NCBI RefSeq assembly: GCF_004382795.1
Contig: NZ_SMSG01000001.1
Span: forward strand, 372,001-436,000
Length of the DNA: 64,000 nucleotides
DNA from: Cumulibacter soli
GTDB lineage: Bacteria; Actinomycetota; Actinomycetes; Mycobacteriales; Antricoccaceae
Reading direction: 5' to 3'
In this document: positions 1 to 64,000 of the stretch, piece after piece
Layout: each line of letters starts with the position of its first letter
How positions within the stretch are numbered: the first letter of the stretch is position 1
Position numbers and translations under genes: made by a program
Notes under the pieces: model-generated
What the model saw: the letters and a program-made list of their open reading frames with translations, nothing else
What the model was told of the DNA's origin: nothing
The model's database searches: none

Positions 1-1
1 A

Positions 2-214
2 GTGCTGCTGCTGAGTCTCGTATCACTATTCGGCAACCTACTGGGCTCCCTGATCATCGACCTCACGTTCCATTCTGCCGAGGCAGAGGTTGGCCCGACG
101 ACATTCATCTCGATGGCCATCGTCCTCGTCGGACTGCTGCTCACGACCATTCCCAGTCGAAAGATCGGTCCGCCCGTCGAAGCCGACACACCCGAGCGGG
201 TTGGCCCTCCCTAG
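2..214 (+). CDS. C-terminal end of a DMT/YdcZ-like membrane transporter (partial)
   Basis: The reading frame is already open at the left edge and runs 70 codons to a TAG, so only the C-terminus is present. It holds two hydrophobic helices. The first begins LLLSLVSLFGNLLGSLIIDL and the second is SMAIVLVGLLLTT, followed by a short polar tail. The pattern of a helix with GNLLGSLIIDL, a loop, then a last helix resembles the C-terminal repeat of the YdcZ branch of the drug/metabolite transporter superfamily. That is inferred from pattern, not from a search. Another small multi-helix membrane protein is possible. The next gene converges on it. Confidence 0.55.
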   Translation: MLLLSLVSLFGNLLGSLIIDLTFHSAEAEVGPTTFISMAIVLVGLLLTTIPSRKIGPPVEADTPERVGPP

Positions 215-233
215 CGATCGCCGAGCCGCGACG

Positions 234-716
234 TCACGCTCGCAGCATCCTCACGATTCCAACGATCAAAACGATCCCCATCGCGATGAGGCCCGCCACC
301 ACCACGACACCGCCGCTCCCGGACTCCAGGATCGCCAGCACGGCCCCCAGATATAGCAGCCATACCGCGCCGTTCGTCCACGCCAGCATGCGCTCGCCCT
401 CGCGGTAGAGCCGCTGCGAGTTCGCTTCCGTCACGCGAACCGGGTAATTGAACGATGCGGGTTTCCCGGATAGCCATGCCAGTAGAGCGACCACTGCGGT
501 CAGGATTGCCGCGAGCAGGATCACCGTCCATCGCGGGCCGTAGGCGTCCGCCTCCCCGCCTAACCCAAAGTGTGTCGGCACGCGCTGAGGCATAGACGGA
601 TAACGCACCAACACGAACACGGTCAGTATCGCGGTGGCGACGATCGTGGTCCATCGCAACAGCACGACAACCTGGCCCGTTTGGTAGGTCCGCACCGGGC
701 GTGCACGCGCGGCCAT
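234..716 (-). CDS. DUF1648-containing small membrane protein
   Basis: About 160 residues with four predicted membrane segments. After the first helix comes the loop YPSMPQRVPTHFGLGGEADAYG, which matches the DUF1648 pattern (a Pro-x-His-Phe/Trp loop followed by Gly-Asp/Glu). Members are uncharacterised integral membrane proteins, often near transport or regulator genes. I chose the ATG at 716 because a GGAGGGA ribosome site lies about 8 bases upstream. An in-frame ATG at 722 is too close to it, and a longer form from 764 is less likely. The gene stands alone, converging with the transporter fragment to its left. No function can be assigned from sequence. Confidence 0.65.
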   Translation of the reverse strand: MAARARPVRTYQTGQVVVLLRWTTIVATAILTVFVLVRYPSMPQRVPTHFGLGGEADAYGPRWTVILLAAILTAVVALLAWLSGKPASFNYPVRVTEANSQRLYREGERMLAWTNGAVWLLYLGAVLAILESGSGGVVVVAGLIAMGIVLIVGIVRMLRA

Positions 717-779
717 CAGCATTCCCTCCCGCTCAGATCGAACTACGACTGCAACGGGGCACATCGTACGAGGTCGACC

Positions 780-2009
780 TCAGTGCCGCGAGGACTCGCG
801 GATCACGACCAACAGGCACCCCAGGCAGATCAGCGAAACAGCAATCAGCGAAGGGCCGTACGAGACGAGCGGCAACAGCGCCGCGAGCGCCGCCGGCAAC
901 AGAAATCCGGTGTAGGTCAGCGAGTAGTACACCCCAGTCAGCCCCGCTAGGTCCTGCGGCGTCGCGATCGCCTGCACGTGGATCAGACCCGCGACCAGAC
1001 AGATGCCGTACGCCGCTCCGAGGGCGATCGCGACAAACACAGCGATCACTGGATTAGCCAGTTCGGCGGCGATCACCGCTAGCGCCAGACCCGCCGCCAT
1101 CGCCGCGAGACCCACGACGAGCGCGCGTCCACCGGTACGACGGTTGATCGCCGATACCGCGTTCTGCGCGAGCGCTCCCGTCCCGAGCGTCAGCACGGTC
1201 AACGCTGTTGCGTACAGGGTCGCCTGATCGCCGAGTCCGGACTGCACCACGGCCGGCATGATCGCGTACGCAACCCCGGCTGCGCCGAATACCCACGGCG
1301 CCGCCGGTAGCACCAACCGAGTGAATCGTCGGTGCCCGGTCGAGGGAATTCGCAGGTCCTGCCACCATGATTTGTCGGTACGTGATGCCACGGGCAATGA
1401 CTCGGGCGCCCGCGCCAAGACCGCGAGGGCGACAACACTCAGCGCGATATGCACCGCGTACGGCGTCACCTGGGGTGCCGGCCCCCACTGCGCCAGCAAT
1501 CCCGTCACCAACGCACCCAGCGCGAAACCGCCAGTCAACGCCAGAGACGGCCGCCGCGCTCCCGCGCTGCCGCTCGAATGTTCGTCGTACGGCGGCGAAG
1601 AGAGTTCCTTGATCCAACTGGTGCCCACGGACATCGCCACACCGACGCCGATTCCAGCGAAGGCGCGCCCCACGCACAGTAGCCAGTAACTGTCGAATCC
1701 GGCGCCAAGCAGCACTGAACCGCCGATCGCCAGCAGCGTCCCACCGAACAACACCGGCTTACGGCCATGTCGATCAGAGATCGCCGAGGCGATCAGCAAC
1801 CCCGGGACGAGGCCGGCGACATACGTGCCTAGCAGCAGATTTGCTTGCCACGACGCGTATCCACCGCGCACTTCGTACATGTGCAGCAGTGGAGTGAAGT
1901 GGTTACCGCCCCACGCGAGCAGAAAAACGGCCAGCGCAACCCGCTTCCAACCCGCACCACCGGCACGGGTTGGATCGACGGCAGGCGCTTGGAGTAGCGC
2001 AGCGCTCAA
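780..2009 (-). CDS. MFS transporter, 12-TM
   Basis: 409 residues with roughly twelve hydrophobic segments and the major facilitator signature loop between helices 2 and 3 (ISDRHGRKPVLFGG, residues about 77-90). Conserved Gly-rich helices in the C-terminal half support a complete transporter. The start ATG overlaps the stop of the upstream GntR regulator by 4 bases, so the two are almost certainly co-transcribed and translationally coupled. Pairing with an FCD-type GntR regulator suggests uptake or export of a small organic acid or similar metabolite that also acts as ligand of the regulator. The substrate is not readable from sequence. Confidence 0.85.
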   Translation of the reverse strand: MSAALLQAPAVDPTRAGGAGWKRVALAVFLLAWGGNHFTPLLHMYEVRGGYASWQANLLLGTYVAGLVPGLLIASAISDRHGRKPVLFGGTLLAIGGSVLLGAGFDSYWLLCVGRAFAGIGVGVAMSVGTSWIKELSSPPYDEHSSGSAGARRPSLALTGGFALGALVTGLLAQWGPAPQVTPYAVHIALSVVALAVLARAPESLPVASRTDKSWWQDLRIPSTGHRRFTRLVLPAAPWVFGAAGVAYAIMPAVVQSGLGDQATLYATALTVLTLGTGALAQNAVSAINRRTGGRALVVGLAAMAAGLALAVIAAELANPVIAVFVAIALGAAYGICLVAGLIHVQAIATPQDLAGLTGVYYSLTYTGFLLPAALAALLPLVSYGPSLIAVSLICLGCLLVVIRESSRH

Positions 2010-2701
2010 CGGGCAGCTCCGCGCGGACCGAAGTGCACATCGTTGATATGGCTGCGAACGAGGGAGCCGAACTTCGTCGCGTCACCGGCACTGGCGAGGT
2101 CGACCAGTTGCTCATGCTCCGCGAAAATCTTCTCGAGCGAGCCCACCTGGTCCAGGATCGCCTGATAGGTCAATCGTGCCAGACGCGGGCCGAGTCCGGC
2201 CAACACTTCGTCGACGATGCTGTTTCCGCCGCCGCGGATGATCCGGGCGTGCATGGCGTAATCCGTGCTCGCAAACTGCAAGATGTCGCGCTCTGCCAAC
2301 GCATTGCGCTGCATCTCGACGATCGCACGCAGGTCCTCTGCCAAGGTCGCGGTGTCCTGGCCAATCGTCGCGATCGCGTTGGTCTCGAACAGAGCCCGAA
2401 CCGCGAGCAAGTCACGGCGCTGCTCACTGGTCACCGAGGTGATGATGGCGCCCTTCTTAGGCACCAACCGCACCAATTGCCAACTCTCCAACTGCAGCAT
2501 GGCCTCGCGAGCCGGAGTCCGACTCACGCCCAGCGAGTCCGCTAGAGCGCCCTCACTCAAGAGGTCTCCCGCCTCAAAACGCCGTTCGACGATCTGCCGT
2601 GCCGTGAACGCCGCCATGCGCATGGCAATGGTGCAACTGTCGTCCAAACGTTCCCACGGAAGTGTCAGCAGATCGACCATGTTGTCGATCGTACGCCTCA
2701 T
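2006..2701 (-). CDS. GntR family transcriptional regulator (FCD domain)
   Basis: About 231 residues. The N-terminal winged helix-turn-helix is clear (LSEGALADSLGVSRTPAREA, then LVPKKGAIITSV in the wing), followed by an all-helical FCD ligand domain (LLAVRALFETNAIATIG, with acidic and His residues that usually bind metal and an organic acid). It lies directly upstream of an MFS gene with a 4-base overlap and probably controls its own operon. The start is uncertain. ATG codons at 2701 and 2680 both fit, and a much longer frame to 2869 adds an Arg-rich, non-family N-terminus and was rejected. A 12-bp tandem repeat at 2701-2724 overlaps the start region and may be its operator. Confidence 0.85.
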   Translation of the reverse strand: MRRTIDNMVDLLTLPWERLDDSCTIAMRMAAFTARQIVERRFEAGDLLSEGALADSLGVSRTPAREAMLQLESWQLVRLVPKKGAIITSVTSEQRRDLLAVRALFETNAIATIGQDTATLAEDLRAIVEMQRNALAERDILQFASTDYAMHARIIRGGGNSIVDEVLAGLGPRLARLTYQAILDQVGSLEKIFAEHEQLVDLASAGDATKFGSLVRSHINDVHFGPRGAAR

Positions 2702-2727
2702 GCATCTATGCTTGCATCTATCCTTGC
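2701..2727. promoter_or_regulatory. 12-bp tandem repeat at the GntR start, candidate operator
   Basis: Two copies of a 12-base unit (TGCATCTATGCT then TGCATCTATCCT) followed by a third TGC. It sits immediately upstream of, or just inside, the start of the GntR gene read on the minus strand. Placement next to an autoregulated-type regulator suggests an operator. The repeats are seen directly; the binding role is inference. Confidence 0.35.
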
Positions 2728-2875
2728 GGAAGGAATCGCCACAGGACAGATCGCGTGTGCGCCATCTCGTACCCGCAACGGCGTGATCCGCCGGGAGAGT
2801 TAAGTAGCGTCTACCTCTTGCGACCGCGCGGACGACGGCAACCCGAATCATCACCACGAAAGGATCCATCCGCGG

Positions 2876-3679
2876 ATGAGCACTAGGGACACCCTGCGAC
2901 TACGGAGCGTCGACTTCGTCCGCGCCGGCCGACAGATCCTCACCGATATCAACCTCACTGTTCGCGCGGGCGAACATTGGGCCCTGATCGGTCCGAACGG
3001 CGCAGGGAAGAGCACCATCCTGAGCATGTGCGGCGCGCAGCAGCACCCCACTCGCGGCACCGTGCATGTGCTGGGTCATCAGTTGGGCCGCGTGGAGATC
3101 CGCAAATTACGTGAGTCGATCGGCCACGTGAACCCGCGGCATCCGCTGCGCACGGCGCTGAGTGTCCGGCAGGCCGTACTCACCGGAGCGACCGGTACGA
3201 CCGAACTGATGGCGCGGTGGAATCCCGATAAAGATCTACTCGCCCGCGCCGACGAACTCATCACCACACTGGGCCTGGACGCACTCGATGGCGCGACCTG
3301 GCCGACCATGTCTCAAGGCGAACGCGGCCGCACGCTGATCGCCAGAGCATTGATTACCGATCCGCAGTTGTTACTGCTGGATGAGCCGTCGACCGGGCTG
3401 GATGTGGCTGCCCGTGAACAGCTCTTGGAAACCGTCGATCGGCTACACCACTCCAAACCCGAGCTCGCGACGATCCTGGTGACCCACCACTTGGAGGAAC
3501 TACCGGAGACCACCACACACGCGATGCTGATCAAGCACGGCACCGTCCTCGCGGCCGGACGTGCCGAGGATGTGTTGACCACCGAACTCGTGACCGAGAG
3601 TTTCCAGCACCCGATCCAGATCGAACACCAGGACGGTCGTTGGCTGGCGCGGGCCCGTCGCACGTCTGTCATGGCGTAG
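2876..3679 (+). CDS. ABC transporter ATP-binding protein (stand-alone)
   Basis: 267 residues with a full nucleotide-binding domain: Walker A GPNGAGKS (about residues 39-46), an atypical signature MSQGER (145-150), Walker B LLLLDEPSTGLD (165-176) and switch histidine in VTHH (204). It resembles the YlmA/ModF-like ATPases that lack an adjacent permease; no permease lies beside it here. A GAAAGGA ribosome site sits about 10 bases before the ATG. It points the same way as irtAB, 250 bases downstream, but the intervening region holds what looks like a separate iron-regulated promoter, so a shared operon is not required. Role unknown; soluble or recruited to a remote permease. Confidence 0.8.
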   Translation: MSTRDTLRLRSVDFVRAGRQILTDINLTVRAGEHWALIGPNGAGKSTILSMCGAQQHPTRGTVHVLGHQLGRVEIRKLRESIGHVNPRHPLRTALSVRQAVLTGATGTTELMARWNPDKDLLARADELITTLGLDALDGATWPTMSQGERGRTLIARALITDPQLLLLDEPSTGLDVAAREQLLETVDRLHHSKPELATILVTHHLEELPETTTHAMLIKHGTVLAAGRAEDVLTTELVTESFQHPIQIEHQDGRWLARARRTSVMA

Positions 3680-3863
3680 TCGCACGCCAGCGACGTCGAT
3701 GCAAACCGGCTACGCCCCCGACACAAGGAACCACAATCCCGCTACGGCGCTGCGCCGGCGACTACGACGGCCGATGAGTCGCCGCGGGCACGTCCAGGGA
3801 CACCACGGCACCGCAGCGAGGGCGATCAGCGGTGACGGCATCCGAGAACAACCGCGCAATTAG

Positions 3864-3882
3864 TTACCGTAGGCTTGCCTAA
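3864..3882 (+). promoter_or_regulatory. Probable IdeR/DtxR iron box upstream of irtA
   Basis: The 19-base sequence TTACCGTAGGCTTGCCTAA matches the DtxR/IdeR consensus TTAGGTTAGGCTAACCTAA at 14 of 19 positions, with the right half-site almost intact. It lies 50 bases before the preferred irtA start. This is exactly where an iron-dependent repressor would act on a mycobacterial-type iron importer. A longer irtA reading from the TTG at 3875 would start inside this box, another reason to prefer the ATG at 3932. Confidence 0.65.
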
Positions 3883-3931
3883 GCATTACGGGGCGGGCGG
3901 GGATGAGCTCGCCGCCGAGAGAGGCGGCTCG

Positions 3932-6514
3932 ATGGCCAAGCGCGGGCTACAGGGCGCGATGATGCGCAGTTTCGGCGCACACGATCACGAAGCGACCGTG
4001 ACGAGTACCGAACTGCTTGCACCGGATTTCTTACGCATTCGGATGCACTCCCCGACGCTCCTGCAAGAGGCCGAGGTCGCGCCCACCGCCTGGCTACGAT
4101 TCTGGTTTCCCGACCCGGACGGCGGCGAGACCGAGTACCAGCGCGCCTACACACTCTCCGAGGTCGACCTTGGGTCCGGGACCTTCGCCGTGGACGTCGT
4201 CCTGCACGAGCCCGCCGGGCCCGCCTCCGCATGGGCGCGGCGCGCGGACGTGGGCAGCACGATCGCCGCGACGTCGCTCGGGTCGTCCCGATTCGATCTC
4301 CCGGACGAGTTCCCAGCGGGGTACCTCATCGTTGGTGACTCCGCCTCAATTCCTGGCATCAATGGAATCCTGCGCACGGTCCCACACCATGTGTCGATTG
4401 AGGTTTATCTCGAGCAGCATTCCAAGAACGACCTACTCATCCCACTCGTGGAGCATCCCCGAGCCGCCGTGCACTGGATCCCGCGACACGGGGAGTCCTC
4501 CCTTGCCGCGGCGATCGAAGCGCGTGACTGGAGCGATTGGTACGCGTGGGCCGCGACCGAATCCGGCTCCCTGAAGGCATTACGCACCCGTCTGCGCGAT
4601 GAGTTCGGATTCCCCAAGTCCGAGATTCATGCGCAGGCCTATTGGTTCTACGGTCGAGCATTCGGCAAGAACAGGTCGAAAGCCGACCCGGAGCCCGACG
4701 TCACGCCGCAGTCCCCGGCACCGGATTCGAGCACCGACGGGCCGACACCCCCCGACGTCACTGCGAAAAGTCCCGCGGCCGCACCGACCGGCGCATGGCG
4801 CGCGCAGGCGGGCAGTCGACTTCTCGCGTCGATGCGCCCAACCTTCATCATTGCCGGCATCGCGCAGGCACTCATCACGCTGCTGCAGCTCGCACCGTAC
4901 GTGCTACTGGTCGAACTGGCTCGGCTGCTGACCGCCGGCGCACCATCCGGCGACCTCTGGCAGGTCGGGATCTGGGCGGTCGCGTTGATGGGCGCGGGCG
5001 TCCTGCTATCGACAGCATTGCTGTTGTGGATGCATTACATCGACGCCCGGTTCTCGCACGCGTTACGCAAACGCCTGCTACGTAAGCTGTCGCGGGTTCC
5101 GTTGGGGTGGTTTGATGCCCGCGGCTCCGGCGCAGTGAAACAGCTCATCCAAGGCGACACGCTTTCGCTGCACTACCTGATCACTCACGCCGTCCCGGAC
5201 GCCGTTGCGGCCACCGTCGCACCGATCGCCGTACTCACCTACCTCTTCGTCGTCGACTGGCGTCTCGCCCTGGTGCTGTTCCTGCCCGTGTTGGCATACA
5301 TCGTGGCGATGTGGATCATGCTGGTGCGCTCCGGGACCAAGCCGGCGCAGGCGATGCGATGGGCGGAACGGATGAATACCGAGGCAGGGGCATACATCGA
5401 AGGTCAGCCGGTTGTCCGGGTCTTCGGTGGTGCTGCCTCGTCCACCTTCCGCGCAAAACTCGGTGAGTACATCGACTTCCTGGACAAATGGCAGCGCCCG
5501 CTCAACGGGCAGAAGACATTCATCGATCTCGTCACCCGACCCGCCACCTTCCTGGTGCTGATCTGCATCTTTGGCACCCTGATCATCACCTCCGGCGGGA
5601 TGCTCCCCGTCGATCTGCTGCCCTTCTTGCTCCTGGGAACGACCTTCGGCTCGCGGCTCATGGGGATCGGGTACGGCCTCGGCGGCCTGCGCGACGGATT
5701 GATGGCAGCCCGCAGGATTCAGGTCGAACTCGACGAGCGGGAACTCGATACCACCGAGATGCAGAGCGCAGCCACGCTCGACGGGCTCGTCGAGTTCGAC
5801 AACGTCGGTTTCTCCTACCGCGACGGCGTTCGCGTACTGCAGGACGTCAGCATGCGGCTCAAACCGGGAACCATGACCGCGCTCGTCGGGCCGTCCGGCT
5901 CGGGCAAATCCACCCTCGCCGCGCTGCTCGCGCGATTCCACGATGTCGACGACGGCGCGATCCGGATCGGCGGAAGGGACCTGCGCGAGCTCGAGCCGGA
6001 CGAGCTTTACGCCCGGGTGGGCTTCGTATTCCAACAGACCCAACTCGTGCAGGGGACGGTACGCGACAACCTCGCGCTGGCCGCACCTGACGCCACCAGA
6101 GAACAAATCGAGAGCGCGGCTCGAGCAGCTCAGATTCACGACCGAATTCTCGAACTGCCGAATGGGTACGACACGGTGCTGGGACCGGACGCCGCCCTCT
6201 CCGGCGGCGAACGCCAACGCCTCACGATCGCCCGCGCGATCCTCGCCGACACACCGATCCTGGTGCTCGATGAGGCAACCGCCTTCGCCGATCCGGAGGC
6301 GGAATTCTTGGTACAGCAGGCATTAACTGCGTTGACGCGCGGGCGAACCGTCTTGGTGATCGCGCATCGATTGCACACCGTCACCGGCGCAGACCAGATC
6401 ATCGTGCTCGACGATGGACGCGTCCAGGAGCGCGGCACCCACCAAGAACTGCTCGACTCGGGTGGGCGATATAGCCAGTTGTGGAACGCCACGAGTGCGG
6501 AGGTGTACCGATGA
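3932..6514 (+). CDS. irtA: Siderophore-interacting domain/ABC transporter fusion, IrtA-like
   Basis: 860 residues in the same order as mycobacterial IrtA: a cytosolic siderophore-interacting (FAD/ferric reductase) domain over roughly residues 1-265 with the FAD motif RAYTLS (71-76), a Pro-rich linker (about 270-300), six membrane helices, then a nucleotide-binding domain with Walker A GPSGSGKS (653-660), signature LSGGE (756-760) and Walker B LVLDEA (777-782). In mycobacteria IrtAB imports ferric mycobactin/carboxymycobactin and the reductase domain frees the iron. The ATG at 3932 gives the N-terminus [16 protein letters not shown], aligned with the known IrtA start, and follows a GAGAGG site. 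It overlaps irtB by 4 bases and carries an upstream IdeR-like box. No siderophore synthesis genes are in the window, so the ligand may be foreign. Confidence 0.92.
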
Positions 6515-8316
6515 TTCGCGCCCTACTGTCACTGCTGGCACCGGACGTACGGCGGCTGGTCGCGCGATATCAGATTCTCGCCGTGATCGGGTTAGTGCTG
6601 CGCGCGGCCGGCGCCGTCCTGCTCGTACCGCTCATCGGCGCCCTGTTCGGTGCCGACCCCTCCGATACTTGGGGCTGGGTCGGCGTACTCACCCTGGTCA
6701 CCATTACCGGTTGGATCGTAGATTCCGCGGTTGCGCGCCTCGGCTTCGAAATCGGCTTTGGATTACTGGACACCGGGCAGCGCACGGTCGCCGATCAGGT
6801 CGCGGCAATCCGCCGAACCTGGTTCACCGCAGAACACACCGCCACCACGCGCCAAGCCATCGCAGCGACTGGGCCAGATCTGGTCGGCCTGGTGATCTAT
6901 CTGATCACGCCACTACTTGGTGCAACGCTATTGCCGATCGCCATCGGTGCCGCACTACTGTTTATCGCCTGGCCACTCGGGTTGGTCGCACTGCTCGGTG
7001 TGCCGGTCCTGCTGGGCGCGTTCTGGGCCGCGAACCGGCTCGGCCGCAACGCCGATCAGGCGGCTAGCGCGGCAAACACCGAGTTGACCGAGCGAGTCGT
7101 CGAGTTCGCCCGGACTCAGCAAGCACTACGCGCGGCACGGCGGGTCGAACCCGCGCGAAGTCATGCCGGAGCCGCCTTGCACGCACAGCACTCGGCAGCA
7201 CGACGGCTACTGCTGATGCAGATCCCTGGCCAGATAGTCTTCGCGGTCGCCAGCCAGCTAGCGCTGATCGCGTTGGCCGCTACAACGGTGGTGCTGACGA
7301 CCCGCGGCGATGTGACTGTCGCCGAAGCGATCGCGCTGATCGTCGTCATCGTGCGCTACCTCGAGCCGTTCACCGTGCTCGCTGAGTTGTCGCCCGGGAT
7401 CGAGACCACCCTCACGACGATGCGGCGGATCATTGAGGTTCTACGTGCTCCGCTGGCGCCAACCGGCTCTCACAATCTGACCACGAACGGCGCGCCACGG
7501 GTCCAGTTACGCGAGGTTCAGTTCAGCTACTCCCCCGATTCCCCGCCGGTGCTCAGCGAGTTCGACCTGACATTCGAGCCCGGAACGACCACCGCGATCG
7601 TCGGCCCGTCAGGATCAGGCAAGAGCACCGTGCTCGCGCTGCTCGCGGGACTGCAGCATCCGAACGACGGGCAGGTGCTCATCGATGGAGCGGACGCCGC
7701 CACGCTCAGCGCCGACGCTCGCCGCGAACTGATCAGCGTCGTCTTCCAGGACCCGTATCTGTTTGACGGCACGATCAGCCAGAACGTACTGGTCGGAGCC
7801 CCCGACGCATCACCGGACGCCGTCGCAGCCGCCGGAGAACTCGCCCGGTTGACGCCGGTGATCGCTAGCCTGCCCGACGGATGGGACAGTCGCGTCGGCG
7901 AGGCAGGGACGTCGCTATCTGGGGGCGAACGTCAGCGTGTGTCGATCGCCCGCGCGCTGCTCAAAGGAGCACCGTTGTTGCTGGTCGATGAAGCAACCAG
8001 CGCGCTGGACAACGAGAACGAGGCCGCGGTGGCTGCCGCGTTGTCCGACGACCCGACCCCGCGTACGCGGGTGATTGTCGCGCACCGACTCAGCAGCATC
8101 CGCGCGGCAGATCGCGTGGTGTTCCTGGAAGCCGGTCGCGTCGTCGAGGACGGCACGATCAGCGAATTACTCGACGCTGGTGGCCGGTTCGCCGATTTCT
8201 GGACCCAACAGAATGCGGCTTCTCAGTGGCGGCTATCGAGCACGGGTTCCGCCGACGCCAAGCAGTCTCCTGTCCTTCATGAAGGCGAGAGTGCCAACGC
8301 CGTTCGTCAGTCCTAG
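6511..8316 (+). CDS. irtB: ABC transporter permease/ATPase, IrtB-like
   Basis: 601 residues: an N-terminal six-helix ABC exporter-fold membrane domain and a C-terminal ATPase with Walker A GPSGSGKS (365-372), signature LSGGERQR and Walker [13 protein letters not shown]. It is the partner half of IrtA in the heterodimeric importer that retains an exporter fold, and sits in the inner membrane. The ATG overlaps the irtA stop as ATGA, so I started it there rather than ten codons earlier. About 35 extra polar residues extend past the last conserved region (from about [11 protein letters not shown]), a tail not typical of short IrtB proteins. Regulation should follow the iron box before irtA. Confidence 0.9.
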
Positions 8317-8467
8317 ATCGCTGCTGGGCCAAGCCCGCTAACGAGTTCCGCGGCAGGGGCGAGCGGTCACCCGCCGCGAACGAGCGGTTCCGGTCAGTGG
8401 AACTCACGGTGCTCAAAAATGGAAGCTCCCTGGTTACGATTCGGCTCACCGAACGAATGAGGGAGCC

Positions 8468-8704
8468 ATGTCGCTCAACAGAACTGCCTTGAAGCCGTCC
8501 GACGAGCCGCCATCGATCTTGACGAAAGCATTCGACCTGCTGCGGACATTCGACACCAACACCCGCGTGCTGACACTGAGCGAACTGTCGAGAGCCTCCG
8601 GGCCGCCCAAATCAACCGCGCACCGAGCGGTCAGGTCAGGGCGGCCGAAGCCGGCCGGCGGGGTAGCGTCGGACACGTCGAGGTCTTTCGGATGGATGGC
8701 GTAG
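8468..8704 (+). pseudogene. Truncated IclR-family regulator, N-terminal fragment only
   Basis: A good start (GGGAGCC before the ATG) leads into a recognisable IclR winged-helix N-terminus: SILTKAFDLLRTFD, then TLSELSRASGPPKSTAHRAV as the helix-turn-helix. After about 54 codons the frame runs into a 151-base repeat at 8627 and encodes unrelated residues to a stop at 8704. IclR proteins are normally about 250 residues with a ligand-binding GAF-like domain, all of which is missing. I found no remainder of it after the second repeat copy. The gene was most likely broken by insertion or recombination and is non-functional as a regulator. Confidence 0.75.
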
Positions 8705-8777
8705 GAACCTCCGTCGTCGGGAGACCTCGACGTCTATCTGCGGACCGACGCGCCCGGCCGACCTACACCGTCATCTG
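8627..8777 (+). repeat. 151-bp direct repeat, copy 1
   Basis: This segment recurs at 10743-10891 in the same orientation, with five substitutions and one 2-base gap (about 97% identity). Inside each copy are 12-base inverted arms, ACGTCGAGGTCT and AGACCTCGACGT (8675-8686 and 8722-8733), about 35 bases apart. Copy 1 interrupts the IclR gene. No transposase is encoded between the copies. It may be a remnant end of a mobile element or a recombination site; the family is not recognised. Confidence 0.8.
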
Positions 8778-9147
8778 AGAGGAGGAGGGCGCGGTGAGCT
8801 AAAGGAATGGAGCTTGCTCGGCTTCGACGCCGCCCCAAGCTCCGGTGAAACGGTCGGTACTGGTCGGTCGTCGTCGGTCACCACCGGATGGCGGCGTCCC
8901 CCACGCTCGGCGTTTACGCAGGGCAGGGGCGGTTCGGTTCTGGTGGTCGCGCGATGCGCTGGCCTCACGGCCCTGCCCGACGCCGACGTCGCTCTACTCT
9001 GCGACGGACCCCTCGCCGGCTGAGCGCTCGCGGCCGGCATCCTGTCCGTGTGCCGATAGGCCTCGCACCGCTCGGCAACGCAGCGTGGCGTTGCGTGGCG
9101 ACCTGGCGACGGCTCGGCGGGGCGCGATCGTCGCGTGCATTGGCGGA
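8778..9147. other. Gene-poor stretch inside the repeat-flanked segment
   Basis: Between repeat copy 1 and the monooxygenase gene I see no convincing gene. One short plus-strand frame (8814-9023) ends in a plausible-looking stretch, LTALPDADVALLCDGPLAG, and could be the tail of a decayed gene. It lacks a ribosome site and a recognisable family, so I do not call it. Confidence 0.5.
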
Positions 9148-9459
9148 CTACGGGAGCTTGGACGCGAGGACGTCGGCCGCCAGGATCTCGGGTGCTGCGC
9201 CGAGGAGGTGCTGGTTGGCCATCAGGGCTGCGACGATGGCGCCGTTGGCGTGGGCGTCGCGAGCGGCCTCGTCGGGGAATGCATCGAAGATCCAGAAGGT
9301 GTCGGCGTGGGTCCTGACCGCGAACCAGACAATCGTTCCTACTTCTTCGTTGGCGAGCGCGACAGCGCCGGCGAGCAGATCGGCGAGCGCGTCGTGCTGT
9401 CCATCGGCCGCGACGATCTTGGCGACGAAGGCATACGGAAGTGATGCGGGTGTGGACAT
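9148..9459 (-). CDS. Antibiotic-biosynthesis-monooxygenase-domain protein (putative quinol monooxygenase)
   Basis: 103 residues with the ferredoxin-like alpha/beta pattern of the ABM/YgiN family: an N-terminal strand (YAFVAKIVA), a helix (HDALADLLAGAVALANEE), a central strand pair (GTIVWFAVRTHADTFWIFDAF) and a helix with DEAARDAHANGAIVAALM. Such proteins are small cofactor-free oxygenases or binding proteins for quinones and similar aromatics, or stress proteins. An AGGAG site lies 9 bases before the ATG. It is divergent from a GlxA-type regulator with about 108 bases between starts, so that regulator is its likely controller. Both lie between the two long direct repeats and probably arrived together. 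Confidence 0.75.
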   Translation of the reverse strand: MSTPASLPYAFVAKIVAADGQHDALADLLAGAVALANEEVGTIVWFAVRTHADTFWIFDAFPDEAARDAHANGAIVAALMANQHLLGAAPEILAADVLASKLP

Positions 9460-9567
9460 GAGGGGTTCTCCTAGGTGTCGAGGTTTCTTGGTGAAGCGAG
9501 TTCAGCGTATGACGAGCAAGGGCATGTGAGAAGTGGCGTATACGGCAGTATTGCTATTGTTCGCGCC

Positions 9568-10509
9568 ATGCGTATCGGACTGATCGCGATCGACGGCTGC
9601 TTCGGTTCGGCTGTCGCGTCGATCATCGACATCGTGCGGGTGGCCGACGGAGCCCGCGGCGATGTCGACCCGCGGATCGACCCGATCGAACTCGCCATCC
9701 TCGGACCGAAACGGAGAGTGACCACGACGACATCGATGACCCTGTCGGTGGACCACCCGCTGTCGGAGTCCGCAGAGTTCGACGTGGTCGTCGTCCCTGC
9801 GCTTGGAACCCTCACGGCCGCCGCTACCAACGACGCCCTCCAGAGCCGAGATGCTCGTTCGATCATCGCCTCGCTCGGGCGCCTCGACGACGCGACCACC
9901 CGGATCGCCGCGGCGTGCACCGGCGTGTTCGCTGTCGCCGAGACCGGACGGATGCACCATCGGCGGGCGACGACCAGCTGGTTCCTGGGGCCGGAGTTCC
10001 TGAAGCGCTATCCGACCGTCGCCCTCGATCTCGACACCATGGTCGTGGTCGACGGGAACCTCGTCACCGCCGGCGCCGCGTTCGCCCACATCGACCTCGC
10101 GCTCTCACTCGTGCGATCGATCAGCCCCGACCTGGCCCAACATGTCGCCAAGCTCCTCATCATCGACGAGCGTCCGTCGCAGGCGGCCTTCGTCGCCTAT
10201 GAACATCTCCGGCACGAGGACCCGATCGTCGTCGAGTTCGAACGCTTCGTGCGCGCCCGCCTGGACGAACCGTTCAACGTCGCCTTCGTCGCGCAGTCGC
10301 TCGGCACCAGCCGGCGCACCCTCGAACGACGAGTCCGTGCGGCGCTCAACCTCACTCCGCTCGGCTTCGTCCAACGGCTTCGCATCGAACGAGCTCGGCA
10401 CCTCTCAGCAACCACGGACCTCACCTCCGCCGAGATCGCGCTACGGGTCGGCTACGCGAACGCCGAGACTCTGCGCTCCCTCCTGCGTAGGGAGCGACGC
10501 CGTTCCTGA
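9568..10509 (+). CDS. GlxA-type transcriptional regulator (DJ-1/PfpI domain plus AraC helix-turn-helix)
   Basis: 313 residues. The N-terminal half follows the DJ-1/PfpI fold: strand MRIGLIAIDGCFGSAVASIID, then DVVVVPAL, then the nucleophile-elbow region IAAACTGVFAVAETG. The C-terminal 100 residues are an AraC double helix-turn-helix (FVAQSLGTSRRTLERRVRAAL and LTSAEIALRVGYANAETLRSLL). The ATG at 9568 is preferred because the family begins right at this strand; an earlier frame from 9475 adds unrelated residues. It is divergent from the small monooxygenase, its probable target. The second helix-turn-helix ends unusually early (SLLRRERRRS), so the C-terminus is slightly short for the family. Confidence 0.85.
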   Translation: MRIGLIAIDGCFGSAVASIIDIVRVADGARGDVDPRIDPIELAILGPKRRVTTTTSMTLSVDHPLSESAEFDVVVVPALGTLTAAATNDALQSRDARSIIASLGRLDDATTRIAAACTGVFAVAETGRMHHRRATTSWFLGPEFLKRYPTVALDLDTMVVVDGNLVTAGAAFAHIDLALSLVRSISPDLAQHVAKLLIIDERPSQAAFVAYEHLRHEDPIVVEFERFVRARLDEPFNVAFVAQSLGTSRRTLERRVRAALNLTPLGFVQRLRIERARHLSATTDLTSAEIALRVGYANAETLRSLLRRERRRS

Positions 10510-10742
10510 CCTATCGACGTGCCTGTAGCCGGTGTCCTAGTGCTCGACTGGAACCACCTCTCAGCATGTCGCGTCGACGCTCCTGCGTCGCCCCTGGACG
10601 ACCACTCGACACGCCCGCAGCACAGGCCATGTGACGTGTCCCGGCTTCCCGGACGGTCGGGGTTGGGTGGCTGTGATGTCGCTGCGTTCTCGTCGAGGGG
10701 GTCAGCAGACTCGATCAGGGTCGATTGGGATGAGACGCGAAG
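10510..10742. other. Non-coding spacer before repeat copy 2
   Basis: No supported gene. The segment holds scattered short frames only and leads into the second copy of the long direct repeat. Confidence 0.5.
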
Positions 10743-10891
10743 GCGGTCAGGTCAGGGCGGCCGAAGCCGGCCGGCGGGGTAGCGTCGGTCACGTCGAGGT
10801 CTTTCGGATGAATGGCGTAGGAACCTCCATCGTCGGGAGACCTCGACGTCTACCTGGACCGACGCGCCCGGCCGACCTACACCCTCATCTG
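10743..10891 (+). repeat. 149-bp direct repeat, copy 2
   Basis: Second copy of the element at 8627-8777, same orientation, 2 bases shorter. The internal 12-base inverted arms are at 10791-10802 and 10838-10849. The two copies bracket a 1.97-kb segment carrying the GlxA-type regulator and the monooxygenase. The sequence past copy 2 does not continue the broken IclR gene, so simple insertion between the two halves of that gene is not supported. Confidence 0.8.
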
Positions 10892-11097
10892 GGAAGAACC
10901 GCCAAACCGCCGGCCTCCGCGATCGATTGTCGCTACCCGATCCTGGGAGCACGAGCTATCAACGAGGGTTCAACAATCCCGCCCGACCGAAGGACCCTGA
11001 ACATATTCCTCACCGACGCAGACCGGCATAACTTGTCCCCTAGCGCCGACTCGCATGTCACCTGCCACCTGCGAGCAGGCGACATACGAGTCCCGGA

Positions 11098-11391
11098 TTA
11101 ATCCTGGCCGACCGTAACTCCCCGCAACCCGACGCCGCCGCCGGATCCGCGATAAACGTTCGAAACGTCCGGCTGGACACCGATGCCCAGTTGAACCATG
11201 CAGATCGGAATGATGTTCGGCGGTGCGCCGACCCACGCGTTCATCATTTGGTCGTACGCGTCAGAGCGGATGTCGGGGTCGATCGACGCCGCGCCCACCT
11301 CGGCAGTGTTGGTCGGAGTCGCGTCGCCGCACCTCGCCATGAGCAGCATTGCGATCATTGTGCTGCTTAAGATTCCAGTACTCTTACGCAT
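11098..11391 (-). CDS. Small exported hypothetical protein
   Basis: 97 residues beginning MRKSTGILSSTMIAMLLMARCGDATP: a short basic start, a hydrophobic stretch and then Cys-Gly-Asp, resembling a lipoprotein signal, though Arg just before the Cys is unusual for signal peptidase II. The remainder (residues 30-97) includes AYDQMMNAWVGAPPNIIPICM and a Gly-rich end, and matches no family I know. The ATG at 11391 has GGAG six bases upstream, which supports real translation. It lies alone in a gene-poor accessory stretch with lower apparent coding density than its surroundings. Likely exported or membrane-anchored; role unknown. Confidence 0.55.
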   Translation of the reverse strand: MRKSTGILSSTMIAMLLMARCGDATPTNTAEVGAASIDPDIRSDAYDQMMNAWVGAPPNIIPICMVQLGIGVQPDVSNVYRGSGGGVGLRGVTVGQD

Positions 11392-12125
11392 TTTGGCTCC
11401 CGCGATATTGTGGATAGATTCGAAGAGTGTCGCCATGTCGACTGCACCCCGATCGCTGGCGGCATTGGCAGGGATCTGGCCCTCGATTCCCTGAGCCGCC
11501 TCCAGGAAAGCTGCCAGTTACCGAGACCGTCGCGGTTCGACTTTTCGGAGACGGTGACCTTCTGGAGATGGTGGGCGTATGCGTCGACTGTCGCTGGCCA
11601 AACGTTAAACGTCTGCCGAGTGCCAGGGAGGGAGAGTTCCGCGGGATGGAACGCCCGCGAGGTCGCGACGTCGGCCGCGACCATTCATGAAATCGGTTGG
11701 GGTGGTGCCCAGGCTGAGCGAGCGGGGCCCTATCTATCGGCGAGGTGTCGATCGATCGTTGAACTGTCGGGGGGGGCTCGCAATGGTCGCGGACGAAGGC
11801 CACTACCTAAACGCCTGGGATGGCCCATTCCTTGACAGGCCGGGTTATTTTCCGGTGGTCGAATCTCGCCCGGACTGGATATCAACCCGCTGGCCTCTGC
11901 AACGAAAGCCCGAATCGCCCCGCCTCGTCGGCCAGGTCGAACTCAACCGCGGTGATGGTGTCCAGTTCTTCGAAGGGCCCAGGTCGACTGATATCTCACC
12001 GAAGGCCTAGGTGCTTGCAGCGACCTCGAGTTGTTCCGCACCAGAACTGGGCGGGTACGCACGATCCGGCCGCGCCCACCCCTGTGTCGCGCGCCGGTCC
12101 GATGAGATGCAATCCCGTTGTGGGG
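11392..12125. other. Long gene-poor stretch
   Basis: About 730 bases with several overlapping medium-length frames on both strands but none with a convincing start, ribosome site or family resemblance. The Arg/Pro/Ser-rich translations look like chance products of GC-rich DNA. Together with 8.4-11.1 kb it forms an accessory or decaying region. One minus-strand frame (11367-11684) includes a stretch of natural-looking composition, PGTRQTFNVWPATVDAYAHH, which could be a relic. Confidence 0.5.
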
Positions 12126-13607
12126 CTAGTGCTGCATGAGCGGTGCGTCGTCCTCCTGGTCTTCGGGCTTCTGGATGAAGAACGCCAGCGCGACCGGTAT
12201 CAGCGCAATGCAGCCGGCTATCAAGAATGCCGAGTTCGCACCGGGTTCGCCAGCGGCGGGAGTCGAAAGTCCATCCGCCTCGCCGGCGTGCAGGAACGAG
12301 GAGTAGACGGTAATCAGTAGCGCCGTACCCGCCGCACCAGCGACCTGCTGCAGCGTGTTCAACGCGGCCGCACCGTGCGAGTACAAGTGTCGTTCCAGCG
12401 ATCCCAATGATGCCGAGAACAGCGGCGTGAACGATCCCGCGAGCCCGAGCGAGAGCACCATCTGAACGATGATCAGGAACCAGGTCGGCGTGTCAGCCCC
12501 GACTTGCGAGTAGGTGAACAACGCCGTGGCGATCATGATCGTGCCCGGAATCAACAGGGTCCGCGGACCGCGCGCGTCGTAGATGCGGCCCATGACTGGC
12601 CCCATCAGACCCATCAGGATCGACCCTGGCAGCAGCACCAGTCCAGACTGCGTCGCACCGAGTTCGGCGACGTCCTGCAGGAACAGCGGCAACAACGACA
12701 GCGTGCCGAACATCGACAGCGCAACGACCGCCATGATGACGACCGCCAGCACGTAGTTACGTGAGGCGAACACGCGCAGGTCCAGCAGCGCGTCCTTCTT
12801 TTTCTGCAACGCAATCTGACGGACGACGAATGCCGCGAGGAAGAACGCGCCGCCCGCGATGACCATCCATGGGAGCGCACCGGCGCTGCCGCCAGATCCG
12901 CCCTCACCACCGAACTGGCTCAGTCCAAACACGATGCCACCGAAGGCGAGCGCCGACAGGGCGATCGAGGGGTAATCGATTGGGGCGTCAGTGGTCTCGC
13001 CGAGGTTGGTCATCCACTTTGCGCCGAGTGCCATCGCCACCAGCGCGATCGGCAAGATGATGCCGAACAGCCAACGCCAGTTCAACGAGTCCAGGACGAC
13101 GCCCGACAGCGTGGGTCCTATTGCGGGAGCAAGGCTGATCACGAGCCCAACGCGGCCCATCATCCGACCACGCGAGCGCGCCGGCACGACATTCATGATC
13201 GTGGTCATCAGCAGCGGCATCATGATGCCGGTGCCGCCAGCTTGGACTATGCGGCCGACAAGCAGGATGAAGAATCCGGGCGCAACAAGGCAGATCAGCG
13301 TGCCGAGGGCGAACGCCGAGATGGCCGCCAGGAAGACCTGCCGCGTAGTGAACCGCTGAAGCAGGAAGCCGGTCGTCGGGATAACGACGGCCATAGTGAG
13401 CATGAAGGCGCTGGTCAGCCACTGGCCTTGCTCCGGTGGGATCCCGAGCGTGGCGTTGAGTTCCGGGATGGCGATCGCCATCGTGGTTTCGTTGAGGATC
13501 GCGACGAATGCCGCGACCAACAACAGCCAGATGACCCGCATGCCGACGGGGTCGATGGACTCGTTCCGTACCGTGCGCGCGCTGGCGCTGGCGGTTTCCG
13601 TTGTCAA
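12126..13607 (-). CDS. DHA2-family MFS multidrug exporter (EmrB/QacA type)
   Basis: About 493 residues with fourteen hydrophobic segments, typical of the 14-helix DHA2 drug:proton antiporters. Family features include AILNETTMAIAIPEL in helix 1 and GQWLTSAFMLTMAVVIPTTGFLLQRF in helices 2-3, and the C-terminal tail is acidic (KPEDQEDDAP). I favour a TTG start at 13607, which gives the usual short N-terminus ahead of helix 1 and has a GGAG about 11 bases upstream. A longer frame to 13691 adds non-family residues. It is last in a minus-strand run behind the PepSY, PCu(A)C and DyP genes, about 150 bases after the DyP stop, and may share or have its own promoter. Substrate not predictable. Confidence 0.85.
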   Translation of the reverse strand: MTTETASASARTVRNESIDPVGMRVIWLLLVAAFVAILNETTMAIAIPELNATLGIPPEQGQWLTSAFMLTMAVVIPTTGFLLQRFTTRQVFLAAISAFALGTLICLVAPGFFILLVGRIVQAGGTGIMMPLLMTTIMNVVPARSRGRMMGRVGLVISLAPAIGPTLSGVVLDSLNWRWLFGIILPIALVAMALGAKWMTNLGETTDAPIDYPSIALSALAFGGIVFGLSQFGGEGGSGGSAGALPWMVIAGGAFFLAAFVVRQIALQKKKDALLDLRVFASRNYVLAVVIMAVVALSMFGTLSLLPLFLQDVAELGATQSGLVLLPGSILMGLMGPVMGRIYDARGPRTLLIPGTIMIATALFTYSQVGADTPTWFLIIVQMVLSLGLAGSFTPLFSASLGSLERHLYSHGAAALNTLQQVAGAAGTALLITVYSSFLHAGEADGLSTPAAGEPGANSAFLIAGCIALIPVALAFFIQKPEDQEDDAPLMQH

Positions 13608-13759
13608 GGTGAACGTGCTCCGTACCGAGATATCGAGTCGGCCTCGGGCCAGGGCGGGCGAAGGCCCCCGCAGGCAGACGACTTTATTCAACGTCGTGTG
13701 TCTGCGGTTAATTCCCGATCAGACGGATTTTTCTACCCCGAGTAGATCCGACCGATGCC

Positions 13760-14953
13760 TCATGCGAGAACCCCATCGCCCAGGACCTGGCCCTCGGCGC
13801 ACCCGGGCAGTACTGCAAAGACCGCCGAACCTACCGGTGTCGTCCATTCATTCAGCAGGTCCGATTCGGCCAAGCGCTGCTGCACCGGAATGAACTGCGC
13901 TGCCAGGTTGGCCTGGTATGACAGAAAAATGAGCCCCATATCGGTCGACTCCGCGCTTGAATCGTCGTAGTTATACGGTCGCCGAAGCAGTTGCTGCTGT
14001 GGGGTGTCGGCACGTGCGAGTCGAATGTGGGCACCTTCGCGAATCACCGGCAACCCGAATTTGTTCGTTGCCCCCAGGTCGGCGATGTCGTGCTCATGTT
14101 CGCCGGTCAGCGGTGCACCGGTGTCCAGACGGCGCCCCACAACCTCGTCCATCGCAGAGCGGTCCAACGTGTCCCAGGTGTCCATCTCCATCCGGATTCG
14201 GCGTACGACGAGAGTGGTTCCGCCGGCCCACGGCCCTTCGTTGATCCACACGGAAGCGTCGAAGTCGTCGGACTCAGCGGCCGGATTCACCGTGCCGTCC
14301 TTCTGTCCGAACAAGTTGCGGGGCGTGTCGGTCGGCGCTGCGTCATGGAAGCCGCGCTGAACCCATCGAATGCTGGCGAAGCTTCTCAGGTCCTTCGTTA
14401 ACATCCGCAATGAGTGCGACACGGTCAGCGGATCGTCGCTAGTAATCACCAGGACCAGGTCGCCGTCGCAGTACGCCGGGTTGAGCTGATCGATCGGCTC
14501 GAATGGCTCAAGCGCGGTGAACCCGGCCGGAGCGGGGATGCCATAGCGTTTCAGTAACCCGGGTCCTAACCCGACGGTCACGCTCAATCCCGCCGGACTT
14601 GCGGCGAGCATGGGTGCGGTGTCACCGAGCGCCGGCGCGCCCTGCGTGATGCGCGAAAGGTCGTCGGTCACGATGCCCATCGCGGCGCCGAAGCGGGAGA
14701 GGTCGATATCACTCAGCACGTCGTAGGCCGCGACCGCGCAATGTGCCGGCGGTCGGGTTGCAATCCCGCCTTGGTGCGGCCCGTAGAACGGTCGCGTCTT
14801 GGCCGCGACGGTAGGGCCCGCGCTCGTCGAGGACGCGCCGGGACTTGTCGCCCGGCCGATCCCGAAACCTGCACCCCCGGCGACGACCGCGGTTCCACCC
14901 AGCACCGCGCCAAGGAAACCGCGCCGTCCTAACTGTGGATCCTGATCAGCCAT
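13760..14953 (-). CDS. Dyp-type heme peroxidase, Tat-exported
   Basis: 397 residues. A twin-arginine signal is clear at the N-terminus (GRRGFLGAVLGG, then an Ala/Gly-rich hydrophobic run), so the folded heme protein should be exported. The family hallmark GxxDG is present as LFGQKDG, and the downstream EHEHDIADLGATNKFG region plus GAHIRLA carry the heme-ligand and distal Arg neighbourhood. The EfeB/DyP group oxidises dyes, lignin-like phenolics or acts with iron uptake. The ATG overlaps the stop of the upstream copper chaperone gene by 8 bases, which implies coupled expression. Context (copper chaperone, PepSY membrane protein) suggests a metal or oxidative-stress role at the cell surface. 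Confidence 0.88.
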   Translation of the reverse strand: MADQDPQLGRRGFLGAVLGGTAVVAGGAGFGIGRATSPGASSTSAGPTVAAKTRPFYGPHQGGIATRPPAHCAVAAYDVLSDIDLSRFGAAMGIVTDDLSRITQGAPALGDTAPMLAASPAGLSVTVGLGPGLLKRYGIPAPAGFTALEPFEPIDQLNPAYCDGDLVLVITSDDPLTVSHSLRMLTKDLRSFASIRWVQRGFHDAAPTDTPRNLFGQKDGTVNPAAESDDFDASVWINEGPWAGGTTLVVRRIRMEMDTWDTLDRSAMDEVVGRRLDTGAPLTGEHEHDIADLGATNKFGLPVIREGAHIRLARADTPQQQLLRRPYNYDDSSAESTDMGLIFLSYQANLAAQFIPVQQRLAESDLLNEWTTPVGSAVFAVLPGCAEGQVLGDGVLA

Positions 14954-15533
14954 CGGCGTTGCTATTGCCATGGTCGGCGCCGTGGTCACCGCCAGCATCA
15001 TGGCCGCCGTCATACTCTTCGTTCGCGCCAGCAAAGTCCTTCGCGATCACATCGAAGGTGACCTCGCTGTCGTCGTCCAGGGTGAGCGTGACGGCGTAGG
15101 TCTCACCGACGACGACATCGTCGCTCAAGCCCATGATCATGATGTGGAAGCCGCCAGGCTCGAGTTCGAGTGATCCGCCGGCCGGAATGGTGAGACCACC
15201 CTGCGCCTCTTGCATTACCATCTCGCCGTTTTGCTCGATCATCTCGTGCAACTCGGTCTCATCGGACATATCCGTGCTGGCCGATTTCACGTGCACGTCA
15301 GCGTCGGAGTCGTTCTGCAGGACCACGAACGCGGCCGTCATCATCTCCTCCGGCGCGGCCGCCTTCACCCACCCGTCTGTCGCAGTAATTGCCGCCGCTT
15401 GTGACTCATCGACGGATTCGGTACCGGCTGTCGTCGACTCAGATCCTGACGAGTCGCCCTCCTCGCCGGCGGAACAACCTGATACCAGCAAGACGAATAC
15501 GGACGCGACTGCAGCAATACGTATAGATTTCAT
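14946..15533 (-). CDS. Copper chaperone PCu(A)C lipoprotein
   Basis: 195 residues. The N-terminus is a lipoprotein signal with lipobox LVSGC (Cys20), then a Ser/Glu/Thr-rich linker. The core carries the PCu(A)C copper motif with His and Met ligands: ELHEMIEQNGEMVMQ and later GGFHIMIMGL, which fits the H(M)x10M ... HxM spacing. The C-terminal tail is rich in His, Asp and Gly (GGHDAGGDHGADHG) and could bind additional metal. In other bacteria this protein delivers Cu(I) to the CuA or CuB centre of cytochrome oxidase outside the membrane. It is first of a coupled pair with the DyP peroxidase, and sits downstream of a PepSY membrane gene on the same strand. Confidence 0.88.
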   Translation of the reverse strand: MKSIRIAAVASVFVLLVSGCSAGEEGDSSGSESTTAGTESVDESQAAAITATDGWVKAAAPEEMMTAAFVVLQNDSDADVHVKSASTDMSDETELHEMIEQNGEMVMQEAQGGLTIPAGGSLELEPGGFHIMIMGLSDDVVVGETYAVTLTLDDDSEVTFDVIAKDFAGANEEYDGGHDAGGDHGADHGNSNADG

Positions 15534-15828
15534 CAGAGCCCTTCAACTCGATAACGACTTCAAAGCCGATAGTCGTGTTCGGGTCGTCGATAGTTCCGAT
15601 CGAACATGCGACTCCGCACACCCCTTGCGGTGCGGGTCCCGGCGCATCGGAAGGCACCCGCGGTTCGATCGCGAAACACACCTCGACGCGGCAGATGCCG
15701 AGCAATCCGCACGTACGAGTATCTTTCGACGCCTCGTCATTCAGTTGCCGAACGGAGCGGCTACGCCACAGGTCAGCCGCCTCCTAGGCATTCGGATCAC
15801 GATGCCGGCGACTTGCGGCATTCGCGAA
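15534..15828. other. Intergenic region between PepSY and PCu(A)C genes
   Basis: About 295 bases without a supported gene. Short frames on both strands lack ribosome sites. It probably contains the promoter of the PCu(A)C-DyP pair, but I see no clear operator motif. Confidence 0.4.
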
Positions 15829-17301
15829 TCAGGCATCGATCGTGTCAGGAGGTGGCGCGGTCGACTCAGCACGAGGGGCGGCCTTGGACTCGGCCAGCCG
15901 TCGGGCCAGGGCTTGGTCCACGATGAGCATCACCAGCAGACTGATGCCCAACAGCGGTAGGAAAGTTCCCACCGTGAGAAGGAATATTGCCACAATTCCC
16001 CATTCCCCCGCAGCCAACGAGCGGTTCGGTCCGGGGACTCCCGCAATTCCGTGGCGCGTAGGACGGCGTTTCCACCACATCACGTAGCCCGTCGCGACAA
16101 GCCCGGCGATACCGAGCCCGCAGATACACAGCAGAATCTGCAGCGGCAGGCCGAACATGATGCCCATATGCAAATAGATTCCCCAACTCGTGAGCTTGCT
16201 GAACAACGGCAACTCAGAGAATGGCAACCGATCGATGACCTCGCCAGTTTGACCGTTAACGCTGACGGCGTCAGAGGTGAGCCGCCATTCCTCCCAACGT
16301 TCGCTGGCCTGCCAACCCTGCTCGCCATCCGAGGGCGGGTATAGGCGCAACTCCCCCGTCAGTCCTTCCGAGCGCGCCGTGTCGAGCACGGTCTGTGCCT
16401 GTAACGCGATCTCTTCCGAGGAGACCGGCTTCGTCTCGGCGGCGCCATGCGACGCCCCATGGTCCGCGTGAGCGCTGCCGCTTGAAGGCGGCACGGTATC
16501 GGTCAGTGACGTGTCGATCGCGCGCGGCGTTTCGCTGATGGCGTCGATTGTCGTGCTAACGTTCTCGCCCGCATAGGTTGACCAAGTGAGGCCAGTCGCG
16601 GAGATACCCAACATCACGACGATCAGCCAAGTACCAGCGACACCGTGCAGGTTGACAAAACGATTGCGGGTGCCACGGGCCCTCTCAACTGCGCCAGCCT
16701 TCCCGTCGTCGCGGCGAGCGCGTAGGCCGACGAACATTCGGCGCACCCGGCGGGCGCGGCCGAGCCAAATAACCAGACCGCCGAGAGCAACGAACCACAT
16801 CCACGAGGCCGCTAGTTCGGTGTACAGCAGTCCCGGTTCGCCAAGGTGTAGATCGCGGTGGGTCTCGGAAATGAACTTCCGAACCGGAAGTTCGCCCAGG
16901 CCGGAGTAACTCGTCTCGTCGCCGATGACTTGACCAGACGCCGGATCGACAAAGACGCTGCGCAACTGACCATCCTCGAGGGACTCATCAAGAAGAAGAA
17001 CTCGAGTTGGATCCTCCGCCTCAGTGGCTGGCCACACCTGTGCGATCGGCTTGTCCGGATGCACGGCCTGGGCGTTGTTGATCTGTTCTTCGAGCGGAAC
17101 GGGGTTATCAACGGTGTCCACCGCAAGTATGTCGGAGTAGACAACCTTCTCAAGGGAGGGCGACATCGCGTATGCCGCGCCAGTCAACGCGGCAATGAAA
17201 ATGAACGGTCCGATGAACATTCCCGCATAGAAATGGATCCGACGAATGAGCGCTCTCAAACCACTTCCAGGACTGGTGCGTGCAGATCTGGCTTCCGTCA
17301 A
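15829..17301 (-). CDS. PepSY-associated transmembrane protein
   Basis: About 490 residues with the PepSY_TM layout: helix 1 (HFYAGMFIGPFIFIAALTGA, residues about 24-45), a long extracellular segment with PepSY-like repeats (PLEEQINNAQAVHPDKPIAQ and VSVNGQTGEVIDRLPF), two central helices flanking an Arg-rich cytoplasmic loop, and further C-terminal helices (YLHMGIMFGLPLQILLCICG). Histidines in and near helices (RRIHFYAG, HRDLHLGEPG, NLHGVAG) suggest a di-heme or metal-handling membrane protein; relatives are often linked to siderophore or copper reduction. I chose a TTG at 17301 with AAGGA about 9 bases upstream; a frame to 17340 has no ribosome site. It heads a cluster with PCu(A)C and DyP. 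Confidence 0.82.
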   Translation of the reverse strand: MTEARSARTSPGSGLRALIRRIHFYAGMFIGPFIFIAALTGAAYAMSPSLEKVVYSDILAVDTVDNPVPLEEQINNAQAVHPDKPIAQVWPATEAEDPTRVLLLDESLEDGQLRSVFVDPASGQVIGDETSYSGLGELPVRKFISETHRDLHLGEPGLLYTELAASWMWFVALGGLVIWLGRARRVRRMFVGLRARRDDGKAGAVERARGTRNRFVNLHGVAGTWLIVVMLGISATGLTWSTYAGENVSTTIDAISETPRAIDTSLTDTVPPSSGSAHADHGASHGAAETKPVSSEEIALQAQTVLDTARSEGLTGELRLYPPSDGEQGWQASERWEEWRLTSDAVSVNGQTGEVIDRLPFSELPLFSKLTSWGIYLHMGIMFGLPLQILLCICGLGIAGLVATGYVMWWKRRPTRHGIAGVPGPNRSLAAGEWGIVAIFLLTVGTFLPLLGISLLVMLIVDQALARRLAESKAAPRAESTAPPPDTIDA

Positions 17302-17551
17302 CGGGACACGTCCTTCGGTCAAATCGCACCATCGGCCCATCTGAAGGCCGTCGTCGATGCTGGCGTCACATGGACAGTCGATGTCAATGGCCCATTAGTT
17401 CCTGAGAGTAGGTATTGAAGCGGAGAGCAAAGGCCAAACCGCCGAGCGGCAATATGACTTCGTACGCGATCGCCGATAATTCCAGAGTCCAGCCACGTCC
17501 ACGCCGTCAACCATTGGGAACAGCCAACGCACTCAGGCGTCCCGAACTGCA

Positions 17552-17726
17552 CTAGGCCAAGGCGACGGCGTCCGGCTCATCGTCATGCCCGTCGGCGGGC
17601 GTTCCTGCGTTCAGGACCTTGTCCAACCGCGGCGCGCCAAAGAGAATGCCGCCCACGCACAGCGGCCAGCACCGGTATCAGTCGGCGTCCGATAACTCCG
17701 GAGCCGCCTGCAAGGAAGATGCGCAT
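17552..17726 (-). pseudogene. Remnant of an NAD(P)-dependent epimerase/short-chain dehydrogenase
   Basis: Starts MRIFLAGGSGVIGRRLIPVLAA, the unmistakable Rossmann GxxGxxG N-terminus of an SDR epimerase. After 23 codons an internal deletion or frameshift joins it to an unrelated-frame ending (GGILFGAPRLDKVLNAGTPADG) that stops at 17552. The usual protein would be about 290 residues, so most is gone. It precedes an intact NmrA-like gene and a SigJ-type sigma gene. In actinobacteria such sigma factors are frequently paired with SDR genes, which suggests the cluster once had two. Confidence 0.6.
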
Positions 17727-17788
17727 TGTTTGTCCCTTCTTGTATGAACTCGTTAGCGCAGGGCGTGTGGCCGCTCGAGAACGGAGCG

Positions 17789-18535
17789 TCAGCGGGTCTG
17801 CGCGGCGAGCCATTCATCGAAGGTTTGAAGTCCCAGACGCGTGCCAGACTTTGGTAGGAGGGAGCCGTCTCGCATTCCGCGGCCCCAGGCTCCGGGTATC
17901 GGGAGCTCGATGACGGGCCGGCGCTGGCCCGTGGCGGCGAGATATCGCCGTACCAACTCGGCCATCGTCTCTTCCCGTGGTCCGGCGAGATCGGGCTCGA
18001 TCCCGCGGGGATCGCCGCAGGCGATCGCGACGAGTTCGGCGGCGACCTCGGCGGCTGCGATCGGCCGGGACCGCATCTTCGGCACGCCCTGCAACGGACC
18101 GAGTCTGCCGTGACTGATGAGTTGCGTGACGAATTCGTGGAATTGCGTCGTACGCAGCATCGACCAACCACCCGGTTCCGCCCGCAGAATCGCCTCCTGG
18201 GCTGCCTTGCCCGCGTAGTAGTTCACGTTCACCTTCGCTGCACCGATGATGGAGATCGCGACATGATGGGAAACGCCCACGGCGCGTTCAGCATCAAGCA
18301 AATTACGAGTCACTGTCGTGAAGAAGTGGATGGACTGCTTGGTCGCAGTACTAGTCGATGCGGACGCGTCGATGACGGCGGCCGCACCCTGCAGCGCGTC
18401 CGCGAGGCCGGATCCGGTGATGAGGTCAACTCCGGACTCTCGACTGATCAGCACCGGCTCATGGCCCGCGGCGCGCGCCGCCGTGATGACCTGTGTTCCC
18501 AGGGTTCCGGTTGCACCGGCGACGACGACCTTCAT
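17789..18535 (-). CDS. NmrA/SDR-type NAD(P)-binding protein
   Basis: 248 residues of the atypical short-chain dehydrogenase fold. The cofactor motif VVVAGATGTLGTQV (residues 3-16, GxTGxxG) is at the N-terminus. There is a central YYAGKAAQEAILRA, where Tyr and Lys resemble the YxxxK dyad though in NmrA-like form, and a C-terminal helical cap. Such proteins sense or reduce small molecules using NAD(P)H. The ATG at 18535 has GAGGTG six bases upstream. It is divergent from the SigJ-type sigma factor with about 160 bases between them, a pairing seen in other actinobacteria, where the SDR gene is a target of the sigma factor. Substrate unknown. Confidence 0.8.
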   Translation of the reverse strand: MKVVVAGATGTLGTQVITAARAAGHEPVLISRESGVDLITGSGLADALQGAAAVIDASASTSTATKQSIHFFTTVTRNLLDAERAVGVSHHVAISIIGAAKVNVNYYAGKAAQEAILRAEPGGWSMLRTTQFHEFVTQLISHGRLGPLQGVPKMRSRPIAAAEVAAELVAIACGDPRGIEPDLAGPREETMAELVRRYLAATGQRRPVIELPIPGAWGRGMRDGSLLPKSGTRLGLQTFDEWLAAQTR

Positions 18536-18693
18536 CGTGAGCACCTCGGGATGTCGATACTCCTGGCGATCGAGCGATAATGCATGTCAGGCATTGCGTT
18601 CATACCCTCCACGACAGCGCAGCCATCCCGGATGTGAGGTCGCCGACTCACATATCCCTCGGCAGCCCGGTCCGATAGGTAAAGGAGGACGCG

Positions 18694-19595
18694 ATGGTCA
18701 CCGAAGAATCTGACGAGCTGCATGCAGAAGTGTTGAGCGAGCGGCGGTATCTGGTCTCTCTGGTGTTCCGAATGCTCGGCACGGTTGCCGAGGCCGAGGA
18801 CGCGGCGCAAGAGACGTACATTCGCTGGTACCGGCTCAGCCCGGAAGAACGCGACGCGATCGAAGTGCCGCGCGCCTGGCTGACTCGAGTCGCCAGCCGG
18901 GTCTGTCTCAATGTTCTCGACTCCGCCCGGCGCAGGCGCGAGCGATACGTTGGCCCATGGCTGCCAGAACCGGTACCGGCGTACGCGTTTGCAGTTTCGG
19001 CGACCGCAGCCGAAGACCCATTCGAGCACGCCACGCTCGACGAGTCGGTGAGCACTGCGCTGCTGGTGGTGCTGGAAGCTATGACACCGGCTGAACGAGT
19101 CTCCTTCGTGTTGCACGACGTGTTCGCGATGCCCTTCGACGAAATCGCCGAGATCGTGGGGCGCTCCTCTGCGGCGTGCGACAACTCGCTACCTCTGCTC
19201 GGCGCCGTGTACAGCAGGACCGCAGTCGTCACGTATCGCGCGCCGAACATGACGATGCGGTCAAGGCTTTCGCTGCCGCCGCGCGTGCCGGCGACATCGC
19301 CCGTCTCATCGCCGCCCTGGACCCGAACGTTGTTCTGCGCTCCGATGGCGGCGGCATCGTGACTGCAGCGCGCAATCCGGTTTTCGGCGCCGACAAGGTA
19401 GCTCGGTTCCTGTTCGGCGCGCTGCGGAAGAATCCGGATGCCGTCGTCCTGGACCAAGAGACACCCGACGGGCTCGGGTTCGCGCTCTGGGACGAGGGTC
19501 GCATCATCGGCGTCGTTACCCTCGACGTCGTTGCTGGCCTTGTGTCCGACGTGCGACTGATGATGAACCCCGACAAACTCACGCTCTGGAACTAA
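18694..19595 (+). pseudogene. SigJ-like ECF sigma factor with C-terminal SnoaL domain, frameshifted
   Basis: The first frame (18694 to about 19180) encodes sigma region 2 (LVFRMLGTVAEAEDAAQETYIRWY) and most of region 4 (MTPAERVSFVLHDVFAMPFDEIAEIVGRSSAAC). It then leaves the family and reads junk to 19362. The -1/+2 frame from 19176 continues perfectly with RQLATSARRRVQQ, the rest of region 4, and a SnoaL-like domain (DDAVKAFAAAARAGDIARLIAAL ... NPDKLTLWN) to 19595. Loss of a single C in TGC-CGA-CAA near 19178 explains it. The intact protein would be about 300 residues, normal for ECF41/SigJ-type factors with a regulatory SnoaL tail. A sequencing error, true pseudogene or frameshift expression are all possible. 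A GGAG lies before the ATG. Confidence 0.75.
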
Positions 19596-19614
19596 CCGCC
19601 TACCAACGGTGTGA

Positions 19615-20088
19615 TCACATCAAGCGTGTTCGATAACGTTCGATCTTGACTTCGTCGGCACCGGAGTGGCCGGTGACTGGTTCGCCTGTGAGCAGTGCCA
19701 GCAGGTCCTCGAAGCAGGTGTCCCAACCAGCAGCGGTGCGCGGCATCCAGTCCGGATCGATGACCGTATTGCTCAAGCGGAGAATGCTGCCTCCGCCGTC
19801 GGGCTCGACGGTCCACCGCAACCGCTCCCCTGACCATTCATAGGCCAGCGCATGCGGCGGATCGAACTCGGTCACCCGCGAGACCTCCGGCACTTCGTCG
19901 TCGAAGTGGAAGGTGATGCGGCCGCCTTCGCGAGGTTCGAGGTCAATCCGGCACGGGTACCACTGACTTAATTCCTCAGGCCGGGTGATCGCCTCCCATA
20001 CTCGCGCGACGGGATGGGGCAGGCGTCGGATCAGCAGCAGCGTAGGTCCATCGGGATTGCTGCGGTCGACGGTGGCTTCGGTGCTCAT
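19615..20088 (-). CDS. SRPBCC/AHSA1-family protein
   Basis: 157 residues of the START/Bet v 1-like fold used by AHSA1 relatives: RRLPHPVARVWEAITRPEELSQWYPCRIDLEP near the N-terminus (helix after the first strand), GGRITFHF, then TEFDPPHALAYEW, and a closing helix AAGWDTCFEDLLALL. These proteins hold hydrophobic ligands in a cavity; many sit beside an ArsR-type regulator, as here. The ATG overlaps the stop codon of the upstream ArsR gene (TAATG), so both are translated from one transcript. Ligand and reaction unknown. The start at 20088 is fixed by that coupling; a longer frame to 20151 lies inside the regulator gene. Confidence 0.82.
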   Translation of the reverse strand: MSTEATVDRSNPDGPTLLLIRRLPHPVARVWEAITRPEELSQWYPCRIDLEPREGGRITFHFDDEVPEVSRVTEFDPPHALAYEWSGERLRWTVEPDGGGSILRLSNTVIDPDWMPRTAAGWDTCFEDLLALLTGEPVTGHSGADEVKIERYRTRLM

Positions 20089-20408
20089 TACTTCTCCTTG
20101 GTCGGATTCTTGTCGAGGTGACCCGCGAGCGCGTCGATCGCGCCAGTCCACTTACGCCGGTACGGGGCGAGCCAGTCCTCGAGCGGTTCTAGTGCCTGCG
20201 GGTTGACGCGATACCGGCGGGCTTTGCCCTCGGGGACCTCATAGACGAAGTTGCCCTCGCGTAGGAGGCGTAGGTGCTTCGAGATGTTGGACTGAGTAAG
20301 CCCGGTCGCATCAACGAGTTCGCCTACGAGCATTCCGTCGCGTTCGGCCAGCTCGTCAAGGATGCGGCGCCGCGAGGGTTCGGCGATCACGGAGAACACG
20401 TCAACCAT
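20088..20408 (-). CDS. ArsR-family winged-helix repressor
   Basis: 106 residues with the ArsR winged helix: VFSVIAEPSRRRILDELAERD, the recognition segment LVDATGLTQSNISKHLRLLREG, and a wing with GKARRYRVNP. No CxC or other metal-binding cysteine pair is present, so this is a non-metal member of the type that controls AHSA1-family neighbours. It is first in a two-gene operon, overlapping the SRPBCC gene by one base. Two palindromes just upstream (20430-20457) are likely autoregulatory sites. Confidence 0.88.
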   Translation of the reverse strand: MVDVFSVIAEPSRRRILDELAERDGMLVGELVDATGLTQSNISKHLRLLREGNFVYEVPEGKARRYRVNPQALEPLEDWLAPYRRKWTGAIDALAGHLDKNPTKEK

Positions 20409-20429
20409 GGCTCCGATTATGACCCGCTA

Positions 20430-20457
20430 GTCATATGACCGTCAAGTCATGCGACTT
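20430..20457. promoter_or_regulatory. Paired palindromes, candidate ArsR operator
   Basis: GTCATATGAC (20430-20439) is a perfect 10-base palindrome. It is followed four bases later by AAGTCATGCGACTT (20444-20457), which has 5-base arms AAGTC/GACTT. Both share a GTCAT core and lie 22-49 bases upstream of the ArsR start codon. Binding by the adjacent repressor is inference. Confidence 0.45.
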
Positions 20458-20614
20458 AATGGGCAGTCTTTGGACTCCGCCAGAGGCTGTGCCGTGCGCT
20501 CGATAACCGAGGCCGGATAGACACGCGACCAGCCAGGGTGCGCCCGCCGAGCGATTGGGTTCAGCTAGCCGGGTCGGCCACCATTCCGGTCAGGATGGGC
20601 GGTAGCATGTCCTC

Positions 20615-20690
20615 GCCCCTATAGCTCAGTTGGTAGAGCAGCGGACTTTTAATCCGCGAGTCGTCGGTTCGAGCCCGACTGGGGGCACCA
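20615..20690 (+). tRNA. tRNA-Lys (anticodon TTT)
   Basis: Cloverleaf read by eye: acceptor GCCCCTA pairs with TGGGGGC (one G-T), D arm TAGCTCAGTTGGTAGAGCA, anticodon stem GCGGA/TCCGC with loop CTTTTAA (anticodon TTT), variable GAGTC, T arm GTCGG TTCGAGC CCGAC, discriminator A, and CCA encoded at 20688-20690. Confidence 0.95.
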
Positions 20691-20738
20691 AAGCATCGCA
20701 ATTAGGGCCGGCATCGCGCCTCGGTATCGTCTGACGCC

Positions 20739-21329
20739 ATGGACACTATTGATCGCTTCCTGGACGACTGGGGCAGGCGCTGGGTCGACGCGATCGCCGC
20801 GGCAGTAGGCACTCTGCCGGCCGATGTCACGACCGGACGTATCTACGGCGCGGCTATCACGGTGGCCGATGGAAACACGGCCCCCGGACTGCTTGTGCAG
20901 ACTGAGTCCCGTCTCGCCGCGATCCTTGATCCGGAAGCGGACGCCGAGGACGCCAGCTATTACCGATGGTGGCCCGACGAGTCAGGACTAGAGGTCACCA
21001 ACCATTCCTTGGCTACATTGTCAGCTGAACTAGACGACTGGGTGGCGACACATCCGCAAGCCACGACCAAGGTGGACGAGGATAGCGACCTTCAGCGCTG
21101 GCGCAACGGGTGGATCGCCGCTTCGGGTCGCGCCCTAGTCGAAGCTTTGGGATCGGATCTTGTGCGGCAGGCGTTCGCGCGCCACGGAGCAGATCCGATA
21201 CTGGTCCTCACCGAGACCGACGGCGGCGCCGCCCGAGCGCTCGCTGCGTTTGATGCGCTCAACGGTCACCGTGGCGACGAGTTGGTCCATGATGCACGCG
21301 AGTTCTGGCAGGAGAACGCCGACAGTTGA
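20739..21329 (+). CDS. DUF4303-like hypothetical protein
   Basis: 196 residues, soluble, acidic. The middle contains SYYRWWPDESGLEV, similar to the YYRW-P-EW signature of DUF4303 proteins, preceded by a strand-like segment GRIYGAAITVADGN and followed by LDDWVATHP and a C-terminal helical part. DUF4303 members have no known biochemical role and are often found near toxin-immunity or stress genes. Assignment is by pattern only and moderate. It follows tRNA-Lys by about 50 bases on the same strand and has its own short leader. Another small hypothetical (DUF4259) lies downstream on the same strand. Confidence 0.65.
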   Translation: MDTIDRFLDDWGRRWVDAIAAAVGTLPADVTTGRIYGAAITVADGNTAPGLLVQTESRLAAILDPEADAEDASYYRWWPDESGLEVTNHSLATLSAELDDWVATHPQATTKVDEDSDLQRWRNGWIAASGRALVEALGSDLVRQAFARHGADPILVLTETDGGAARALAAFDALNGHRGDELVHDAREFWQENADS

Positions 21330-21521
21330 CTTGAAAAGTGCGCATCACGATCGGTCAAAGGACTGTTTGGCGTCGCCAGAACCTGCGAAATGTCCCCTGA
21401 GGTAGCCAGAACTCCAGATTGTCACCGCATCGACACCGTGATTTCGCGGTCACGGTAGCCAAGACGGCGCCGTCCCTGCGAGGATGGAGCGACCTAGACG
21501 ATCCTGGAGGGGATAAGTTAC

Positions 21522-21923
21522 ATGAGCGCATGGGGCACGGGCCCATTCGAGAACGATGACGCCCTTGACCTGGTCGGCGAGATCAACGACTCGGAGCCCG
21601 ATGCGGTCGCCGAGTTACTCTCCGACATTCTCTCGGTTCCGGAGAGCGGCGATGAACTCGACGAGGTAGAAGGCACCGAGGCGTACGCCGCGGCGGCACT
21701 ACTGGCCGCCAAACTCGGCCGCCTCGAATTCTCCTCACCGGATGTTCTCGACGCACTTGCCAAGATCCCGACCGACTCCGTCGGCGCCTTACTTCCGGAC
21801 GCGCGCACTATGCTCATTCGCATCCTGGGCGAAGGTAGTGAGTTCGCCGAGTTGTGGATCGAGTCCGGGCGTCTGGAAAAGATCCGCGGCGAGATTGGCA
21901 AGATCCAGCGCGCCCTGCGCTAA
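21522..21923 (+). CDS. DUF4259 domain protein
   Basis: 133 residues beginning MSAWGTGPFENDDALDLVGEI, the characteristic start of DUF4259 proteins (MGxWGxGPFxNDDA). The rest is acidic and helical. A GGAGGGG site lies about 9 bases before the ATG. Function is unknown; relatives are scattered in bacteria as single small genes. It is convergent with the acyl-CoA ligase gene and 190 bases downstream of the DUF4303-like gene. Confidence 0.85.
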   Translation: MSAWGTGPFENDDALDLVGEINDSEPDAVAELLSDILSVPESGDELDEVEGTEAYAAAALLAAKLGRLEFSSPDVLDALAKIPTDSVGALLPDARTMLIRILGEGSEFAELWIESGRLEKIRGEIGKIQRALR

Positions 21924-21988
21924 CGAGCGAGCGGCCGCCAACGCGCGTGCGGCGCGAACCCCACGCGGATCCGCGCCGCCACAGCGGA

Positions 21989-23626
21989 CTACGCGGTCTT
22001 GGTGGCTGCTGCTTCCTGCAATCCCAGACTCTCGATTGACGTCTGGCGCATGTCAACCTTGCGCACCTTACCCGTCACCGTCATCGGGAACTCGTCGGCA
22101 ATGATGACGTACCGCGGAATCTTGTAGTGCGCCAACTTGCCACTGCAGTACTCGCGCACGTTCTCGGCATCCAACGGCTCGGCGCCGGCCTTCATCTGGA
22201 TCCAGGCGCATAGTTCCTCGCCATACTTCAGATCCGGCACCCCAACGATCTGCACGTCATCAATGTCCGGGTGCGTGTAAAGGAACTCCTCGATCTCCCG
22301 CGGGTACACGTTCTCCCCGCCGCGGATCACCATGTCCTTCAGTCGCCCGACGATGTTCACGTACCCGTCGGCGTCCATCGTCGCCAGATCGCCGGTGTGC
22401 ATCCACCCGTCGACGACCGCCTCGCGAGTCTTCTCTTCGTCGTTCCAGTATCCGAGCATGACCGAGTAACCCTTGGTGCAGTACTCGCCGGTCTCGCCGT
22501 ACGGCACGGTCTGTCCTGTCGCCGGATCGACCACCTTGATCTCGATGTGCGGAAGCACCCGCCCCACGGTTTCGGTACGACGCTCCAGCGAGTCATCCAT
22601 CCGGGTCTGCGCCGACACCGGCGACGTCTCGGTCATGCCGTAACAGATCGTCACGCCGTCCATGTGCATCTCGCTGATCGTCCGTTTCATCACCTCGATC
22701 GGACACGACGATCCGGCCATTACCCCGGTGCGCAGCGTCCTCAGGTCACGCGAGCCGATGTCGGGCTCGTTCAGCATCGCGATGAACATCGTCGGTACGC
22801 CGTACAACGCGGTGCATTTCTCGGCGACGACCGCGTCGAGAGTGAGCTTGGGGTCGAATCCGGGCGCGGGAATCACGGTGCAGGACCCGTGGGTCAGCGC
22901 ACCGAGATTTCCCATCACCATTCCGAAGCAGTGATAGAACGGCACCGGCAGACACACGCGATCCTGCTCAGTCCACTCCTGGACTTCAGTCATAAAGAAC
23001 CCGTTGTTCAGGATGTTGCGATGCGACAGTGTCGCGCCCTTCGGGAAGCCCGTCGTACCGGACGTGTACTGGATGTTGATCGGCTCGCTTGCGCTCAAGG
23101 TCGCCGCAATAGCGCCGATCCGTGCCTCGTCCGCGTCGGTGTCTACCAACGATTGCCAGGATTCCTCGCCGATGAACACCAGATTTTGCAACCCCGGCGT
23201 CTCCGAGCGGACGTCGTTAACCATCTGCTTGTATTCGCTGGTCTTGAACGAAACCGCAGAGACGATCGTCGATATCTCCGACTGGTTCAACACGTACGCC
23301 AACTCGTGGGAGCGGTACGCCGGATTGATATTGACCAGGATCGCGCCGATCTTCGCCGTCGCATACTGGGTGATGGTCCACTCCGCGCAGTTCGGGGCCC
23401 AGATTCCTACCCGATCACCCTTCTGCACACCGAGGTCCAACAGGCCGGTGGCGACGCGCGCGGCGTCAGAGTTCAGCTCTGCCCACGTCCATCGCCTACC
23501 GCTGGCAGACTCCACAATCGAATCGCGTTCGCCATACCGAGATGCCGTCTGCTCCAGCATCTCGCCGATCGTCAGGTCCAACAGGGCCGGCTCGGTGCCG
23601 CCCTTGCGGTAGCTCTCTGCGGTCAT
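21989..23626 (-). CDS. Fatty acyl-CoA ligase (AMP-binding, FadD/ACSM type)
   Basis: 545 residues of the adenylate-forming family: the P-loop-like motif [11 protein letters not shown], the ATP/AMP motif CYGMTETSP, and the C-terminal hinge and active-site segments [23 protein letters not shown] and [12 protein letters not shown] (catalytic Lys in TGKVRK). It converts a free carboxylic acid to its CoA thioester with ATP, feeding beta-oxidation or related routes in the cytosol. The ATG at 23626 has GGAG six bases upstream; an ATG at 23632 and a longer frame to 23725 are less favoured. It is divergent from a CaiB-type CoA-transferase with about 210 bases between, so the two may share regulation. 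Confidence 0.9.
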
Positions 23627-23836
23627 GTCCATCTCCACATGCAGCGAACGGGTATCAACGCCACCGCGGCACCGAGGTGCCGGGCGACATGCGATAACCC
23701 TAGCGACAATTGTTGCGCAGGACACACCCCTATTTGTGGCCGCGGTTGGTCCGCGAACGCATCACCATTAATGTTCGCAGTAGAAACTATTCGGCAGTTC
23801 AATACACGATTCGGCGTACGCCGGAGAGGAGCCAGG

Positions 23837-24976
23837 GTGGGACCCCTCAAGGGAATCAAGGTAATCGAGATCGCGAGTCTCGCGCCCGCACCGCACGGCA
23901 CGACGATCCTGGCGGATCTCGGCGCCGATGTCACGATCATTGACCGACCGGGGGCCGCCCCCGGAGGCGCTAATTCCGGCGCCGGCAACCCGGTGCGCCG
24001 CAACCGCAAGTCGATCACCCTCGACTTGAAGAACCCCGAGGCCATCGAACTTCTCAAGAAGCTAGTCGAGCAGGCCGATGTCTTCGTCGAGGGTTTCCGC
24101 CCCGGCGTGACCGAGCGCCTTGGTCTTGGCCCGGAAGACCTCGCGGCCCGCAATCCACGCCTGGTCTACGCACGAATGACCGGTTGGGGCCAGACCGGTC
24201 AGATGTCGCAGATGGCTGGGCACGACATGAACTACATCGCGATGACCGGCGTACTGCACATGCTGGGCAAGGCGGGCGATAAGCCGCAGCCGCCGGCAAA
24301 CTTGATCGGCGACTTCGGCGGTGGCGGCATGCTGATGGCACTCGGCATCCTCGCCGCTCTGGTCGAGCGTGCCACCTCCGGTAAAGGCCAGACGGTCGAC
24401 GCGGCGATGGTGGACGGCGCTGCCCAGCTCGCCAACTTCATCTTCGGGATGCGCGGAGCGGGTGCTTGGAACGAACCGCGCGGGGAGAACCTGCTCGACG
24501 GCGGCGCTCCGTTCTACCAGGTGTACGAGACTGCCGATGGCGGATACATGTCGGTCGGCGCGATCGAGCCGCAGTTCTACGCCCTGCTGATCAAGGGCCT
24601 CGGGCTGGATGCTGCGGATCTACCGCAGCAGCTGGACCGCGCGCACTGGGGCGAGACAAAGGAGAAGTTCGCCGCGATCTTTGCCTCGAAGCCCCGCGAT
24701 CACTGGGAAAAGACCTTCATGGGCACCGACGCCTGCGTGGCGCCGATCCTCTCGCCCGAGGAGGCGTTCGTGCACCCGGCGAACACCGAACGTGGCGTGT
24801 TCACCGAGATCAACGGCATCAACCAGCCGGTTGGCGCGCCGCGCTTCAGCCGCACGGTGAACGATCTACCGAAGGCGCCGCCGGCGCCAGGCGACAATAG
24901 CGACGAGATCCTCGCTGCAGCGGGGTTGTCCGCCGAGGACATCGCGAAGGTTCGCGAAGCAGGCGCACTCGGGTAG
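23837..24976 (+). CDS. CaiB/BaiF family CoA-transferase (alpha-methylacyl-CoA racemase-like)
   Basis: 379 residues of class III CoA-transferase fold. It opens VGPLKGIKVIEIASLAPAPHGTTILADLGADVTIID and continues to RKSITLDLKNPEA, and the central GHDMNYIAMTGVLHMLG with the catalytic Asp equivalent resembles alpha-methylacyl-CoA racemases, which invert the C2 methyl group of branched acyl-CoAs. The GTG at 23837 follows a GGAGAGGAG site. A longer open frame extending far upstream is antisense to the acyl-CoA ligase and not real. Pairing with that ligase suggests breakdown of branched fatty acids or sterol side chains. A strong terminator follows at 25008. Confidence 0.9.
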   Translation: MGPLKGIKVIEIASLAPAPHGTTILADLGADVTIIDRPGAAPGGANSGAGNPVRRNRKSITLDLKNPEAIELLKKLVEQADVFVEGFRPGVTERLGLGPEDLAARNPRLVYARMTGWGQTGQMSQMAGHDMNYIAMTGVLHMLGKAGDKPQPPANLIGDFGGGGMLMALGILAALVERATSGKGQTVDAAMVDGAAQLANFIFGMRGAGAWNEPRGENLLDGGAPFYQVYETADGGYMSVGAIEPQFYALLIKGLGLDAADLPQQLDRAHWGETKEKFAAIFASKPRDHWEKTFMGTDACVAPILSPEEAFVHPANTERGVFTEINGINQPVGAPRFSRTVNDLPKAPPAPGDNSDEILAAAGLSAEDIAKVREAGALG

Positions 24977-25007
24977 TCGCTGCCTGACGTAGGTTTCACA
25001 AACCTGA

Positions 25008-25045
25008 GCGGGAGATTCGGATTCGATCCGGATCTCCCGCTTTCC
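25008..25045 (+). terminator. Rho-independent terminator after the CoA-transferase
   Basis: Stem arms GCGGGAGAT (25008-25016) and ATCTCCCGC (25032-25040), with an inner GGAT/ATCC pairing, followed by TTTCCTT. Confidence 0.75.
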
Positions 25046-25175
25046 TTATATTTATGAGAACTCCGACGCTGCTGCTACCGACCAGTAGCGGGAAGTTCTT
25101 GGTCTGAGGGGTTGCTTTTGAATCCCCGTTGGTGGCAGGTTGTGTCCCAATCGAATGGTAGGTGCGGAGGCAACC

Positions 25176-26708
25176 TTGGACACCCAGACCGTCATTCTGA
25201 TCGTCGCGATCGTCTACTTGGCAATCATGGTTGCTATCGGGCTCTGGGCGAATACCAGAATGAAGTCCTCAAAGGATTTCTTGGTCGCGGGGCAGTCTCT
25301 GGGATTCTTCGTGATGGCGATCGCATCGTTCTCGTCGATCCAGAGCGGCTGGGGCATGGTCGGCTCAACGGGCACGACGTCTGCGTGGGGCATCGGCGCG
25401 ATGATCTCAGCCGCCGTCGTACCGCTCGGATTCGCCCTCGCCTGGTTCTTGCTGGGCGGACGATTGCGTCAGATATCCGAGAAACACAAGGTGTACAGCA
25501 TCCCGGATATCATTCGCGTGCGATACAACAGCCGTTCGGCGCACGTATGGATGTCCATCGCGATGATCTTGGGCGCGATCGGTTACATGACTGCACAAAC
25601 CGTCGCCGCCGGCGTCATCACCAGCCTGCTGCTCGGCATCCCATTGGGAACCGCCACCTGGATCGGCGCCCTGATCGTCGCCGCATATACCGTCGCCGGC
25701 GGCATGCTCGCAGCGATCTGGACAGACCTCCTGCAGGGCCTAGTCATGATCGCGATGTCAATCGTCATCTTCTTCATCGCGATTTCCTCCGGCGGTGGTT
25801 GGAGCAACGTTCTGGAGACTCTCTCCGGCGAGAGCATGAAGTTCACCGCGCTCGAAGGCGTGCAGCCAGCCGTGTGGATCGTCGCGAACTGCATCCTGCT
25901 GTGTTTCGGAATCGTGGCTCAGCCGCAGTTGATTCACAAGTTCCTGATGCTGAAGTCCCCCAAGGAACTCAAATGGGGCGCCACGGTTGCGGCCATTGGT
26001 TACGCGACGACGACCCTATTTTCCCTCGGCGTCGGACTTGCGATGCGGTCGGCGATCATCGAAGGGCGCGCAACCCAACCCGATGTACTGGATGACACCG
26101 CGACCAGCTTCCTGTCGGAGTTCACCTCACCGGTGATCGCAGGGCTCGCGCTCGTCGCGCTGCTCGCAGCCATCATGTCGAGCGCGTCGAGTTTCATCAC
26201 CATCGGCGCATCGGCGCTGACCCGGGACCTCGTCGGCGCGTTCAAGGGAACGCTGACACGCGAGCTCACCTGGAACCGGGTCGCGAGCGTGGCTGTCGTG
26301 CTGGCTTCGGTCCTGATCAGCCTCTATCTCGACCAAATCATCTATCTGCTCGGCGCAATCGGATGGGCAGCGTTCGCAGCCGCTATCTTCGGACCCGTCG
26401 TGTTCGGTATCTACTGGCGACGCGGCACCGGAACGGCCGCGACCCTGTCGATCGTGGTGGGACTGGCGCTGAACATCCTGCTGACGATCCTCACTTCCCA
26501 GGGATTCTGGACGCCGCCACCAGAGTTCTTTGCCGGCCCACTGGTCATCGCTCTCGCGCTCACCGTGTACGTCGTGACCTCGTTCGTCACCAGTTCCGAG
26601 CGGGACCGCGAGCGCTTCGACGATCTCTACTTCACTGACGATGAAGCGGTCCGCGCACAGCGCATCCCGACACACAGCGTGGACGCTACAGAAGGGAGTT
26701 CACGATGA
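25176..26708 (+). CDS. Sodium:solute symporter (SSS family)
   Basis: About 510 residues with thirteen hydrophobic segments. It has the SSS pattern: ILIVAIVYLAIMVAIGLWA, then TRMKSSKDFLVAGQSLG at the first cytoplasmic loop, YSIPDIIRVRY, TVAGGMLAAIWTDLLQGLVM (the family signature in the helix 6 region) and AAIMSSASSFITIGAS. It should import a sodium-coupled solute across the cell membrane; substrate not readable. The TTG at 25176 has GGAGG five bases upstream. An in-frame ATG at 25155 lacks a ribosome site. Its TGA overlaps the ATG of a 140-residue four-helix membrane protein, suggesting a two-part transporter, comparable to YhdT/PanF or DUF485/ActP pairs. Confidence 0.88.
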   Translation: MDTQTVILIVAIVYLAIMVAIGLWANTRMKSSKDFLVAGQSLGFFVMAIASFSSIQSGWGMVGSTGTTSAWGIGAMISAAVVPLGFALAWFLLGGRLRQISEKHKVYSIPDIIRVRYNSRSAHVWMSIAMILGAIGYMTAQTVAAGVITSLLLGIPLGTATWIGALIVAAYTVAGGMLAAIWTDLLQGLVMIAMSIVIFFIAISSGGGWSNVLETLSGESMKFTALEGVQPAVWIVANCILLCFGIVAQPQLIHKFLMLKSPKELKWGATVAAIGYATTTLFSLGVGLAMRSAIIEGRATQPDVLDDTATSFLSEFTSPVIAGLALVALLAAIMSSASSFITIGASALTRDLVGAFKGTLTRELTWNRVASVAVVLASVLISLYLDQIIYLLGAIGWAAFAAAIFGPVVFGIYWRRGTGTAATLSIVVGLALNILLTILTSQGFWTPPPEFFAGPLVIALALTVYVVTSFVTSSERDRERFDDLYFTDDEAVRAQRIPTHSVDATEGSSR

Positions 26709-27127
26709 CTCATCCTGCTGAAGGGCAAGGGCGCATAGATCGTCTGGTCGTTTCGTTCACCACGCTCATGCTGCTCTCCATGGTTGGGATGATGATCAAC
26801 AGCGCGGCACTGATCATCATTCCGGTCCCGCTGATGGTCGCGCTGCTGATGTTGCTTGCCGTGCTGCGCCCCGGGAATCGTTGGCCCGTGCGGTCAGTTT
26901 TCGTGACGCAGGGCATCTTTCACCTCATCTCGCTCGCGCTGTGGATCGTCGCGCTGGTGGCTATCGACAGCGAACAGATCACCATCGCGGGGCTCCCAAC
27001 CAGCACCGGTGTGCTCGTGGTGATCGCGTGGCCGTTCTACACCGTCGTCACCGGCCTGCTGTACGCCTTCTGCTCGAAGCATCTGGTCGCAGTGCAACAC
27101 GCCGGTGACCAAGTGGCCGACCGGTAG
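26705..27127 (+). CDS. Small four-helix membrane protein coupled to the sodium symporter
   Basis: 140 residues with four predicted membrane segments (LVVSFTTLMLLSMVGMM, ALIIIPVPLMVALLMLLAVL, FVTQGIFHLISLALWIVALVA, VLVVIAWPFYTVVTGLLYAF) and short polar ends. The ATG overlaps the symporter stop as ATGA, a strong sign of stoichiometric expression. I do not recognise a named family. By analogy with other small partner proteins of SSS transporters it may help assembly or coupling. That is inference from gene order alone. Confidence 0.7.
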   Translation: MTHPAEGQGRIDRLVVSFTTLMLLSMVGMMINSAALIIIPVPLMVALLMLLAVLRPGNRWPVRSVFVTQGIFHLISLALWIVALVAIDSEQITIAGLPTSTGVLVVIAWPFYTVVTGLLYAFCSKHLVAVQHAGDQVADR

Positions 27128-27200
27128 TCGCGTTGCGTTTGCGTGACACTGCGCGCCGATCGGGTTACCCACAGGGCGCAAGCGGATATATGGTGCGGCA

Positions 27201-28991
27201 GTGCCCGACAGCGACGACGAACAGACCACGCCGACCGGCCCCACCCCGGAGCCAGCCGACGACACTCAGCGTGCCGCCGAGGTGTCGGATGCCCAGAGCA
27301 ACGGTGCGGCGGCCGAGAGCGACGGCGACGCTAATGAGACCGATGGTGACACTGCCGAAACCGACGCGAGCGAAGACGAGAAGGCGGTCTGGCGCCGTCG
27401 TGGAACCCTCGCATTTCGGATCTTCCTACGGGTAATCGTCGCGATTGCCGGCGTCGTCCTCGGCGTGTTGATCGGCGGACATACGACCGCCGATATCGGG
27501 CCCATCAAGGTGAGCGCCGATCTGCTGGTCGGCCCCGGCGAGACGACGCTGCGTATCCCACCGCTGGGCGCTCTCGAGATCGAAGCGTTCGATGCGCCGA
27601 TCCGGCTGGAAATGACCATGTTGCAGGTCGATCAGCAGGAGGCCATCCAGTTCATCAACGAGGCGCAGAGCACCGAAGACCTGCAGCAACTGGCCGCAAC
27701 GCTGGAAAGCGACCTGAAATCTGCCCTGATCACGCTGGGCATCACGACCACGATCTGGGCGCTCGTCGGCGGAATCGTGTTCAGCGTGTTGCTGTTCCGC
27801 CGCTGGCAGGACGGCCTGATCGCCGCGGGCATGTCCGTCGTCCTGCTGCTCGCTACCGCCGCCACTGGCTTCCTGACGTTCAACGCGCAAGCGCTGCAGC
27901 AGCCGAAGTACACGGGCTTGCTCAGTCAGGCCTCCACGATCTTCGGCAACGTTGAGGACCTTGGTCAAAAGTTTGCCGATTACCGCCAGTCACTGGTCAA
28001 GATGGTGGCCAACGTGTCGAAGCTGTATACGACGGTGTCCACCCTCCCCGCGGATCCGGAAAGCGCCGACACCATCAAGGTGCTGCACATCTCCGATATC
28101 CATATGAACCCCGAAGGCTTCGACCTCGCCGCGCAACTCGCTGAGCAGTTCGACGTCGACTTCGTGATCGATACTGGCGACCTCGTGGACTGGGGTACCA
28201 CCCATGAGGCAGCGACCTTCTCCGCGATCGGCGACATGGACGTCCCGTACGTCTACATCCGCGGAAACCACGACTCGCTGGTCACGCAGCAGCAGGTCGG
28301 CGAGTTCGACAACGTGATCGTGCTTGACGAATCGACGGTCGAACTGGAAGGCATCACGATTGCTGGCGTCGGGGATGCCCGGTTTAGCCCCGACCGCCTC
28401 ACGTACAACAACGCGTCATTGCAGGAGGCCATCGAGAAGTCGGCGAAGGACTTCGACGGCTACTTGCAGGATCTACCCGAAATGCCCGACGTCGTCCTCT
28501 TCCACGACCCGGCGGGCGCAGAGTTCCTAGCGGATTCGACCCCACTGATTCTGTCCGGGCACAAGCACACGCGATCCTCCGAGGCTCTCGACAGCGACAC
28601 ATTACTGCTCGTGCAGGGCTCCACCGGCGGCGCAGGACTGCGAGGTCTAGAGAACGAAGAACCAACGCCGCTGGAAGCCAGCATCCTGTACTTCGATGCG
28701 AACACGCACGCATTGCGCGCCTGGGACAACATCACCGTTGGCGGGCTCGGAGAATCCGACGTGTCCATCGAGCGCATGCTCGCTCCCGAAGCGATCAACG
28801 AGGCCGAAGAGGAAGCCACCAGCATCGAGGAGAGCGAGCAAAGCGCCTCAGACAGCGCCGAGAGCGCCTCGAACGAGTCCAGCTCGGGCAGCGCCAGCAA
28901 CCCGTCGGACGAAGGGACGGAACCGAATTCCGATACCGGCTCGCCGAGCTCTCCCACCACGACCGGAGCACCGCAGAACCCCGGCGAATAG
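27201..28991 (+). CDS. Membrane-anchored metallophosphoesterase
   Basis: 596 residues. Residues 1-60 are acidic and Thr/Glu-rich, then a helix (FLRVIVAIAGVVLGVLIGG) and two more after residue about 180 (LITLGITTTIWALVGGIVFSVLLF and LIAAGMSVVLLLATAATGFL). From about 290 the calcineurin-like domain begins: VLHISDIHMNPEGF (Asp299, His301), DTGDLVDWG, RGNHDS and LSGHKHTRS carry the metal ligands. After about 525 the tail is Glu/Ser/Ala-rich low complexity. The catalytic domain probably faces outside. Substrate unknown: phosphodiesters, lipid-linked phosphates or nucleotides are all possible. GTG start with only a weak upstream ribosome site, alone on its transcript before the tRNA trio. Confidence 0.82.
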   Translation: MPDSDDEQTTPTGPTPEPADDTQRAAEVSDAQSNGAAAESDGDANETDGDTAETDASEDEKAVWRRRGTLAFRIFLRVIVAIAGVVLGVLIGGHTTADIGPIKVSADLLVGPGETTLRIPPLGALEIEAFDAPIRLEMTMLQVDQQEAIQFINEAQSTEDLQQLAATLESDLKSALITLGITTTIWALVGGIVFSVLLFRRWQDGLIAAGMSVVLLLATAATGFLTFNAQALQQPKYTGLLSQASTIFGNVEDLGQKFADYRQSLVKMVANVSKLYTTVSTLPADPESADTIKVLHISDIHMNPEGFDLAAQLAEQFDVDFVIDTGDLVDWGTTHEAATFSAIGDMDVPYVYIRGNHDSLVTQQQVGEFDNVIVLDESTVELEGITIAGVGDARFSPDRLTYNNASLQEAIEKSAKDFDGYLQDLPEMPDVVLFHDPAGAEFLADSTPLILSGHKHTRSSEALDSDTLLLVQGSTGGAGLRGLENEEPTPLEASILYFDANTHALRAWDNITVGGLGESDVSIERMLAPEAINEAEEEATSIEESEQSASDSAESASNESSSGSASNPSDEGTEPNSDTGSPSSPTTTGAPQNPGE

Positions 28992-29110
28992 TCACGCATC
29001 GTGACGCTGCGCACCCTGGCTGGCGCCGGACATCGTTCATCCTTTATGCTTCTCTAGCCCCAAACGACGGGAAACAGACGAGAGTTTGTCAAAGGTCGTC
29101 CGGCGGGTGA

Positions 29111-29183
29111 GGCCCCATCGTCTAGCGGTCCAGGACTCTGCCCTTTCACGGCAGCAACACGGGTTCGAACCCCGTTGGGGTCA
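29111..29183 (+). tRNA. tRNA-Glu (anticodon TTC)
   Basis: Acceptor GGCCCCA pairs with TGGGGTC (one G-T), anticodon stem CTGCC/GGCAG with loop CTTTCAC (TTC), T arm ACGGG TTCGAAC CCCGT, discriminator A. CCA is not encoded. First of three tRNAs in a row. Confidence 0.95.
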
Positions 29184-29221
29184 CGAGGTACTCTAGGGTG
29201 CTTCGCATATTTGAATAGCAA

Positions 29222-29295
29222 GGCCCTGTGGCGCAGTTGGTTAGCGCGCCGCCCTGTCACGGCGGAGGTCGCGGGTTCGAGTCCCGTCAGGGTCG
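29222..29295 (+). tRNA. tRNA-Asp (anticodon GTC)
   Basis: Acceptor GGCCCTG with CAGGGTC, anticodon stem CCGCC/GGCGG with loop CTGTCAC (GTC), T arm GCGGG TTCGAGT CCCGT, discriminator G as expected for Asp. CCA not encoded. Confidence 0.95.
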
Positions 29296-29331
29296 CTCAT
29301 ACGTCGAGCGACAAGCAGTACATCGCAGCAA

Positions 29332-29405
29332 GGCCAGGTAGCTCAGTTGGTACGAGCGTCCGACTGAAAATCGGAAGGTCGGCGGTTCGACCCCGCCCCT
29401 GGCCA
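29332..29405 (+). tRNA. tRNA-Phe (anticodon GAA)
   Basis: Acceptor GGCCAGG with CCTGGCC, anticodon stem CCGA/TCGG with loop region CTGAAAA (GAA), T arm GGCGG TTCGACC CCGCC, discriminator A. Third of the Glu-Asp-Phe run, an order common in actinobacteria. Confidence 0.95.
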
Positions 29406-29408
29406 CAG

Positions 29409-29438
29409 CAGAAAGGGGCCTTCGCGGGCCCTTTTTTC
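29409..29438 (+). terminator. Terminator after the tRNA run
   Basis: GC-rich hairpin (AAAGGGGCC, loop TTCGC, GGGCCC with a one-base offset) followed by TTTTTT at about 29432-29437. Confidence 0.7.
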
Positions 29439-29442
29439 GTCC

Positions 29443-29562
29443 TCACCAACCTGCGGGGTAGTGAATAACCTCCCGAGCGGTTAGCGTTACTCACTCCCCC
29501 GCGGATCCTGTAACGGCCCCTTGCGCGTAGCCCGGATCCCGGCGACCAGGCCGACCGCCGCG
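29443..29562. repeat. 120-bp palindrome-bearing duplication, copy A (remnant of an ABC permease 3-prime end)
   Basis: Matches 30856-30976 in the same orientation at roughly five in six positions. Its left part is an imperfect hairpin (arms 29451-29469 and 29486-29504, 16 of 19 pairs). Its right part is, on the minus strand, a decayed version of the last codons of the ABC permease (reads like VGLVAGIRATRKGP) with the stop lost. Copy B is the intact end of that permease. Confidence 0.7.
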
Positions 29563-29589
29563 CTGATAACTCGGCGTTAGCATCGATGC

Positions 29590-30735
29590 ATGGACATCAC
29601 GCCCTTCGCGCCCACTATCGATTCCGCGGCCATCGAGGATCTTCGACGGCGGCTGAGTGCCACTCGGTGGGCGACGCAGGAGACGGTCGACGACTGGTCA
29701 CAAGGTATGCCGTTGGCCTACCTGCAAGATCTGTGCGCGTACTGGGCGAACGACTACGACTTCGGACTCGCCGAACGAGTGAGACGCTTTCCCAACTTTC
29801 GTACGACGCTGGCCGGCGGCGGAAGCGAACCCCTCGAGATCCATTTCCTGCACGCGCGATCACCCGAACCGGATGCATTTCCGCTGGTGCTGACGCACGG
29901 TTGGCCCGGGTCGGTGGTCGAGTTCTTCGACGTCCTCGGCCCGCTGACTGATCCCGCTGCGCACGGTGGTGATCCTTCCGACGCGTTCCACGTGGTGGCT
30001 CCCTCGCTGCCGGGCTATGGCTGGAGCGCCAAACCGACCCGTCCGGGGTGGGGCGTATCGCGGATCGCCGACGCATGGGACGAACTCATGCTTGGTTTGG
30101 GATACGTCCGGTACGGCGCACAGGGCGGTGATTGGGGCTCCATGATCACCACCACGCTTGCCCAGGCCCATCCCGAGCACCTCGCCGGCATCCACGTCAA
30201 CATGGTGAACGTCGGGCCGGACCGTACGACGCTCGACGACCTCACCGCCGACGAACAGCGCGCCCTGGCGGCGATGGAGGAGCACCGGCGTACCGGCATC
30301 GGGTATTCCACCCAGCAATCCTCCCGGCCGCAGACGCTCGGGTATGGGCTGAATGATTCTCCGGTCGGGCAGGCGGCGTGGATCGCGGAGAAGTTCTGGG
30401 CCTGGTGCGATCACAATGGCACGCCCGACTCGGCGCTGAGCCGTGAGCAGATGCTCGACGACATCTCCCTCTACTGGTTCACCCAGACCGCGACGTCATC
30501 GGCGCGGCTGTATTGGGAAAGCTTCGGTGACGCGCCGAAGGCGAACATCACCGTGCCGAGTGGAATCTCCAACTTCCCCGGCGAAATCTGGCGTCCGTCG
30601 CGTCGCTGGGCCGAACGCCGCTTCACCGACCTGCGCTGGTACGAGGATCTACCTCGCGGTGGTCACTTCGCAGCTTGGGAACAACCGGAGCTCTTCGTCG
30701 ACCAGATACGCGGGTTCTTCCGCCTCGTGCGCTGA
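29590..30735 (+). CDS. Epoxide hydrolase, alpha/beta fold with EHN domain
   Basis: 381 residues. An N-terminal EHN segment (FAPTIDSAAIEDLRRRLSATRW ... FPNFRTTL) precedes the alpha/beta hydrolase core with the oxyanion motif HGWPGS (103-108), nucleophile Asp181 in GGDWGS, and the catalytic His in RGGHFAAWEQPE near the C-terminus. Such enzymes open epoxides to diols by a covalent Asp ester; relatives act on xenobiotics, juvenile hormone-like terpenoids or limonene-type substrates. The gene lies between two copies of a 120-bp duplicated segment, which suggests it was added next to the permease gene by a duplication or insertion event. ATG chosen at 29590; ribosome site weak. Confidence 0.9.
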   Translation: MDITPFAPTIDSAAIEDLRRRLSATRWATQETVDDWSQGMPLAYLQDLCAYWANDYDFGLAERVRRFPNFRTTLAGGGSEPLEIHFLHARSPEPDAFPLVLTHGWPGSVVEFFDVLGPLTDPAAHGGDPSDAFHVVAPSLPGYGWSAKPTRPGWGVSRIADAWDELMLGLGYVRYGAQGGDWGSMITTTLAQAHPEHLAGIHVNMVNVGPDRTTLDDLTADEQRALAAMEEHRRTGIGYSTQQSSRPQTLGYGLNDSPVGQAAWIAEKFWAWCDHNGTPDSALSREQMLDDISLYWFTQTATSSARLYWESFGDAPKANITVPSGISNFPGEIWRPSRRWAERRFTDLRWYEDLPRGGHFAAWEQPELFVDQIRGFFRLVR

Positions 30736-30855
30736 GCCCGGCGCGTTGCCTGCTCCGGGCTGGATACGCGGCTACACATCGCGCCGTCGGATGACCAGTA
30801 CCCCGATGGGCAGGACCGCCATCGCCCGTGAGCTATATATCGGCGTCGCTAACTT

Positions 30856-30976
30856 TCACCAACCTGCGGGGCAGTGAGTAACGATCCCGAGTGATGAGCG
30901 TTACTCACTACCCCGCGGATCCTGCTAGCGCGCCTTGCGCATGGCCCGCACTCCGACGACCAGGCCGACCACCGCG
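30856..30976. repeat. 121-bp palindrome-bearing duplication, copy B (3-prime end of the ABC permease and terminator)
   Basis: Contains the last 17 codons and stop of the permease plus a long hairpin (arms 30864-30882 and 30900-30918, 17 of 19 pairs) that could terminate transcription from both sides, between the convergent hydrolase and permease genes. Copy A lies at 29443-29562. Confidence 0.7.
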
Positions 30977-31743
30977 ACGGCGCTCGCCGCGACCAGTCCG
31001 GCCAGGAGTTCGCCTGCCGGCCACTGGCCGGCGAATAGCGCCCGCTCGGCCTCGACGACATACGTCAACGGGTTAATGCTCGAAAGCACCTGCAACCAGC
31101 CAGGTGCGCCGTCGATCGGCAAGAGCATCCCCGCCAGCAGCAGCACAGGAAACAGGAATGTCTGCTGTACAACCCAAAACATCCAGTCGCGACCGATCGA
31201 CGCGAGCGCCAGCGAGTACGAGAGAGCCGACACACCGACAGCGAAGATCGCCATCAGGAGCACACCGACCAACACGCCCGCCAGATGCAGTTCAAACGAG
31301 AACGGAGTGGCGACGGCGACGATGATCGCCGCCTGCGCAATCATCGGCAGGATTTCTTTCAACGCGCGTCCGGTCAGTAACGCAGACCGGCGAAGTGGTG
31401 TGACGATCATCCGCTCGTGGGATCCGGTTTGCGTCTCCAATAGCAGGTTCGATCCGACCATCGACGAACCCATCAGACACGACATCGCGACGATTCCGGG
31501 CACGAACCATTGCAGGGCCGACCCGCCGTCACCGGTTATGGAATCGGGTAGCAGCGGCGCGAACAACGCCAGAAAGAACAGCGGCTGCACCACCGCGAAC
31601 ACGACTTGGAACGGGTCATTGAGCAGCGGTCTGATCTCCCGTGAGAACACGGTCCAGACGTCCGCGAGCCAAGTGGTGCGGGTTAGCTCGACCCGCTCAC
31701 GCAGTGTCGCGTTGTCGTGGGTGGGGGTTGAAATGGCAGTCAT
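30925..31743 (-). CDS. ABC-2 type permease, DrrB-like
   Basis: 272 residues with six predicted helices and the ABC-2 exporter layout: N-terminal amphipathic region VWTVFSREIRPLLNDPFQVVFAVVQPLFFLALFAPLL, the cytosolic TGSHERMIVTPLRRSALLTGRALKE loop, and LSSINPLTYVVEAERALFAGQW before the last helix, closely following the daunorubicin-resistance DrrB pattern. It pairs with the upstream DrrA-like ATPase to export a drug or lipid. The ATG at 31743 has TTTGGAG about 9 bases upstream. It ends at a long hairpin within a duplicated segment. Confidence 0.88.
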   Translation of the reverse strand: MTAISTPTHDNATLRERVELTRTTWLADVWTVFSREIRPLLNDPFQVVFAVVQPLFFLALFAPLLPDSITGDGGSALQWFVPGIVAMSCLMGSSMVGSNLLLETQTGSHERMIVTPLRRSALLTGRALKEILPMIAQAAIIVAVATPFSFELHLAGVLVGVLLMAIFAVGVSALSYSLALASIGRDWMFWVVQQTFLFPVLLLAGMLLPIDGAPGWLQVLSSINPLTYVVEAERALFAGQWPAGELLAGLVAASAVAVVGLVVGVRAMRKAR

Positions 31744-31765
31744 ATCGGGAATCTCCAAACTGAGG

Positions 31766-32662
31766 TTAGGCGGCGTCTTCGCGTAGGCTTCGGCCGGTCA
31801 GGTCGAGAAATACGTCGTCCAGGGAGGCAGGAACGACTTTCACCGAGACCGCGGGGTTGCTCGTGTGTACTGCTTCGGCCACGGTCTTGGCGGCGTACTC
31901 TCCCCCATTCGGGTGGCGCTCGGTCAGGGTGCGTCCGTCGGCAAAGCGCAAGGCGACCGAATCGCCGATGCGGCGTTTGAGCACGTCCGGTTTGTCGTCA
32001 GCGATGACGACTCCTTGATCGATGACCACAACCCGCTGAGCGAGAGCGTCCGCTTCATCGAGGTAGTGGGTGGTCAGCACAATCGTGGTCTGATGCGCCT
32101 CGTGCAGCAGCGAGATCTGCTCCTGCAGGTTCGCACGGTTCTGCGGGTCAAGCCCGGTCGACGGTTCGTCCAGAAATAGCAGGCGCGGGGCATGGATCAT
32201 GCCGAGCGCGATGTCGAGTCTGCGTCGTTGTCCGCCGGACATCTCTTGCGCTTTGCGATCGACAAACGAGGACAGGTCGAGCCCATCGATCAACAACTCG
32301 GCCCGCCGCCTGGTATCGGCTCGTGACATTCCGTACGCGCGGCCCTGGCCGAGTAGTTCATCGCGTCCGCGCTGGATATGAGCCGCGCCGTTTCCCTGGC
32401 CGACGTAGCCGATGTTGCGGCGTACCTCGGACGGATCGCGGCGTACGTCGTGGCCCGCGACGTACGCCGTTCCGCTGCTCGGCGGCAGGAGCGTGGTCAG
32501 CATGCGCAGCGTGGTCGACTTTCCCGCGCCGTTGGGGCCCAGCAGCGCGACGAGTTCGCCGTCGGCAATATCCAGGTCGAGGTCGCGTACGGCGCACACA
32601 TCGCCGCTGCGGCTTGAGTACGTCTTGGTGAGGTCACTGGTGCAGATCATCGAATCGGTCAT
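31766..32662 (-). CDS. ABC transporter ATPase, DrrA-like
   Basis: 298 residues. Walker A GPNGAGKS (residues 43-50), signature MSGGQRRR, Walker B LLFLDEPSTGLDPQNR and switch LTTHYLDEADALA are intact. The C-terminal region after the ATPase core (SVALRFADGRTL ... VVPASLDDVFLDLTGRSLRED) is the DrrA-type extension that contacts the permease. It energises the DrrB-like permease 22 bases downstream. It is divergent from a WYL-domain regulator with 62 bases between starts, which contain a perfect 11-bp inverted repeat. That regulator likely controls both sides. Confidence 0.9.
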   Translation of the reverse strand: MTDSMICTSDLTKTYSSRSGDVCAVRDLDLDIADGELVALLGPNGAGKSTTLRMLTTLLPPSSGTAYVAGHDVRRDPSEVRRNIGYVGQGNGAAHIQRGRDELLGQGRAYGMSRADTRRRAELLIDGLDLSSFVDRKAQEMSGGQRRRLDIALGMIHAPRLLFLDEPSTGLDPQNRANLQEQISLLHEAHQTTIVLTTHYLDEADALAQRVVVIDQGVVIADDKPDVLKRRIGDSVALRFADGRTLTERHPNGGEYAAKTVAEAVHTSNPAVSVKVVPASLDDVFLDLTGRSLREDAA

Positions 32663-32679
32663 GACTCAACGATCTCCGG

Positions 32680-32706
32680 GTTTCCGGTCACTTTTTGACC
32701 GGAAAC
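32680..32706. promoter_or_regulatory. Perfect 11-bp inverted repeat, candidate WYL-regulator operator
   Basis: GTTTCCGGTCA and TGACCGGAAAC separated by CTTTT, centred between the divergent ABC ATPase and WYL regulator genes. A dimeric repressor or activator site is the natural reading. A longer reading of the regulator from 32695 would start inside it. Confidence 0.6.
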
Positions 32707-32724
32707 GAAATTAGATTAAGAAAC

Positions 32725-33693
32725 ATGGCTAGCACCAGTTCACGCATGCTCAGATTGCTCTCGCTGCTCCAGACGCATCGCTATTGGCCCGGCATGGAGC
32801 TCGCCGACCGACTCGAGGTCTCCGAACGGACGCTGCGCCGCGACGTCGAACGCCTGCGCGAACTCGGATATCCGGTCGACGCCACGCGCGGTCACCGAGG
32901 CGGATATCAACTGCTGGCCGGCGCCGCATTACCTCCCCTACTGCTGGAGGACGACGAAGCGGTGGCGATTGCGCTCGGTCTCCGCGCGGCGGCCGGCGGA
33001 TCGGTCCGCGGCATCGAGGACGGTGCGCTGCGCGCCTTGACCAAGGTGATGTCAGTGATGCCGCCGGGCCTCCGCCGACGCGCCGAAGCCGTGGCGTCGA
33101 TGACGGTGCAGCCTGGGCGCGGACCCGCCCTCGACGCCGTCGTACTCACCCGCCTGGCTCAGGTCTGCCGCGACCACGAGCGAGTGCGGTTCACGTATTC
33201 GGCACAATCTGAGTCCGACCTGGCCCATCGCCACGTTGAGCCGCACTCGGTACTGTCACTGAACACTCGCTGGTACTTCCTCGCCTTCGATCTCGATCGT
33301 CACGACTGGCGAACCTTTCGCGTCGATAGGATCAGCGACGTGCAGTCGGCGCGCACGCGGGTGCCGCCGCGAGCATTACCCGACGGGCTCGATCCCGTCG
33401 CGTTCGTACGTCAAAATGCAGCGCGGCGCCCACGCCGCCACGAGGTGCACATCCTGGTTCGCGATCGTGCGGTGGATGTCGCGCACGCCATCCTGGGTTG
33501 GGGCCGCGTGGATCCCGCGACGTTTCCTGGCGCCGAGGGCGGGCCGGCTTGCCGGATCACCATGGCCACAGACGATCTGACCTCGGTCGTGTGGCTACTG
33601 ACCGAGCTCGACACCGACTTCATCGTCGAGCAGCCACGCGAACTTGCCGATCTCCTGCAGCGGGTAGGCGAGCGGTTCACGGCGACCGGTTAG
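32725..33693 (+). CDS. HTH/WYL-domain transcriptional regulator
   Basis: 322 residues. The N-terminal helix-turn-helix is MLRLLSLLQTHRYWPGMELADRLEVSERTLRRDVERLRELGYPV (seen in pieces), followed by a GYQLLAG wing, then the WYL module with the hallmark VEPHSVLSLNTRWYFLAFDLDRHDWRTFRVDRI, and a C-terminal WCX-like domain. WYL proteins bind nucleic acids or small ligands and often regulate efflux or phage defence. It is divergent from the DrrAB-like exporter with an inverted repeat between, so it probably controls that pump in response to its substrate. Confidence 0.9.
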   Translation: MASTSSRMLRLLSLLQTHRYWPGMELADRLEVSERTLRRDVERLRELGYPVDATRGHRGGYQLLAGAALPPLLLEDDEAVAIALGLRAAAGGSVRGIEDGALRALTKVMSVMPPGLRRRAEAVASMTVQPGRGPALDAVVLTRLAQVCRDHERVRFTYSAQSESDLAHRHVEPHSVLSLNTRWYFLAFDLDRHDWRTFRVDRISDVQSARTRVPPRALPDGLDPVAFVRQNAARRPRRHEVHILVRDRAVDVAHAILGWGRVDPATFPGAEGGPACRITMATDDLTSVVWLLTELDTDFIVEQPRELADLLQRVGERFTATG

Positions 33694-33728
33694 CCGAATC
33701 AAATTCGGTCACCGGATCTGCGGTGGAG

Positions 33729-35141
33729 TTACCTACGGTCGTCCGTCAATATCGTTGGCGACTCCACCGCAGGTTCGACCTGCCGCGTGTGACGCGGCAG
33801 CAGGAACGCCAGCAACGTGACGACTAACCCGGTGCCGATCGCGAATGTCCACGCATGATGGAATCCGGCGATACCACCGGTCGCGGCGACCATGGCGATC
33901 GCGACGGATACACCAATCGTGGTGCCGATATTGCGTGCGGCCTGGCTGGCCGCGGCGCCCTGCCCGAGTTGATCCTGCGGTAGGTCTCGTACCGCGGCGG
34001 AGTTCAATTGCGGCATCACCATTGCTACGCCGATCGCGCCGAGCACCTGCGCAGGAAGGTAATGCGCGAGATACTGCGGATGTTCGGTCGCCATCAGGAT
34101 GAAGTACGCCGGCGCGCTCGCCCACACCAGCCCTCCGGGGATCAGTATGCGGCGCTGCCCAACCCGACCCGCGAGCTTGCCGAATCTCGGCGCGAGGACC
34201 GCCACGATCGCGGGGCCGATAGCGATCGCGAATCCCGCTTGGATGACGGAGTAATCCCAGATCTCGGTCGTGAACAAGACATTGCACAGGAACACGACGC
34301 CAAATCCCGCCGAGTACACGCACGTAGCCAGGTTTGCCCACCGGAAGCCGGCGGAGGAGAGCAGTTCCAGATCGAGCACCGCGTTGTCGATCCGGCTCGA
34401 TCGCCAGACGAAGACTGCACCAAGCACCACCGCGACGCCGACCGACAACCCGAGCACGCCACTGAGCCAGCCGACTCGTTCGGTCTGAACGACTCCGTAC
34501 GACAGCGCCGATACCGCGGCGATCACCAACGCGATGCTCCACGGGTCCGGTATTCGCCCGCGCACAGATTCGCGCCCCTCAGGCAGCACCCGCCGGCCAA
34601 GGAGGTAGCTCGCGATCCCGACCGGCACATTGATGAAGAACACCCAGGGCCAGCCAAGCGTCTGAATCACGATCGAGCCCAGCGTTGGGCCTGCGGCGCC
34701 CGCCACTCCGCCAATGGCGCCCCAAATCGCGATTGCGCGCGGCTGCTCGGGAGCGGGGAACGTCTGCAGGACGAGCGCCAGCGACGAGGGCACCATGGCG
34801 GCGGCACCAAGAGCTTGCAGCACGCGGCCGACGACGAGCAGTTCGACCGATGGCGCGACTCCGCAGAGGACCGAGGCGGCGGTAAACGCGATGACGGCAC
34901 CGAGGAACATCCGCCGACGCCCGATACGATCGGCAATCCGGCCGGCCGGGATGAGCACGGCCGCGAAAACGACGGTGTAGGCGTTCAGCACCCAGGCCAG
35001 CCCTGATGCGGTGGAATCGGGGAACGCCGCACTGATCGACGGAAAGGCCACGTACAGGATCGACGTGTCCAGGAATACGGCGAACACCGACATGCCGGTC
35101 GAGAGCAGAACGAGGCCCGGCTTGGACGACGGCACATGCAC
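33729..35141 (-). CDS. DHA2-family MFS drug exporter
   Basis: 470 residues with about fourteen hydrophobic segments. It has DHA2 signatures: FLDTSILYVAFPSI in helix 1, LAWVLNAYTVVFAAVLIPAGRIADRIGRRRMFLG across helices 2-3, and GAIGGVAGAAGPTLG (motif C of antiporters) with WPWVFFINVPVG after helix 5. This is a proton-driven exporter of toxic compounds. A GGAGG site lies five bases before the ATG. An HxlR regulator is encoded 49 bases upstream on the same strand and is its likely controller in an operon. Confidence 0.88.
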   Translation of the reverse strand: MHVPSSKPGLVLLSTGMSVFAVFLDTSILYVAFPSISAAFPDSTASGLAWVLNAYTVVFAAVLIPAGRIADRIGRRRMFLGAVIAFTAASVLCGVAPSVELLVVGRVLQALGAAAMVPSSLALVLQTFPAPEQPRAIAIWGAIGGVAGAAGPTLGSIVIQTLGWPWVFFINVPVGIASYLLGRRVLPEGRESVRGRIPDPWSIALVIAAVSALSYGVVQTERVGWLSGVLGLSVGVAVVLGAVFVWRSSRIDNAVLDLELLSSAGFRWANLATCVYSAGFGVVFLCNVLFTTEIWDYSVIQAGFAIAIGPAIVAVLAPRFGKLAGRVGQRRILIPGGLVWASAPAYFILMATEHPQYLAHYLPAQVLGAIGVAMVMPQLNSAAVRDLPQDQLGQGAAASQAARNIGTTIGVSVAIAMVAATGGIAGFHHAWTFAIGTGLVVTLLAFLLPRHTRQVEPAVESPTILTDDRR

Positions 35142-35190
35142 CTCCGAGTGGGATCACGAGCGACATCCACTCGGTGGTTTAATTTTTACA

Positions 35191-35823
35191 CTATGCCTCG
35201 GGAGGTGTCAGCAGCAGTGCGGCCAATACCGCAGCGGCGGCGGCGCCGGGACCCTCGACATGGCCAGTGAACGTAGATTCCCCTCGGCGTACGGAAGCGA
35301 GGTTGCCCGCGTCGACGTGCAGGTGTACGACGTCCGAACTTGAGCTGTCCGCGTGCTCGCGCACACCGGCTACGCCGTTCTCAACGACCAGATCAGCCCT
35401 CGACCCGTCGGCGGCATGCACAATCACCAGTGGCGGCAACTTGTCGCTCATCGCCCACGGCAGTAGGAAAGCACGCGTGGACCGATACGCATTGACCGGC
35501 TCCGTGGGCTCACTCGACAGCCCCCGCACGCCGAAGCGGGCAATCGCCCGCAAGACCGGGATGACCGCCCGACCTTCTTGAGTGAGCCGGTAACCGCCTT
35601 CGTCTCGAGCGACCAATCCGTCGGCAACCATCGTGCGCATGCGGGTAGACAACAGGTTCGACGCCAGCCCCGGCAGGGCCCGCTTCAGTTCGTTGAAGCC
35701 GCGCGGTCCCCCGACCAACTCCCGACAGATCAGCAGCACCCACCGGTCACCGATCAGATCGAGGCCGGCCGCAACCGGGCAATATTGCCCATAACTGCGT
35801 TTAGCAACCGCGCGCTCACGCAT
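35191..35823 (-). CDS. HxlR-type transcriptional regulator with C-terminal extension
   Basis: 210 residues. Residues 1-100 are an HxlR winged helix (YGQYCPVAAGLDLIGDRWVLLICRELVGGPRGFNELKRALPGLASNLLSTRMRTM in pieces). The Cys at about residue 13 is the conserved N-terminal cysteine of redox- or aldehyde-sensing members. The C-terminal 100 residues (WAMSDKLPPLVIVHAADGSRADLVVENG and onward) form an SCP2-like sterol-carrier type domain found in many actinobacterial HxlR proteins, a plausible ligand pocket. A GGAGG site is four to five bases before the ATG. It precedes an MFS exporter gene on the same strand. Confidence 0.87.
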   Translation of the reverse strand: MRERAVAKRSYGQYCPVAAGLDLIGDRWVLLICRELVGGPRGFNELKRALPGLASNLLSTRMRTMVADGLVARDEGGYRLTQEGRAVIPVLRAIARFGVRGLSSEPTEPVNAYRSTRAFLLPWAMSDKLPPLVIVHAADGSRADLVVENGVAGVREHADSSSSDVVHLHVDAGNLASVRRGESTFTGHVEGPGAAAAAVLAALLLTPPEA

Positions 35824-35881
35824 TAGTCCTCCACGGCCTTCTCGCTGGAGGCCCACACTACGACGCGCCGCGCTACTTCGA

Positions 35882-36283
35882 CTATCGCTTGCGGCGATCA
35901 AACGTACCGAAGGTCGCGATGCCCTCGGCGATCTCGGTACCGTCGCTGGGCCGCAGGACCGTCGCGCGCACGATCACGATGCGCTTGCCGCGTTTCTGCA
36001 CACGCGCGTTCGCGATCAGTTCGTCGCCGAGTTCGGCACGGTTCAAGAAGGTCAGGTTCAAGGTCGCGGTGGCGGCGCCTTGGCCGTCTGCAGCCACGAC
36101 CGAGCCGACGGCGTGACCCATTGCGCTATCGCACATTGTCGCGATCGCGCCGCCGTGCAGGATGCCGCCACCATTTAAGTGATCCTCGGTCACTGTCATC
36201 CGTGAGGTGGCGAAGCCCGGCTGCTCATCGTCAACCGTGAGTCCGATCAACCGGCGCAGTCCGCGTCGAATCGTGGTGGACAT
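35882..36283 (-). CDS. PaaI-family hotdog thioesterase
   Basis: 133 residues of a single hotdog fold: HLNGGGILHGGAIATMCDSAMGHAV holds the typical HGG motif and the active-site Asp, then a long strand pair ATATLNLTFLNRAELGDELIANARVQKRGKRI. These cytosolic enzymes hydrolyse acyl-CoA thioesters, often aromatic. The ATG at 36283 is favoured by an AAGGG site 6 bases upstream. It is not obviously in an operon: the HxlR gene starts 60 bases downstream, and 300 bases separate it from the LLM gene on the same strand. Confidence 0.85.
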   Translation of the reverse strand: MSTTIRRGLRRLIGLTVDDEQPGFATSRMTVTEDHLNGGGILHGGAIATMCDSAMGHAVGSVVAADGQGAATATLNLTFLNRAELGDELIANARVQKRGKRIVIVRATVLRPSDGTEIAEGIATFGTFDRRKR

Positions 36284-36447
36284 CCTCATCCCTTCATCGC
36301 AACAGGTGCGTGAGCCAGCGACTCGCGCTTGGTCACCCTACCGAGCAGTTCCCTGCGCGCTCGGGCACGGGTCCGCGCCGGCTGACACGCACCATTCATC
36401 GCACTGGCCGTCGGCGCGGACCAACTTCGCGCGAATGCTGCAAATCT

Positions 36448-36504
36448 CGCAGCAAAATCGGGCATGCATCGCTGTGGGTGCGACGCATGGCCGATTTCGC
36501 TGCG
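36448..36504. terminator. Long inverted repeat with T-tract between LLM and PaaI genes
   Basis: Arms of 20 bases (36448-36467 and 36485-36504) pair at 18 of 20 positions with a 17-base loop, followed on the plus strand by TTTTT. A smaller hairpin GCTGC/GCAGC overlaps its left side. The spacer 36290-36581 otherwise shows no gene. The orientation of the T-tract favours plus-strand termination, though no plus-strand gene ends here. Confidence 0.5.
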
Positions 36505-36581
36505 TTTTTGGATCGCGGATCGCTTCGCTCGCATCGAACTCAGGCTCGATAGAAGAGTGTGCGGAGGCGGCGACCGACGAG

Positions 36582-37601
36582 TTAGTGACCTGGCTTCCAG
36601 CCCAGTGCAGGGCCGAGATGTTGCGCCATGTCGTGGATGATCTGCAGGTAGTCCTCGTGCGCGAAGGTAAACGGCAGCGCGAAGGCGACCTCATCCACGC
36701 GCTGAAAGCCGGCGTGCTCCCCCAATCGCTGCGCGAGTTGTTCGCTGGTACCGACAAAGTCTGGCGAGAACACCATCCCGCGCGGCCCTTGCGGGGACGT
36801 TGTCCGTTCGAACCGGCTGGCGGCGTACGCCTCGTACCGCTCTACTTGCTCAGCGGTGGCCGAGTCCGTCGGGATCACCACCAGCCCTTGGCTCACTCGC
36901 CCGACGGGCCGATGCGGATGCGCTCGCCGCCACGTTTCGCGGTAGACGTCGATATGTTCAGCCTGAATCGTGGCGAAGTCGCGAGATTCGGTGCCACGAA
37001 TATCAACCACCGAACTCGTCAGGTAGTTGAGCCCGTTGAGCGCAGCCCACTGCGCCGAATCACGCATTCCGCCGTACCAGAGGCGGTCGATCAGCCCGGG
37101 GCTGTGCGGCTGTACGCGACGCGAGTAATCCTCGATGCCCACGCGCCCTTCGAATGCGCTCAACTCGTCGCCCCGCAATGCAGCCATGAACCGCTCGACG
37201 CGACGCTTGGAGAAGTCCTCGACGTCAGAGGTATCCGGGTACAGCGACGACTTCACATCATCGAATCGCATCGGCGGGCCAACCGAAATGCCAGGATTGA
37301 CGCGCCCTCCCGACAGCAGATCGACGGTGGCAAGGTCCTCGGCCAGTCGGACCGGATTTTCCCACCCCAGCGGGATAACCGCCGTGCCCATTTCGATCCG
37401 GTTGGTTCGTTGGCTCGCGGCCGCGAGCATCGCCACCGGCGAGGAAATCCCATGCTGGAAGTGCCGATCGCGCAACCACACCGAATCGAACCCGAGTTGC
37501 TCGGCAAGTTCGATGATGCCGAGAGTCTGCTCGTGGCCGGCCGCCGGATCCTGCGGATCAAACAGACCGATCGTCAGAAAACCAAACCGGCGCACAGACA
37601 T
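36582..37601 (-). CDS. LLM-class flavin-dependent oxidoreductase
   Basis: 339 residues of the luciferase-like TIM-barrel family. It starts MSVRRFGFLTIGLFDP and continues with IIELAEQLGFDSVWLRDRHFQHGISSPVAMLAAASQRT, the conserved flavin-binding opening; GGRVNPGISVGPP is the next landmark. Members use reduced FMN or F420 to oxidise or desulfonate varied substrates. The ATG at 37601 has a GAGGAGT site 8 bases upstream; a longer frame adds residues not in the family. Context gives no pathway. Partner reductase not seen in the window. Confidence 0.88.
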   Translation of the reverse strand: MSVRRFGFLTIGLFDPQDPAAGHEQTLGIIELAEQLGFDSVWLRDRHFQHGISSPVAMLAAASQRTNRIEMGTAVIPLGWENPVRLAEDLATVDLLSGGRVNPGISVGPPMRFDDVKSSLYPDTSDVEDFSKRRVERFMAALRGDELSAFEGRVGIEDYSRRVQPHSPGLIDRLWYGGMRDSAQWAALNGLNYLTSSVVDIRGTESRDFATIQAEHIDVYRETWRRAHPHRPVGRVSQGLVVIPTDSATAEQVERYEAYAASRFERTTSPQGPRGMVFSPDFVGTSEQLAQRLGEHAGFQRVDEVAFALPFTFAHEDYLQIIHDMAQHLGPALGWKPGH

Positions 37602-37716
37602 TGTCGGACTCCTCGCGATGAAGGCGCCCGTTCCTCGGGCGCACACGAAGCAGTGTAGTTGAACATTCACCCATCACTGAGCGGGCCAGCGGTTCGGCCA
37701 CGCCGACTACCTGTCA

Positions 37717-38277
37717 TCACCCGGTCGGAGAGTTCAACGGCATAGCGAACAGGTCGTCGACGAACCGGTGCGCGCCCACCGCAAAGTCTCGCCGTCCTAC
37801 GGCTCGCATGCCCCATTTGGCGTAGAACGTGCGCGCCCGCGCATTCTCATCGTTCACGCCGAGCCACAACGCCACGCAACCGGCCGCACGCGCACCGTCG
37901 ATCACCGCCTGCATTAACGCCGCCGCGATCCCATCGCCGCGCCAATCGGCGTCGACATACAACTTCGACAGGTACGCCGTCCGCTCACCGGAGAACTCGC
38001 TCGGGACCTCGGCGTGCACGTCATCGATCCACAGCGCGTAGCCATGCACCGCGCCGTCCGCGGACGCGAGCACGACGTGAGCATCGGGCTCGGCAATCCA
38101 CGACGCGAACCTCGCCGCGGACAACTCCTTATCGATGAACTCCTGCACGTATTGGCGTGACAGCCACGGTGGGCAGGCATCGCCGAACGTACGTGCGGCG
38201 AGCGCCGCGACGATCTCCGCGTCCTGCGGGGAGTCGGTGTCGGCGACTTCAATCGACGTCGCATCCATGGCGCTCAT
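37717..38277 (-). CDS. GNAT-family N-acetyltransferase
   Basis: 186 residues with the GNAT core: an N-terminal helix pair (AEIVAALAARTFGDACP), strand HVVLASADGAVHGYALWIDD, then AYLSKLYVDADWRGDGIAAALMQAVIDGARAAG, where RGDGIA is the acetyl-CoA pyrophosphate loop (R/QxxGxG/A), and NENARARTFYAKWGMRAVG at the C-terminus. Substrate is unknown. Start by family length; the ATG at 38277 lacks a strong ribosome site, and the longer frame to 38568 overlaps the divergent HMGS-like gene and looks spurious. Confidence 0.85.
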   Translation of the reverse strand: MSAMDATSIEVADTDSPQDAEIVAALAARTFGDACPPWLSRQYVQEFIDKELSAARFASWIAEPDAHVVLASADGAVHGYALWIDDVHAEVPSEFSGERTAYLSKLYVDADWRGDGIAAALMQAVIDGARAAGCVALWLGVNDENARARTFYAKWGMRAVGRRDFAVGAHRFVDDLFAMPLNSPTG

Positions 38278-38505
38278 CGTAATAACCGAGCCAGGGCGCC
38301 CGTCCGGCGAATCTGCAGTCTTGTTTCCATAGACCCCAGCGGGCAATACTGGAGCGACCCGAGCACGCCGGCGCCCTCGCGAGAGACGGTGCGCAGTAGA
38401 CGCCACGGCCTCTTGCGCCGGTGATGCGGACGCGCCTCGGGCTGCGCGGCCGTGTTCACGAGTTGAGGATCGCTTTCGCCGCGCGACTCGGACGAGGGGA
38501 GACAG

Positions 38506-39939
38506 ATGAGCGACGATCCAGGGGTGCTGGCCTATGCCAGCTATCTGCCACACCACCGACTGCACCAAGCGTCTATCACCGGCGTACTAGGCGGAAAGCC
38601 CGGCAAGCGGGCACGCACGGTCGCGTCGTACGACGAAGACACCACGACCATGGCGATCGAGGCGGCTCGCGCGGCGCTACGGGCCAATCAAGGTGATCCG
38701 GCGTCATTGCTGTTCGCCAGCAGTTTCCCGGCGTACGCCGACAAGACCAACGCGACGACACTGCACGCGGCGCTGAATCTGCCTCGGCAGGTGCGCGCGA
38801 GCGATCAGTGTGGGTCGGTGCGCAGCGCGGTCGCCGCATTGCTGGGCGGATTCCATCAATCGGGCACCACGCTCGTCGCGATGTCCGACACGCGCGTCGG
38901 ACCGGCGGGTTCTCCCGACGAGATCGGCAGCGGCGACGCGGCCGCAGCATTCGTTGTCGGGTACGGCGATCCCGTGGCAACGCTGGTAGGCACCGCGAGC
39001 GCAACCGCCGAATTCCTCGATCGCTGGCGCGCGCCGGGCGATGCATGGTCAGCGTCCTGGGAAGAACGGTTCGGTGAGGACGTCTACCTGGAGTTAGCAA
39101 CCCAGACGTTCGAGGACGCCTGCGAGCGCGCGAGCATCGGTGTCGGGGAGATCGATTCGCTCGCCATCAGTGGACTCTCCCCGCGTGCCGCGAAGCGATT
39201 CACTGCTTCGCTGGACCTCACCGACGGCGTGCTCGCCGATGACCTCAGCGCCGCGATCGGGTACACCGGCGCCGCGCACGCTGGCGTTCAGTTGGCCGAT
39301 GCGCTGGATCGCGCCGATCCCGGCGACGTCATCGCGCTGGTGGTGCTCGCCGACGGTGTTGATGTGCTCCTGTTGCGCGCAACTGCAGCGCTCGCCGACC
39401 GACGGCAGCGCGAGTCTGTCGCCGCACAGATCGCGCACACCGATGACACGCTGGACTACGCGAGTTTCCTCACCTGGAAGGGATTGCTCCAGCGGCCGCA
39501 ACCACGTCGACCCAATCCCGAGCGGGCAGTCGCTCCGGCGTCCTACCGTGGTGTCGGCTGGAAATTCGGATTCGTCGGTAGCGCCTGTGAAAAGTGCGGG
39601 ACCCGACATCTGCCACCGCAACGCGTCTGCTTGTCCTGTCACGCCGTCGATGCGATGCGTGATGAACCGATGGCTGACGAACCGGCGCGGATCGCCACGT
39701 ACACGATCGATCATTTGGCCTTCTCCCCCGCACCACCGACCGTCGGCGTCGTCCTGGACTTCGACAGCGGCGGACGGTTCTCTTGCGAACTGACCGACTG
39801 CGACCCGGAAACCGTACACGTGGGGCAACGGGTCGAGCTCACCTTCCGCAAGATCTCTGAGGCGAGCGGCATACACAACTATTTCTGGAAAGCACGCCCG
39901 ATCCACGCGGATACCGGCGGAAAGGAAGCGCAGCGATGA
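38506..39939 (+). CDS. HMG-CoA-synthase-like thiolase-fold protein fused to DUF35 (zinc ribbon/OB)
   Basis: 477 residues in two parts. Residues 1-345 are a thiolase-fold condensing enzyme of HMG-CoA synthase/KAS III type (VLAYASYLPHHRL, LLFASSFPAYADKTNATTLHAAL, Cys102 in SDQCGS as candidate nucleophile, SGDAAAAFVVG). Residues 350-477 are a DUF35 module: zinc ribbon Cys361, Cys364, Cys375, Cys378, then an OB fold (ARIATYTIDHLAFSPAPPTVG). In archaea, separate thiolase, HMGS and DUF35 proteins form one channelling complex. Here HMGS-like and DUF35 parts are one chain and the thiolase gene overlaps it by 4 bases (ATGA). Ribosome site GAGGGGAG. It probably makes or breaks a branched acyl-CoA; the exact substrate is unknown. 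Confidence 0.85.
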   Translation: MSDDPGVLAYASYLPHHRLHQASITGVLGGKPGKRARTVASYDEDTTTMAIEAARAALRANQGDPASLLFASSFPAYADKTNATTLHAALNLPRQVRASDQCGSVRSAVAALLGGFHQSGTTLVAMSDTRVGPAGSPDEIGSGDAAAAFVVGYGDPVATLVGTASATAEFLDRWRAPGDAWSASWEERFGEDVYLELATQTFEDACERASIGVGEIDSLAISGLSPRAAKRFTASLDLTDGVLADDLSAAIGYTGAAHAGVQLADALDRADPGDVIALVVLADGVDVLLLRATAALADRRQRESVAAQIAHTDDTLDYASFLTWKGLLQRPQPRRPNPERAVAPASYRGVGWKFGFVGSACEKCGTRHLPPQRVCLSCHAVDAMRDEPMADEPARIATYTIDHLAFSPAPPTVGVVLDFDSGGRFSCELTDCDPETVHVGQRVELTFRKISEASGIHNYFWKARPIHADTGGKEAQR

Positions 39940-41129
39940 GTTCACATGGCATCAAGGATCGCGTCGCGATCATCGGAATGGGATGTACTCGGTTCGCCGA
40001 GCACTGGGACAAGTCCGCCGAAGACCTGATGGTCGACGCGGTAACCCAGGCGCTGGACTCTGCCGGCGTCGACCGCGACGCAATCGACGCGTACTGGCTC
40101 GGCACACTGAGTTCCGGCAACTCCGGAATGCTGCTATCGAAGGCACTCAAGATCGATTACAAGCCGATCACTCGCGTGGAGAATTTCTGCGCGAGCGGAT
40201 CGGAGTCCTTCCGTAACGCCTGCTACGCCGTGGCATCCGGCGCCTACGACATGGTGATGGCGGTCGGCGTCGAAAAGCTCAAGGATTCGGGCTATTCGGG
40301 ACTCACCACCGGTGGCGCTCCGGACGACGGCACTTCCCTGAGCCTCACCGCGCCAGCGAGCTTCTCGATGCTGGTTCCGGCGTACGCCGAGAAATACGGC
40401 ATCGCGCGCGACGAAATCAAGCGAGCCATGACGCGGGTGGCCTACAAGAACCACTACAACGGGGCGCGCAACAGCCTCGCGCAGTTCCAGCAGGAAGTAC
40501 CGGAGGAAAAGATCTCGAACGCCACCACCGTGGCCGGCGACCTCGGCGTCTTCGACTGCTCCGGCGTCAGTGACGGATCGGCGGCCGCGATCATCGTGCG
40601 GGCCGAGGATGCACACAAGTACACAGACAAGCCGATGTACGTGAAGGCGTTGTCGTTCGCGGCCGGTCCGGGGACGGGCTCCTACGACCCGAACTACGAC
40701 TACACGACGTTTGAGGAGGTCGTGCAGTCGAGCAAGGATGCCTACCAGCAGGCAGGCGTGGACGATCCGGGCAATGACCTGATGATGGCCGAAGTGCACG
40801 ATTGCTTCACGCCGACCGAACTTGTGCTGATGGAGGACCTCGGGTTTTCCGCGCGAGGGGAGGTTGTCGCCGACACGCTGGCGAACAAGTACGCGCTCGA
40901 CGGTGAACTCCCGGTCAACCCAGACGGCGGGCTGAAGAGTTTCGGCCACCCGATCGGCGCGTCCGGACTGAGGATGCTGTACGAGTGCTGGCTACAGCTG
41001 CGCGGTGAGGCACCGCCGGAGCGCCAGATCAAACAACGCGGGAAGCAGTACGGCCTCACGCACAACCTCGGCGGCAGGCCGGGCGAGTGCGTGTCATTCG
41101 TATCGATAGTTGGGGCCGAGAAAGGTTAG
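39936..41129 (+). CDS. Thiolase (SCP-x/acetyl-CoA acetyltransferase-like)
   Basis: 397 residues. Thiolase features: nucleophile Cys85 in ENFCASGSES, the middle VHDCFTPTELVLMEDLG, and the active-site His in GGLKSFGHPIGASG near the C-terminus, with a final GECVSFVSI. The second conserved Cys of canonical thiolases is replaced by the HNLGGRPGE segment, as in SCP-x/lipid-transfer thiolases that act with DUF35 partners. It is translationally coupled to the HMGS-like/DUF35 gene, so the two probably form a complex. In actinobacteria such thiolase-DUF35 pairs act in sterol side-chain and related acyl-CoA breakdown; in archaea a similar set makes HMG-CoA. Confidence 0.9.
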   Translation: MSSHGIKDRVAIIGMGCTRFAEHWDKSAEDLMVDAVTQALDSAGVDRDAIDAYWLGTLSSGNSGMLLSKALKIDYKPITRVENFCASGSESFRNACYAVASGAYDMVMAVGVEKLKDSGYSGLTTGGAPDDGTSLSLTAPASFSMLVPAYAEKYGIARDEIKRAMTRVAYKNHYNGARNSLAQFQQEVPEEKISNATTVAGDLGVFDCSGVSDGSAAAIIVRAEDAHKYTDKPMYVKALSFAAGPGTGSYDPNYDYTTFEEVVQSSKDAYQQAGVDDPGNDLMMAEVHDCFTPTELVLMEDLGFSARGEVVADTLANKYALDGELPVNPDGGLKSFGHPIGASGLRMLYECWLQLRGEAPPERQIKQRGKQYGLTHNLGGRPGECVSFVSIVGAEKG

Positions 41130-41200
41130 CGGCCACGGCGCCTCCCAGATGTTGATCCTGTCTTCCACCGTATGAGATCGCGGGCGTAGCGTCGGGCATC

Positions 41201-42391
41201 ATGCCCTCCGAATCCGCCGCCCCGTCCGCACGTCGCTGGCTCATCCTGGCGATCGGGGTGCTGGCACAGACGTCGGCCTGCGCCTTCGTATACGGCATTC
41301 CGCTGCTGGTGCCGGTGCTGCGCGATTCGCTGCACCTCGACCTCGCGACCGCTGGGGTGTACGTCGCGCTACCGACATTCGGTTTACTGCTGACGTTGAT
41401 CGCGTGGGGTGCTGCCGCCGACCGGTACGGCGAACGCATCGTGATGTCCTCAGGCATGGCGATTACCGCGGTCGCCGTTGCGGCGGCCGCGTGGATCGAC
41501 ACTCCCGGTGGCGCGCTGATGACACTGCTGGTCGTCGGAGGCGCTGGTGCGGGGTGCGTCTTCGCGGCCAGTGGCCGCATGATCATGGGGTGGTTTCCGC
41601 GCACCGAGCGCGGGCTGGCCATGGGAATCCGGCAGACAGCCCAGCCCTTGGGCGTGGCGTTGGCGGGTTTCGCGCTACCGTCGCTCGCGCTCGCGCACGG
41701 CGTGTTCGCTTCGTTGCTGCTGCCCGCAGCGTTGTGCCTGCTGTCGGCCGTTTTGGTCGCGACGTGCGCACCCGACCCGCCGCGTCCACCGCGCTCGCAA
41801 ATGGTCGGTACGCCGTCGCCGTACCGCACACCTCACCTATGGCGGATTCATGCCACCAGCGCGCTGTTGGTGGTGCCGCAGTTCGCGATCGGCGCGTTCG
41901 CAGCCGAGTACTTGGTGCGCGAACAGGGCTGGAGTGCGACATCGGCCGGCGCGTTCGTCGCGACCGTGCAGATCGCGGGTGCAGCCAGCCGCATCGGCGC
42001 CGGCTGGTGGTCCGACCGCGTCGGGTCCCGGTTACGACCCACCCGTCAACTCGCGATCAGCGTGACTATCGTGATGCTGGTCTTCGCGCTCGGTGACGCG
42101 CTCGCCGCTCCGCTGGCAATCGCGATGCTGGTCGTCGGCGGCATCCTGAGCGTCGCCGACAACGGCCTCGCGTTCACCGCTGTCGCGGAGGTGGCCGGCG
42201 TCGCGTGGTCAGGACGCGCGATGGGGATTCAGAACACCGGCCAAAACCTGCTCAGCTCCGGCACCCCGATCGCGCTCGGCGCGTTGATCGGTTCAACCGG
42301 GTACGCCGCCGGTTTCGCAATCGCCGCGCTCGCGCCGTTCGCGGCTATCTTCGTGGTGCCAGTGCGCGATGAAGGTCCGCCGACCTGGTGA
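41201..42391 (+). CDS. MFS transporter
   Basis: 396 residues with twelve hydrophobic segments, including WLILAIGVLAQTSACAFVYGIPLLVPVL (helix 1), WGAAADRYGERIVMSSG (loop 2-3 signature, GxxxDRxGxR) and GRMIMGWFPRTERGLAMGIRQTAQPLG (helices 4-5). It resembles NimT/CynX-like or OFA-type single-substrate transporters rather than drug pumps. It follows the thiolase by about 70 bases on the same strand and may import or export the acid handled by the HMGS-like/thiolase pair. Substrate unknown. Confidence 0.85.
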   Translation: MPSESAAPSARRWLILAIGVLAQTSACAFVYGIPLLVPVLRDSLHLDLATAGVYVALPTFGLLLTLIAWGAAADRYGERIVMSSGMAITAVAVAAAAWIDTPGGALMTLLVVGGAGAGCVFAASGRMIMGWFPRTERGLAMGIRQTAQPLGVALAGFALPSLALAHGVFASLLLPAALCLLSAVLVATCAPDPPRPPRSQMVGTPSPYRTPHLWRIHATSALLVVPQFAIGAFAAEYLVREQGWSATSAGAFVATVQIAGAASRIGAGWWSDRVGSRLRPTRQLAISVTIVMLVFALGDALAAPLAIAMLVVGGILSVADNGLAFTAVAEVAGVAWSGRAMGIQNTGQNLLSSGTPIALGALIGSTGYAAGFAIAALAPFAAIFVVPVRDEGPPTW

Positions 42392-42577
42392 TCCCTGGCT
42401 GGCTCACCTGGCGATCGCCGGCCAGGCCGCCGGGCGACGGCCTTCACCGGCTCGGACGCAGTCCGCCGACTTGGTGCTCCTGGTCGGCCAGATCCGCAAC
42501 TAACCCGCCCCACGACCGGCAGACACGCCAGCGGTCAGACCCACGCGGCGGATCTCAACCCGCTCCCACCGTGGTCC

Positions 42578-43741
42578 TCAACTCGCGCTCGCCGCAGCCT
42601 TCGTCCGTTTGTGCCGCGGCGGGTCTAATACATAACTGATCGCCAGCAGGAGCGCCATCACCGCACCCGCAGCGGCCCATGCCCACTCAGCTCCCCATGC
42701 AGCCAACGAAGGCGCCGCCGCGAAAGCGCCGACGCCCGCCGCCACCGAGCCCGCGGCCTCGGCGAGCCCTTGCGCCGACGCGGTGTCCCGTTTGGGCGCG
42801 GCCTCGGCGATCGCTACTTGGCTACCGGGGTTGAGTAGCGCTTCCATGATCCCGTGCAGGATCGAGATGAGGATGATGATCCAGATGACGCCGATCACGC
42901 CGTAACTCATCATCGCCGGCGCCGTGATCGCCGCAGCGGACATTGACACGAACCGCGCCCCGTTGCGATCGGTAACACCGCCCGCCCAACGCGCCACTAC
43001 CAGCATCGGCAGGGCGAACAGGGTCATCGAGATAGTGATGAGCATCGTCGAGGCGCCCAGCTCATCGAAGAACACCGCCCACATCGGCTCAAAGGCGCCA
43101 ACCGAGTACCTGAACGCCATCACCACAAGTAGCGCGGCGATCATGGTGCGGCTACGCAACAACCTACGTAGCACTCCCGAACGCGGCTGTTCCGATTCTT
43201 CCTCACCGAGAGGTTCATCGACCCTCAGGCCGCGCAGCGACGTGGCGCTGAGGGCGACGACGAGACCGAGAACGACGAACGGCAGCCGCACGTCGGCGAT
43301 CGTGGTCAGCAGTCCCGCCAGCGGCGGGCCGAACACAAACCCGGACAGGTAAGCGGCGTAGAACGTGCCAAGCCTGCGGCCCAGATCCACTCCGGCGGTG
43401 ACCACAATCGCGCGTCTCGCCGCGGGGACGACGATGCCGACCGAGGCACCGAGCATGGCTCGCGCGACGATGAACTGCCATAGTTCGGTCGCGGCCGCGA
43501 ACCACAGCAACCCAACTACGGACAGTCCTAGACCCACGCGAAGCAGCAGCATGCCGTACCCGCGGTCGGCGTACCGCGCGAGCGTCAACTGCACGCATAG
43601 TGCCGCGAGGAACGCCGTCCCGGCGATCCAGCCCAAACTTCCCGGGCCAAGCGCATAGCGATGCTCCAACTCCGCGAGCAGCGCGAAGACCGAGCTGACG
43701 CCGGCCATCATCGCAGCGGCGGCGAAGTAGAGGCCTCTCAC
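42578..43741 (-). CDS. MFS transporter
   Basis: 387 residues, about twelve helices: GLYFAAAAMMAGVSSVFALLAELEHRY at the N-terminus, AGTAFLAALCVQLTLARYADRGYGMLLLRVG for helices 2-3, and a typical second half (WAVFFDELGASTMLITISMTLFALPMLVVARWAGGVTDRNG). The motif at the 2-3 loop is ARYADRGYG, a weak version of the family signature. GTG start with a GAGGGG site about 10 bases upstream. Convergent with the preceding MFS gene. Substrate unknown. Confidence 0.83.
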   Translation of the reverse strand: MRGLYFAAAAMMAGVSSVFALLAELEHRYALGPGSLGWIAGTAFLAALCVQLTLARYADRGYGMLLLRVGLGLSVVGLLWFAAATELWQFIVARAMLGASVGIVVPAARRAIVVTAGVDLGRRLGTFYAAYLSGFVFGPPLAGLLTTIADVRLPFVVLGLVVALSATSLRGLRVDEPLGEEESEQPRSGVLRRLLRSRTMIAALLVVMAFRYSVGAFEPMWAVFFDELGASTMLITISMTLFALPMLVVARWAGGVTDRNGARFVSMSAAAITAPAMMSYGVIGVIWIIILISILHGIMEALLNPGSQVAIAEAAPKRDTASAQGLAEAAGSVAAGVGAFAAAPSLAAWGAEWAWAAAGAVMALLLAISYVLDPPRHKRTKAAASAS

Positions 43742-43842
43742 CTACTCACCCCTCTGGTACGCCCGTGGAGCTCGCGACTATCGGCACCGGCGGCGTTCTG
43801 GGCCGCCACGGCGCACAACGCCACGCCGAATCAGCGGCACGT

Positions 43843-44646
43843 TTAGCGGCCTTTGAACTCCGGATCACGCTTCTGCAGGAACGCTGCGACGCCTTCCTTG
43901 AAGTCCTCGGTTCCTAACAACGGCAGCAGTTGGAGGTACACGTGGTGCACGTTCTGCTCAAACGTTTCAGTCTCGGCGGCACGCATCATTCGTTTGATTG
44001 CGCGCACCGCGAGCGGAGCGTTCGCGGCGATCTCAGCGGCGATACCGCCGGCGAACTCAGCCAGCTCACCGGCGGGTACGACGTGGTTGACGATCCCTAA
44101 CTCGAGCGCCTCGGCAGCGGTCAGCGTCTTTCCCCGGAATGCAATCTCGGCAGCCTTCGCGTAGCCGATCATCCGCGGGAGCAGCCAGGTACCGCCGCTC
44201 TCCGGCAAGATCCCCCGCTTGGCGAACCCGGTGTTGAGTTTCGCCGAGTCGGCGGCGATCCTGAAGTCGCAGCCAAGGGCGAGGTCTAGGCCGTATCCGG
44301 CCGCACCGCCATTAACGACCGCGATAGTGGGTGTGTCCACGTTGTGCAGCACGTTCGGCGGAGCGGTACGCATCTCCAACTCGCCCGGAGCACCCGAGCC
44401 CGTACTCAGATTTCCGAGACCGCCTGATTCGGTCTTCGATTGGGCCTGCAGATCAAGACCCGCACAGAACGCGCGCCCGGACCCGGTCAGCACGATGCAG
44501 CGCGCCTGCGCATCGCGATCGGCCTCGATGAGACGTTCGGAAATCGCGGCGAGCATCGTGCCCGAGATCGTGTTCATTCGTTCGGGAGCGTTCAACGTAA
44601 TCGTCGCGACGCCATCGGCTACCTGGTAAAGCACTTCATCCGTCAT
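43843..44646 (-). CDS. Enoyl-CoA hydratase/isomerase family protein
   Basis: 267 residues of the crotonase fold: VATITLNAPERMNTISGTML, the oxyanion-hole strands AFCAGLDLQAQ and VNGGAAGYGLDLALGCDF, and the catalytic Glu in KRGILPESGGTWLLPRMIG, all intact. It should hydrate or isomerise an enoyl-CoA in the cytosol. Ends at 43843 and is followed at some distance by the MFS gene on the same strand. A second crotonase lies at 60979 and differs in the catalytic segment, so the two have different substrates. Confidence 0.9.
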   Translation of the reverse strand: MTDEVLYQVADGVATITLNAPERMNTISGTMLAAISERLIEADRDAQARCIVLTGSGRAFCAGLDLQAQSKTESGGLGNLSTGSGAPGELEMRTAPPNVLHNVDTPTIAVVNGGAAGYGLDLALGCDFRIAADSAKLNTGFAKRGILPESGGTWLLPRMIGYAKAAEIAFRGKTLTAAEALELGIVNHVVPAGELAEFAGGIAAEIAANAPLAVRAIKRMMRAAETETFEQNVHHVYLQLLPLLGTEDFKEGVAAFLQKRDPEFKGR

Positions 44647-44772
44647 GCGCTCACCCTAGCTATGGCCCGCGAGCAGAATTCGATCGACCGTTACATTCTG
44701 ACCTCGCCGCAGCTTGACTCGATAGTGTGATCGGCGGCACGTTCACTTCCACCGAGCGAGAGGCACGTCTTC

Positions 44773-45906
44773 ATGGCACAGGTCAGCGGCACGTACGACC
44801 CGAAATTTCAGAGCGTCGCGGACACGCTCTCCGGACTCATCGACTCCGGGCAGGACGTCGGCGCCTCGGTCGCCATCGTGATCGAGGGCAAACCGATTGT
44901 CGATATCTGGGCCGGCTGGATGGATCAGGAAAAGACCCGGCCGTGGGAAAGGGACACGATCACCAACGTGTGGTCGACCACGAAGACCGTCTCGGCCCTC
45001 GCCGGTCTGATGCTCATCGATCGCGGTCTCATCCATGAAGACGATCCGGTCGCCAAGCACTGGCCTGAGTTCGCTGCCAACGGTAAAGAGAACGTCACCA
45101 TCGGACACGTCCTGTCCCACACCAGCGGCGTACCGGTATGGGAGAAGCCCATCACGCTCGAGGAGGTGTACGACTGGACGACCGCCACCGAAAAGTTGGC
45201 CGGCCAAGCGCCATGGTGGGAGCCGGGTACCGCCTCGGGTTACCAGGCGATGAACTACGGCCATTTCATCGGTGAGGTCGTGCGGCGGGTCACCGGAAAG
45301 CCATTAGCCCAATTCGTCGCCGAGGAAATCTCCGGCCCGTTGAATGCCGACTTCCAGATTGGCGCTGCACGGGCAGACTACGACCGGATCTCCCCGGTCA
45401 TCTCTCCTCCGCCACCGGAGCCCGTCCCTGGCCTCGACCCGAACAGTGTGATGGCTCGCGCGGCAGGCAGTCCGCTGATCAAAGCCGGATATTCAAAGGG
45501 GGACGCCTGGCGCGGGGCCGACATCAGCGCCGCGAATGGGCATACCAATGCCCGCGGAATCGCACGCGTGCAATCGGTCGTCTCCAACGGCGGCGAGGTC
45601 GATGGGGTCCGGTTGCTATCGCCCGACACGATCTCGCGGATCTTCCGCGAATACTCCAACGGCGACGATCTAGTCCTCGGACGTTGGGTGCGGTTCGGTC
45701 TCGGCTATGCACTACAGTCCAGCGACATTCCCTATATACCTCAGGAAGGCGTCGCATTCTGGGGCGGATGGGGCGGATCTCTCGTGGTCAACGATATCGA
45801 TCGCAAGAGCACTATCTCCTTCATGATGAACAAGATGAACGCCGGAACGCTAGGCAATCCCTCCTCGCAAGCGATCTTCGAGGCGGCGTACGACGCACTT
45901 AGCTAA
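44773..45906 (+). CDS. Serine hydrolase, class C beta-lactamase/esterase family
   Basis: 377 residues with the SxxK motif STTK (Ser68, Lys71) after the helix start, the YxN-type motif in YQAMNYGHF, and a C-terminal FWGGWGGS (KTG-box position). There is no signal peptide, which argues for a cytosolic esterase (EstB/LACTB-like) rather than a secreted beta-lactamase. Such enzymes in actinobacteria cleave ester or amide bonds of xenobiotics or lipids. A GAGAGG site lies before the ATG. The gene ends at a strong 14-bp terminator hairpin. Confidence 0.88.
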   Translation: MAQVSGTYDPKFQSVADTLSGLIDSGQDVGASVAIVIEGKPIVDIWAGWMDQEKTRPWERDTITNVWSTTKTVSALAGLMLIDRGLIHEDDPVAKHWPEFAANGKENVTIGHVLSHTSGVPVWEKPITLEEVYDWTTATEKLAGQAPWWEPGTASGYQAMNYGHFIGEVVRRVTGKPLAQFVAEEISGPLNADFQIGAARADYDRISPVISPPPPEPVPGLDPNSVMARAAGSPLIKAGYSKGDAWRGADISAANGHTNARGIARVQSVVSNGGEVDGVRLLSPDTISRIFREYSNGDDLVLGRWVRFGLGYALQSSDIPYIPQEGVAFWGGWGGSLVVNDIDRKSTISFMMNKMNAGTLGNPSSQAIFEAAYDALS

Positions 45907-45918
45907 CAGCCCCAGTCA

Positions 45919-45956
45919 CCCGCGTCCACTCCGATCTGGAGTGGACGCGGGCTTTG
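45919..45956 (+). terminator. Rho-independent terminator after the serine hydrolase
   Basis: Perfect 14-bp arms CCCGCGTCCACTCC (45919-45932) and GGAGTGGACGCGGG (45938-45951), loop GATCT, followed by CTTTGG. Confidence 0.85.
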
Positions 45957-46001
45957 GTTATATCTCGAATCGGGGAATCCAGCGCTGCCCGATTACCCGC
46001 C

Positions 46002-46027
46002 TGTGCACAACTTCGCGGTTATCCACA
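46002..46027. promoter_or_regulatory. Pair of DnaA-box-like sites in opposite orientation
   Basis: TTATCCACA (46019-46027) is a perfect DnaA box on the plus strand, and TGTGCACAA (46002-46010) is TTGTGCACA on the minus strand, fitting TTRTNCACA. They are eight bases apart and form an imperfect 11-bp inverted repeat with flanking bases. They lie 82 bases upstream of the surface protein gene. Whether DnaA binds is not known. Confidence 0.45.
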
Positions 46028-46109
46028 GAGCCCGCTCGACCCGCTGGCGCCAGACACGCCTCAGGCCTAGTTTCGCTGCACCAAACGAAACCAGCACTCA
46101 GGCGGTCCG

Positions 46110-47702
46110 ATGCGAATTCTTCGATCCATTCTCACCCTTGCCGCGGCATGCGCTTGTGCGCTGCTCCCCACGGCAGCATTCGCCGAGCCCAACGATGATC
46201 CCCCAACGTTCATCGCCGGCGACATCGAAGCCGAGGGGCTGCAACTGAAGCTGCCGGGCCAACCCGCCTTCGGCACGTTCACCTACGCCGCAACGTCCGC
46301 GGACGGAGAGCACATCACCGGATACTGCATCGATCTCGATGCGAACTATCACCCCGGCGCCGCCCTCACCGAGTCCGACTGGTCCACACCGTCGGCGATT
46401 ACGCAGCACGCAGACAAGATCAACTGGCTACTGCATCAAAGCTATCCATTCGTCCCGCTCGCGCAGATCTGGCCGGGCGCCGGATTCAACAACGGGCTCT
46501 CGGAAGCTGAGGCAGTGACAGCGACGCAGGCGGCCGTGTGGCACTACTCGAACGGGCTCGACCTCACCGAAGCGCACATCGTCGGCACGGCGACCGAACG
46601 CCAAGACGTGCTGGCGCTCTACGGGCACCTCACGGGTCCAGCGAACACCGGCCAACCACAGATACCAACCGGCACACTGTCGCTCACCGCTGATGGCACC
46701 GGCGGTGTTTCCGGCACCTTGATCGGGCCGGTCACCCTCGATGCGTCAGAACCGACCACGCTCACCCTCGACGGTCCGCCCGGCGGCGTAGAACTTGTCG
46801 ATGCCGACGGCGCACCGCTGGACACCGAGACGATGGCGACCGATTTCTACCTCGATGTCCCGCTCGACACCCCTGCCGGGTCGGTGATGGTCACCGCCAG
46901 CGCAACCACACACGCGCAGACCAGCAGGCTATTCATGCCGACCGGCGCGCAGCCGGCTACCCAACCGCTCGTGGCCGCATCACTGACCAGTTATCCCATG
47001 CATGCCACGATCACGATTCCGTGGACGCCAGCGCCCGCATTGATCACCAGCGCGACCGACGCGGAGGACGGAGACCAGCGGGTGCGCCCGGGAGGAACGG
47101 TGCACGATCAGGTTGCATACAGCGATTTTGTCCCAGGCACCGAATACACCCTGGTCGGCGAACTCATCGACGTCGACACCGGTGAATCGACCGGCGCCAG
47201 CGGATCAACTACGTTCACGCCGACATCAGAGGCTGGTTCGACGCAGGTCACGATCCCGGTACCGCACGATGCCGTCCCGGGCACACAGTTGGTCGTGTTC
47301 GAGCGGGCATACGACGCCGAAGGCAACCTGGTCGCCGAACATACCGACATCGCAGCCGTCTCCCAAACGGTCACGATTGACACTCCGCTGCCTGTACCGC
47401 CCCCGGACTCTCCGGCGCCCGTCACGCCCGAGTCCGTCACACCTGAGCCCGTCACACCGGAGCCAGTCACACCGGAGCCAGTCGCGCCGCAACCGGACAC
47501 CGGCGAGCAAGTCACACCCGAGCCAGTCCTACCTGAACCGGCCGCGGTGATCGAACACGGCACGGATACGGCTGTCGAGATGAGCGCCGAGGAAGATCAA
47601 CTCGCCGAGACCGGCACAAGCCTCGGCCCCTGGATCCTGCTATCGGGCACCGCGCTGCTGGTAGGTGCCGGCACGATGGTGCTGGCCCGGCGCGCCCGAT
47701 GA
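46110..47702 (+). CDS. LPXTG-type surface protein with thioester (TED) and VaFE domains
   Basis: 530 residues. Signal peptide about 1-25 (ends TAAFAEP). Then a thioester domain: Cys73 in TGYCIDLD and Gln140 in ATQAAVW are the residues that form the internal Cys-Gln thioester in Gram-positive adhesins, which can bond covalently to host or surface amines. A VaFE isopeptide-type domain spans about 313-423 (SATDAEDGDQ, DQVAYSDFVPGTEYTLVGEL, LVVFERAYD, then QTVTID). Next is a Pro-rich stalk with TPEPV repeats (about 428-478). It ends with sortase signal LAETG (498-502), a membrane helix and RRAR. It should be anchored to the cell wall, stalk outward. No sortase is in the window. A DnaA-box-like pair lies upstream. 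Confidence 0.88.
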   Translation: MRILRSILTLAAACACALLPTAAFAEPNDDPPTFIAGDIEAEGLQLKLPGQPAFGTFTYAATSADGEHITGYCIDLDANYHPGAALTESDWSTPSAITQHADKINWLLHQSYPFVPLAQIWPGAGFNNGLSEAEAVTATQAAVWHYSNGLDLTEAHIVGTATERQDVLALYGHLTGPANTGQPQIPTGTLSLTADGTGGVSGTLIGPVTLDASEPTTLTLDGPPGGVELVDADGAPLDTETMATDFYLDVPLDTPAGSVMVTASATTHAQTSRLFMPTGAQPATQPLVAASLTSYPMHATITIPWTPAPALITSATDAEDGDQRVRPGGTVHDQVAYSDFVPGTEYTLVGELIDVDTGESTGASGSTTFTPTSEAGSTQVTIPVPHDAVPGTQLVVFERAYDAEGNLVAEHTDIAAVSQTVTIDTPLPVPPPDSPAPVTPESVTPEPVTPEPVTPEPVAPQPDTGEQVTPEPVLPEPAAVIEHGTDTAVEMSAEEDQLAETGTSLGPWILLSGTALLVGAGTMVLARRAR

Positions 47703-47762
47703 TGACGACGCGCGCGGTCATGCGGCACAGTGGAAGGCTCACCGAAGAACCGAGGAGCCGCC

Positions 47763-48269
47763 ATGACCGACGCACCCGAGACCGCCTTCACGCCGGAGGC
47801 GCATCGATTCGCAGAATCGAGTTATTTCGAGGATCTATCCCTCGGCCAGCGATTCTACATACCCTCGCGCACGCAGACCCCGGCGTTATTCAGCGCCTTT
47901 CAACTCGCCAGCGGCGACAATCATCCGATCCACTACGACCGCCCGTACTGCCAGGCGCGCGGTCACCGTGACATGCTCGCGCACGGACTGCAGGTCGCGA
48001 TCCAGGCAGCGGCAGGCGCTGGCGTGTTCCCGCATGTCCTAGGCGACTCATTGATCGCATTCATCGAGCAGTCCTCGAAATTCCGCGCACCGGTGTACGC
48101 CGAAGACACCCTGTACCCGATGTTGGAAATCACCGCGTTGGAGCCCGGACGTACGACCGGCGTAGTGGTTGTTGCGGTCACCATCCACAACCAAGACGGC
48201 GTCCTAGTCATGGATGGTGAGCACAAGTACCTCGTGCGCCGTCGGCCCGACGCAGCTGCCGGCGACTAG
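47763..48269 (+). CDS. MaoC-family (R)-hydratase
   Basis: 168 residues with a single hotdog domain: YFEDLSLGQRFYIPSRTQTP and the catalytic stretch LASGDNHPIHYDRPYCQARG (Asp52 and His57 in the hydratase motif). It hydrates trans-enoyl-CoA or related thioesters. The ATG at 47763 is preferred to 47730, which has no ribosome site. It follows the surface adhesin by 60 bases but is probably unrelated to it. Tail-to-tail with an MFS gene, overlapping it by four bases. Confidence 0.85.
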   Translation: MTDAPETAFTPEAHRFAESSYFEDLSLGQRFYIPSRTQTPALFSAFQLASGDNHPIHYDRPYCQARGHRDMLAHGLQVAIQAAAGAGVFPHVLGDSLIAFIEQSSKFRAPVYAEDTLYPMLEITALEPGRTTGVVVVAVTIHNQDGVLVMDGEHKYLVRRRPDAAAGD

Positions 48270-49714
48270 ACCTCCAACATCGCGCCGGTCTTGGCGTCGT
48301 GTCGTCGCAACGCCCTCGTCAGGGGGAGCACGATGACCACGGCGACTGCCGACAGCACGCCCACCACGGCCATCCCGCTCAACGGTGATCCGGTCACGCC
48401 TTCGGAGATGCCGAACAGGTACGGGCCGACAAACCCCCCGACGAGTCCGATCGTGTTCACCAGCGCCAGACCCGCGGCGGCCTGCGCGCCGAGCACGCGC
48501 CCCATCGCCAACGACCAGTACAACGGCTGCACGCCGGTGATACAGAACCCCATGACGACCAGCAGGATCATCTGGATGACCGCGTTATCGATGGTCAAGA
48601 AGGGGACGGTGAGCACCGCCAGCACAACGGTGAGCACCACGATGATCGCTGCAGGGCGGTTGATCCGGGTGTTGATCCGCGGTACGACGATCGCGCCGAC
48701 GAACGACCCGATGTATGCCACGGCGGAGACAAGGCCGATCACAAACGACCCGTCGACGCCCATTGACTCGACGATCGACGGCACGAAGAACACCACGCCG
48801 TACGTGACGATTTGGTTGATGAAGTAGATCGCCGCAATAAGCAGCAGGAAAGGCTGCCTGCTCACGGTGCGCAGGATCATGCCGACGCTCTCGCCCGACC
48901 CATCGTCCGGTGGGGCGACCCGCGCCAACACGATCGCCTTTTCCTCCTCGTCCAGGAACCGGGCATCACGCGGTCCGTTCGGTAGCCGGAACAGGATGTA
49001 GATGCCGATGAGCACCGGCGGGATGCCCTCGATCAGGAACATCCATTGCCAGCCGTGTAGACCCCCAGCGCCGTCGAGCAGCATCAGTCCACCGCCGATG
49101 GGGTTTGCGATCATCAACGCGGCGACCGCCGCGAGCAGGACGATGCCCACCGCCTTCGCGCGATCCTTCTGTGCGAACCAAACAGTGATCAGGTACATGA
49201 TCCCGGGGAACAGACCCGCTTCGGCCGCACCAAGCAGCATCCGCAGCACATAGAAAGAAACCGGGCCGCTGACGAACATCATCGCTGACGAAATCAGTCC
49301 CCAAGTGATCGCGATCCGCGCGATCCACACTCGCGCGCCAATCTTGTGCAGCATGAGGTTGCTAGGGACTTCCAGCAGCGCATAGGTGATGAAAAACAGT
49401 CCGGCGCCCAGACCGTATGCGGTCGCGCTGAGGCCGACGTCTACTTCCATCCGCTCTTTCGCCAGACCCACGTTGGTCCGATCGACGAACGCCATGAAGT
49501 AGGCGAAGAGCAGGATCGGCATCAGGTACCGGAAGATCTTCCTGGTGGCCTGTCGGTGCTTGGCGTCGTACTTCGCGTCCGTGTACTGCTCACCGGCCAC
49601 GTCAGCAGGCACGCTCACCGACGACGTCTGCCTGGACCTTGGTGCCGCATCGCATGGCGGGCCGCTTGCAGGTATTGATTCGCCGGACTCCACGTTCGGT
49701 TGTGCGTCGCGCAT
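48266..49714 (-). CDS. MFS transporter, anion:cation symporter (ACS) type
   Basis: 482 residues. A long polar N-terminus (about 60 residues) is followed by IFRYLMPILLFAYFMAFVDRTNVGLAKERM, a classic ACS-family start. Next come GLGAGLFFITYALLEVPSNLMLHKIGARVWIARI and GAAEAGLFPGIMYLITVWF, also family hallmarks. ACS members import organic anions such as phthalate, tartrate, hydroxybenzoate or sugars acids. It converges on the MaoC gene with a four-base overlap. Substrate unknown, likely an aromatic or dicarboxylic acid. Confidence 0.88.
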   Translation of the reverse strand: MRDAQPNVESGESIPASGPPCDAAPRSRQTSSVSVPADVAGEQYTDAKYDAKHRQATRKIFRYLMPILLFAYFMAFVDRTNVGLAKERMEVDVGLSATAYGLGAGLFFITYALLEVPSNLMLHKIGARVWIARIAITWGLISSAMMFVSGPVSFYVLRMLLGAAEAGLFPGIMYLITVWFAQKDRAKAVGIVLLAAVAALMIANPIGGGLMLLDGAGGLHGWQWMFLIEGIPPVLIGIYILFRLPNGPRDARFLDEEEKAIVLARVAPPDDGSGESVGMILRTVSRQPFLLLIAAIYFINQIVTYGVVFFVPSIVESMGVDGSFVIGLVSAVAYIGSFVGAIVVPRINTRINRPAAIIVVLTVVLAVLTVPFLTIDNAVIQMILLVVMGFCITGVQPLYWSLAMGRVLGAQAAAGLALVNTIGLVGGFVGPYLFGISEGVTGSPLSGMAVVGVLSAVAVVIVLPLTRALRRHDAKTGAMLEV

Positions 49715-49955
49715 TCGTCAGCGCCCCTTTCGGACGAGCTTCGGTAGGCACCGTCCTTCCGTCGTGCGTGGGAGCCTAGCCAGCAGCCCGATCTGGTCGT
49801 GTGACCACGAACACAACCGCGGCAGCGTGTCTGAGCAGCCACGATCAGACGGCGGCTCCTGAGCAGAATCTGGGACAATGAACCCAACCCCGCGATGAGC
49901 GAACACGAGGTGTGTCCAGCCCTCCGCGGTGCTAGCAGGAGGAGCGGCGACAGGT

Positions 49956-50390
49956 ATGCCAGGAACGACCGACCCAACAGTGAGCATCATCGGCACGAAG
50001 ACCCGTCGCTCGTTCATGGTTGGCACCACCGCGCTCGCGGCAACGGCGGCACTTGCCGCATGCACCCAGCAGGGCGGCGGACCCAAACGCGATGAGCTCA
50101 AACCAGGCGAGCTGATCGGCAATCTCGATCAGGTCGCCCTCGGTAACGGGAAGGTATTTCCGGAGGCCAGCGTCGTCGTCACCCAACCCAGTGAGGGCGA
50201 GTACGTGGCGCTATCGGCGATCTGCACGCATCAGTCCTGCACGTTGCGCGAGGTCAATAGCGGCGAAATCTACTGCGGATGCCACGGATCAAAGTTCGAC
50301 CTGCAAGGCAAGGTTCTGCAAGGTCCCGCGACCGAGGATCTGCCTTCGGCCGAGATCGAAATCAAGGACGGAAAGATCTACGCCGCCTGA
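49956..50390 (+). CDS. Tat-exported Rieske (2Fe-2S) lipoprotein
   Basis: 144 residues. The N-terminus has twin arginine (17-18) with a hydrophobic run and LAAC lipobox (Cys36), so it is probably a Tat-exported lipoprotein facing outside. The Rieske motifs are complete: Cys90-Thr-His92 with Cys95, and Cys107-Gly-Cys109-His110. It should hold a 2Fe-2S cluster and pass electrons in a respiratory or reductase chain. The start at 49956 has an AGGAGGAG site about 11 bases upstream; a GTG at 49929 is the alternative. It is a single gene convergent with ligD. Partner unknown. Confidence 0.9.
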   Translation: MPGTTDPTVSIIGTKTRRSFMVGTTALAATAALAACTQQGGGPKRDELKPGELIGNLDQVALGNGKVFPEASVVVTQPSEGEYVALSAICTHQSCTLREVNSGEIYCGCHGSKFDLQGKVLQGPATEDLPSAEIEIKDGKIYAA

Positions 50391-50436
50391 CCCCCCAGCG
50401 CCCGCGAGAGCGCGTCCCGCAACGGCGCGCCCTGCG

Positions 50437-52392
50437 TCAGCCGTCATCCTCGATGCGGACCTCGGCGGCATTCTTGTCCGGCCGCCAGCCCTTCCACACC
50501 GCGTGCCGCAACCGCCGTGAATCGGTCCAGTGCGCATAATCCACTTCGCCGACATAGACCGGATCGACCCACCGCACACCCTCAGAATCAGCGAGCGGTA
50601 CGCCGTCGACCTGCGGCCGCGGCACCTCGATCTCACCGAGCCTGGCTAGCGCGTCGACCAGTGCGCGATCCGTAAAGCCGCTACCTACTTTGCCGACATA
50701 GGTCAGTTCCCCCTCGATCGGAACTGCCAGCAGCAAGGACCCCACCGTTGCCTTGCGGTTACCGCGACCGGGTAGCCACCCGATAACAACGACCTCCTGG
50801 CTACGGACGTGCTTGATTTTCACCCAGGAAATTGACCGCTCTCCGGGGAGGTACTTGCTCTCCACTCGCTTCGCGACGATTCCCTCCAGTTGCAACGACC
50901 GACTGGTAGCCAACGCGTCTTCGATCGAGCCGCCCAACACGGGCGGAACGTGCACCGCAGGCGTATCAGTGATCACCGCTTCGAGCGCCGCGCGTCGCTG
51001 CGTGTAGGGATGATTCAGCGTCGACACCCCATCGATTTCCAGCAGGTCGAACAACATCAGTTGTAGCGTCCCGGCGCCGTCCTGCAGCAGGTCGAACCGC
51101 GGTCGCCCGCGCTCATCTACCGCGACGATCTCGCCGTCCAGCACGCATGACTCAACGCCAATCGCCGATGTTGCAGCCTGAAGCTCGGCGAATTTGTCAG
51201 TCAGATCGATACCGTTGCGGCTCGTCAGGGTAATTTTCCCGTCGCGTAGCCGCACCACGGCACGATATCCGTCCCACTTGACCTCATAGGCCCAATCCTC
51301 CCCGCGCACCTGTGCGGGGGTCCCGGTCCGCGCCTGCATCGGACGCAGTTCACCGGATGAAGCCGCCGCGCGTGTACCAAACCACCGCGGGCGCTGCGCG
51401 GTCGTGCGGACATTCTCGGGCGACGGCGCCAATTCCAGCATCGGGTCACCATCAGAGTCGAGCCGTTCGATCACCTCGTACAGTTCCAGTTGCCGCAGAC
51501 CGGGAACGATCTCCTCCCACCGCCGCGGGCACGCGACCTGCGGGCGCTGAGTTCCACGTAGCGAGTACGGCGCGACGGTCGTCTTTGCCGCGTTGTTCTG
51601 TGACCAGTCCAGCAGCACCTTTCCACCGCGAAGGGATTTCTTCATATCGCTGACAATCAGCTTGGGGTGGTCTGCCTCCAGAGCTAACGCCAACGTGTGC
51701 GCGAAGGAGGACGCCTGCTCGGAGGTCTGCGCCCCATCGAGTTGCGCGTACAAATGGATCCCCTTACTTCCCGAGGTCACCGGAACGCTGGGCAGTCCGA
51801 CTTCATCAAGGATCGCCCGGCACAGCAGCGCGACCTCCACGCACGCGTCCAGGTCAGCCCCGGGCCCCGGATCGAGGTCCAGCACCAGCCGGTCCGGATT
51901 TGCTGGTACCCAGCCGGATTCCGGCCCAGCGCCCGCACCGGACCGAGGCTCGGCGCCGACACCGGATCCAGACTCAGGGCCGGCGCCGGATTCTGAATCG
52001 ACGAAGGACCACTGCGGCACGTGCAGTTCCAACGCACCCATCTGGGCGCACCACACGACGGTTGATGCATCGTTGAGCAGCGGGTAGGTGACGCCGCGGT
52101 CCGAATGCTGCATTTCCACCCGTTGCACCCACTTGGGAACGCCACTGCCGAGATTCTTTTCGAAGAACACCTTGCCCGGCGTAGCGTGCGTCCCTACTCC
52201 GTCGACGTAGCGCTTGCGCGTGGCCGGACGCATCCGTGCGTGCCGCACGAGATGGGGCGCTACCGCGGCGTAGTACGACAGCACCTCCTGCTTCGTCGTG
52301 CCGGCCAGCGGGTACATGACCTTGTGCAAGCTGGTCAGGCGCAGGGTCCGTCCGTCGATCACGGTTGCTGCGGGATCACTGTTGCTGGCCAT
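50437..52392 (-). CDS. ligD: LigD-type ATP-dependent DNA ligase with polymerase domain, no nuclease domain
   Basis: 651 residues: a primase-like polymerase domain (about 1-325) with metal site DLDPG (172-176) and TSGSKGIHLY, and an ATP-dependent ligase domain (about 355-651) with the nucleotide Lys372 in VKWDGYR and DGEIVAVDERGRPRF. The phosphoesterase domain of mycobacterial LigD is absent, and the order is Pol-Lig. It joins broken DNA ends with Ku, whose gene is divergent 61 bases away. A low-complexity Gly/Glu/Ser/Pro insert (SESGAGPESG then repeats, 133-160) interrupts the polymerase domain just before the catalytic DLDPG. Start at 52392 by the family N-terminus. Confidence 0.9.
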   Translation of the reverse strand: MASNSDPAATVIDGRTLRLTSLHKVMYPLAGTTKQEVLSYYAAVAPHLVRHARMRPATRKRYVDGVGTHATPGKVFFEKNLGSGVPKWVQRVEMQHSDRGVTYPLLNDASTVVWCAQMGALELHVPQWSFVDSESGAGPESGSGVGAEPRSGAGAGPESGWVPANPDRLVLDLDPGPGADLDACVEVALLCRAILDEVGLPSVPVTSGSKGIHLYAQLDGAQTSEQASSFAHTLALALEADHPKLIVSDMKKSLRGGKVLLDWSQNNAAKTTVAPYSLRGTQRPQVACPRRWEEIVPGLRQLELYEVIERLDSDGDPMLELAPSPENVRTTAQRPRWFGTRAAASSGELRPMQARTGTPAQVRGEDWAYEVKWDGYRAVVRLRDGKITLTSRNGIDLTDKFAELQAATSAIGVESCVLDGEIVAVDERGRPRFDLLQDGAGTLQLMLFDLLEIDGVSTLNHPYTQRRAALEAVITDTPAVHVPPVLGGSIEDALATSRSLQLEGIVAKRVESKYLPGERSISWVKIKHVRSQEVVVIGWLPGRGNRKATVGSLLLAVPIEGELTYVGKVGSGFTDRALVDALARLGEIEVPRPQVDGVPLADSEGVRWVDPVYVGEVDYAHWTDSRRLRHAVWKGWRPDKNAAEVRIEDDG

Positions 52393-52453
52393 AACATCAA
52401 GTCTGACGGCAAAATGTGTCGAACGGTGCGCCAATCAGGAAGTGAGCGGACTC

Positions 52454-53272
52454 ATGAGGTCGATCTGGAAGGGCGCGATCGCGTTCGGACTGGTCAATGT
52501 GCCAGTCAAGTTGTACTCGGCGACGCAGAGTCACGATGCGCCGCTTCATCAGGTGCACGACGAGGACGGCGGGCGGATCCGCTACCAGCGGCGCTGCGAG
52601 CGCTGCGGCGAGATCGTCGAGTACCGCAATATCGCCAAGGCGTTCGTGGACGGCGACTCGACGATCATGCTGACCGACGAGGACCTCTCGACGCTGCCAT
52701 CGGAGAAAAGCCACGAGATCGAGGTTGTCGAGTTCGTGCCGCGCGAGCAGGTACCGCTGGAGCTCTACGCATCGACGTACTACTTGGAACCGGATTCGAA
52801 ATCGCCCAAGGCATACGTGTTACTGCGTCAGACCCTGCAGGACACCGACCGGATGGCGATCGTGAAGTTCGCGATGCGCCAACGCACCCGCCTCGCTGCC
52901 TTGCGCGTCAGTGGCGACGTGCTCGTGATGCAGACCTTGCTGTGGCCAGACGAGGTGCGCGAGCCAGCTTTCGACGTGCTCGACACCGAGATCAAGGTCA
53001 GTGACCTCGAACTACAAATGGCCGCGCAGTTGGTGGAGTCACTGGCAACCGACTTCGAGCCGGACAATTTCACCGACGAGTACCAGGAACAGCTACAGCA
53101 GCTGATCCAGGCCAAGATCGAGCAGGGCGACACGTTCGATACGGAGGCGACGTTCGGCGAGCAACCCGCCGCCGAGGGCGAGGTCATCGACCTGATGGAG
53201 GCGCTACGCCGCTCCATCGACTCCAAGCGCGCCGCGGCCCAGGCCGACCCCCAACAGAACGTTGGCTCGTAA
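52454..53272 (+). CDS. ku: Ku protein, non-homologous end joining
   Basis: 272 residues: MRSIWKGAIAFGLVNVPVKLYSATQ is the bacterial Ku signature, then the CERCGE zinc-finger-like pair and the ring-forming core (VPLELYASTYYLEPD), with a C-terminal tail (EVIDLMEALRRSIDSKRAA) that recruits LigD. It binds DNA ends as a homodimer and directs the ligase. The ATG at 52454 fits the family N-terminus; upstream residues are noncoding. It is divergent from ligD, so both are likely controlled together from a 61-bp region. Confidence 0.95.
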   Translation: MRSIWKGAIAFGLVNVPVKLYSATQSHDAPLHQVHDEDGGRIRYQRRCERCGEIVEYRNIAKAFVDGDSTIMLTDEDLSTLPSEKSHEIEVVEFVPREQVPLELYASTYYLEPDSKSPKAYVLLRQTLQDTDRMAIVKFAMRQRTRLAALRVSGDVLVMQTLLWPDEVREPAFDVLDTEIKVSDLELQMAAQLVESLATDFEPDNFTDEYQEQLQQLIQAKIEQGDTFDTEATFGEQPAAEGEVIDLMEALRRSIDSKRAAAQADPQQNVGS

Positions 53273-53293
53273 CTTCCGGTTGGCGCGGTTCGC

Positions 53294-53887
53294 CTAGACG
53301 GACGCCTCCACGCTGCACCTACCCGCCTCAGCGGTGAGGTTCAACATGCTCAGATGCGCGTGCACTAAGGCGTCGCCGTACTGCTGCTCGCTCTGCTCAT
53401 CGGCGCCGGACAGCTGCGCGAACCGCATCGAGGCGCCGGTAACCAGTTCGGCGATCATCCGCGGCGGCAGGTGCGGCATGGCCAGGCCGGCTTCCACCAG
53501 CGAGACCATGAACTTCTCGTGCCGACGGTTCGTACGCCGATGAATCTGGTCCAGCAGTCGCTCGTACGCCGGATCACCCAGTGCCTGATGCTCGATCACC
53601 ACGAGGACGCCGTAGTGCCGCACGAACTCACGTAGGTACTGCCGCAGGGTGAGTTCGAACGTTTCCGCAGGCGTGTCACCCGCGAGCTCCTGCAGCGACA
53701 GGAAGTGATCGCGCACCGCCCCGGCCACGCCGGCCAGGACATCGTCCTTCGAGGAAAAGTACGCGTACACGGTTGGTCGCGTGACTCCCGCGGCCTCGGC
53801 GATGTCGGCCATCGTCGTATCGGCGTACCCCTTGCGAGCGAAGACCGCCTCCGCTGCCTGTAGCAACTGCTCATGTCGCGGCGTCAT
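53294..53887 (-). CDS. TetR-family transcriptional regulator
   Basis: 197 residues. N-terminal HTH: EQLLQAAEAVFARKGYADTTMADIAEAAGVTRPTVYAYFSSKDDVLAGV (in pieces), then a helical ligand domain. The ATG overlaps the stop of the upstream carboxylase gene (ATGA), so it is translated from the same transcript and may regulate it. A GTG three codons earlier is possible. A nested palindrome upstream of the carboxylase (57118-57154) is a plausible operator. Ligand probably an acyl-CoA or related metabolite, by context. Confidence 0.88.
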   Translation of the reverse strand: MTPRHEQLLQAAEAVFARKGYADTTMADIAEAAGVTRPTVYAYFSSKDDVLAGVAGAVRDHFLSLQELAGDTPAETFELTLRQYLREFVRHYGVLVVIEHQALGDPAYERLLDQIHRRTNRRHEKFMVSLVEAGLAMPHLPPRMIAELVTGASMRFAQLSGADEQSEQQYGDALVHAHLSMLNLTAEAGRCSVEASV

Positions 53888-56800
53888 AGTAGGCACGCTC
53901 GCAACGCGCGAGTCACGATGTCGCGGGTATCCGCGGGATCGATCACGTCATCGACTTCGAAGGCGGCCGCGAAACTCAGCGCCTTGCCGCGCTCGTACTG
54001 CTCAGCGACGAGTTCGTCGTAGCGCACCTTGCGCTCGGCAAGGTCCTCGATCGCTTCCAGTTCCTTACGGAAGCCGAGCCGTACGGCGCCTTCCAGGCCC
54101 ATACCGCCGAACTCGCCCGTCGGCCACGACACCGAGAGCACCGGGGCGTGGAAGGACCCACCGGCCATCGCCTGTGCACCAAGTCCGTATCCCTTGCGCA
54201 GCACCACCATCACGATCGGGGTGCTCAGCCGCGCGCCGGCGACGAAGAATGCCCCAAACTTGCGTACTGTGGCGTGCTTTTCCGACTCCGGCCCCACCAT
54301 GAATCCGGGCGTGTCGCATAGCGAGATCACCGGCAACTGGTGGTCCTGGCACATCGTCAGGAAGCGGGTGCCCTTTTCGGCCGCGTCGTGATCAATCGCG
54401 CCGCCGAGGTGATGCGGATTGTTGGACATGATGCCGACCGAGATTCCATTGATACGGCCGATCGCGGTGACGATTCCGGCTCCGTAGCCACGCCGCAGTT
54501 CCAGCATCGACCCTTCATCCAGCAGGGTCTCGAATACTGGGCGGACGTCGTAACTGCGCAGCCGGTTCTCCGGAATCAGGTGTCGCATCTGGCGTTGGTC
54601 TGCCGCTGCGACCTCGCTGTCGGTCTTGTTCAGCAGCGAGATCGCGCGGCGCGCCTCGGCGACCGCGCTGACCTCGTCCTCAACGAGCACGTCGACCACG
54701 CCGTTCGCGTACTGGATCGACATGGGGCCGACCTCGCCCGGCTCGTAGACGCCCAAACCGCCGCCTTCGATCATCGCCGGACCGCCCATACCGAGGCTGG
54801 CTTCCTTGGTCGCGATCACGACGTCCGCGCAACCCACGAGCGCGGCATTGCCGGCGAAGCAGTACCCGGACACGACGCAGACGATCGGGACCTGCCCGAC
54901 GAGCCCGGCGAGGGTACGGAAGGTCGGCACGACCAACTGCGCGACGTAGGGATGGTCGGTATCTCCGGGACGACCGCCGCCGCCTTCGGCGAACATGACC
55001 ACCGGCAGACCCTGACGCGCGGCGAGTTCGAGGAAACGGTCGGTCTTGCGATGGTTCTGCATTCCCTGGGTGCCTGCGAGGACCATGTAGTCGTAGGACA
55101 TCACCGCGACCGGTTTGCCCTCGATAGTGGCGGTACCGACGATGATCCCATCACCCGAGGTGCGTTCAATCAGGTCTTGCAGTGATCGGCGTCGGCGCTG
55201 AGCGGCGATAGTGAGCGCGCCGTACTCGACGAATGATCCTTCGTCGACCAGGTCGGCGAGATTCTCCCGCGCGGTACGACGCCCGATGCCGTGTCGCTTG
55301 GCGACGGCCTCGGGCCGCCCCTCGTCGAGCCCGTACATGTGGCGATCGATCGATTCCTGCAGGTCGGGGCGGATCTCGTCGAGGTCGAGCTCGACCTCGC
55401 GCGCCGAACTTTCCCCGGCGGATTCGGTTTCCTCCAGGTAGACCAGGGGCTGTCCTTCGGCCGCAACGTCCCCGGACTCGATGGCTATCGCGCGCACAAT
55501 TCCCGCGCGTGGTGCGGTGATGACATGCTGCATCTTCATCGCTTCGAGGACGACCACCTCGTCGCCGGCCGCGACCGCATCGCCTTCGGCGACCCCGATC
55601 TCGACGATGACGGCCTGCATAGGCGCGGCGATGGCGATGGCGTCGTCGGGCACGTCGATGGCAGCAGCGCTCTCGACCTGCGCGGCGTCATCGGCACGTC
55701 CGCTCACCTCTTTGGAAGCCGCCACGGCAAGCAACTCGGCCAGATGCGCATCGACGTACCCGGTGTCAACACCCGATTCGTGCAATGTGTCATTGCTCAG
55801 GATCGCCCGCAGGACGGCGATGTTGCTCTGTACTCCGGCGATGTCGAAAGAGCTCAGCGCGCGGTCGGCGAGCGCGAGCGCACCGGAGATCGTCGGCGCG
55901 GTCGTGATGACCTTCGCCAGTAGCGAGTCGTACCGGGGGCTGACGGCGTAACCGACGTAGCCATGGCTATCGACGCGGATACCGCGTCCGGACGGCGGCT
56001 GGAAGCGCGTCAGTCGGCCGACGCCGGGATGCACGGTGCCGTCGGCATTGAGGACTTCAGAGTTGACCCTGGACTGGACCGCAAACTTGGTGGTCTTCGG
56101 GGATCGGACGACACCAAGATCATCCAGGGTCGCGCCGTCGGCCACCCGCAGGCCCACCTCGACCAGGTCCAGCCCGGTGACCTCTTCGGTAACGGTGTGC
56201 TCGACCTGAATCCGTGGATTGACCTCAAGGAAGATGATCTGCTCGGCAGCAGCGAGGAATTCGACGGTCGCCAGACCGACGTAGTTCGTGGTGCCGATGA
56301 TGTCCTCCGCGGCGGCGTGTAACCGAGCGCGGACGTCATCGCTGACCCACGGCGCCGGGCCGATCTCGATGAGTTTTTGCCGGCGGCGCTGAGCCGAGCA
56401 GTCGCGATCACCGACGGCGGCGACGTTGCCGTGCGCGTCGGCGACGACCTGCACCTCGATGTGATGGGCGTCGCGAACCAACTGTTCTACGTACAGATCG
56501 CCGTTGCCGAAGGCGGCCTTGGCTTCGGCGGCACAGCGCTCAAATGCCTGTGGCAGATCCTCGACCGACGTCACTGGGGTCATCCCGCGGCCCCCGCCGC
56601 CAGCGATGGCTTTGACCATGACCGCGGCATCGTCGCCGAGTGAACGCATCAGGTCCGTGGCCTGCTCGAGGCTGGTCGCGCCCTCGGTGGCCTTCGCGAC
56701 GGGCACCTGTGCCAACTGTGCTTGTGCCCGGGCGCTGGACTTGTCACCGAAGGTCCGCAACGTCTCGGCGTCCGGCCCGACGAAGGTGATGCCTTCCTCC

Positions 56801-57081
56801 GCGCAGCGCCGGGCCAGATCGGCGTTCTCGCTGAGGAACCCGAGCCCGGGGTGCAGCGCGTCGCATCGAGCCTCCTTAGCGGCCTCGATAACTGCCTCGA
56901 CGTCCAGGTACGCCGCAGCGCCCGCACCGGGGATGAGCACCGATTCGGTCGCTCGCTCGACGTGCAATGTGCTCTGGTCGTCGTCGGGGTAAATCGCAAC
57001 GGTGGTGAGTCCCAACGCTGCCGCGCTGTCGATGATCCGGACCGCGATTTCTCCCCGGTTGGCGACTAGCAACCTGCGCAC
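53884..57081 (-). CDS. Single-chain acyl-CoA carboxylase (biotin carboxylase-BCCP-carboxyltransferase)
   Basis: 1065 residues with all three activities in one chain. The biotin carboxylase part (about 1-450) starts MRRLLVANRGEIAVRII and has the ATP-grasp Gly loop AGGGGRGM and EVNPRIQVEHTVTEE. A biotin-carrier domain has the biotinylated Lys516 in EAMKMQH, and the carboxyltransferase part (about 590-1065) has typical GGRPGDTDHP and GAGIVTAIGRING segments and GLGAQAMAGGSF. It carboxylates an acyl-CoA (acetyl, propionyl or longer) using ATP and bicarbonate. In actinobacteria these activities usually sit on separate AccA/AccD chains, so this fused form is a distinct lineage (as in long-chain acyl-CoA carboxylases). 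Coupled to the downstream TetR gene by ATGA. Confidence 0.88.
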   Translation of the reverse strand: MRRLLVANRGEIAVRIIDSAAALGLTTVAIYPDDDQSTLHVERATESVLIPGAGAAAYLDVEAVIEAAKEARCDALHPGLGFLSENADLARRCAEEGITFVGPDAETLRTFGDKSSARAQAQLAQVPVAKATEGATSLEQATDLMRSLGDDAAVMVKAIAGGGGRGMTPVTSVEDLPQAFERCAAEAKAAFGNGDLYVEQLVRDAHHIEVQVVADAHGNVAAVGDRDCSAQRRRQKLIEIGPAPWVSDDVRARLHAAAEDIIGTTNYVGLATVEFLAAAEQIIFLEVNPRIQVEHTVTEEVTGLDLVEVGLRVADGATLDDLGVVRSPKTTKFAVQSRVNSEVLNADGTVHPGVGRLTRFQPPSGRGIRVDSHGYVGYAVSPRYDSLLAKVITTAPTISGALALADRALSSFDIAGVQSNIAVLRAILSNDTLHESGVDTGYVDAHLAELLAVAASKEVSGRADDAAQVESAAAIDVPDDAIAIAAPMQAVIVEIGVAEGDAVAAGDEVVVLEAMKMQHVITAPRAGIVRAIAIESGDVAAEGQPLVYLEETESAGESSAREVELDLDEIRPDLQESIDRHMYGLDEGRPEAVAKRHGIGRRTARENLADLVDEGSFVEYGALTIAAQRRRRSLQDLIERTSGDGIIVGTATIEGKPVAVMSYDYMVLAGTQGMQNHRKTDRFLELAARQGLPVVMFAEGGGGRPGDTDHPYVAQLVVPTFRTLAGLVGQVPIVCVVSGYCFAGNAALVGCADVVIATKEASLGMGGPAMIEGGGLGVYEPGEVGPMSIQYANGVVDVLVEDEVSAVAEARRAISLLNKTDSEVAAADQRQMRHLIPENRLRSYDVRPVFETLLDEGSMLELRRGYGAGIVTAIGRINGISVGIMSNNPHHLGGAIDHDAAEKGTRFLTMCQDHQLPVISLCDTPGFMVGPESEKHATVRKFGAFFVAGARLSTPIVMVVLRKGYGLGAQAMAGGSFHAPVLSVSWPTGEFGGMGLEGAVRLGFRKELEAIEDLAERKVRYDELVAEQYERGKALSFAAAFEVDDVIDPADTRDIVTRALRACLL

Positions 57082-57110
57082 GACATCAAACCCTCTCGGT
57101 TAAACTGGAC

Positions 57111-57154
57111 TGTAAAATCTCACCTCAATTTTTACACGAATGTAAAGAGTGAGA
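57111..57154. promoter_or_regulatory. Nested palindrome upstream of the carboxylase-TetR operon
   Basis: TTTACA-CGAA-TGTAAA (57131-57146) is a perfect 6-bp inverted repeat. It is flanked by a further pair TCTCAC (57118-57123) and GTGAGA (57149-57154). It sits 30-75 bases upstream of the carboxylase start. A TetR-type operator is the likely reading. Confidence 0.6.
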
Positions 57155-57198
57155 CAAGGGCTGCGACCGGCTCGTCCGGCGGGACGAGCACTCGCGCA

Positions 57199-57843
57199 TC
57201 ACCAACTATCGAAGGAAACAATCTCCTCGACGTTTGGGCGACGGACCGGCTTGAAGTCGGTTCCTTTGGTGTAGGCGACCGGCAACAACGCAACTTGCGT
57301 GTAGTCATCGGGAATGTTCAACAGTTCGGCCGCACGCTCGGCCAGGTTCAGGTGCAGCGTGGTGTAGCAAGTGCCGAGTCCACGCGCGCGCAGCGCCAGC
57401 ATGAAACTCCAGGTTGCCGGCACGATCGAGCCGTACAGCGAGGCGATTCCGGCCAACGGCATCGATTCCGGACGGCCCGCCACGCACGGGATAACCAATG
57501 CCGGGGCTTGCCCCATCACATCCCGCAGATAGCGCGCACTGGAGCGCACCCGGTCGGTTTGTGCTTGATCGAAGTCGGCATCGGGTTGTTCGCCGTTGAA
57601 ATACTCCTCGGAGGAATCCCAATAGATCTGGCCGAGCTCCCGTCGCTTCTGCTCGTCGGTCACCACCACCCAATGCCACCGCATCCGGTTGCTGCCGGTC
57701 GGTGACTGCTGCGCGATATCGATGCAGTCCAGCAGCACCTTCCGCTCTACCGGGCGTTCGAGGTCCAGACGCTTGCGCACGGCACGCGTCGTCGTCAGGA
57801 GTTTGTCGGTAATCGCGAGATCGAAGGGCGCGTCAGTCGTCAT
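57199..57843 (-). CDS. Nitroreductase-family FMN-dependent oxidoreductase
   Basis: 214 residues of the nitroreductase fold: LLTTTRAVRKRLDLERPVERKVLLDCIDIAQQSPTGSNRMRWHWVVVTDEQKR (flavin phosphate site with Arg residues, in pieces), a mid-section AGIASLYGSIVPATWSFMLALRARGLGTCYTT (second FMN-contact region) and DYTQVALLPVAYTKG near the end. It reduces nitro compounds, quinones or flavins with NAD(P)H. The ATG at 57843 coincides with the palindrome ATGTATACAT (57842-57851), a possible operator. Divergent from an AraC regulator starting at 57985, its likely controller. Confidence 0.88.
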   Translation of the reverse strand: MTTDAPFDLAITDKLLTTTRAVRKRLDLERPVERKVLLDCIDIAQQSPTGSNRMRWHWVVVTDEQKRRELGQIYWDSSEEYFNGEQPDADFDQAQTDRVRSSARYLRDVMGQAPALVIPCVAGRPESMPLAGIASLYGSIVPATWSFMLALRARGLGTCYTTLHLNLAERAAELLNIPDDYTQVALLPVAYTKGTDFKPVRRPNVEEIVSFDSW

Positions 57844-57851
57844 GTATACAT
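57842..57851. promoter_or_regulatory. Palindrome over the nitroreductase start
   Basis: ATGTATACAT is a perfect 10-base palindrome overlapping the nitroreductase start codon on the minus strand, in the spacer shared with an AraC regulator. Could be an operator or chance; the location is the only support. Confidence 0.3.
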
Positions 57852-57984
57852 AAACACCCGAATGTGACGCGTATGTCAAGTCTCTGAACCGAACGCGTGC
57901 GGCTACCAGCGGGTTACCCGCACAACCACGGGCATTCCACGGGAACCCGTCGTCACCTGCCGCGCAGTGACCTAGCCTTGAGGA

Positions 57985-58806
57985 ATGGACGAGGAGGTCA
58001 CGCACGCTCCGGCGGGGGCGCTCGCAGCGAGCGTTCCGCGGTTCGTCGCGTACCGCTCTGAGGGGCTGACTCCCGGATCACACGTCGGGCTCCCCTCCAG
58101 CACCATGACTCTCGTGCTCGCACTCGACGAGGGCCTCGACGTCACGCTTGGCGGCACGCGCGGGACGTACGACGCGATGCTCAGCGGACTGCATACGACG
58201 CCGGCGACAATCCGTTACGGCACCGCGCAGGTCGGGATCCAACTCGCCATCGACCCGCTCGCTAGTCGTGGGCTGTTCGGGATGCCGGCGGCGGAACTAG
58301 CGCACAGCGTGGTCGACCTCGACGCCGTGTGGGGACGCCTGGGCGAACAGGTGCTGGACGCGGCGGGCTCCGCCGACTCCCTACGCCAGGCGTGTCGTGC
58401 GGTCGAATCGAGTATCAGCCTCGCAGGAAATCCCGGCGTACGACGCGAGGTAGCCGGAGCGTGGCAGCTCATCATGAACGCGCGGGGCCAGATCTCTGTC
58501 GACGTCATCTCGGAGGCTGTCGGCTGGTCCCGCCGGCACCTGGAGCAAGAATTCCGCCATGAGTTCGGAGTCAGCCCGAAACAGGCGTGCCGACTACGGC
58601 GCTTCGAGCGGTCGGTCGAATTGGTGCGGGCGCATCACGATCTCGCTGAATCGGCAGCAATCGCCGGATTCAGCGACCAATCGCATCTGAATCGGGACTG
58701 GCGCGCGCTTGCCGGCACCAGCCCGACGAGGTGGCGCCGAAACGAGAATCTCGCATTTATCCAAGACAGCGCCCGTGCGCTGGCGGATAGTCACCTACAT
58801 GACTGA
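57985..58806 (+). CDS. AraC-family transcriptional regulator
   Basis: 273 residues. The N-terminal 160 residues form a cupin-like sensing domain (GLTPGSHVGLPSSTMTLVLALDEGLDVTLGG). The C-terminus has the two HTH motifs: DVISEAVGWSRRHLEQEFRHEFGVSPKQACRLRRFERSVEL and AAIAGFSDQSHLNRDWRALAGTSPTRWR (in pieces). A GAGGA site precedes the ATG. It is divergent from the nitroreductase and overlaps the downstream VOC-family gene by eight bases, so it probably governs both, perhaps in response to a nitro or quinone compound. Confidence 0.87.
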   Translation: MDEEVTHAPAGALAASVPRFVAYRSEGLTPGSHVGLPSSTMTLVLALDEGLDVTLGGTRGTYDAMLSGLHTTPATIRYGTAQVGIQLAIDPLASRGLFGMPAAELAHSVVDLDAVWGRLGEQVLDAAGSADSLRQACRAVESSISLAGNPGVRREVAGAWQLIMNARGQISVDVISEAVGWSRRHLEQEFRHEFGVSPKQACRLRRFERSVELVRAHHDLAESAAIAGFSDQSHLNRDWRALAGTSPTRWRRNENLAFIQDSARALADSHLHD

Positions 58807-59185
58807 TCACAACATTTGGCCCGGATTTACCTACGACGACCCGATCGCGGCCCGCGCTTGGCTTACCTCGCTTGGCTTCGCCGAGGGAATTCTGGTGCTC
58901 CAGGACAGCGACCCCACAATCGTGGAGCACAGCGAGATGTACTGGCCGGAGGGCGGTCGCGTGATGATCAGCAGTCGCTCTCGGGACAGCAAATTCGCAA
59001 CCGCACCCGGCGCGCAGGGCGTGTACGTCGTCTGCGACGACCCCGATGCCGTCTTCGCTCGAGCGCAGCGCATCGACGCCGAGGTCATTCAGGGACTGAC
59101 GGACGAAGACTACGGATCGCGCGGATTCTCGGTCCGCGACGTCGAAGGCAACATCTGGAGTTTCGGCACGTACGCCGGCTCCTGA
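58799..59185 (+). CDS. VOC (glyoxalase/bleomycin resistance-like) family protein
   Basis: 128 residues of the vicinal-oxygen-chelate fold: MTDHNIWPGFTYDDPIAARAWLTSLGFAEGILV, the repeat unit GAQGVYVVCDDPDAVFARAQRIDAEVIQGL, and the closing DYGSRGFSVRDVEGNIWSFGTY, where the final Glu of EGNIW is the typical metal ligand. The ATG at 58799 overlaps the AraC stop by 8 bases, so the two are coupled. Possible roles: glyoxalase-like isomerase, antibiotic-binding protein or dioxygenase. Not distinguishable here. Confidence 0.82.
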   Translation: MTDHNIWPGFTYDDPIAARAWLTSLGFAEGILVLQDSDPTIVEHSEMYWPEGGRVMISSRSRDSKFATAPGAQGVYVVCDDPDAVFARAQRIDAEVIQGLTDEDYGSRGFSVRDVEGNIWSFGTYAGS

Positions 59186-59238
59186 CGCGCAACTTCCGCT
59201 GCCGGTCGAGTTGGGCAGCTTGGACGGGGTGGGACCGC

Positions 59239-59311
59239 GCTGAAAACGCAGCCGCAGCAGCGGGATAGCGGCTATAGAGCGCTATCTCAACTCCTGGGCT
59301 GCGTTTTCAGC
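59239..59311. terminator. Nested hairpins between VOC and P450 genes
   Basis: Outer arms GCTGAAAACGCAGCC (59239-59253) and GGCTGCGTTTTCAGC (59297-59311) pair perfectly over 15 bases. Within the 43-base loop is a second inverted repeat, GATAGCG and CGCTATC, around the middle. The genes on either side converge, so this can serve as a bidirectional terminator. Confidence 0.75.
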
Positions 59312-59341
59312 AGGCTCGGTTGCCTGGTTCCGCCGCGGTAG

Positions 59342-60661
59342 CTATCCGATCCGCAGCGGTAGGGCGCGAGGACCACGGATCTGCCCCACACTCCACTGCG
59401 TCTGATCCCCATCCGGCGGCAGCGAGAAGTCCGGGAATCGATTAATGAACTCCTCGATTGCCACCCGCAGTTCCAGCCGAGCCAGGTTGGATCCCAGGCA
59501 GCGATGGATTCCCAACCCGAACGCGGAGTGCCGGTTCACCTCGCGGTCGATGATGAACTTGTCGGCGTTCTCGATGAACTCCTCGTCGCGGTTGGCCGCT
59601 GGGAATGGCAGCAGGACGAAGTCCTCTTCCTTCATCGGGCATCCGCCGATCTCGACGTCCTTGGCGACGAGGCGCGCCATCGTCACCGGCGCGTACGCAC
59701 GCAGGAACTCCTCCAGCGCAAAGATCATCACGTCAGGATCCTTACGCAACCGCTCGACGTCGGCCGGGTTCTGCGCCAGGTGCCACAGCGACGCGCCGAT
59801 CGCGCTCCAGGTCGTGTCGATCCCAGCAATAAGTAGCAACAAGATCGCACCGCGGACTTGCTCATGCGGTAACGGTTGACCGCCGATCTCCGCGTTGATC
59901 AGGTACGTCGTGAGGTCGTCGCGGGGGTTCTGGCGGTGGTCTTCGATCTGCGCATCGAGATACTCGTCGAATTCCATCGCAAACGCCCGCTTCTGCTCGG
60001 GCGGAGCGTCGATCTCTTCGAGCACGTTATGGATGAAGTAACGGAACTTATCGTCGTCCTCGGGCGGGAAGCCCAGCAACCGCGAGATTACCGCCGGCGG
60101 GATGTGTTGGGCGTACTGCGCGGCGGCATCGATGATCGTCTCCCCCGGCTCGATCTCGCCTAGGTCATCGAGCCGCTGCCGACAGACCTCACGGATGTCA
60201 CCTTCGAGCGGGTTGATCTTGTTCGGCCGGAACTGCGACAGCAGGAGTTTGCGAGCCATCTGATGGAACGGCGGATCGCTGGTGATCGGCGGCGCCTGAC
60301 CGATGGGGCTCTTCGCTGGATCGATGCGGCCATTGACGACAATCACCTGGCGGCTGGTGAAGTTCTCGGTGTCGTAAGCGATCGCCCGGACGTCCTCGTG
60401 CTTGGTCGGCAGCCACGTGCCGCCGTACCGCTCGGTGTGCGCGATCGGGCACTTCGACCGCAACTCGTCCCAGATTTCGTGCGCGTTCCGGTTGTACTCG
60501 GGATCCGCGTGGTCGAAGTCGGTGGCCCAGTCCGCAACCGGAACCCCGTGGCTCGAGGGATACAGCTTGTACACGTCGTCGGGTAATTCGTGTCCGTCGG
60601 CGGCGTAGATCGGTTCGCCACGGGGCGCTGGTCCTTGGTTCTGCACGGGGTCAGCGGACAT
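59342..60661 (-). CDS. Cytochrome P450 monooxygenase
   Basis: 439 residues, soluble. Heme-binding motif FGLGIHRCLGSNLAR with axial Cys388, the I-helix oxygen motif AGIDTTWS, and the K-helix EEFLRAYAPVTMAR (ExxR). It hydroxylates a hydrophobic substrate using electrons passed by a ferredoxin, encoded immediately upstream and coupled (the ferredoxin stop overlaps the P450 start region). ATG at 60661 has GGAGG nine bases upstream; 60670 is an alternative. Substrate not readable; lipid or terpenoid-like by family. Confidence 0.93.
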   Translation of the reverse strand: MSADPVQNQGPAPRGEPIYAADGHELPDDVYKLYPSSHGVPVADWATDFDHADPEYNRNAHEIWDELRSKCPIAHTERYGGTWLPTKHEDVRAIAYDTENFTSRQVIVVNGRIDPAKSPIGQAPPITSDPPFHQMARKLLLSQFRPNKINPLEGDIREVCRQRLDDLGEIEPGETIIDAAAQYAQHIPPAVISRLLGFPPEDDDKFRYFIHNVLEEIDAPPEQKRAFAMEFDEYLDAQIEDHRQNPRDDLTTYLINAEIGGQPLPHEQVRGAILLLLIAGIDTTWSAIGASLWHLAQNPADVERLRKDPDVMIFALEEFLRAYAPVTMARLVAKDVEIGGCPMKEEDFVLLPFPAANRDEEFIENADKFIIDREVNRHSAFGLGIHRCLGSNLARLELRVAIEEFINRFPDFSLPPDGDQTQWSVGQIRGPRALPLRIG

Positions 60662-60662
60662 C

Positions 60663-60860
60663 TCAGTCATCCTCCAGGGTGAGCGCGAACTCCGGGCAGT
60701 TGTCGACGGCGAGCTGCGCCTTGTGCAGCAATTCCTCCGGGACGGAGCCGTCCTCCAGGACGACCGCATAACCCTCGTCATCCGCTTCGATCAGCTCGGG
60801 CAGCAGCACCATGCACCGGTTGTGGCCCTGACACAGTTCGGAGTTCACTTGCAGTCTCAT
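60663..60860 (-). CDS. Small ferredoxin with CxxHxxC...CP motif, P450 redox partner
   Basis: 65 residues. Cluster ligands: Cys10, His13, Cys16 (LCQGHNRCM) and Cys55 followed by Pro (NCPEF). The His in the second position, where Cys is standard, is the variant form found beside many actinobacterial P450s; it probably gives a 3Fe-4S or unusual cluster with an altered potential. Directly upstream of the P450 gene and overlapping it, so it is the natural electron donor. Start at 60860 by family; a slightly longer frame to 60893 adds unrelated residues. Confidence 0.9.
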   Translation of the reverse strand: MRLQVNSELCQGHNRCMVLLPELIEADDEGYAVVLEDGSVPEELLHKAQLAVDNCPEFALTLEDD

Positions 60861-60925
60861 TACTCGACGGTAACCCGTCGTGAACTTAGTCACAAGTCAT
60901 CCGACCAAACTCCGCTAGAGATGCC

Positions 60926-60966
60926 GAAAGGCGCCAACAATGCGTCAGCATCATCGGCGCCTTTTG
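60926..60966 (-). terminator. Terminator downstream of the crotonase
   Basis: AAAGGCGCC (60927-60935) and GGCGCCTTT (60956-60964) form a perfect 9-bp stem in the short gap between the crotonase end and the ferredoxin start. The minus-strand crotonase is the likely user. Confidence 0.7.
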
Positions 60967-60978
60967 GAGGCTAGGGAG

Positions 60979-61743
60979 TTAGCGGCCCTTCCACTGCGGT
61001 GCGCGCTTCTCGGCGAAGGCAGTCGCGCCCTCGATTGCGTCTTCCGACTTGAACACCGGGTCGATGACCTCGGCCTGCAGGGCGAGCAGGTCCTTGTCGA
61101 TCCACTTGATGGAGCGCGAGACCAGTTCCTTGGACGCCTTGACCGCGAGCGGGCCGTTGGCCGCAATGCGCTTCGCGAGCTCGAGCGCGCCCTCAAGCGC
61201 CTTACCGTCCTCGGTCACGCGGGTAACAACGCCGAGCTCCTGGGCGCGCTCGGCGTCCAGGAAGTCACCGGTGAGCGCGAGCTCCATGGCGGCGCCGTAC
61301 GGCATGGTCTTAGCGAGCTTGAGCACGCCACCGCCGGCAGCGACGAGGCCACGCTTGACCTCCGGGATGCCGAGCTTGGCGGTCTTGGCAGCGACGATGA
61401 TGTCGGTGGCGAGCGCGAGCTCGCAGCCGCCGGCCAGGGCGTAGCCTTCGACAGCCGCGATCAGTGGCTTGTCGACGACGTGCTCGGACAGACCACAGAA
61501 CCCACGACCCGGGATGGACGGACGCTCGCCGCGCGTGAACGCCTTGAGGTCCATACCCGAGCAGAAGGTGCCACCGGCTCCGGTGACCACGATCGCGACG
61601 ACAGCGTCGTCGGCCTCGAAGGCGTCGACCGCGGCAGCGACGCCCTGGGCGACGGCGAGGTTGACGGCGTTCTTAGCCTCCGGGCGGTTGATCGTGACGA
61701 TACCGACGCCGTCGGTGATCTCGGTCTTCACAACATCACTCAT
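60979..61743 (-). CDS. Enoyl-CoA hydratase (crotonase)
   Basis: 254 residues: GVGIVTINRPEAKNAVNLAVAQGVAAAVDAF, oxyanion hole GTFCSGMDLKAFTRG and YALAGGCELALATDIIVAAKTAKLGIPEVKRGLVAAGGG. One of the two usual catalytic Glu positions is Gly-rich here (VKRGLVAAGGG), as in several actinobacterial EchA proteins, so the reaction may not be a plain hydration. Good CAGGAGC ribosome site before the ATG. It lies next to, and on the same strand as, the P450/ferredoxin pair, but a terminator separates them. Confidence 0.9.
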   Translation of the reverse strand: MSDVVKTEITDGVGIVTINRPEAKNAVNLAVAQGVAAAVDAFEADDAVVAIVVTGAGGTFCSGMDLKAFTRGERPSIPGRGFCGLSEHVVDKPLIAAVEGYALAGGCELALATDIIVAAKTAKLGIPEVKRGLVAAGGGVLKLAKTMPYGAAMELALTGDFLDAERAQELGVVTRVTEDGKALEGALELAKRIAANGPLAVKASKELVSRSIKWIDKDLLALQAEVIDPVFKSEDAIEGATAFAEKRAPQWKGR

Positions 61744-62031
61744 GTGCGCTCCTGATGTGGTTAGCAGAACAAAGTTTCGCCCCTGACTCTAACCGCACCG
61801 GGCGAACCTGACCAGCGTGTCAGGTTCGCCCGACGCATCACAGGGCGGGCGACCGCGTGAGAAGAGGACGGGCGACCCGACGGGACCCCGGAGTCGACGG
61901 GAAGGCTGGCGGGACGACGGGGCGGGAGTGCAGGGACAACAGGCAGGGACATCGAACACCGAGGCACCGGACGCCGAGACGCCGAGACGCCGAGACGCCG
62001 AGACGCCGAGACGCCGAGACGGGCATAGTGT
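61744..62031. other. Intergenic region with GC-rich repeats
   Basis: No gene. The first 200 bases are GC-rich and contain several CGACGGG-like elements; an 8-bp tandem tract lies at its right end, just before the DUF2461 gene. Confidence 0.6.
61973..62020 (+). repeat. Six perfect copies of an 8-bp tandem repeat
   Basis: The unit GCCGAGAC is repeated six times in a row with no changes (48 bases), ending 11 bases before the GTG of the DUF2461 gene. Because 8 is not a multiple of 3 and the tract lies in the promoter/leader region, copy-number changes could alter expression. Direct observation; the effect is inference. Confidence 0.9.
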
Positions 62032-62667
62032 GTGCGCGTGGAGTTCACCGGATTCTCCGAGCGCGCGCTCGATTTCTACGAAGACCTCGAGATCGACAAC
62101 ACCAAGTCGTTCTGGGACGCACACAAACACGTCTGGCAGGACGACGTACGGGCCCCGATGGCCGCGCTGACCGGCGCCCTCGCCGCAGAGTTCGGTGCGG
62201 CCAAACTGTTCCGCCCACATCGTGACGTCCGGTTCTCGAAGGACAAGACGCCGTACAAGATTCATCAGGGCGCTTTCGTCGGCACTGCCCCGGCCACCGG
62301 TTGGTACGTCGAACTGTCCGCTGCTGGACTGCGAGTCGGCGGCGGTTGCTACCACGCCGATGCCGCTCGCCTCGCCGCTATTCGCGCGGCGATCGATGCC
62401 GATAAGACGGGTACGAAACTGGTGAGGATCGTACGGAGGCTGGAGGGTTCCGGGTTCACTGTGTCCGGCGACCGGCTCAAGACCGCGCCGCGGAATTACC
62501 CGAAGGACCATCCGCGGATCGAGTTACTACGACACAAGTACTTGTTCTGCGAGTTGCGGTACGGCTTCGACGGGCTCGATTCGCCCGAACTCGTCGAGCG
62601 AGTACGCACCGACTGGCGCACCGTCCGCCCACTGGTGCGCTGGCTCGAGGCAATTCGGGCCGACTGA
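62032..62667 (+). CDS. DUF2461 (TIGR02453) family protein
   Basis: 211 residues: EFTGFSERALDFYEDLEIDNTKSFWDAHKHVWQDDVRAPM (family N-terminus, in pieces), then FRPHRDVRFSKDKTPYKIHQGAFVG, the core of the DUF2461 family, and a C-terminal part with LRVGGGCYHADAARLAAIRAA. The family is widespread and uncharacterised. Start at GTG 62032 (GTG at 62038 is an alternative). A tandem 8-bp repeat abuts the start. It converges on ispF with a short gap. Confidence 0.88.
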   Translation: MRVEFTGFSERALDFYEDLEIDNTKSFWDAHKHVWQDDVRAPMAALTGALAAEFGAAKLFRPHRDVRFSKDKTPYKIHQGAFVGTAPATGWYVELSAAGLRVGGGCYHADAARLAAIRAAIDADKTGTKLVRIVRRLEGSGFTVSGDRLKTAPRNYPKDHPRIELLRHKYLFCELRYGFDGLDSPELVERVRTDWRTVRPLVRWLEAIRAD

Positions 62668-62691
62668 CCCAAGACGCCAGCGGCCGAACGC

Positions 62692-63171
62692 TCAATCTTG
62701 GCGTGCGTAGATCAGCGCCGTCGCATACGCCGTGCGCCCCTCACCGCGCCCCTCGACGCCGAGCCCGTCAGTCGTCGCCCCGGCAACCGAAACGGGCGCC
62801 CCCACTACCCGGCTCAGCAGATCCTGCGCCTCGTCGCGCCGCGTGCCGAGGCGCGGGGTGTTACATACGACCTGCACCGTCGCGTTGCCAACGTCGTACC
62901 CGGCCTCGCGCACCAGCCGTACGCTCTCGGCCAGCAGCGCCACGCCCGACGCCCCGGCCCATTCGGGCCGGTCGGTGCCGAACACTGCCCCGAGGTCGCC
63001 GAGTTGAGCAGCGCTCAGCAGTGCGTTGCACAGCGCATGGCAGGCGACGTCGGCATCCGAATGTCCCGCGCACCCGTCCGCGTCGTCCCACCGCAGCCCG
63101 GCCAGCCAACACTCGCGGCCGACTTCAATGCCGTGTACGTCGATACCGTTTCCGACCCAAGGGATGAGCAT
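62692..63171 (-). CDS. ispF: 2-C-methyl-D-erythritol 2,4-cyclodiphosphate synthase
   Basis: 159 residues of the MEP-pathway cyclase: metal ligands Asp11 and His13 ([11 protein letters not shown]), then [30 protein letters not shown] (His45 and the conserved loop), and the C-terminal [19 protein letters not shown]. It closes CDP-methylerythritol phosphate into the cyclic diphosphate in isoprenoid precursor synthesis. It is divergent from ispD, with 38 bases between starts. Most actinobacteria place ispD and ispF in tandem on one strand, so the divergent order here is unusual. Confidence 0.95.
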
Positions 63172-63209
63172 GCGCCCACCCTAAGCGGTAGCGATACTCT
63201 CGTCGGACT

Positions 63210-63881
63210 ATGGGACAGACAGTTGCGGTGGTGCTCGCCGGAGGCCGCGGAAAGCGCGTCGGCGCGGACCGCAATAAGGTGCTCATCGAGGTTGCCGGGC
63301 GCACCGTGATCGAGTGGAGCGTGCGCGCATTCGCCACCCACCCGGCGATCGAGCGCACCATTCTCGTTGCGCATCCCGACGACGCGGCCGAACTACGCGT
63401 CATCGCCGCGGCGTACGGCGAGGTCGCGGTGATCAACGGTGGCGCGGAACGCGCCGATTCCGAACGCGCCGCCCTCGATCATCTACGCCACGACATCACC
63501 GCTGGCGCGCTCGACGCGGTGTTGATTCACGATGGCGCGCGGCCGTGCATCAGCGCGCCACTGATCGCATCGACGGCGGCGATGGCGTCCGAGTGCGGCG
63601 TACTGCCGGCGCTGCCGACCCCGATGCTGGCCACCATCGAGCAGGGGGTTCTTCAGCCGGTCGACGGACGACTCGTGCGTGCGCAGACGCCGCAGGGCGC
63701 CCCGGCAACCTGGCTATTGCGGGCGTACGACGAGGCGCGAGACGAGGGGTTCACCGGCACCGATACGGCCTCCTATTTGGAGTACGCCGGATTCACCGTC
63801 CAAGTGATTGACGGCGAGCAGTCGAATCTCAAGGTGACGTATCGCCAAGACCTCGACCGCGCGGCCGCACTACTGCAGTAA
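63210..63881 (+). CDS. ispD: 2-C-methyl-D-erythritol 4-phosphate cytidylyltransferase
   Basis: 223 residues. The nucleotidyltransferase signature AVVLAGGRGKRVGADRNKVLIEVAGRTVIEWSV is at the N-terminus, followed by NGGAERADSERAAL and LIHDGARPCISAPL, then the C-terminal GTDTASYLEYAGFTVQVIDGEQSNLKVTYRQDL. It transfers CMP to methylerythritol phosphate. Head to head with ispF. The pathway shown is the MEP route, so the HMGS-like protein elsewhere is unlikely to serve standard mevalonate synthesis. Confidence 0.95.
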   Translation: MGQTVAVVLAGGRGKRVGADRNKVLIEVAGRTVIEWSVRAFATHPAIERTILVAHPDDAAELRVIAAAYGEVAVINGGAERADSERAALDHLRHDITAGALDAVLIHDGARPCISAPLIASTAAMASECGVLPALPTPMLATIEQGVLQPVDGRLVRAQTPQGAPATWLLRAYDEARDEGFTGTDTASYLEYAGFTVQVIDGEQSNLKVTYRQDLDRAAALLQ

Positions 63882-63907
63882 AGAACGACTACTGCGGTAA
63901 CGCGCGG

Positions 63908-64000
63908 CTACCGCGCCACAAGCGGGCGGGCCCCACCGGTCGCGAGCGCACGCTGCAACGCATCGTCCGGCTCGGCGCATCCACCGAGCAGCGCGGCGGG
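63908..64000 (-). CDS. C-terminal end of an unidentified protein (partial)
   Basis: Read on the minus strand, an open frame of about 30 codons runs in from the right edge and ends at a TAG (63910-63908). It translates as PAALLGGCAEPDDALQRAL, then ATGGARPLVAR. It could be the tail of a gene that begins beyond the window. Family unknown; the evidence is only that the frame is open. Confidence 0.3.
   Translation of the reverse strand, partial: PAALLGGCAEPDDALQRALATGGARPLVAR

Follow-up and report, generated by a model that had tools for sequence, protein, structure and literature searches.

The window, the whole 64,000-nucleotide stretch of DNA analysed here, contains an open reading frame on its forward strand that begins with ATG, spans exactly positions 46,110 to 47,702, and encodes 530 amino acids. 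The reading frame, its domain matches, and its orthologs within the genus mark it as the complete gene of a surface protein that is predicted to be sortase-anchored and that combines a class II thioester domain (TED) with an ester-bond domain. The domain scores lie well above what chance would give, and two other genomes of the genus contain full-length orthologs. The protein is real, and the frame is a real gene. A terminator-like hairpin of 15 base pairs, 11 of them G-C, follows the upstream serine-hydrolase gene (45,919 to 45,951, forward strand). The consensus scan that located it returned three hairpins where 1.0 was expected, and this stem is the longest by far. Its placement between the serine-hydrolase gene and the adhesin gene suggests that the latter forms its own transcription unit. 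The GC content of the region is even, and genes for MaoC, an FAD monooxygenase, 3-hydroxyacyl-CoA dehydrogenase, and LigD recur around the orthologs. Since these neighbors are conserved, the locus was most likely inherited vertically. A mobile-element origin was considered and rejected, given the even GC content, the lack of a tRNA gene close by, and the conservation of the neighbors in related genomes.

Predicted secretion and sortase anchoring

The protein opens with a typical signal peptide (residues 1–25; 46,110 to 46,184) that, as read from the sequence, would be cut between AFA and EP. Near the opposite end is a proline-rich stalk (residues 425–490; 47,382 to 47,579), also read from the sequence, with six TPEPV-like pentapeptides between residues 439 and 473, five of the form TPE[PS]V and one APQPD. 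It is followed by the LAETG sorting motif (residues 498–502; 47,601 to 47,615) and by a membrane stretch ending in the basic tail RRAR (residues 503–530; 47,616 to 47,699), both recognized in the sequence and in an NCBIfam search. All of these features are on the forward strand. Together with the TED match described below, they bear out the view, reached in a sequence-only reading of the window, of a surface protein, anchored by a sortase, with a predicted thioester, a TPEPV stalk, and an LAETG anchor.

That reading also made its case depend on a sortase gene in the genome. One sortase match was found, to class E (NF033747, 246.8 bits against a cut-off of 160), with its catalytic residues H157, C244, and R253 intact, so the reading withstands this check. 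The gene adjoins trpG/pabA-like and pknB-like genes in what looks like a housekeeping site. LAXTG is the motif recognized by class E sortases (PMC5148588). The window protein has the features of a class E substrate, namely LAETG, the hydrophobic stretch, the RRAR tail, and a cell that encodes the matching enzyme; this sortase would thus be the one that anchors it. At least three further LAxTG proteins (LAATG, LASTG, and LAQTG), counted only among the LPXTG-anchor matches, are encoded in the genome, giving at least four LAXTG-type substrates when the window protein is included. Besides the window protein, a glycine-rich surface protein of 534 residues with an LAATG anchor (L066, C6:133191-133286 region of the same genome) is a likely class E substrate.

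The predicted thioester head

The Pfam TED model (PF08341) matches residues 71–179 with an E-value of 3.1e-18, and the TQXA motif model (TIGR03934) matches with 5.6e-12, the motif itself being TQAAVW at residues 139–144. The Pfam model covers only the first lobe of the head. Alignments and the published class definition (PMC6194298) extend the domain to about residues 28–309 (46,191 to 47,036, forward strand). The domain was aligned with that of a paralog and with 16 domains from related genomes. Among these 18 sequences, whose identity to the window protein is 23–49%, Cys73 (in YCID; 46,326 to 46,328), Gln140 (in ATQAAVW; 46,527 to 46,529), and Gln285 (in ATQPLVAA; 46,962 to 46,964) are each invariant. 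The sequence-only reading had paired Cys73 with Gln140. Because both glutamines are invariant, conservation alone cannot identify the bonding residue, and the choice falls to motifs and solved structures.

Both lines of evidence favor Gln285. The TQxxPhiW motif forms a helix beside the bond, and in the TED tested the bond did not require its Gln or Trp; the bonding Gln instead occupies a weak PhiQzetaPhiPhi motif in a later, C-terminal β strand (PMC4450167, PMC6194298). By these definitions (PMC4450167, section 6; PMC6194298), Gln140 belongs to the helical motif, and its ATQAAVW aligns with ATQLAVW of BaTIE from Bacillus anthracis (6fwv). Gln285, in ATQPLV, fits the C-terminal-strand motif, and the [YFL]C-Phi-zeta motif that carries the bonding Cys is present as YCID. 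A profile of the 18 domains matches two class II TEDs of solved structure over most of the head: EfmTIE86-TED from Enterococcus faecium (6fwy, 2e-9) and BaTIE (6fwv, 1e-6). The Cys of YCMD in 6fwy, Cys88, aligns exactly with Cys73. The published thioester pairs are Cys88–Gln292 in EfmTIE86 and Cys71–Gln266 in BaTIE (PMC6194298); these glutamines, residues 256 (6fwy) and 235 (6fwv) in chain numbering, fall within one to two residues of the Gln285 column in the profile alignment. The partner of Cys73 is thus predicted to be Gln285, so that the cysteine of the earlier proposal stands and its glutamine does not. A model of the domain computed from the single sequence, without an alignment, has a pLDDT of 33.5.

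The competing assignment, in which Cys73 bonds Gln140 and the stalk domain is cross-linked by an isopeptide, draws on the invariance of Gln140 (18 of 18) and on the fact that the equivalent Gln adjoins the thioester in solved TEDs (PMC6194298). We consider it very improbable, both because the TQxxPhiW glutamine is reported as nonessential while Gln285 matches the position of the bonding residue (PMC4450167, PMC6194298) and because the stalk domain, as described below, is a lysine-free PF18202 domain with no means of forming a Lys–Asn/Asp isopeptide.

Cys73 and Gln285 are 212 residues apart, and a β-sandwich (Ig-like) insert lies between them at about residues 185–272 (46,662 to 46,925). The insert contains an invariant G206-P207 and G234, and the profile alignment runs through the corresponding inserts of 6fwy and 6fwv. 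By that alignment, it is approximately 90 residues long; in the class II definition, a β-sandwich insert of some 75 residues separates helix 3 from the Gln strand. Published Cys–Gln spacings for class II are 195, 171, and 204 (PMC6194298). The spacing and the intervening β-sandwich argue for a class II, or "slipknot", TED rather than a short head of class I with a second, separate domain behind it, an assignment that leans on the solved relatives. BaTIE and EfmTIE86 share with the window protein the Cys on the YC-motif strand, the TQxxPhiW helix, the β-sandwich insert, the C-terminal bonding Gln, and sortase anchoring. However, sequence identity to either is very low, and their anchors are of the LPXTG type, whereas that of the window protein is LAETG.

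The conservation of the bonding residues also bears on whether the head is reactive at all. Certain substrates of class E sortases influence how hydrophobic the cell surface is and also affect development (PMC13251363), and the window protein could likewise be a structural component of a cell-surface coat, either lacking the thioester in its mature form or having no role in adhesion. We regard this as improbable, since both bond residues are absolutely conserved among domains that share only 23–49% identity with that of the window protein.

An ester-bond domain in the stalk

The segment that follows the head (residues 309–422; 47,034 to 47,375, forward strand) matches PF18202 with an E-value of 2.9e-25 and the NCBIfam VaFE repeat (NF033903) with 1.8e-20. 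It had been described from the sequence as a VaFE isopeptide domain. The VaFE match is confirmed, but VaFE and PF18202 denote one domain type, the T-Q ester-bond domain, for which both names have been used in searches (PMC12679949). The ester residues T313, D333, E398, H411, and Q419 are all present and are invariant among the ester domains compared. They correspond to T450, D480, E547, H572, and Q580 of Cpe0147 from Clostridium perfringens (4mkm, 4ni6), which the ester-domain profile matches with an E-value of 2e-20. A model built from four sequences reaches a pLDDT of 83; every one of its top structural matches is an ester-bond domain, with Z scores up to 12.9 and an rmsd of 2.5 over 112 residues. 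The fold and the five T, D, E, H, and Q ester residues are shared with both Cpe0147 and 8dj2.

The isopeptide part of the description fails on composition. The whole protein has two lysines, K47 and K103, both in the TED. The stalk domain has none, so a Lys isopeptide is impossible there, and the Lys plus Asn/Asp that a Cna-type isopeptide domain needs are not found together in it. The protein is therefore not a TIE protein in the strict sense of thioester, isopeptide, and ester domains, having only the first and the last, although "TIE" has been used loosely for any combination of such domains (PMC4450167). One departure from the ester-bond pattern concerns the acidic residue that comes after the His, three positions ahead of Gln419, where Ala416 appears to stand instead. 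In Cpe0147, most of the activity survives a change of the equivalent acid (PMC12679949), so a Thr313–Gln419 ester bond is still expected by analogy with the solved relatives. The ester domain is present as a single copy, whereas those of Cpe0147 are repeat domains, and this one domain plus the proline-rich stretch stands in place of the three isopeptide domains of BaTIE and the five of EfmTIE86. The practical lesson for reading such sequences is twofold: the conspicuous TQ motif does not contain the bonding glutamine, and "VaFE" designates an ester domain rather than an isopeptide domain.

These observations can be combined into a proposed mode of action. Export would follow the Sec route, with cleavage behind Ala25, and the cell's one class E sortase would link the protein to peptidoglycan at its LAETG motif. 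An internal thioester would join Cys73 to Gln285 in the class II slipknot head, which would be held outward by one Ig-like domain with its Thr313–Gln419 ester cross-link and by the flexible proline-rich stalk. Solved relatives suggest that both bonds form. The thioester would then most likely react with an amine on a partner surface, such as another cell, a polymer, or a host protein, attaching the cell covalently. A precedent is SfbI, where the reaction yields an amide link to a lysine of fibrinogen (PMC4450167, summarized in PMC8092201). We assign a probability of roughly 0.87 to the reading of the protein as a Sec-secreted, sortase-attached, amine-reactive class II TED protein of the wall, with a Cys73–Gln285 thioester head, an ester domain, and a proline-rich stalk. 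That it acts as an adhesin is an inference; the reaction with a target amine, and the kinds of target just named, are likewise put forward by inference.

Relatives and possible partners

The search covered two other genomes of the genus, and each has a full-length ortholog with a single ester domain, at 49 and 43% identity. Two further orthologs in the same family lack the ester domain, and a tree groups these five proteins together (97/94). With the domain present in three of the five and absent from two, it appears to have been gained or lost within the family while the head was kept, and the function of the head, whatever that may be, does not require it.

A second TED protein, of 694 residues, is encoded in the same genome (C5, L009:4233-6317), some 33 kb away from the gene for the class E sortase. 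It has an LAQTG anchor and a pair of almost identical T-Q ester domains, and its head clusters with a head from another genome (G042) and not with that of the window protein. In G042, open frames of approximately 1,600–1,700 codons (L040, L045) contain many tandem T-Q ester domains, and one match in the same stretch (L054) has an internal TGA stop.

Thioester adhesins have been characterized mostly in pathogens. The sequence-only reading held that few such proteins exist outside host-associated Gram-positive bacteria, a view that did not survive the wider searches. TEDs were found in 17 of 61 genomes in the search among relatives and in 20 of 296 genomes sampled from the whole phylum, eight of the latter coming from one large-genome genus with one copy each. 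Two proteins of that genus match the NCBI model "LAETG motif-containing sortase-dependent surface protein", and a relative on a Streptomyces plasmid is already annotated by NCBI as "Cys-Gln thioester bond-forming surface protein". Bacillus subtilis, too, has an adhesin with a class II TED (PMC8092201). Proteins of this kind are thus common and already named in soil actinobacteria, where TEDs are fairly common and often single-copy. WP_326683026.1 of Streptomyces sp. NBC_01237, a secreted TED protein with this thioester annotation, has the same head, with 31% identity over residues 66–311. The soil-actinobacterial relatives combine a TED, a proline-rich stalk, and an LAxTG or LPxTG anchor, as the window protein does, but most of those examined lack an ester domain, whereas the window protein has one. 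By itself, the protein has little significance; its short two-domain form makes it a convenient, simple test case for the thioester proteins of soil actinobacteria.

The adhesin of B. subtilis, TIEpLS20 of plasmid pLS20, resembles the window protein in being a class II TED adhesin from a non-host setting. It differs in being plasmid-borne, in lacking a sorting signal, in having a Cna-type stalk, and in working in conjugation (PMC8092201). Efficient conjugation needs it, and a version with the Cys mutated fails (PMC8092201), which raises the prospect that the thioester of the window protein mediates contacts between cells, in aggregation or mating, instead of attaching to a host or a material. 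The conserved chromosomal neighborhood of the gene, amid metabolic genes, accords with a bacterial partner of this kind, but no conjugation genes were noticed beside the adhesin gene, either in the window or in the ortholog neighborhoods, and we judge such a role less likely than not. A further suggestion, also less likely than not, is that a minimal class II TED protein of one head and one ester domain may let an actinobacterium with a free-living habit attach covalently to partners other than hosts, whether kin cells, mates, or environmental polymers.

A search for related loci in genome contigs returned a single distant relative, from Atopobium. In an Atopobium metagenome-assembled genome, a long protein with several T-Q ester domains is encoded next to a sortase-like gene and to genes resembling the components of a conjugative element (L007:2234-5332, 5495-6262), a setting that may be compared with that of the pLS20 TED adhesin.
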